Source: a virus. Taken from it: a stretch of DNA of 24,694 nt. Below, one piece after another: positions 1 to 24,694 of the stretch; the stretch's first letter is position 1, and each line of letters begins with the position of its first letter. The stretch is from positions 1 through 24,694 of the IMG/VR virus record IMGVR_UViG_3300020175_001000; one strand, 5' to 3'. The position numbers were made by a program, and so were the translations under genes. Under the pieces are notes generated by a model that saw only the letters and a list, made by a program, of their open reading frames with translations, searched no databases and was not told where the DNA came from.

Positions 1-96
1 GAGTGGACAGATAGAATTGGTGCTGGTGAATATGGTATAGTGGTTGGTACAGATTTTGACCATAGGGGAATATCCATTGAAATCGATATTCCTTAA
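1..96 (+). CDS. 3' end of an unknown gene (partial)
   Basis: Frame 1 is open from the window edge to a TAA at 94-96 and encodes 31 residues starting EWTDRIGAGEYGIVVGTDFD and ending EIDIP. The composition (glycine/aspartate-rich, mixed hydrophobic strands) is protein-like rather than random. The next gene begins at 77 inside this frame, so the two overlap by 20 nt, as is usual in this genome. The fragment is too short to assign a family, and its start lies outside the window. The reading frame is moderately supported; the function is unknown. Confidence 0.5.
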   Translation, partial: EWTDRIGAGEYGIVVGTDFDHRGISIEIDIP

Positions 97-355
97 AATA
101 TTAAAATACTTTATAATAATATTCTTCTCACTACAAATAATAAGGGGTGAAGATTCCTTAGATGTTGAACTGAACTTAGATAGTTTGTGGGAAAACTATG
201 AGTGGGAAGAAATCCAAGATGTTGTTGATGTATATGCTGAAGTAGAACAAATTACAGCAGTTGCAGGAGTTCGTGGTTCTGAGGCAAAGTATGAGATATT
301 CAAGTATCTATACTACAGAAAATCAATGAAATCAAAAAAAATGAAAAAAAATTAA
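77..355 (+). CDS. small protein with N-terminal signal peptide or membrane anchor
   Basis: This encodes a 92-aa protein. I choose the TTG at 77 because AGGGGA (64-69) lies at good ribosome-binding distance; an upstream TTG at 44 has no such site. The N-terminus is a basic region (MKSIFLKILK), then a hydrophobic stretch (YFIIIFFSLQII), then RGED, which looks like a signal peptide or single membrane anchor. There is no cysteine, so it is not a lipoprotein. The exported part is acidic (residues about 20-60) and the C-terminal tail is strongly basic (KSMKSKKMKKN). No family is recognised. Roles such as spanin, superinfection exclusion or another envelope factor are possible but not shown by sequence. 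It precedes the non-coding region and has no visible terminator of its own. Confidence 0.6.
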   Translation: MKSIFLKILKYFIIIFFSLQIIRGEDSLDVELNLDSLWENYEWEEIQDVVDVYAEVEQITAVAGVRGSEAKYEIFKYLYYRKSMKSKKMKKN

Positions 356-368
356 AATAAAATGTATT

Positions 369-398
369 TTGAGAATTTATATATATATATATTATTAT
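369..398 (+). promoter_or_regulatory. sigma70-like promoter upstream of the structured RNA
   Basis: TTGAGA (369-374) and TATTAT (393-398) are separated by 18 nt, each one mismatch from the TTGACA/TATAAT consensus. A start near 405 would put transcription just before the closing helix of the RNA. The same 11-mer TTTTGAGAATT (367-377) occurs before gene 45 (13531-13541). The AT-rich spacer makes the exact -10 uncertain. Confidence 0.4.
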
Positions 399-404
399 AT
401 CAAA

Positions 405-850
405 TGATGATATAGAGTTTTTTGAAAATTGAGAAATCGGAAAGTACAGAGAGTAATTAGCTCTGTATGGGATTGGCTGAAAAATGAGTATACTTCGGAA
501 GCTCATAAGGCAATCTATGATTAGTTCGTGGTGAACCTACTTAGGTGTAAATCATTTCGGTAGTTGAGACATCAATAATCAGAAGTACTTGAAGAAAAAA
601 ACAGAAACGATTCTGTTGACCTTATTGTGGGTAAGGGTAATACTGAAATCCCACTTTATGACTGAACAAACTAAACTCTGAGAGTTAAGGTATTGGCATA
701 GAGGTTGTACTCGATTCGATGAGATTAACCATCTTGAGAATCACTTTCATAACTGAAAGATGTTAAGTATAAGGTAGAAAAAATCAGAGCTTCAAGTTGT
801 GAGTAATCGTTAATCTCACATCCCCAAGATTTCCAAATTTAGATAATATA
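405..850 (+). ncRNA. candidate large structured non-coding RNA (~420 nt)
   Basis: No convincing reading frame crosses this region; stops are frequent in every + frame. It instead holds many perfect inverted repeats. The ends pair: AAATT (426-430) and GAAATC (433-438) pair with GATTTC (828-833) and AATTT (836-840), interrupted by a 2x2 internal loop. Inside are 445-451/461-467, 484-488/502-506 (with inner CTT/AAG, apical TTCG), 517-522/550-555, 601-606/611-616, 620-624/632-636, 627-631/650-654 (forming a pseudoknot with the previous helix), 674-678/682-686, 725-733/759-766 (8 bp with one bulged C) and 798-803/815-820. A promoter-like sequence precedes it and an intrinsic terminator follows. 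I do not see tmRNA, RNase P, riboswitch or tRNA landmarks. Size and complexity recall the phage-associated ornate RNAs (ROOL, GOLLD), but I cannot assign it to either. Boundaries are approximate and no covariation has been tested. Confidence 0.6.
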
Positions 851-920
851 AAAAATGGCCACATGATTTTTAGTTTCCACTTATAAATAAACTTAAAAAA
901 CTAGCTGGCCATTTTTTTTT
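851..920 (+). terminator. intrinsic terminator after the structured RNA
   Basis: AAAAATGGCC (851-860) pairs with GGCCATTTTT (907-916), a 10-bp perfect stem with a 46-nt A/T-rich loop, and the T run continues to 920. It would end the upstream RNA and separate it from the gene 32 transcript. Confidence 0.75.
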
Positions 921-937
921 TACAAATAATGAAAAAG

Positions 938-1027
938 ATTACATTTTTAGCAATCAAGGTTATACTTATTATTGTATCGATAAATGATACCACTAATAAA
1001 TACAAAATAAACATAAACAAATAGGAG
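938..1027 (+). promoter_or_regulatory. gene 32 leader: weak promoter, hairpin and A-rich operator-like tract
   Basis: A possible promoter is ATTACA (938-943), 17 nt, TATACT (961-966). Downstream, TTATT (966-970) and GTATC (974-978) pair with GATAC (986-990) and AATAA (995-999) to form an interrupted hairpin. It is followed by a 22-nt tract (1001-1022) containing no G, then AGGAG (1023-1027), 8 nt before the ATG. In T4, gp32 represses its own translation by nucleating on a leader pseudoknot and coating an unstructured A/U-rich stretch up to the start codon. The layout here is analogous, but I see a hairpin rather than a proven pseudoknot. Confidence 0.4.
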
Positions 1028-1035
1028 ATTAAGTA

Positions 1036-1791
1036 ATGGACTTAAACGCAATTAAAAAACGACTCAATCAGTTACAAACCACAAACAATCGTACTTCCAG
1101 TCTTTGGAAACCACAACCAGGTAAAACTCAAATAAGAATCGTTCCTTATGCATTCAATAAAGATAATCCTTTCATTGAATTATTTTTCCACTACAATCTG
1201 AACAATCGTTCATATCTTTCACCAATTTCTTTCGGTAGACCAGACCCAATTGAGGAGTTTGCTCAGAAACTAAAAGGAAGTGGTAGTAAAGAAGATTATC
1301 AGCTATCAAGGAAACTTGAAGCAAAGATGAGAACTTTTGCACCAGTAGTAGTTAGAGGAGAAGAGAAACAAGGAGTGAAATTTTGGGGATTTGGAAAGAC
1401 AGTTTATCAAGAACTTCTTTCTATAATCGCAGACCCTGATTATGGTGATATCACCGACCCAGTAAATGGTCGTGATGTTGTTGTGGAATTTATCACAGCT
1501 GAAGAAAGTGGTGCGAGTTTTCCAAAAACTAACATTCGTGTCAAACCTAATCAAACATCGATTTCTGATGAACCAGATGTACTTGAATTGGTTAAAACCC
1601 AACAAGACATCAAGGAAATCTATCAAGAGTTAGCATATGATGACCTTACAGACGTGCTGAATGAATGGTTGAATCCAAATGAGGATTCTACTGAAACAGA
1701 AACTAAAGAAAAAGAAGTTTCTACTTCAGAACTTTCATCTGCCAAAGTAAGTAATACAGGTGATGCTTTTGACGAATTGTTCAAATCGTAA
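1036..1791 (+). CDS. 32: single-stranded DNA-binding protein gp32
   Basis: This 251-aa protein is the T4-type helix-destabilising protein that coats ssDNA at forks and recombination intermediates and coordinates helicase, polymerase and UvsX. Visible features are a basic N-terminus (MDLNAIKKRLNQLQ) matching the cooperativity region, the opening SLWKPQPGKTQIRIVPY of the OB-fold core, conserved aromatics (FFHYNLNNRSYLSP; KFWGFGKTVYQELL), a long acidic Ser/Thr/Glu linker (about 220-240) and the terminal FDELFKS acidic peptide that recruits partners in T4. It is shorter than T4 gp32 (301 aa) and contains no cysteine, so the T4-type Cys/His zinc site is absent. The ATG has AGGAG 8 nt upstream. It opens the replication block directly before uvsX. 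Confidence 0.9.
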   Translation: MDLNAIKKRLNQLQTTNNRTSSLWKPQPGKTQIRIVPYAFNKDNPFIELFFHYNLNNRSYLSPISFGRPDPIEEFAQKLKGSGSKEDYQLSRKLEAKMRTFAPVVVRGEEKQGVKFWGFGKTVYQELLSIIADPDYGDITDPVNGRDVVVEFITAEESGASFPKTNIRVKPNQTSISDEPDVLELVKTQQDIKEIYQELAYDDLTDVLNEWLNPNEDSTETETKEKEVSTSELSSAKVSNTGDAFDELFKS

Positions 1792-1811
1792 ATTGAATAG
1801 ATAATAATATA

Positions 1812-1875
1812 TAGTGTGTGGCAACATACAACAAAAGTAGAGATGGGTGTTATTGTATTCCCTAACTACACACTA
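1812..1875 (+). promoter_or_regulatory. structured leader hairpin of uvsX
   Basis: TAGTGTGT (1812-1819) pairs perfectly with ACACACTA (1868-1875). Nested inside, ATACAA (1826-1831) pairs with TTGTAT (1853-1858). The base of the hairpin lies 7 nt before AAGGAG (1883-1888) of uvsX. There is no T run, so it is not a standard terminator. A translational control element or an mRNA-processing site is more likely. Confidence 0.45.
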
Positions 1876-1894
1876 TTAACTTAAGGAGATTAGG

Positions 1895-2995
1895 ATGGCA
1901 TCAGTAAATGATGTATTGGCCTCAACATTGGCCGATAGTTTAAATAAAAAATTCAAAGATACTAAGGTAGCATACTTCTTAGATGGAAGTGATTCAACAC
2001 CAACAGATATAAAAGATTTTATCTCAACAGGTAGTTCCATGTTGGATTTGGCTATATCAAATAGACCAGATGGTGGTATTGCAGTTGGTAGAATTACAGA
2101 AATCAATGGATTAGAATCAAGTGGTAAATCACTACTTGGTGCTCATATTCTTGCAGAGACTCAGAAGAAAGGTGGTGTGGCAGTTTATATTGATACTGAA
2201 ACATCTGTTTCCCAAGAGTTCTTGGAAGTAATTGGTGTTGATATGAACAAAATGTTATATCTACACTTAGAGACTGTAGAGGATATCTTTGAAGCTATTG
2301 ATGAAATAGTAACAAAAGTTAGAGAATCAGACAAAGATAGGTTAGTAACTATTATGGTTGATTCACTTGCAGCCGCATCTACGAAAGTAGAAATGGAATC
2401 TGATTTTGAGAAAGATGGTTGGGCAACTGCTAAGGCAATCATTATTAGTAAGGCAATGAGAAAGATTACTCAGATGATTGGTAGACAGAAAATAGCTCTC
2501 GTATTCACAAATCAGTTAAGACAAAAATTAGGTGTTATGTTTGGAGACCCTTGGACAACAAGTGGTGGAAAAGCATTACCATTCCATGCTTCAACAAGAA
2601 TCAGATTGAAGAACATGGGACAAATCAAAGACACGGCAAAGAATGTTCTTGGTATGAAGTGTAGAGCACAGATTGTCAAGAATAGATTAGGCCCACCTTT
2701 AAGACATACCGATTATGATATGTACTTCGATAGAGGTATAGATAATTATGGTGCATGGTTGACTGTGTTGAAAGAACACAAGTTAGTTAAATCAGGTGGT
2801 GCATGGTACACTCTTACAGACCAAAATGGTAAAGACCATAAGTTTTTATCAAAGGATTGGGAAGAGTTGATTGCCAGTAATGATGAGTTGAAAGACTATG
2901 TCTATGGTATCATTTGTGATAAGGTTATATTACAATACAAAGATAAACTTGGTATTGATGATGTAGAGTTCACAGATGAGGTTATAGGTGATTAA
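1895..2995 (+). CDS. uvsX: UvsX, RecA-like recombinase
   Basis: This 366-aa protein is the phage RecA/RAD51-family recombinase that forms filaments on ssDNA and drives strand exchange for recombination-dependent replication. The Walker A loop GLESSGKS is at residues 72-79. The Walker B strand is in LVTIMVDSLAAAS (about 150-162). A DNA-binding loop region resembles LVFTNQLRQKLGVMFGDP, followed by TSGGKALPFHAS as in RecA-like cores. The length is near T4 UvsX (391 aa). The ATG has AAGGAG (1883-1888) upstream and is preceded by a structured leader. The stop overlaps the start of the next gene by 8 nt, suggesting translational coupling with the RNase H homologue. Confidence 0.92.
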   Translation: MASVNDVLASTLADSLNKKFKDTKVAYFLDGSDSTPTDIKDFISTGSSMLDLAISNRPDGGIAVGRITEINGLESSGKSLLGAHILAETQKKGGVAVYIDTETSVSQEFLEVIGVDMNKMLYLHLETVEDIFEAIDEIVTKVRESDKDRLVTIMVDSLAAASTKVEMESDFEKDGWATAKAIIISKAMRKITQMIGRQKIALVFTNQLRQKLGVMFGDPWTTSGGKALPFHASTRIRLKNMGQIKDTAKNVLGMKCRAQIVKNRLGPPLRHTDYDMYFDRGIDNYGAWLTVLKEHKLVKSGGAWYTLTDQNGKDHKFLSKDWEELIASNDELKDYVYGIICDKVILQYKDKLGIDDVEFTDEVIGD

Positions 2996-4043
2996 TAAGA
3001 GACACTTATCAATATTTGAAGAGATTAAGAAATCTGGCGGTAAAGTAGATAGTGGTGAACCAAACGACTCGGTTTTACTTATAGATGGTTTGAACACTTT
3101 TATTAGAGTGTTCACCGCAATACCTACTACTAATGAGGATGGAATTCACATTGGTGGAATAGTAGGTTTTTTAAGGTCTTTGGCTTTCACTATAAATATG
3201 GTTAGACCTACACGAACTATCATAGTATTTGATGGTAAAGGTGGGTCTAATCGCCGTAGAAAGATATTTCCTGAATATAAGGCAGGAAGAAAAATGTCTC
3301 TAAGGTTAAATAGATTTACAGATGTTTCTTTGACTCGTGAACAAGAACATAAGATGATGATTCAACAATTAAATCGAGTGATTGAATATCTTGAATGTTT
3401 ACCATTAACAATAACAAATGTTCCTAATATAGAAGCAGATGATGTTATTGGGTATGCATCAAAACATTGTTTCAAAGATAATTGTACAATCATGTCAACC
3501 GATAAAGATTTTCTTCAGTTGGTAGATGAACGAATCAAGGTATGGTCACCAACGAAGAAAAAGATGTACGATGAAGAAAGAATACTAAATGAATATGGTA
3601 TCAATGCAACAAACTTTTTACTATTCAGAACAATGGATGGTGATAAATCAGATGGAATACCTGGAATCAAGGGTGCAGGAATAAAAACATTATTAAAAAT
3701 GTTTCCTTGGCTTGCTTCCCCACACAAACATTCCATTGATGATTTATTAAAAAGTGCAGAACCTAAAAGAAAACAATTCAAACTATGTGAACAGATAGTA
3801 AACTCAGAAGACCAATTACTTTTAAATAAGAAACTAATGGATTTAGATGATTTAAACATATCTGGTCATAGTAAACGAACTATTCAAACGCTAGTAGAGA
3901 ATCCAATTCAACGAATGGTTAAGCACAAGTTTCAGAAGATGTTCTTAGAGGATAAAATGTATACTGCATTACCTAATCTTGATAGTTGGTTACACTCAAC
4001 ATTTAATAGATTAAATCATATGGCAGAGAAGACACATGGGTAG
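2988..4043 (+). CDS. rnh: RNase H / 5'-3' flap exonuclease (T4 Rnh type)
   Basis: This 351-aa member of the FEN1/Pol I 5'-nuclease family removes RNA primers and flaps on the lagging strand. Metal-binding motifs are visible in order: LLIDGLNTFIR (N-terminal Asp), IIVFDGKGGSNRRRKIFPEYK (Asp followed by the basic clamp), NIEADDVIGY and MSTDKDFLQLV, then the helix-hairpin-helix-like MDGDKSDGIPGIKGAGIKT. The order and spacing fit T4 RNase H (305 aa). The start is a GTG overlapping the uvsX stop. Its own stop overlaps the start of the next small gene by 8 nt. Confidence 0.88.
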   Translation: MINKRHLSIFEEIKKSGGKVDSGEPNDSVLLIDGLNTFIRVFTAIPTTNEDGIHIGGIVGFLRSLAFTINMVRPTRTIIVFDGKGGSNRRRKIFPEYKAGRKMSLRLNRFTDVSLTREQEHKMMIQQLNRVIEYLECLPLTITNVPNIEADDVIGYASKHCFKDNCTIMSTDKDFLQLVDERIKVWSPTKKKMYDEERILNEYGINATNFLLFRTMDGDKSDGIPGIKGAGIKTLLKMFPWLASPHKHSIDDLLKSAEPKRKQFKLCEQIVNSEDQLLLNKKLMDLDDLNISGHSKRTIQTLVENPIQRMVKHKFQKMFLEDKMYTALPNLDSWLHSTFNRLNHMAEKTHG

Positions 4044-4224
4044 GAAGAAGAAATATTTTACAGCAAAAGAGAAACGAGATGCACAAAGAAAGTGGCAGAT
4101 GGAACATTACAAACGAAATGCTGATAGGATAAAAGCAAAAGCACGACAGAGATATCGTGATATGAAAAGAACGGAATTTTATGATAAAAAAATACAAGAT
4201 TTGTATGGCAATCTTGATACTTAA
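4036..4224 (+). CDS. small highly basic protein of unknown function
   Basis: A 62-aa protein rich in Lys/Arg (MGRKKKYFTAKEKRDAQRKW and onward) with tyrosine-containing helical segments such as RQRYRDMKRTEFYDKK. The ATG at 4036 overlaps the end of rnh, and the next gene starts 12 nt downstream, so it sits inside the operon. The composition suggests nucleic-acid binding. The YFTAKEKR...HYKRNADRIKAKARQRYRD pattern resembles the short basic leader often seen before HNH or AP2-type nucleases, but no nuclease domain follows. In T4 the helicase loader gp59 and primase gp61 work with gp41. This protein is too short for either, and I do not assign one. Confidence 0.6.
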   Translation: MGRKKKYFTAKEKRDAQRKWQMEHYKRNADRIKAKARQRYRDMKRTEFYDKKIQDLYGNLDT

Positions 4225-4236
4225 TAATAGGTTATA

Positions 4237-5598
4237 ATGAGTGAATCTTTAACACAATACGGAACAAATTTTCAAAGTAAGATGCTTACATCTTTAATCA
4301 CAGATGTAAAGTATACAAAAACAATTTTAGATATCTTAGAGATAAGTTACTTCGATTCAGATAGTAACAAATTCATAATCAAATCCATCAAGGATTATTT
4401 CAAAAAATACAAAACCACACCAACAATGGAAGCATTAAAAGTTATTGTTGATGAGGTAGATAATGATGTGTTAAAAACATCCATAGTAGATGGATTAAGA
4501 AGTGCATGGCAACATCGTGAATCACCAGATTTAGCTTTTGTAAAAGAGAAATCTCTTGAGTTTTGTAAGAACCAAGTTGTAAAGAATGCAATTATGGAAT
4601 CAGTTGAATTATTAGAAGTACAGAAGTATGATGAAATAAAAACCATTATAGATGAAGCTATGAAGGCGGGTGTAGAAACTGATATCGGACACGAATACAT
4701 CACAGGTTTAGAGGAGAGATTATCCAAACAAACAAGAGTATGTTTACCTACACAATGGGATAGTGTAAATGATTTGATGGATGGTGGATTGGCAGGTGGT
4801 GAGTTGGGTGTGATTGTTGCTCCTGCTGGTATTGGTAAATCTTGGACTCTTCAAGCATTGGGTGCTCATGCAGTTGCACAAGGAAAGACGGTACTTCATT
4901 ATACATTAGAGTTAAATGCTCAGTATGTAGGGTTAAGATATGATACAATAGTAAGTGGACAACCAACAGGTAACTTACAATACTATAAAGAAGAAGTACA
5001 ACAAAAGATTTCAAAGTTAAAGGGTGAGTTAATCATCAAATATTATCCAACAAAAAGTGCAAGTGTTAATACTCTTGCAGCACATATACAACAATGTGAG
5101 ATGAGAGGTATAAAACCAGATATGATTATTGTGGATTATGCAGATATTATGAAATCTACACAACACTTCAATGAAAAAAGACATCAAATAGGTCATGTGT
5201 ATGAAGAACTACGAGGTATGGCAGGTGAGTTTGATATACCATTATGGACAGCATCTCAAGCTAATCGTTCAGCATTAGAAGAAGATGTGATTGGAGCAGA
5301 TAAAGTATCAGAAGATTATTCAAAGGTTATGACAGCAGATTTTGTTATGAGTATGAGTAGAAAAGTAGAAGATAAGATTGCTAACACAGGTAGATTCCAT
5401 GTTATTAAGAATAGATTTGGGCCAGATGGTATTACATTCCCTGCTACTATCAACACTAATACAGGTTTTATACAAATCTATGAAACAAACACACAAGGTG
5501 GTAAAGAAGTACAAGGAAAAATGAATAATGCTGATGAATATATTCGTAAAACATTGGCACAGAAGAAGAAAGATTTTGATGGCGAAGGGTTTGAATAA
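4237..5598 (+). CDS. 41: replicative DNA helicase gp41 (DnaB family)
   Basis: A 453-aa helicase, close to T4 gp41 (475 aa), which encircles the lagging strand as a hexamer and unwinds the fork. The N-terminal helical domain (about 1-150) is followed by the RecA-fold motor. Walker A is APAGIGKS at 195-202. TVLHYTLELNAQYVGLRYD matches the DnaB H1a region. Walker B is PDMIIVDYADIMK. A sensor/arginine region is PLWTASQANRSA, and a late motif includes FHVIKNRFGPDGITFPA. The acidic C-terminus ends DFDGEGFE. The ribosome-binding site is weak (TAGG). A TTCGAA hairpin and a new promoter-like region follow the stop. Confidence 0.92.
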   Translation: MSESLTQYGTNFQSKMLTSLITDVKYTKTILDILEISYFDSDSNKFIIKSIKDYFKKYKTTPTMEALKVIVDEVDNDVLKTSIVDGLRSAWQHRESPDLAFVKEKSLEFCKNQVVKNAIMESVELLEVQKYDEIKTIIDEAMKAGVETDIGHEYITGLEERLSKQTRVCLPTQWDSVNDLMDGGLAGGELGVIVAPAGIGKSWTLQALGAHAVAQGKTVLHYTLELNAQYVGLRYDTIVSGQPTGNLQYYKEEVQQKISKLKGELIIKYYPTKSASVNTLAAHIQQCEMRGIKPDMIIVDYADIMKSTQHFNEKRHQIGHVYEELRGMAGEFDIPLWTASQANRSALEEDVIGADKVSEDYSKVMTADFVMSMSRKVEDKIANTGRFHVIKNRFGPDGITFPATINTNTGFIQIYETNTQGGKEVQGKMNNADEYIRKTLAQKKKDFDGEGFE

Positions 5599-5630
5599 AA
5601 CTTCGAAGAAAATCTTTTTAAAACTTCGAA
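5597..5630 (+). repeat. AAAACTTCGAA direct repeat forming a hairpin
   Basis: AAAACTTCGAA occurs at 5597-5607 and 5620-5630. Because TTCGAA is palindromic, TTCGAAG (5602-5608) also pairs with CTTCGAA (5624-5630) around an A/T loop. It lies between the gene 41 stop and the reductase promoter region. It may be a weak terminator or RNA-stability hairpin, but no T run follows on this strand. Confidence 0.4.
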
Positions 5631-5644
5631 AAAATTAAAAAACT

Positions 5645-5673
5645 TTGTATTATCTGCTGTATATATAATACTT
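5645..5673 (+). promoter_or_regulatory. promoter-like region upstream of the ribonucleotide reductase
   Basis: An exact TATAAT is at 5664-5669 and TTGTAT at 5645-5650. Their 13-nt spacing is too short for a textbook sigma70 promoter, so either the -35 is dispensable or AATACT (5667-5672) is the -10, with 16-nt spacing. The motif ATACTTATTTAT (5668-5679) recurs before gene 62 (23558-23569) and, truncated, before gene 32 (962-970). AAGGAG (5702-5707) follows. Confidence 0.35.
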
Positions 5674-5713
5674 ATTTATCGGAGAAAACAAGTTTTAAAT
5701 TAAGGAGACAAGA

Positions 5714-7732
5714 GTGGGACATAAGTTTAAATTATCAGAGAATTTTATAAATAAATTCAAAAGAAAAAAACCACCATTTGGTTTTAATGGATTGGGAGAG
5801 TTGGTTTACATGAGAACCTATTCCAGAATTAAAGAAGATGGAAAGAATGAAAGATGGTGGGAAACTGTCCAAAGGGTTGTAGAGGGAACATATTCAATGC
5901 AAATGAATCACATTGAATCACATCAGTTAGGTTGGAATCCTTGGCAAGCACAGAAATCTGCACAAGATATGTATGAAAGAATCTTCAACATGAAGTTCTT
6001 ACCACCAGGTCGTGGTTTATGGGCAATGGGAACAGCAATCACAGAAGAAAAAGGATTATATGCTGCACTAAACAATTGTGCGTTCGTATCAACAAAAACA
6101 ATTAAAGAAGATTATTCCAAACCATTTTGTTTCCTAATGGATGCAAGTATGTTAGGTGTTGGAGTAGGTTTTGATACTAAAGGAGCGGGGGAAATAGTTG
6201 TTAAAGGTGTTGATATCAAACGAGATGAACAAACTTTTCAAATACCAGATACTCGTGAGGGTTGGGTAGAATCTTTAAGATTATTATTAGAGAGTTACTT
6301 TCATGGACAAGCACCAGTTCATTTTGATTATAGTTTAATCAGACCTGCAGGAGTTCCAATCAAAGGTTTTGGTGGAGTTAGTTCAGGCCCAGACCCATTA
6401 GAAGAAGTTCACGAAAGTGTTAGACAAGTATTAGAGGGTAACACAGGTAATCCAATCACAATCACCACAATCGTAGATATTATGAATTTAATCGGTAAAT
6501 GTGTTGTGGCAGGTAATGTAAGAAGAACTGCAGAGATTGTATTCGGAGACCCACACAATGAAGAGTATTTAGATTTAAAAAATTACAAAGTAAATCCACA
6601 CAGAGAACAATTTGGTTGGACATCTAATAATAGTATATTCGCTGAGTTAGGTATGGATTATACAGAAGCCTCAAAGAGAATAGCAGATAATGGAGAACCA
6701 GGTTTTGCGTGGTTAGAAAATATGAGAAAGTATTCTCGTATGAAGAATGGTGGAGATAACAAAGACCATAGAGTTATGGGTGGTAATCCTTGTTTGGAAC
6801 AATCACTTGAATCCTATGAGTTATGTTGTTTAGTGGAAACATTTCCAGCAAATCACGATTCATTAGAGGATTATCAAAGAACATTAAAGTATGCTTATTT
6901 GTATGCAAAGACTGTTACATTAGGTAGAACACACTGGTCAGATACCAATAGAGTTATGTTGAGAAACAGACGAATTGGTTGTTCAGTAAGTGGTATTGCT
7001 CAATTCATTACCAATCGTGGATTAAATGAGTTGAAAAATTGGTTAGAAGAGGGATATGATACTATACAAGAATGGGATGATATCTATTCAGATTGGTTTG
7101 CTATTCCAAAATCAATTAAAACCACAAGTGTAAAACCAAGTGGGACAGTTTCTTTGTTAGCAGGTTCAACACCTGGATTACATTATCCTGAATCAAGATT
7201 CTATACAAGAAGAATTAGAATATCAATTAATTCTGATTTAGTTGAACCATTGAAAAAAGCAGGTTATAAAATCGAACCAGCATTTGGTTCAGAGGATTCA
7301 ACATTAGTAGTTGAAGTTCCTGTCGATGTAGGAGAGGGTATAAGGACAGTCGGAGAACTATCCATATGGGAACAATTCAGTTTGGCAGCATTTATGCAAA
7401 GACATTGGGCTGATAACCAAGTGAGTTGTACTGTCACCTTTAATCCAGAAACAGAAGCTGATATGATACCACAAGTATTAAACTATTATCAATATCACCT
7501 AAAGGGTATTTCTCTTTTACCAAGACACGATTACGGAGCATATCGACAAATGCCTTATGAAGCGATTGATGAAAAAACATATAATAAAGATGTTAAGAAG
7601 TTAGGTAAACTAAACTTCGGAGTAATCAAAGCTGAAGAAGCAAATGTAGAGAAGTTTTGTGATGGTGATTTTTGTGATGTAGAAATCACACCTACGACAG
7701 GTGATAATGACGACCAAGATTATGCGAACTAA
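5714..7732 (+). CDS. rtpR: adenosylcobalamin-dependent (class II) ribonucleotide reductase, monomeric RTPR type
   Basis: A 672-aa enzyme that reduces ribonucleotides to deoxyribonucleotides using a cobalamin-generated thiyl radical. RTYSR near the N-terminus and FLPPGRGLWAMGT are typical of the RTPR family. NPCLEQSLESYELCC places C360 (thiyl radical), E362 and C371 with the same spacing as C408/E410/C419 of the Lactobacillus leichmannii enzyme; C122 in ALNNCAFVST matches its partner C119. The C-terminal CDGDFC (C649/C654) matches the swinging Cys-x4-Cys pair. It is somewhat shorter than the bacterial enzyme (739 aa). The GTG start has AAGGAG 6 nt upstream. No separate small subunit is needed, and no cobalamin riboswitch is visible. 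It is followed, without an obvious terminator, by the TonB-dependent receptor. Confidence 0.92.
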   Translation: MGHKFKLSENFINKFKRKKPPFGFNGLGELVYMRTYSRIKEDGKNERWWETVQRVVEGTYSMQMNHIESHQLGWNPWQAQKSAQDMYERIFNMKFLPPGRGLWAMGTAITEEKGLYAALNNCAFVSTKTIKEDYSKPFCFLMDASMLGVGVGFDTKGAGEIVVKGVDIKRDEQTFQIPDTREGWVESLRLLLESYFHGQAPVHFDYSLIRPAGVPIKGFGGVSSGPDPLEEVHESVRQVLEGNTGNPITITTIVDIMNLIGKCVVAGNVRRTAEIVFGDPHNEEYLDLKNYKVNPHREQFGWTSNNSIFAELGMDYTEASKRIADNGEPGFAWLENMRKYSRMKNGGDNKDHRVMGGNPCLEQSLESYELCCLVETFPANHDSLEDYQRTLKYAYLYAKTVTLGRTHWSDTNRVMLRNRRIGCSVSGIAQFITNRGLNELKNWLEEGYDTIQEWDDIYSDWFAIPKSIKTTSVKPSGTVSLLAGSTPGLHYPESRFYTRRIRISINSDLVEPLKKAGYKIEPAFGSEDSTLVVEVPVDVGEGIRTVGELSIWEQFSLAAFMQRHWADNQVSCTVTFNPETEADMIPQVLNYYQYHLKGISLLPRHDYGAYRQMPYEAIDEKTYNKDVKKLGKLNFGVIKAEEANVEKFCDGDFCDVEITPTTGDNDDQDYAN

Positions 7733-7748
7733 GAAAAGTTTCACATAC

Positions 7749-7783
7749 TACTGGCAGGCGACACACCAGTATAAAAATGTGTC
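7749..7783 (+). promoter_or_regulatory. H-type pseudoknot in the leader of the TonB-dependent receptor
   Basis: Stem 1 is TACTGG (7749-7754) with CCAGTA (7766-7771). Stem 2 is GACACA (7760-7765, in the loop of stem 1) with TGTGTC (7778-7783). Loop 1 is 5 nt (CAGGC), there is no base between the stems, and loop 3 is the A-rich TAAAAA. Both stems are perfect 6-bp helices, so this is a textbook coaxial pseudoknot. It starts 17 nt after the reductase stop and ends 18 nt before AAGGAG (7802-7807) of the receptor gene. The plan resembles small pseudoknot riboswitches (preQ1-I type) and the T-even gene 32 operator. I cannot assign a ligand. Confidence 0.6.
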
Positions 7784-7813
7784 ATTCACAAGTAAACAAA
7801 CAAGGAGATGATT

Positions 7814-10570
7814 ATGAATAATTATCGTAATCTTATCGCATCAGTATTTATGATGGCAGGATTGTATGCACAATCTATTGTCGGAGTTGTTACTGATGTT
7901 GACTCACAACCACTTGAGGGAGCTAATATTGTAGTTGTAGGAACAGATGTAGGTGGAGTATCAGATAATTCTGGTGCTTTCAAAATTGATGTTCTATCAG
8001 GTACATACGATGTAACTGCTTCTTTCATAGGTTACTCTTCAATAACGAAATCAGTAGTTGTTGAGGATATAGTTTCAAGTGTTAATTTCATATTAGAAAT
8101 TGATTTCTTGGGATTATCAGATGTAGAGGTGTTAGCATCTCGTGCATCTGAAACAACACCTGTTGCTTACACTAATGTTAGTAAAGCTGAAATGGATGTT
8201 CGTCTTGGTTCACAAGACATTCCAATGATTCTTAACACAACACCAAGTGTATATGCAACCCAACAAGGTGGTGGTGCGGGTGATGCTCGTATCAACATTC
8301 GAGGTTTTAATCAACGAAATGTTGCAGTAATGATAAATGGTGTACCACAGAATGACATGGAGAATGGTTGGGTGTACTGGTCTAATTGGGACGGAGTTGG
8401 TGATGCTACATCATCTATTCAGGTTCAAAGAGGACTAAGTGCAGTTAATCTTGCGACTCCATCCATTGGTGGAACAATGAACATTATTACAGACCCAACC
8501 GCGATGGAAAAAGGTGGAAAGTTCAAACAAGAAGCTGGAGATGGGGGTTTTCTAAAGACTACCGCTACCTACCATACTGGTCTCATCGGAGATAAGTTAG
8601 CTTTAAGTGGAACAATTGTTCGTAAAACTGGTGATGGAATTATCGATGGGACATGGACAGATGCATGGGCCTATTATTTCGGTGGTTCTTACGCCGTAAG
8701 TGAAGACCAAAGAGTTGAGTTGTACGCAATAGGTGCACCACAACGACACGGTCAGAACTTATACAAACAAAACATAGCAACATACTCACAAGAGCTTGCA
8801 GGTGATGTTGATGGATATGATACTGATGCATTTGCAGATGGTAACAAATTCGAAACTGAAGCAGGTAGGTTCTACAATCAAAATTGGGCACCAGTAGATG
8901 AATCATACACTGGTCAACAATATTGGTATATGTATGGAGCAAAAACAACCGATAGATTCAATAAAGGTTTTATAAATGAGAGAGAAAACTTCTTTCATAA
9001 ACCATTAGTGAATCTAAATCACTTCTTAACAATAAATGACAAGACTCGTTTGAGTTCAGTTCTTTATTGGAGTGGTGGTTCTGGTGGTGGTACTGGTACA
9101 TATGGTAGTGTTTCAAGAACACCTGCAGTTGAGGGAGAAAGATGGTATGCATCTTCGCCTTGGATGTGGGATTGGAACGCAGAGATAGAACAAAACAGAA
9201 CAAACTTCGATGCTGATTATTCTGAAACAGATGCTCGTTCAACAGGTATTCTTCGTAACTCAATTAATCGTCAAGATACATATGGTTTGATTTCAAAATT
9301 AAACTACATTGTTAATGATGAACTTGAATTACAAGTTGGATTAGACTGGAGAACAGCAGGTATCGAACACGCTCGTGAGGTTCGTGATTTATTAGGTGGA
9401 GACTACTATGTAGATTTCGCTGATGATAATGCACCTGATGGGAAAGTTGTTGGTTTAGGTGATATCATTGCCTATCATAATGAAACCACAGTCGATTGGA
9501 TTGGTGGATTTTTACAAGGTAATTATAATACTGAAAAATTAAACCTATATGGTATGGGTGGATTATCAAGTATTACATACTCTTATGAAGACCACTTTGC
9601 TGTTAATGTAGATGAAGATGGGAACACCATTGATAATCTTGTTAAAGCAGATGCAATCACGACCTATCAGTTAAAAGGTGGTGGATTATATAACATTAAC
9701 GATAATCTTGGAGTATTCCTAAACGCAGGTTTAGTTGAAAAAGCACCAATATTAGACAATGTTATCTACTACGATGGTACAGTCTCAACAGACCCAGCAA
9801 ATGAAAAATTCATTGCTAGTGAGTTTGGAGTGAACTATGGAACTGAAAGGTTCGGAGTTAAAGTTAGTGCTTATAACACCGATTGGAAAGATAGAAACCT
9901 TACTAAATCTGTTTCAACAGGTCAAGGTTCATCAGGTGATACTGATATTATCTTCTTAACAGGTGTTGACCAAAACCATAAAGGTATTGAGATTGAAACT
10001 AAAGTAAAACCACACGATATGGTTGAACTTGATTTCATCGCATCTTATGGTAGTTGGAAGTTCGTTGGTGATGCCGATGGTACTTACCAAGAACAAGAGT
10101 TTAATGATGATAACCAAGTAATTGGTGTTCAGACTACAGATTACTCTTATGCACTTGATGGATTATGGGTTGGTGATATGCCACAAACATCTTATATTTT
10201 AGGTGTTACTCTTAAACCAATTAAAGGTTTGAGATTACAGGCATTGTACAAAACATATGACAGAAACTTTGCTGATTGGTCACCTGATTCTCGTGAGATT
10301 GAGGGTGATGCCGACAGAACACAAGTTTGGGAAGCCCCAGGTTATTCTAAACTTGATTTACATGCATCATACAATCTTCCAAGTGTTGCTGGTTTAGATT
10401 TGACTCTTACAGGTCATATCTTCAACGCACTTGATGATGTATTTGTACAAGATGCAGTTGACAATAGTCAATACAATGGGTATGGTGATAAACTTCACTT
10501 ACCACATAACGCAGAGGTATTCTTAGGAACACCACGATATGCAAACATTGGATTGACTGTTAATTTCTAA
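7814..10570 (+). CDS. TonB-dependent outer-membrane receptor/transporter
   Basis: A complete 918-aa receptor. ATG 7814 is preferred because AAGGAG (7802-7807) is 6 nt away, whereas the ATG at 7808 abuts it. In order: a signal peptide (MNNYRNLIASVFMMAGLYAQ), a carboxypeptidase-regulatory-like beta domain (about 20-95: GVVTDVDSQPLEGANIVVVG ... FIGYSS), a TonB-box-like ETTPVAYTNV, then a plug domain with RINIRGFNQRNVAVMINGVP and IQVQRGLSAVNLATPSIGG. A long barrel rich in aromatic and alternating strands ends LTVNF, with the terminal Phe that is the outer-membrane protein signature. Such receptors move cobalamin, siderophores or glycans across the outer membrane using TonB energy. This architecture is typical of Bacteroidota/FCB bacteria, and the substrate is not readable. 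By eye it uses more CGT and GC-richer codons than its neighbours, consistent with acquisition from a host. It appears to share a transcript with the B12-dependent reductase. Confidence 0.93.
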   Translation: MNNYRNLIASVFMMAGLYAQSIVGVVTDVDSQPLEGANIVVVGTDVGGVSDNSGAFKIDVLSGTYDVTASFIGYSSITKSVVVEDIVSSVNFILEIDFLGLSDVEVLASRASETTPVAYTNVSKAEMDVRLGSQDIPMILNTTPSVYATQQGGGAGDARINIRGFNQRNVAVMINGVPQNDMENGWVYWSNWDGVGDATSSIQVQRGLSAVNLATPSIGGTMNIITDPTAMEKGGKFKQEAGDGGFLKTTATYHTGLIGDKLALSGTIVRKTGDGIIDGTWTDAWAYYFGGSYAVSEDQRVELYAIGAPQRHGQNLYKQNIATYSQELAGDVDGYDTDAFADGNKFETEAGRFYNQNWAPVDESYTGQQYWYMYGAKTTDRFNKGFINERENFFHKPLVNLNHFLTINDKTRLSSVLYWSGGSGGGTGTYGSVSRTPAVEGERWYASSPWMWDWNAEIEQNRTNFDADYSETDARSTGILRNSINRQDTYGLISKLNYIVNDELELQVGLDWRTAGIEHAREVRDLLGGDYYVDFADDNAPDGKVVGLGDIIAYHNETTVDWIGGFLQGNYNTEKLNLYGMGGLSSITYSYEDHFAVNVDEDGNTIDNLVKADAITTYQLKGGGLYNINDNLGVFLNAGLVEKAPILDNVIYYDGTVSTDPANEKFIASEFGVNYGTERFGVKVSAYNTDWKDRNLTKSVSTGQGSSGDTDIIFLTGVDQNHKGIEIETKVKPHDMVELDFIASYGSWKFVGDADGTYQEQEFNDDNQVIGVQTTDYSYALDGLWVGDMPQTSYILGVTLKPIKGLRLQALYKTYDRNFADWSPDSREIEGDADRTQVWEAPGYSKLDLHASYNLPSVAGLDLTLTGHIFNALDDVFVQDAVDNSQYNGYGDKLHLPHNAEVFLGTPRYANIGLTVNF

Positions 10571-10580
10571 TAATGTAATT

Positions 10581-10602
10581 TGGGGGGATTTATTTCCCCC
10601 CA
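10581..10602 (+). terminator. intrinsic terminator after the TonB-dependent receptor
   Basis: TGGGGGGA (10581-10588) pairs with TCCCCCCA (10595-10602) around a 6-nt T/A loop, 10 nt after the receptor stop, followed by ATTTATATT. This is a very GC-rich stem in an AT-rich genome. It closes the reductase-receptor unit. Confidence 0.75.
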
Positions 10603-10630
10603 TTTATATTAAAAAAGTTATAAATAATAC

Positions 10631-10660
10631 TTGACACATATATGCTTTTTTCACTATATT
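10631..10660 (+). promoter_or_regulatory. sigma70-like promoter before the polymerase unit
   Basis: A perfect -35 TTGACA (10631-10636), an 18-nt spacer and TATATT (10655-10660), one mismatch from TATAAT. It lies just after the receptor terminator and just before the small acidic gene and gene 43. This is the best promoter in the window and uses the generic bacterial consensus, not the Bacteroidota -33/-7 type. Confidence 0.6.
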
Positions 10661-10686
10661 CACATATGAAAAACAAAGGATATATT

Positions 10687-11022
10687 ATGAACTTAAATGA
10701 GACAATTTACAATAGTAATCATATAATGGGTGTAGAAGACTTAAGTGTTAACACTCGTGAGATTCCATTCAATCAGTTAATGACAGAATTTTGTGATGAT
10801 TATGATTCAAGTGATAATTGTGAAGAATTTGCGGTTGTATGGAAAGAGTATCATGGAGAACTACAAATAGAACAGATTTATAACCACGAGACAGGTGAAA
10901 TATATTGGGAAGATAACTTCGATGATGTAGATACACCAAGTGGTAGAGATTGGAACCCTAACGATGAAATACTTTATTGCAGTATTTTAATGTGGGGTGA
11001 GTTGGAACAAACTATAGGATAA
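10687..11022 (+). CDS. small acidic protein of unknown function
   Basis: A 111-aa protein. I choose ATG 10687 because AAAGGA lies 6 nt upstream; an in-frame ATG at 10642 falls inside the promoter. The protein is strongly acidic, with runs such as EFCDDYDSSDNCEEF and WEDNFDDVDTPSGRDWNPND, and two Cys pairs are not spaced as a zinc site. I recognise no family. It sits 3 nt before gene 43 under the TTGACA promoter, so it is probably expressed with the polymerase. The position hints at a replication-related or DNA-mimic role, but nothing in the sequence proves it. Confidence 0.65.
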   Translation: MNLNETIYNSNHIMGVEDLSVNTREIPFNQLMTEFCDDYDSSDNCEEFAVVWKEYHGELQIEQIYNHETGEIYWEDNFDDVDTPSGRDWNPNDEILYCSILMWGELEQTIG

Positions 11023-11025
11023 TTA

Positions 11026-13530
11026 GTGTATAAGAACATATATTACGAGAAAAGACGAAACAAAATTCATGTATGGGATGACAAACGCGGACATCTCATT
11101 GTACCTTATAAGAAATATGCATATGTAAAGAATGCAGCAGGTTACCACCACACCTTAGATGGTGATAAAGTAAAGAAAGTATACAAGTGGGATGATGATG
11201 ACCCCAATTTATTCGAGAGTGATGTTCCTATCACCACAAGATTTTTAGTAGACCAATATACAGATTCAGATGATGCAAGTGAGGGATGTAAAACTTTTTT
11301 CTTTGATATCGAGGTAGAAGTTGTAGATGGTTTTCCAGATGTAACAAAAGCAAACGAGAAGATAACTTCTATTGCGTTCTATGATGAGATGATAGAAAAG
11401 TATTATTGTTATACTTTAGATGAACAGAAAACTATGCAGAATTATGAAAAGGATGATGAGATAGTTGAGTTATTTACAAGTGAACACGACCTATTAACAA
11501 AGTTTTATCAGAAGTATGCAGAGATATCACCTGATATATTAAGTGGTTGGAATTCAGAGTTCTTTGATATCCCTTATCTATATAATCGTAGTGTAAATGT
11601 ATTAGGTAGAGAAGTTGCAAATATGTTATCACCTATTCGTGATGTATATTATAATGAATACAAAAAGAAACATAATATTGCTGGTATCAGTTGTTTAGAT
11701 TATCTCACATTATATCGTAAGTTCTCGCCAATCCAACAATCAAGTTATAGATTAGATTATATCGGTGAAGTAGAAGTTGGTATGAAAAAGATTGAGTATC
11801 AAGGAACACTTAATGATTTGTATGAAAAAGATTTAGATAAGTTTATTAAATATAACATTCGAGATGTACGAATCCTAATCGAGTTAGATAAAAAGTTAGA
11901 TTTTATTGGTATTGCAAGAGGTATAGCACATCTTGGTCATGTACCTTATGAAGATGTTATGATGAGTTCAAGATATCTTGAGGGTGCTATCTTGGTTTAC
12001 CTAAAGAAGATGGGTATTGTTGCACCAAACAAACCAAAGAATGTTTATAAGAGAGGTGAGGATGATAAGTTTGAAGGTGCATATGTACAGAAACCACAAG
12101 CAGGTAGACACGATTGGGTATATGATTTAGATATCACAAGTATGTATCCAAGTGTTATTCGTTCTTTAAATATATCACCAGAAACAAAGGTTGGTAAAGT
12201 AGAGGGTTGGGATTCAGTTGAGTTCGTAAAGGGTGATACTATAAAGAATTACACTTTAAAGAATGGACATGGTAAAACAATTGACACAGTCGATAATAAA
12301 CAATTAAAATCCTATTTAGAAGAGACAGGGTTAAGTATATCATCTAATGGTATTATGTATCGTACAGATAAACAAGGATTGATTCCTGCACTTCTAACCA
12401 AATGGTTCGAAGAAAGAGTTGAGATGAGGAAACTTGTTAATAAATTCCACGAACAAGGTGATAAAAAGAAATCTCAATATTTTGATAGGAGACAATACCT
12501 ACAGAAAATTTTGTTAAACTCATTGTATGGTGTATTGGGATTACCAGTATTTAGATTTTATGATTTGGATAACGCAGAGGCAACCACATCTACAGGTCAA
12601 GCCTTAATTAAGTTCAGTAAGAAGATTACAAACCACTTTTATAACAAAGAGTTGGGTAATACAGAAGACTATGTGATTTATATAGATACTGATAGTATTT
12701 TTGCCTCTGCGGTTCCATTGATAGAGAATAGGTTTCCAAATCAAAAGTTAAGTGAAACCATGATGACTCAGAGAATTATGGAAGTTTGTGGTGAGGTACA
12801 AGATTTCTTAAATGAGAGTTATAATTACTTTGCAAAACAATTCTTAAATATAGATAACCATGTGTTTGATATTAAACAAGAGGTGGTTGCAAAAACTGCA
12901 TTATTCATTACGAAGAAACGATATGGATTAAGAATTATAAATGATGCAGGTAGAAAGTGTGATAAGGTTCATGTTAAGGGTTTAGATACAGTCAGAAGTA
13001 ACTTTGCAATTGCTATGAAATCATTGTTATCAGATGTATTGGAAGATATCTTGGCAAATGTTCCTAAAGAACAAATCGATGAACGAATTAGTAAGTTCAA
13101 AAGAAATATGCATATGTTACATTATGATGTAATGGCAAATCCAATCGGTGTAAAGGGTATTGGTAAGTATGAAGTAACGGATGAGGATTCATCTTTCAGT
13201 AAATTTAAAAAGGGTGCACCTGTCCATGTGAAATCCGCAATCAATTACAATTCATTATTACAACATTGGTTCGAGGGTAGAAAATATGAGAAGATTGGTA
13301 ATGGTAGTAAGATTAAATGGGTGTATTTAAAAGAGAATACATTTGGATTTGACACCATAGGATATAAAGGTTGGGAAGACCCACCACAAATATTAGATTT
13401 TATTAAAAATCACATTGACCACAATAGAATGTTTGAACAAGCGATGAGTAAGAAACTCGGTATGTTTTATAAAGCTATGAAGTGGGAAGATGTAGTAGAC
13501 AAAGAACAAAGTATTGAAAGATTTTTTTGA
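11026..13530 (+). CDS. 43: family B DNA polymerase gp43
   Basis: An 834-aa replicative polymerase with proofreading. Exonuclease motifs are Exo I FFFDIEVE (D94, E96), Exo II region LSGWNSEFFDIPYLYNR and Exo III KYNIRDVRILIEL. Polymerase motifs are A DLDITSMYPSVI (catalytic D369), B KILLNSLYGVLG and C YIDTDSIF (D554, D556). The C-terminus ends KEQSIERFF, resembling the clamp-binding tail of T4 gp43. It is shorter than T4 gp43 (898 aa) but complete. The GTG start follows the previous stop by 3 nt. It acts with the clamp and loader encoded just downstream. Confidence 0.95.
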   Translation: MYKNIYYEKRRNKIHVWDDKRGHLIVPYKKYAYVKNAAGYHHTLDGDKVKKVYKWDDDDPNLFESDVPITTRFLVDQYTDSDDASEGCKTFFFDIEVEVVDGFPDVTKANEKITSIAFYDEMIEKYYCYTLDEQKTMQNYEKDDEIVELFTSEHDLLTKFYQKYAEISPDILSGWNSEFFDIPYLYNRSVNVLGREVANMLSPIRDVYYNEYKKKHNIAGISCLDYLTLYRKFSPIQQSSYRLDYIGEVEVGMKKIEYQGTLNDLYEKDLDKFIKYNIRDVRILIELDKKLDFIGIARGIAHLGHVPYEDVMMSSRYLEGAILVYLKKMGIVAPNKPKNVYKRGEDDKFEGAYVQKPQAGRHDWVYDLDITSMYPSVIRSLNISPETKVGKVEGWDSVEFVKGDTIKNYTLKNGHGKTIDTVDNKQLKSYLEETGLSISSNGIMYRTDKQGLIPALLTKWFEERVEMRKLVNKFHEQGDKKKSQYFDRRQYLQKILLNSLYGVLGLPVFRFYDLDNAEATTSTGQALIKFSKKITNHFYNKELGNTEDYVIYIDTDSIFASAVPLIENRFPNQKLSETMMTQRIMEVCGEVQDFLNESYNYFAKQFLNIDNHVFDIKQEVVAKTALFITKKRYGLRIINDAGRKCDKVHVKGLDTVRSNFAIAMKSLLSDVLEDILANVPKEQIDERISKFKRNMHMLHYDVMANPIGVKGIGKYEVTDEDSSFSKFKKGAPVHVKSAINYNSLLQHWFEGRKYEKIGNGSKIKWVYLKENTFGFDTIGYKGWEDPPQILDFIKNHIDHNRMFEQAMSKKLGMFYKAMKWEDVVDKEQSIERFF

Positions 13531-13561
13531 TTTTGAGAATTCTTGTATATATGTATATATA
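13531..13561 (+). promoter_or_regulatory. promoter-like sequence before gene 45
   Basis: TTGAGA (13533-13538), a 17-nt spacer and TATATA (13556-13561). The flanking TTTTGAGAATT (13531-13541) is identical to 367-377 before the structured RNA. It would let the clamp be made independently of, and more abundantly than, the polymerase. Confidence 0.4.
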
Positions 13562-13599
13562 GAGAGATTAAATAACAATTAACAAATGGAGAAATGGTT

Positions 13600-14328
13600 A
13601 TGAACAAAAATGCGTTACTAAGGTTTATCAATAAATACACTCTCGGTGGAGAGATTAAATCTGTGAAGTGGTCTTCCGATGGAACGGCACTATCTACGAG
13701 GTTTATCTCAGGTGATAAATCATTGGTGGGTTCAGTAAAACTTGATAAAATTAAGGATATTGGTCCAAGTGATGTTGGTGTATATAATACATCACAATTA
13801 GTTGCTCTTCTAAATATATTGGGGGAAGATGTCGACTTCCAATATCAACAGATGGGTGATAAGTTTGTAAGTGTTGAGATGGCAGATACTCATGGTACTA
13901 AATCAAAGTATATGTTGAGTGATTTATCAGTTATCCCTACACCACCAGACTTAAAAAATCTACCAAGTGAGTGGGATTTAGAAATCGAAGTAGATTCCTA
14001 TTTCATTAATACATTCATTGGTGGTAAAAGTGCGTTACCTGATACAGATACATTCACTATTGCTAATTCAGATGGTAAGATAGAAGTTATCATTGGTTTT
14101 AGTAATCAGGCAACAAACAGAGTTACAATTCCTGTCAAAGGTGATTTGACTGGTAAGTTAGATGTTGTATCATTTAATGCAACAATGTTTGCTAATATTC
14201 TAAACGCTAATAAAGAATGTCAGAAGGCAGTTCTTAAAGTTAGTTCACAAGGTATTGCAACGATTAGTTTTAATATTGATGATTACTATTCGGAGTACTA
14301 CTTAGTAGCAACACAACAAGTTAACTAA
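13600..14328 (+). CDS. 45: sliding clamp gp45
   Basis: A 242-aa processivity clamp, near T4 gp45 (228 aa), which forms a trimeric ring around DNA, tethers gp43 and, in T4, activates late transcription. The ATG at 13600 is preferred over 13594 because GGAG (13588-13591) is 8 nt from the former but only 2 nt from the latter. The N-terminal ALLRFINKYTLGGEIKSVKW and the central VGVYNTSQLVALLNILGEDV resemble gp45-type clamps. The protein is rich in alternating beta strands (KVSSQGIATISFNIDDYYSEYYL). It lies between gp43 and gp44, as expected, and shares one base with the following methyltransferase. Confidence 0.88.
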   Translation: MNKNALLRFINKYTLGGEIKSVKWSSDGTALSTRFISGDKSLVGSVKLDKIKDIGPSDVGVYNTSQLVALLNILGEDVDFQYQQMGDKFVSVEMADTHGTKSKYMLSDLSVIPTPPDLKNLPSEWDLEIEVDSYFINTFIGGKSALPDTDTFTIANSDGKIEVIIGFSNQATNRVTIPVKGDLTGKLDVVSFNATMFANILNANKECQKAVLKVSSQGIATISFNIDDYYSEYYLVATQQVN

Positions 14329-15542
14329 TGTACTTAGAGTACTTTAACAAGTTCAAGAATATGGAACCATATCTTTTTATTGGTGAAGAGGAATGGGAAC
14401 ACATCAAGAATACTTTTGATAAAGACGATGTAAAAGAATCTTTGGCAAAAGTTGCGATGGAATATCCCATTCCTTATGCCAGTATTTCTGAGGATGATGC
14501 ATTTGATGCTCTCAAGAAACTAAAGGGTATGAGACACAACGAAATACTCGTTGAGGGAGAATGGTTCGCTCGTGAGGGTACTGATTTTAAATACGATTTA
14601 ACATTCGAGGGTAAACAACAATACTTTAAACGAATCAATACTGGTAACAAAGCAAGTAATTTCTTTCAACAAGTAAATCGATGGAGTGTTGATGGTACAA
14701 TTGCACCAGGTCCAAAGAGAACTTGGGAAACCGAAAAGTATATGACGAGTTTGATGGGTTCTGCATACTCACTTAAGTTATCAAAGATAGATGCAGGTAA
14801 CTTGAGAATTATGTTGAGTTTGAGAAAATATATTTGTTCTCAATTTAAACCAAATGTTGCCAAGGTATTGTATGATAAGTTAGGAAGTAAAAGTATATTG
14901 GATTTCTCAGCAGGTTGGGGAGATAGATTGGCTGGATTCTATGCAAGTGAAACAGGTGAGTTTTACATGGGTATAGACCCACGAAAAGAAAATCATCCCA
15001 TCTATCATGAACAATCAGAGTTCTACGATAAACACAGAACTATGTTTGAAGTTCCTAAGAAGAGTATGTTTGTAGAACATCCTGCAGAGGATTTTGAATA
15101 CAAAAAGAATTCGTATGATACGGTCTTTACATCACCACCTTATTTTAATGTTGAGAGATATAGTTATGATGATACACAAAGTTGGGTTAGATATAAAACT
15201 ATTGATGAGTGGAATAAAAACTTTTTACAACATACACTAAAAAAAATATGGCCTTCTATCAAGAGAGGTGGATATTTATTAGTGAACATAAGTGATGTTT
15301 ACGCAAGTAGTGGTGGTAGTAAGAAGTGGTTAGAGATATGTAATCCTATGAATGATTTCTTAAGTACACTAAGTGATTCAGAGTATCAAGGTTGTATTGG
15401 AATGGAGATGGCTAAACGACCTAATAGTGGTGGGGCAGGAACAGCATCAGAAGATAGATACAAAGACGAAACAAAGGAACTGGCAGAACAGACGAAAGAT
15501 AAAACATTTTGTGAACCAATATGGGTATGGAAAAAGTATTAA
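14328..15542 (+). CDS. SPPY-motif SAM-dependent DNA methyltransferase-like protein
   Basis: A 404-aa protein with a Rossmann methyltransferase C-terminal half. The SAM-binding motif is ILDFSAGWGDRLAGF (from about 190), followed by FYMGIDPRKENH, and the catalytic motif IV SPPY is at 269-272 (TVFTSPPYFNVERYS). SPPY/NPPY motifs belong to amino-methyltransferases (N6-adenine or N4-cytosine in DNA, sometimes protein or RNA). The N-terminal 185 residues could be a target-recognition region. The start overlaps the gene 45 stop by one base and gene 44 begins 14 nt after it, so it sits inside the clamp/clamp-loader operon. Phage DNA modification coupled to replication is the simplest reading. The exact base is not readable. 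Confidence 0.75.
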   Translation: MYLEYFNKFKNMEPYLFIGEEEWEHIKNTFDKDDVKESLAKVAMEYPIPYASISEDDAFDALKKLKGMRHNEILVEGEWFAREGTDFKYDLTFEGKQQYFKRINTGNKASNFFQQVNRWSVDGTIAPGPKRTWETEKYMTSLMGSAYSLKLSKIDAGNLRIMLSLRKYICSQFKPNVAKVLYDKLGSKSILDFSAGWGDRLAGFYASETGEFYMGIDPRKENHPIYHEQSEFYDKHRTMFEVPKKSMFVEHPAEDFEYKKNSYDTVFTSPPYFNVERYSYDDTQSWVRYKTIDEWNKNFLQHTLKKIWPSIKRGGYLLVNISDVYASSGGSKKWLEICNPMNDFLSTLSDSEYQGCIGMEMAKRPNSGGAGTASEDRYKDETKELAEQTKDKTFCEPIWVWKKY

Positions 15543-15556
15543 CAAAAAGGAATAAC

Positions 15557-16480
15557 ATGGAAGAAATTAAAAACACATTATGGGTAGAAAAATATCGGCC
15601 GTCGAAACTTGACAGCTACATAGGTAACCAACACCTAAGAAGTAAAGTCAAGGTCTACATCGAGAGTGGAGATTTACCACACCTTTTACTATACGGACGT
15701 GCTGGTACAGGTAAAACCACTCTCGCTAAATTACTTGTTAATAATATAGAGTGTGATTATCTTTACATCAACGCATCTGATGAGAATAGTGTGGATGTGG
15801 TTCGTGATAAAGTAAAGAACTTTGCATCAACACTTGGATTCAAAGAGATGAAAGTTATTATCTTGGATGAGTGTGATTACATTACACCAAATGCTCAGGC
15901 AGCACTAAGAAATCTAATGGAAACATTTAGTAAGAATTGTAGGTTTATCTTAACTTGTAATTATGTTGAGAGAATCATTGACCCAATTCAAAGTAGATGT
16001 CAATCATTTCAAATCATTCCACCAGATAGAAAAGAAGTTGCAGTTCATTTAAATACCATCCTAACAAAAGAGGGAGTTAAATCAGATATTGAAGATATTG
16101 TAACCATAGTTAATGGTGGTTTTCCTGATTTAAGAAGAGTGATTAATGCCGCACAAAGACAAGTAGTGAATGGTGAGTTGGTTATTGATGAGGGTATGAG
16201 TATTCAGAATGATTACAAGAACCAAGTATTAGAAATCTTGAAAACACAAGATAAGAAGAATTGTTTTAAAAATATAAGACAACTATTAGCAGATTCAAAG
16301 GTAACAGATTTCTCTGATTTATTCAGATTGTTATTTGATACAGTCGATGATTGGGGTAGAGGTCATGTGGCTGAGTGTATTTTAGTTTTGGCTCAGTATC
16401 AACAAAGTGATGCAGTAGTGGTAGATAAAGAAATTAACATTATGGCAATGTTTATTGAAATTATTGGCAAGGTAAAGTGA
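15557..16480 (+). CDS. 44: clamp loader large subunit gp44 (AAA+)
   Basis: A 307-aa AAA+ ATPase, close to T4 gp44 (319 aa), which with gp62 opens and loads the clamp. ATG 15557 is preferred because AAAGGA lies just upstream; an upstream frame opening at 15521 lacks a site. LWVEKYRPSKLDSYIGN is the typical loader N-terminus. Walker A is GRAGTGKT at 47-54. Walker B is IILDECD at 101-107 (DECD rather than the usual DEAD). The sensor is LTCNYVERI and the arginine-finger SRC motif is at 146-148. Its stop overlaps the start of the radical SAM gene (GTGA). The partner gp62 is not adjacent but about 7.1 kb downstream. Confidence 0.93.
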   Translation: MEEIKNTLWVEKYRPSKLDSYIGNQHLRSKVKVYIESGDLPHLLLYGRAGTGKTTLAKLLVNNIECDYLYINASDENSVDVVRDKVKNFASTLGFKEMKVIILDECDYITPNAQAALRNLMETFSKNCRFILTCNYVERIIDPIQSRCQSFQIIPPDRKEVAVHLNTILTKEGVKSDIEDIVTIVNGGFPDLRRVINAAQRQVVNGELVIDEGMSIQNDYKNQVLEILKTQDKKNCFKNIRQLLADSKVTDFSDLFRLLFDTVDDWGRGHVAECILVLAQYQQSDAVVVDKEINIMAMFIEIIGKVK

Positions 16481-17592
16481 GAAAAGGATTTTGTGTATCA
16501 CCATTTCGATATGCCGAAATAAGAGATAACGGAGATGTTTGGCAGTGTTGTACGAGTTGGATAGAAAAACCAGCTGGTAATATCTTAACAGATAAATGGG
16601 ATGATATTTGGAATAGTAATTACGCAAAAAGATTAAGAAGAAGTATGCACAAAGGTGATTTCTCTATGTGTGATGAAAACTTATGTCCTTACATTCAAAA
16701 GTGGAATAAAGGTGAAGAGGATTATTCAGCATACTTTCCAATATATGATGAATCAACATTTGAAAAGTTATGGGATGCAAAAGAAATAAATCCTAATGGA
16801 AAGAAAAAGTATCAAAATATAATAGAAAACAAAACTATTGATTTACCTTATGGGCCTGAAAGTGTTACATTTGCTCACGATAGAAGTTGTAATTTAGCTT
16901 GTCCATCTTGTAGAAAAGATTTCTTTAAAACAGAGGGTAAAGATAGAGAACAAACTTATAAGATACAAGAGTTAATTATGGGAGAACCTATATGTGATAC
17001 TCACGAGGTTTATATAACTAACTCAGGTGATGCATTTGGAGCAGATGTATTTAGAGATTTATTGAAAATGATTAACACTAAAGATTTTCCAAATTTAGTT
17101 AATTTACATTTACATACAAATGCTAATAGTTGGTCAAGAACACATTGGAATAAACTTAAAAACTTACACGATATTCCAAGATTAACTTGTCATATTAGTA
17201 TTGATGCATGTACAAAAGAAACTTACGAAATAGTAAGAAAAGGTGGTAAGTGGGAAACACTTCAGAAAAACTTAAAGTTTATATTTGAAGATATTCCTAA
17301 TTTAAAATTTATTAGAACATCATTTGTTTGTCAAGATTTAAATTATAAAGAGATGAGTGGTTTTGTAAAATTAATTGATGATTTAAGTTATGGTTCAGAT
17401 GCCATAGTTGAAGTAGAGTTTGGACAATTTACTGATTGGGGTGTGAGTTCAAAGGAAATAGTTGAACAAAGACAGATATTTAAGAGAACACATCCTAATT
17501 ATAATTTGTTTTTAGAAGAATATAAAAAAATGTTAAAGTTAGATAAGAATGTACTTATTACAGATAATTTAGATATAGAGGAGTTAACATGA
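16477..17592 (+). CDS. radical SAM enzyme with N-terminal SPASM-like cysteine domain
   Basis: A 371-aa protein. The radical SAM signature CNLACPSC (C138, C142, C145; CxxxCxxC) would bind a [4Fe-4S] cluster and cleave S-adenosylmethionine. The first 70 residues look like a SPASM/twitch auxiliary-cluster domain (C6, C24, C25, C65, C70, with GDVWQCCTSW, GNIL, DIWNS), which usually follows the radical SAM core rather than preceding it. Later core motifs include EVYITNSGDAFGAD and LTCHISIDACTKETYEIVRKGG. SPASM proteins commonly modify peptides or sugars; the substrate here is unknown. The GTG overlaps the gene 44 stop, so its translation is probably coupled to the clamp loader. Its stop overlaps the zinc-ribbon gene (ATGA). 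Confidence 0.8.
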   Translation: MRKGFCVSPFRYAEIRDNGDVWQCCTSWIEKPAGNILTDKWDDIWNSNYAKRLRRSMHKGDFSMCDENLCPYIQKWNKGEEDYSAYFPIYDESTFEKLWDAKEINPNGKKKYQNIIENKTIDLPYGPESVTFAHDRSCNLACPSCRKDFFKTEGKDREQTYKIQELIMGEPICDTHEVYITNSGDAFGADVFRDLLKMINTKDFPNLVNLHLHTNANSWSRTHWNKLKNLHDIPRLTCHISIDACTKETYEIVRKGGKWETLQKNLKFIFEDIPNLKFIRTSFVCQDLNYKEMSGFVKLIDDLSYGSDAIVEVEFGQFTDWGVSSKEIVEQRQIFKRTHPNYNLFLEEYKKMLKLDKNVLITDNLDIEELT

Positions 17593-17825
17593 GTAAAGAT
17601 AGAAAATATCAAGAACCACCACAACCTGTGGATATTAGTGATACAGAAACAATAGTTTGTGAAGAGTGTGGAAACGCATCTTTCATACAATCATTCTTTC
17701 TGAAAAGAATATCACCATTAGTATCACCAACAGGTAAAGAAGCAATCGTACCAATACAAGTATTTGCATGTGGTAATTGTGGTTCAATACCAAAGAACAT
17801 GATGAATCAAATTGCAGAGCAATAG
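17589..17825 (+). CDS. small zinc-ribbon protein
   Basis: A 78-aa protein with two CxxC knuckles, C24-C27 (VCEECGN) and C61-C64 (ACGNCGS), about 33 residues apart, as in a zinc ribbon. The stretch between them (FLKRISPLVSPTGKEAIVP) is hydrophobic and ordered. Similar short ribbons are, to my recollection, common in marine T4-like phages without a known role. Nucleic-acid or polymerase binding is plausible. It overlaps the genes on both sides (ATGA upstream, TAGTG downstream), which places it firmly in this operon. Confidence 0.7.
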   Translation: MSKDRKYQEPPQPVDISDTETIVCEECGNASFIQSFFLKRISPLVSPTGKEAIVPIQVFACGNCGSIPKNMMNQIAEQ

Positions 17826-18265
17826 TGTATTACAAAATAGATTTAACTGATTATGAACCACGAGAAACTCATAATTATTTAGAGTTTGATGAGTTTAAAT
17901 TTAATCCTTATCAATTAGAAACTATTGAAAAGGAATTAAATAACTTTCAAGATTCATTTGGAAGACCTTGGAAAGAGTGGGATATGTCTGATTTGAAAGA
18001 TAGATTGCAAAACAATTTCACATTTTATTTACTTGAGGGTGGTTGGTGTTTTATAGATTGGGATAAAAAATATCCTTATTTATGTAATCGTTATGTGTTT
18101 TCAGAACACAGAGGCAAAGGGTTAGGAAAAGATTTGGTTTGGTTAAGGTGTAATGAAATCAAAAAACGAGGATTAAATACTGCTTCAATTAAATTAGATT
18201 GGTGGAACACACCAGCATTATCAGTCAAAAAAGATTATATTTTCACCGAAATTGATGGTATTTGA
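17825..18265 (+). CDS. GNAT-family N-acetyltransferase
   Basis: A 146-aa protein starting at a GTG that shares one base with the previous stop (TAGTG); an upstream TTG at 17777 in the same frame looks less likely. Motif A of GNAT enzymes, which binds acetyl-CoA pyrophosphate, is seen in VFSEHRGKGLGKDLVWL, preceded by a beta strand (YLCNRYVF) and followed by the typical LDWWNTPALSVKKDYIF segment, in which a residue near the C-terminus contacts CoA. The length is normal for a single GNAT domain. The substrate (amine on a protein, peptide or sugar) is unknown. It ends the set of genes coupled to gene 44. Confidence 0.7.
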   Translation: MYYKIDLTDYEPRETHNYLEFDEFKFNPYQLETIEKELNNFQDSFGRPWKEWDMSDLKDRLQNNFTFYLLEGGWCFIDWDKKYPYLCNRYVFSEHRGKGLGKDLVWLRCNEIKKRGLNTASIKLDWWNTPALSVKKDYIFTEIDGI

Positions 18266-18306
18266 TATTTATATATGAAAAGTTTTATAGAAATTAGGAA
18301 AACAAT

Positions 18307-20571
18307 ATGTCAACACAGATAACAAGAACAACAGAATTTATTAATCATATTACAGGTAGTGCAGGTAATTGGCCTTCATTATCAAATGCTGGAATTCTTG
18401 GTGGTATAGACTACCTTATAGAAAGTGGTTCCAACGAAGTAAAATTTATAGAAATGAATACCAATATTGGAATTGTTGGTAGTGCAGCAATACAGACAGG
18501 TAGTTACTTCGATGTAATATCAGATTATGTAAATGATAAAGGATACACGACTACTTATGTTTATGGAGTTAATCACAATGGTAAAAAAAATCCATCAACA
18601 CTTCAACAACCATTAATTAGTGCTAGTTTTGCACGACATGATATAACGACTAATTTTGAATATGGTGATAGTCTAACAAGAACATACTTTTTACAAAGAG
18701 GAGACGAAGACCACTTAGATAAGTTTCATTTATGGATGCAAACGCCTTGGTATAGTGATGATAATTTAAAAAGTATAGTTAGTGGTTCATTTGATAAAAA
18801 TACATTTAGAACATTTTTGGGTAATTCACCATTTAGTTCTTCTTTGATACCATCATTTGATAAGGATAATTATACACCAAATAATAATTATCCAGATTTT
18901 GTAGTTAAAACTGCAACTCAAGATTCGAGTGTTCAAACTAATAAAATTGGTTTTTACACATACAATTCAACAAGTTCAAGTTATCAAAATGGAGTTGATA
19001 GTGGTTCTTTGATAGAAGAATATATTGTTCATAGTGGAAGTTACAGAGATGGACAATCACATTTGGGTGTGGGTAAAATAGAGTTTATGATGACACCAGA
19101 AAAGGTTATTGTGTTTGGTGATAGAGATTCTGGTAGAAATGTTAAACTAAAACCTACAGCAACAGATAGTTGGGATTATATAGGGCAAAAAGCAAAAACA
19201 TCTGCGAGTGGTAGTTTAATTAAAATGTATGATGGTTCAACAAAACAGGTTCAAGATGTTGAAGTTGGGGATGTTGTTTTAAGTTATCAACCATATGGAA
19301 TGCCAGATGAATCAAAAGATTATTTATCTTACACCACAACAGATTTAAGTGGTTCTACAACACAAGGTTCTATTGTTGTAGATGTAATGAACACCGAAAA
19401 TTATGGATATTATTTAATCAATGGTAGTATTAAAGCACCTTATAATTTACAACAGGCTAGTAGTGATATTAGATATTTTGTAAAACAAGGAGATACTTGG
19501 GAATGGATAACAACAGATGCTATTAGAACTGGAGATTATCTTTTAGACACAAGTGGTAATGAAACAGAAGTTACATCAAAGACAGAACATGATGGTGATA
19601 CACTTTGGTATGCACTTGATGTAGAGGATATTGATACTTACTTCCAATCAAATATATTGGTTCACAATATTCCACCAAAGTGTTTTGTAGCAGGAACACC
19701 AATCACTATGGGTGATGGAACTACAAAAGTTATTGAAAGAATTGAAATCGGTGATGAAGTTATGAATTATAATTTCAAAGATGAAGAAGTTCAGACAGGT
19801 AAAGTTACCACGATTGATACACCAACACACGCAGATATTATAGAGATTAGTTTTGGTGATAAGAAGACAAAGAATACATTTGACCATCCATATTGGGTAG
19901 TTGGAAAAGGTTGGAGTTCATATAAACCAGAGTGGACTAAAAAACGATATGATATAGAATCAAATCAATTAGAAATTGGTGATAAGTGTTTAGAACTTCG
20001 TGATGGTAAATTAGTGGAAAGAGAAATTACTAATATTGTTGAAGATATAAATCCAGTCCAAACTTATTCATTAGAAATAACAACAAACCATAACTATTTT
20101 GCAAATGATGTATTAGTTCATAACAAATTTTGTTTAATGGAAGACCAAGTTATTAATATGGGAGATGGTGTTTATAAAAGAATTGATGAGATAGAATTAG
20201 GTGAAAGTATTTTACAATACGATGAAGAAACTGAAGAGTTTAAAGAGGGTAAAGTAAATATGATAAGAAAGAAACTACATGATAATTGTTATGGAATCAA
20301 AGTTGAAAGTGGACAAACAATTAAAGCAACTGATAACCATCCATTTTTATTGAGAGATAAAGGTTGGTCTACAATTGCTGAGAACAATCCAATGTTTTTA
20401 CAAGATGGTGGTGGTATTATAAAAGTTGGTGATTATGTTAGAGATATAGATGGATGGGTAGAAATTGTAGAAATCAATAAAATTGAGGGAGAATATATAA
20501 CATATAACTTGTTAGAACAAGATTATGGAACTATTATTGCTCATGATATTGTAACTCACAATTCACCTTAA
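18307..20571 (+). CDS. protein with three tandem C-terminal Hint (hedgehog/intein) modules and an ATP-grasp-like N-terminal part
   Basis: A 754-aa protein. Residues 1-297 include ATP-grasp-like elements (FDKNTFRTFLGNSPF, then DFVVKTATQDSS, then LIEEYIVHSG), and GIDYLIESGSNEVKFIEMNTN near the start resembles an ATP-grasp metal-binding strand in an unexpected place. This call is tentative. From about 298 to 752 there are three Hint self-processing modules. Hint2 (459-606) has catalytic C459, TFDH (TxxH) and terminal VHN. Hint3 (609-752) has C609, TDNH and THN. Hint1 (about 298-454) ends VHN but has Thr/Ser in place of the first Cys and no TxxH His, so it is probably degenerate. Linkers are only 2-4 residues (IPPK, KF), and the protein ends SP right after Hint3. 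Only Hint3 is followed by a splicing-competent Ser, so cleavage is more likely than full splicing. The ATG has AGGA upstream. Confidence 0.8.
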   Translation: MSTQITRTTEFINHITGSAGNWPSLSNAGILGGIDYLIESGSNEVKFIEMNTNIGIVGSAAIQTGSYFDVISDYVNDKGYTTTYVYGVNHNGKKNPSTLQQPLISASFARHDITTNFEYGDSLTRTYFLQRGDEDHLDKFHLWMQTPWYSDDNLKSIVSGSFDKNTFRTFLGNSPFSSSLIPSFDKDNYTPNNNYPDFVVKTATQDSSVQTNKIGFYTYNSTSSSYQNGVDSGSLIEEYIVHSGSYRDGQSHLGVGKIEFMMTPEKVIVFGDRDSGRNVKLKPTATDSWDYIGQKAKTSASGSLIKMYDGSTKQVQDVEVGDVVLSYQPYGMPDESKDYLSYTTTDLSGSTTQGSIVVDVMNTENYGYYLINGSIKAPYNLQQASSDIRYFVKQGDTWEWITTDAIRTGDYLLDTSGNETEVTSKTEHDGDTLWYALDVEDIDTYFQSNILVHNIPPKCFVAGTPITMGDGTTKVIERIEIGDEVMNYNFKDEEVQTGKVTTIDTPTHADIIEISFGDKKTKNTFDHPYWVVGKGWSSYKPEWTKKRYDIESNQLEIGDKCLELRDGKLVEREITNIVEDINPVQTYSLEITTNHNYFANDVLVHNKFCLMEDQVINMGDGVYKRIDEIELGESILQYDEETEEFKEGKVNMIRKKLHDNCYGIKVESGQTIKATDNHPFLLRDKGWSTIAENNPMFLQDGGGIIKVGDYVRDIDGWVEIVEINKIEGEYITYNLLEQDYGTIIAHDIVTHNSP
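19198..20562 (+). repeat. three tandem Hint module repeats
   Basis: These are protein-level repeats within the preceding gene: about 19198-19668, 19681-20124 and 20131-20562. Each opens with a [GY]DG-x(4-8)-[EI][LIV]G[DE] turn and ends ILVHN, VLVHN or IVTHN. The three copies have diverged strongly at the DNA level, so this is not a recent duplication. Confidence 0.75.
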
Positions 20572-20593
20572 TAGAAACTAAAAAAAATGTAGG

Positions 20594-21220
20594 ATGGGAA
20601 AATATAAACATAATAATAATTTCAAGTATTCAATTCAAATACCAAATTTCTTATCACATGAAAAGTGTGATGAAATAATTAAACAAGTTACAGATACAGA
20701 AGAACAAGTTGTAGGTTGTGTTGGTGATGAAAAGGGTAGTGTAATCATACCAGAAATCAGACAAACAAAAGAATGGTATTTAACAGACCAACCATTAAAT
20801 GATATGAGACCTGATAAAACTGCCAATGATTGGGGTTGGATACAGAAGAAAATGTACACGATTATTCAAATGGTAAATAAAGATATTTTCAAATTTGATA
20901 TCAGAGGTTATCATGATGAGTTAAAACTAATAGAATACCAAGATGGTGGTTTCTATGGTTGGCATACAGATTTTAATGCAGGTTATTGTTCAGTAAGAAA
21001 GTTAGTAGGAATAATTCAATTAACAGACCCGAGTGAATATGAGGGTGGAGATGTTCAATTCGGTATCCAAGATAAAAATACAAAAGAATGGTACACTATG
21101 GAGAAGAAAAAAGGCTCACTAACAATCTTTCCAACATTCTTATCACACAATGTAACACCAGTCACTAAAGGTAAACGACATGTAATTCAAGAATTATTTG
21201 TAGGAGACCATTTTAGGTGA
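20594..21220 (+). CDS. 2OG-Fe(II) oxygenase, copy 1 (prolyl 4-hydroxylase-like)
   Basis: A 208-aa double-stranded beta-helix dioxygenase using iron and 2-oxoglutarate. Iron ligands are H124 and D126 (YGWHTDF) and H185 (FLSHNVTP), and R195 in TKGKRH is the 2-oxoglutarate-binding residue. The N-terminal NFLSHEKCDEIIK motif recurs in all four copies of this array. EYEGGDVQFGI is closest to copy 4. Members hydroxylate prolines, lysines, asparagines or small molecules; the substrate here is unknown. The start is the first ATG after the Hint gene, but its ribosome-binding site is poor. Its stop overlaps copy 2 (GTGA). Confidence 0.85.
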   Translation: MGKYKHNNNFKYSIQIPNFLSHEKCDEIIKQVTDTEEQVVGCVGDEKGSVIIPEIRQTKEWYLTDQPLNDMRPDKTANDWGWIQKKMYTIIQMVNKDIFKFDIRGYHDELKLIEYQDGGFYGWHTDFNAGYCSVRKLVGIIQLTDPSEYEGGDVQFGIQDKNTKEWYTMEKKKGSLTIFPTFLSHNVTPVTKGKRHVIQELFVGDHFR

Positions 21221-21750
21221 TTGCAAATAAAAACTTTGAGTGGTTTTTAGTTAGAGATAACTTTTTATCATCTCAAGAGTGTGATGATGAAATTAAGTTT
21301 ATAGATAGTAATGTAAAAAAAGATAATTTTGTTTCGGGTGATATGCATGATTGTAAAAATGTTGATATAGAAAATGAAAAATTATTAGATAGACTATGGA
21401 AAGTAGTAAAACTATCTAACACATTGGTATATAAATTTGATATATCAGGTATTCAAGGTTCTTGTGGGAAGTTATATTCAGTAGATACATTTACAGCAGA
21501 TGATAATTATCATACAGACTTTGCAGCAGGAGATGGAAGTGTTGTTAATAGTTGTACTAAATTATCTTGTTTAATATTTTTAAATGATGATTTTGAGGAT
21601 GGTGGATTACAAATTTGGAACGATAAAATAGATGCTAAAAAAGGTAGGTTAGTTATATTTCCATCATTTGCAGCACATAAAGTTTTACAATTTAGTGAAA
21701 AGGATAGATACACATTAATAACTTTCATAGGGGGCAATACTTTTAAATGA
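21217..21750 (+). CDS. 2OG-Fe(II) oxygenase, copy 2
   Basis: A 177-aa protein, the shortest of the array. Iron ligands are H99 and D101 (NYHTDFA) and H154 (FAAHKV), and R164 (EKDRYTLITF) is the 2-oxoglutarate arginine. The family N-terminal motif is DNFLSSQECDDEIKF. All catalytic residues are present, so it should be active despite its size. The GTG start overlaps the copy 1 stop, and its own stop overlaps copy 3 (ATGA). Confidence 0.82.
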   Translation: MIANKNFEWFLVRDNFLSSQECDDEIKFIDSNVKKDNFVSGDMHDCKNVDIENEKLLDRLWKVVKLSNTLVYKFDISGIQGSCGKLYSVDTFTADDNYHTDFAAGDGSVVNSCTKLSCLIFLNDDFEDGGLQIWNDKIDAKKGRLVIFPSFAAHKVLQFSEKDRYTLITFIGGNTFK

Positions 21751-22358
21751 AATATAAAAATATAAACATGGAAGAGTTGAAGATAAACCAAGATTTTAGA
21801 TGGTTTATTACAAGACCTAATTTCTTTTCAAAGGATGAATGTGAATATATGATAAAACATATAGATAAGACCTCAACAAGAAAGAAAGGACATTATACTG
21901 AAAACCGAGAAGATAGTTCATCATTGACTTGGGATACAACAGAGGATAGTAATGTTTGTATGTTAAACATTAGTAGAACAGAAGAGCAAAAGTATCTTGA
22001 TAAGTTTTGGAGTGCAATACAAATTGCAAACATAACAACATTCAAATATAATTTAAGTGGAATATTTGAAAATAGAGTACAGGCACACAGATATGATGTA
22101 GGTGATTGGTATAATCCACATGCGGATTTTCACTCAATACAAAAGTTTAGTTCAGTAAAATTAACTTGTATTGTATTTTTAAACGACCAACAAGATTATG
22201 AGGGTGGTGAGTTCAGAATGTTTGACGGAACAATCATAGAACCAGAAGTGGGGAAATTAATTATACATCCCGCATTTGCAGGACACGAGGTTAAACCAGT
22301 TACAAAGGGTGAGAGATATTCTTGTGTTTGTTGGGCAGTAGGAGATACTTTCGTATGA
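21747..22358 (+). CDS. 2OG-Fe(II) oxygenase, copy 3
   Basis: A 203-aa protein with iron ligands H125 and D127 (YNPHADF) and H180 (FAGHEVKPV), and R190 (TKGERYS). The N-terminal motif is PNFFSKDECEYMIK. It has extra sequence between residues 40 and 80 compared with copy 2. The first metal motif is HAD rather than the HTD of the other three, still a valid HxD. The start overlaps the copy 2 stop; an in-frame ATG at 21768 is an alternative. The stop overlaps copy 4 (ATGA). Confidence 0.83.
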   Translation: MKYKNINMEELKINQDFRWFITRPNFFSKDECEYMIKHIDKTSTRKKGHYTENREDSSSLTWDTTEDSNVCMLNISRTEEQKYLDKFWSAIQIANITTFKYNLSGIFENRVQAHRYDVGDWYNPHADFHSIQKFSSVKLTCIVFLNDQQDYEGGEFRMFDGTIIEPEVGKLIIHPAFAGHEVKPVTKGERYSCVCWAVGDTFV

Positions 22359-22924
22359 TACAAAATGATAATTTTAAATTTGTAGTACATAAAGAGAATT
22401 TTTTATCTAATTCACAATGTGATAACTTGATAAAATATTTGGATGAAGTAAATCCAAATGATTCAGAACTTGCAGGAAAGTATGATGAAAATATTTTAAA
22501 TAAAAAGGTTCGTAACAATAAAGAAGTTATATTCAAAGATGATAAATTAAGAAATAAACTAAAAATGATTTTTGAATTATCAAACTTATCAATTTGGAAT
22601 TTTGATATACAGAAAATGGAAGATGTAAAACTTTTAAAGTATGATGTTGGTGGTAAATATGAATGGCATACTGATTGTGGTTCCAAGAAAACTTCTAAAA
22701 GAAAACTAACTGCCATTGTTCAGTTATCAGATGAAACAACATACGAGGGTGGAGATTTAGAATTTGGAATCACCGAAGATTCAGGTGGGAAAAATTATAC
22801 TGCACCAAGAGAGAGAGGGAGTATCACAATATTTCCTGCGTTCTTATCACATAGAGTAACACCAATCACTAAAGGAACTCGTTACTCATTAATAACTTGG
22901 ATGTTGGGAAATGCATTTAAATAA
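22355..22924 (+). CDS. 2OG-Fe(II) oxygenase, copy 4
   Basis: A 189-aa protein starting at the ATG that overlaps the copy 3 stop (ATGA); a longer in-frame opening from 22322 would overlap copy 3 by 37 nt and is less likely. Iron ligands are H105 and D107 (YEWHTDCG) and H166 (FLSHRVTP), and R176 (TKGTRYS). Its YEGGDLEFGI and FLSHRVTPITKG stretches are nearer to copy 1 than to its direct neighbours. The sulfotransferase-like gene begins 14 nt before its stop. Confidence 0.84.
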   Translation: MIQNDNFKFVVHKENFLSNSQCDNLIKYLDEVNPNDSELAGKYDENILNKKVRNNKEVIFKDDKLRNKLKMIFELSNLSIWNFDIQKMEDVKLLKYDVGGKYEWHTDCGSKKTSKRKLTAIVQLSDETTYEGGDLEFGITEDSGGKNYTAPRERGSITIFPAFLSHRVTPITKGTRYSLITWMLGNAFK

Positions 22925-23552
22925 AGTATTAGTATTAGGTTGTAGTCGTAGTGGAACAACAGAGTTTTGTAAAACACTACAAGAAGTTTCATCAAAGAAA
23001 TTTGTATGGGAGTTTGGATTTGATGACAATCTCAATAGATTAGTTAGTAGTTTAGGCATTACAGAATTTTTAGATAGAATATACAAAGATAAAAATACTC
23101 TTGGAATCAAGTATGGTGTTTATCCACAGAAAAAAATACATTTAGATTTGATAGATTCTCATGATATTGTTTTTTTCTTATCAAGAAGAAATGTATTTGA
23201 ACAGGCAATTTCATTGAACTTAGCAAAAAGAACGGATAAGTGGAGACCAATAGATTTTGGAGTTGAAACATTTTCACAAAAAGAAAAAGATGAATACAAC
23301 AAGTTAAAAATTGAAAAGATTGAGGTTGAAGATATAAAAAAAGATATACAAGGTATTAAAGAAGCATCAATCAAGGTTATTGATTATTTAAAAACTCACA
23401 AGAGTTCAAGGGTATTATTTTATGAAGATTTATTTGGATTCTTTTCAGGTGTGAAATTAAATACACAAAAGAATTATAAAAATATTGAGAACTGGCAAGA
23501 ACTAAAAACTTTTTACGAACAGAATAAAGATTTTTGTCATTTTCACTTATAA
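22911..23552 (+). CDS. sulfotransferase-like P-loop protein
   Basis: A 213-aa protein beginning with a hydrophobic strand and a P-loop, VLVLGCSRSGTTEF (residues 6-19), which matches the 5'-phosphosulfate loop of PAPS-dependent sulfotransferases (xxRSGTTxL). A later segment, FFLSRRNVFEQAISLNLAKR, fits the 3'-phosphate-binding Arg...Ser motif. It would transfer sulfate from PAPS to a hydroxyl or amine. A nucleotide-kinase-like protein is the main alternative. It overlaps copy 4 of the oxygenase array by 14 nt, making it the last gene of that coupled chain. Oxygenases create hydroxyls that such an enzyme could sulfate, but this pairing is an inference. Confidence 0.6.
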   Translation: MHLNKVLVLGCSRSGTTEFCKTLQEVSSKKFVWEFGFDDNLNRLVSSLGITEFLDRIYKDKNTLGIKYGVYPQKKIHLDLIDSHDIVFFLSRRNVFEQAISLNLAKRTDKWRPIDFGVETFSQKEKDEYNKLKIEKIEVEDIKKDIQGIKEASIKVIDYLKTHKSSRVLFYEDLFGFFSGVKLNTQKNYKNIENWQELKTFYEQNKDFCHFHL

Positions 23553-23562
23553 GTTTTATACT
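23534..23562 (+). promoter_or_regulatory. sigma70-like promoter before gene 62
   Basis: TTGTCA (23534-23539) and TATACT (23557-23562) are separated by 17 nt, each one mismatch from consensus. The -35 lies in the last codons of the sulfotransferase gene. The motif ATACTTATTTAT (23558-23569) matches 5668-5679. This marks the return from the island to core replication genes. Confidence 0.5.
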
Positions 23563-23584
23563 TATTTATATCTAAAAGGTTATT

Positions 23585-24016
23585 ATGAAAACAAAATCGT
23601 TATTCGACCATATAAAACAAATTACTAATGTACAAAATCCAATGTATTGGGAATCACTTGATGAGGGTGATAAAAAAACTTGGAGTAACTACATGGTTCA
23701 TCGCTTTCTTAGTATGAAATCAGAGTGGTTGGTTGTAGTAAATGAAATACAAAAGTATTGGGAGTTGGCTCCTAAGAATGTGTATCAGTTTTACACCGAT
23801 GTACTACCAAAGGGTAGAACATTCTTAAGGTATGTGAAATCAAAAAAGAAATCTAAAGTAGAGAAGTGGGCAATGGAACATTTAGTAGATTACTTTGAAT
23901 GTAGTACACGAGAAGTAGAACAGCACTTAGATATTTTGACTAAAGAACAAGTTACCACCATCATTATGAAATATGGTGTAGATGATAAACAATTGAAAAA
24001 GATTTTGAGTAAGTAA
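23585..24016 (+). CDS. 62: clamp loader small subunit gp62
   Basis: A 143-aa protein. The sequence SLFDHIKQITNVQNPMYW, KTWSNYMVHRFLSM and FYTDVLPKGRTFLRYVK matches the gp62 type known from marine T4-like phages, including the LPKGRxFLxYVK segment. gp62 forms a 4:1 complex with gp44 that loads the sliding clamp. It is shorter than T4 gp62 (187 aa). In T4 genes 44 and 62 are adjacent and translationally coupled; here they are separated by the accessory island, and gene 62 has its own promoter-like sequence and ribosome-binding site (AAAGG). Confidence 0.75.
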   Translation: MKTKSLFDHIKQITNVQNPMYWESLDEGDKKTWSNYMVHRFLSMKSEWLVVVNEIQKYWELAPKNVYQFYTDVLPKGRTFLRYVKSKKKSKVEKWAMEHLVDYFECSTREVEQHLDILTKEQVTTIIMKYGVDDKQLKKILSK

Positions 24017-24694
24017 TTGGTGGAGAATATCTATTGGACTGGTGGATTTGATTCTACATTCTTAGTTTGTAAAAGGTTAATTATAGAAAAGAAACCAATT
24101 GAAACATACTATTTGAATTTCCCATGTGATGGTTACCAGCATAACTATAATAGATTTGATTCAAGTAATTTTCATAATTGTATGATTGATAATGAATTGA
24201 ATGCTGTTGATAATGACCCATATGGTAGAAAAAGTTATGGTAGATATAGTAGATTAGTAGAAGTAGAAGTAATGAATAAATTAAGAGAAATGATTATCGA
24301 TAAATTCCCATACACCAAAGAGTTGTTTCCTAAAGTGAATTTGGTTAAAGAATTTGAAATTGATTCTGAAGTTCTAAATGATTCAAAAGTTATTTGTGAT
24401 GAGTATAATTCAAGACCTGATAGACCAGACCAAAGTTTGTATATGATACAATTCTCTTTAGATTTAGATGAAGATATATCTGTTGCGTGGGAAGCAGATA
24501 AGGATGGAGAAGATTATTGTTTATCAACACGATTGGTACGAAAGCATTTAAATAAAAAGTTTAAGGTACATAGTGATTCGATAAAAGAATTATGGTTGTA
24601 TAAGAATTGGGTATTACCATTAGTAGAAACTTATAGAGAAGAGATGGTCAACATGGCACAATCTTCTAATTTCATAGATATCTTGAAACATTAA
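24017..24694 (+). CDS. PP-loop ATP pyrophosphatase, QueC-like
   Basis: A 225-aa protein, in frame to a TAA at the window edge. The N-terminus IYWTGGFDSTFLV is the PP-loop (SGGxDS type, here TGGFDS, residues 8-13) that activates substrates by adenylation. QueC, which makes preQ0 for queuosine or 7-deazaguanine DNA modification, has this motif, as do other tRNA/tRNA-like modification enzymes and asparagine synthetase-type enzymes. The C-terminal zinc-binding CxxC cluster of classic QueC is not visible (only DYCL), so I do not call it QueC. The start is TTG 24017 or GTG 24020, directly after gene 62. Confidence 0.6.
   Translation: MVENIYWTGGFDSTFLVCKRLIIEKKPIETYYLNFPCDGYQHNYNRFDSSNFHNCMIDNELNAVDNDPYGRKSYGRYSRLVEVEVMNKLREMIIDKFPYTKELFPKVNLVKEFEIDSEVLNDSKVICDEYNSRPDRPDQSLYMIQFSLDLDEDISVAWEADKDGEDYCLSTRLVRKHLNKKFKVHSDSIKELWLYKNWVLPLVETYREEMVNMAQSSNFIDILKH

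Follow-up and report, generated by a model that had tools for sequence, protein, structure and literature searches.

Phages enter cells through TonB-dependent receptors (TBDRs). Genes for such receptors have also been reported in phages, and the receptor described here is not the first (PMC9723777, PMC10504331). A putative SusC-type TBDR was found in the marine megaphage Mar_Mega_1 and in LR745206, where it was suggested to raise carbohydrate uptake (PMC9723777), while the pelagiphage Skadi carries an annotated TBDR among structural genes, which was read as pointing to an adsorption receptor (PMC10504331). The locus studied here lies in a virus record from IMG/VR, which was analysed over its full length of 24,694 bases and is called the window hereafter. 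It resembles Mar_Mega_1 and LR745206 in carrying a TBDR in a marine phage, although LR745206 matches the window receptor at only 26% identity over 24% of the query, and the available part of that account describes no lineage-wide synteny or leader RNA. The Skadi gene stands among structural genes in the available part of its description, whereas the window receptor stands among replication genes, and Skadi did not appear by name among the 13 INPHARED matches to our receptor. Two unannotated human faecal records filed as phage in INPHARED, MT837399 and MT837128 (7.0 and 14.2 kb), contain relatives about 30% identical, and PHROG 5687, a family listed with no function, holds a relative filed as phage, the likeness across these three being either full-length or limited to the plug region. 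BFVD gave one clear match, a TBDR that bears the SusC name and comes from an uncultured marine phage. On receptors of Marinimicrobia phages nothing on point was found in the published literature, preprints lying outside the search. What is new here is a covarying leader pseudoknot before a receptor that is standing in a lineage, together with a TonB-domain protein in some of the viruses. From the sequences and the modelled fold, we consider it rather probable that this T4-like lineage carries a working importer of host origin under its own leader control.

The receptor gene and its surroundings

The gene at 7814..10570 (plus strand, stop included) is predicted, from its open frame, Pfam, an AlphaFold2 model and fold matches, to encode a complete TBDR with a regulatory-like domain, a plug and a modelled 22-strand barrel, in agreement with the initial annotation, which had described a complete phage-encoded receptor with an N-terminal carboxypeptidase-regulatory-like domain, plug and barrel. 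The open frame spans 7808-10570 and has an in-frame ATG at 7808 besides that at 7814. An A-rich stretch (7784..7807, plus strand) ends in the Shine-Dalgarno motif AAGGAG (7802-7807), which directly adjoins the first ATG and leaves a gap of six bases to the second; as this spacing fits and several receptor relatives lack the upstream ATG, the likely start is 7814. The Plug domain (PF07715) scored 54.9 bits against a cut-off of 23.9 (E 1.4e-14), and the N-terminal domain matched CarbopepD_reg_2/CarboxypepD_reg in Pfam; the Pfam barrel model PF00593 gave no match to the receptor, and the SusC/RagA family TIGR04056 (NCBIfam) stayed below its cut-off (52 bits vs 368.25).

The AlphaFold2 model, built on 90 sequences, was a plugged barrel (mean pLDDT 77.4, pTM 0.73) with 22 strands, counted by hand on the DSSP assignment, the C-terminal strand closing the barrel. 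Plug residues 143-189 and 191-194 had pLDDT below 50, the plug apex being poorly modelled. Solved TBDRs matched the model over residues 103-920 with Z up to 30.4, among them FyuA (Z 30.4, rmsd 3.4, 580 aligned), BtuB (Z 29.4, rmsd 3.1, 516 aligned) and FhuA (Z 27.7, rmsd 3.5, 599 aligned). A candidate TonB-box segment (residues 105-120) was conserved at the expected place, with E107, A110, S111 and R112 invariant, and the N-terminus was hydrophobic, with a helix predicted at residues 5-20 at low pLDDT.

The receptor is set among T4-type replication genes, as the initial annotation had stated, and flanking genes were identified on both sides. Upstream lie gp32, UvsX, a 5'-3' exonuclease, DnaB and a class II (B12-dependent) ribonucleotide reductase (RNR; 5714..7732, plus strand, Pfam), which is the usual upstream neighbour; downstream lie the usual neighbour on that side, a family B DNA polymerase (PolB; 11026..13530, plus strand, Pfam), and the clamp, methylase and clamp loader genes. 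Directly 3' of the receptor there is a terminator-like hairpin (10581..10602, plus strand), with hairpins at the equal place in relatives whose stems are altered (by eye), followed by a 126-aa open reading frame (10642..11022, plus strand) with relatives in contigs L001, L016, L036 and L139. As judged from gp32, UvsX, DnaB, the family B polymerase, the sliding clamp and the clamp loader, the window virus is T4-like.

Other features were observed in the window. A manA RNA (RF01745) was matched at 626-824, upstream of gp32 (58.8 bits vs a gathering score of 55.2). The uvsX leader contains, at 1792-1894, a long inverted-repeat element (AGTGTGT ... ACACACT), which is also found in L003, L009 and L015 and in varied form in L018, and positions 1780-1920 gave no Rfam match at E 1; in L053 a tRNA-like sequence lies in the uvsX leader, about 100 bases 5' of the gene (by eye). 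A run of four adjacent 2OG-Fe(II) oxygenase genes, all from a single family, occupies 20594-22924. The protein encoded at 18307-20571 (754 aa) combines several domains of Hint/intein-like type (PT-HINT, Hint, Intein_splicing, AXH) and weakly resembles a virion structural PHROG.

Distribution among viruses and kinship with Marinimicrobia

A scan of viral contigs with the receptor protein yielded 331 relatives among 332 pattern stretches, and the best 80 of them were retained; the order RNR-receptor-polymerase was present in most of these 80. Recurrence of the gene at the same locus in other phage contigs, which the initial annotation had named as a check, was thus found in dozens of divergent contigs. 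A polymerase scan, blind to the receptor, recovered it in 68 of 80 loci; the 12 loci without it all start within 3.2 kb of the polymerase, and it was present in every polymerase-found locus with more than 3.5 kb upstream (n = 45/45). In L208, which belongs to these 12, the receptor's place is taken by other genes, and a scan centred on this contig delimited a sister virus group in which the receptor was absent from 79 further loci, 40 of them with more than 4 kb upstream. The polymerase of this group is 43-45% identical to that of the window (eight loci compared). Since the receptor is universal in polymerase loci with enough upstream sequence and absent in the sister group, it marks one virus lineage. 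Its identity to the window copy follows core-gene identity (Pearson 0.69-0.81), and Plug matches numbered one in each of 17 virus records vs 18-22 in three host genomes.

A scan of genome contigs detected 57 receptor loci, mostly labelled Ca. Neomarinimicrobiota or Marinimicrobia. L081 (filed as Flavobacteriales) and L124 (filed as Euryarchaeota) have the viral neighbours and were therefore treated as virus contigs binned with other organisms. A receptor match at 1e-100 was found in 85 of 149 Marinimicrobia genomes, as a single match in 76 of the 85, and genes like dnaG, yqeY and cvpA lay near the homologue in 25, 21 and 17 of 55 host loci, respectively. The chromosomal TBDRs from Marinimicrobia and FCB-labelled loci are about 54-69% identical to the viral ones over their full length and have the plug and TonB-box region in common with them; the viral copies differ in forming one clade, in a relaxed N-terminal domain and in their pseudoknot leader.

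A tree built from 104 sequences placed the 65 viral rows among Marinimicrobia rows, with one host row, L082, inside them. L082 is a host contig, with an aminotransferase and a second receptor start, and its place in the virus clade was set aside: it appeared in the free quick tree, and a tree constrained to unite the 65 viral rows reached a higher likelihood (p-AU 0.944). The second start, in tandem at L082:3876-4265 of this small Marinimicrobia genome, shares its first 14 residues with the first receptor. By these comparisons the viral receptors are best treated as a single clade that falls within the Marinimicrobia receptors, so that the kinship with the FCB group proposed initially was upheld by the phylogeny and narrowed to Marinimicrobia/Fidelibacterota. 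Gene kinship suggests that the viruses probably infect uncultured Marinimicrobia.

The leader pseudoknot

Between RNR and receptor sits a conserved leader element (7750..7783, plus strand), recognised by covariation and leader scans, in which stem 1 (7750-7754 with 7766-7770) and stem 2 (7760-7765 with 7778-7783) cross, as in an H-type pseudoknot, leaving loops at 7755-7759 and, A-rich, at 7771-7777. Among 53 distinct leaders, whose rows were cut around a short core, which makes their likeness partly a matter of construction, 96.4% of the cells (counting sequences, not events) were paired, and two-sided changes were seen in 5 of 11 pairs. Two-sided cells numbered 39 vs 8.8 in shuffles, and the covariation score, which none of 500 shuffles reached, was 0.218 against 0.094, with at most 0.068 for slid versions. 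At least as many two-sided pairs arose in 87 of the 500 shuffles, and at least as many pair types in 320, and the outermost stem-1 pair was broken in 18 of the 53 leaders.

A relaxed scan detected the pseudoknot in 81 of 83 viral leaders, near-copies included, the two others being L060, cut by the contig end, and L031, a variant under the threshold. A stricter scan found 78 in 82 viral loci plus 25 matches elsewhere in 1.29 Mb; in host loci it gave 34 matches in 0.84 Mb, a background rate. The covariance model produced one strong match in each of 18 virus records, weak matches only (E 0.03-0.9) elsewhere in these records and in three sister viruses, and one marginal match (E 0.008) in 61 Marinimicrobia genomes; across 36 loci the window was its sole match. 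The pseudoknot was not seen in host receptor leaders. In Rfam 15 no family reached its gathering score on the pseudoknot in the window and 16 leader regions, the best overlapping match being DUF805 RNA (RF03081; 13.7 bits vs 51.1, E 4.3), a match that did not recur among the 16 leaders at E 5. The element thus appears private to the viral receptor lineage and absent from the listed RNA families. The T4 late-promoter motif TATAAATA was also sought in the leader and rejected, with exact copies in 0 of 63 and copies with at most one mismatch in 10 of 63, vs 11.8 expected from shuffles.

An exact pattern scan of viral contigs returned 108 stretches, which added 100 new loci, all of which were examined. 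The receptor follows the element in 96, and the other four end at most 96 bases past it, after the ATG that opens the receptor (by eye). In 90 of the 100 there is an RNR no more than 600 bases upstream. Contexts were taken from seven of the ten loci without a nearby RNR (L405, L413 and L414 being left out): a glutamine synthetase stands in between in L337, L360 and L388 (by eye; the relative in L078 was Pfam-confirmed), and a membrane protein does so in L334, L347, L377 and L382. Because leader and receptor stay together when the upstream gene differs, the leader belongs to the receptor and not to RNR. As separate observations, virus-encoded glutamine synthetase adjoins the receptor, before or after it, also in L010, L012 and L078, with a relative 3' of the receptor in eight loci (near-copies included), and L077 and L079 carry receptor and leader in another setting, with an RNR match in neither record; in L079 an Hsp20 gene and then a 280-aa membrane protein lie upstream of the receptor.

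As regards the leader only, it is possible, if tentative, that the pseudoknot is a protein operator that times receptor synthesis by gp32-like translational repression and senses no metabolite. In T4 gene 32, according to the available part of the source, the ribosome-binding site lies in a less structured stretch that comes after a pseudoknot of about 28 nt (PMC535899), and the receptor leader is built alike, with the pseudoknot 19-39 nt before the assigned start, in a virus that encodes gp32. The T4 operator, however, acts on gene 32 itself, whereas the viral element precedes the receptor; moreover, the covariance model gave no second strong copy in the window and 17 other records, so that gene 32, where present in them, lacks the element, and the gp32 leaders of these viruses look different (by eye). 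A more speculative reading, which we regard as doubtful, takes the pseudoknot for a new, virus-borne class of metabolite-sensing riboswitch that would tune the importer to its own nutrient, a virus-run feedback feeding with, in some members, its own TonB-domain protein.

Selection and function of the receptor

A median omega of 0.124 was obtained for close viral pairs (97 pairs, not independent). In 25 independent viral pairs omega was 0.367 for the N-terminal domain, 0.106 for the TonB-box region, 0.074 for the plug, 0.133 for strands and 0.144 for loops, the corresponding values in six host pairs being 0.147, 0.028, 0.063, 0.122 and 0.187. All regions except the loops were somewhat tighter in hosts than in viruses, a comparison with only six host pairs, and the N-terminal domain is relaxed in the viruses. 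Purifying selection, for which the initial annotation had proposed a test, was detected in the plug, TonB-box region and loops. The regions that a transporter would need, the plug and the TonB-box region, appear as the best conserved, although any surface role dependent on an intact fold would bring similar selection.

The loop-to-strand substitution ratio was 0.94 over all 1,378 viral pairs and 0.91-1.10 in three viral subclades; four host clades, each with 6-36 pairs, gave 1.14-1.65. Strand and loop limits were set by hand from the DSSP assignment of the model, and the ratios are uncorrected for the tree. At matched strand identity of 0.70-0.75, loop identity was 0.742 in viruses vs 0.617 in hosts. 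This pattern is read as an outer face of the receptor preserved for its ligand, rather than varied to evade recognition. Of the two roles proposed initially, nutrient uptake is the better supported, with the plug and TonB-box region under purifying selection, while a block of superinfection by receptor replacement has lost ground, the plug, TonB-box region and extracellular loops being constrained and the loops not diversifying.

Under the importer reading, a T4-like lineage would have acquired a TonB-dependent importer from its Marinimicrobia host, most simply once, and would have retained it permanently. In the infected cell the receptor would be expressed, exported to the outer membrane and inserted there, host TonB-ExbBD would power it, and it would import a nutrient that has become scarce there, with the phage-specific pseudoknot upstream of the ribosome-binding site setting its output.

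Superinfection exclusion, in which the viral receptor would replace or dilute the host receptor of rival phages, perhaps with a free TonB domain occupying TonB boxes, seems unlikely. TBDRs serve phages as receptors, and the phage protein Cor inactivates one of them, FhuA, according to the part of the source available (PMC11436027). Loop 4 is the loop most different from hosts, with identities of 0.367 between virus and host, 0.737 among viruses and 0.442 among hosts; nevertheless, the nearest host homologues have the viral loop 4 type (by eye), the viral loops are about as constrained as the strands where host loops are looser, and exclusion would not require an intact plug and TonB-box region.

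The TonB-domain proteins bear on both readings. PF03544 (TonB C-terminal) scored above its cut-off in four of the 18 virus records, and among 16 further receptor-bearing records, chosen independently of PF03544, two (L377 and L382) also passed. This makes six of 34 receptor-bearing records not selected for it, vs none of five sister viruses; the gene is missing from most records, which are fragments, a point against exclusion, and the window, itself a fragment, holds no TonB-domain protein. Sequence matches added mini-proteins in L338, L371, L422 and L444. Such proteins, mostly about 109-123 aa and with a hydrophobic N-terminus, were noted in L022:1818-2183, L036:2205-2531, L338, L371, L422, L441, L442 and L444. 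Eight that were aligned have a hydrophobic, signal-peptide-like start and no long linker of the kind present in the TonB of the host genome G018, which matches them at 27-37%; both the anchor and the long linker of host TonB are missing from the viral proteins. As a scan with one mini-protein gave few relatives (two among 28 pattern stretches), their spread was judged from the family searches. ExbB/MotA had no match in the 18 virus records, and G018 encodes both TonB and ExbB. Competition for TonB boxes by free TonB domains is conceivable, and since such a domain could block import as well as aid it, exclusion gains slightly.

That the importer supplies cobalamin to the adjacent B12-dependent RNR of the virus is, in our judgement, quite improbable. 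RNR is the nearest matched upstream gene in most loci and lies close upstream in the 90 leader-pattern loci given above, the viral enzyme is class II, and the best fold matches include BtuB structures, but FyuA, Fiu and FhuA match comparably, the receptor is also found without an adjacent RNR, and the RNR of a receptor-less sister virus contains a class II-type domain, under the family cut-off. Of 149 Marinimicrobia genomes, 119 gave a cobalamin riboswitch, and most of 30 riboswitches inspected precede a receptor-like frame (by eye), the exceptions including an ABC-transporter-like frame and an anaerobic RNR frame (RNR Pfam-confirmed). Both riboswitch-associated receptor frames checked in Pfam were TBDRs, one of them 23% identical to the viral receptor over 249 columns. 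The riboswitch lies mostly before a different TBDR family and, by our reading, never within about 129 kb of a receptor homologue on one contig (many contigs are short). The host homologue did not show the BtuB-type trait of standing under a cobalamin riboswitch, which is supporting evidence only, and B12 as substrate was disfavoured by this survey. Two other routes to the substrate were set aside: the host neighbours yqeY, cvpA and dnaG are housekeeping genes with no partner gene among them, and by fold the siderophore, cobalamin and ferrichrome receptors score alike.

Finally, an assembly chimera or host contamination, which the host homologues of the receptor and its slightly higher GC (0.378 vs 0.32-0.36 in six neighbouring viral genes) might have suggested, is practically untenable, being contradicted at the assembly level by both receptor-gene junctions, letter-identical in L001 and L016 (which differ from the window at 5 and 2 of 7,817 bases, respectively), and also by the equal gene order in the divergent contigs and the separate clade of the viral copies. 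The near-copy L139 has no exact match to the junction strings, yet it spans both at 98.6% over 5,704 columns.

The importer reading suggests that infected cells are kept feeding by a virus-borne importer, so that nutrient import in infected cells may become a virus trait, and it hints at how Marinimicrobia are affected by their uncultured viruses. Receptor and leader together provide a marker for tracing these viruses, and the leader is a small and clean RNA; the substrate could be revealed through the ligand or protein that it binds.
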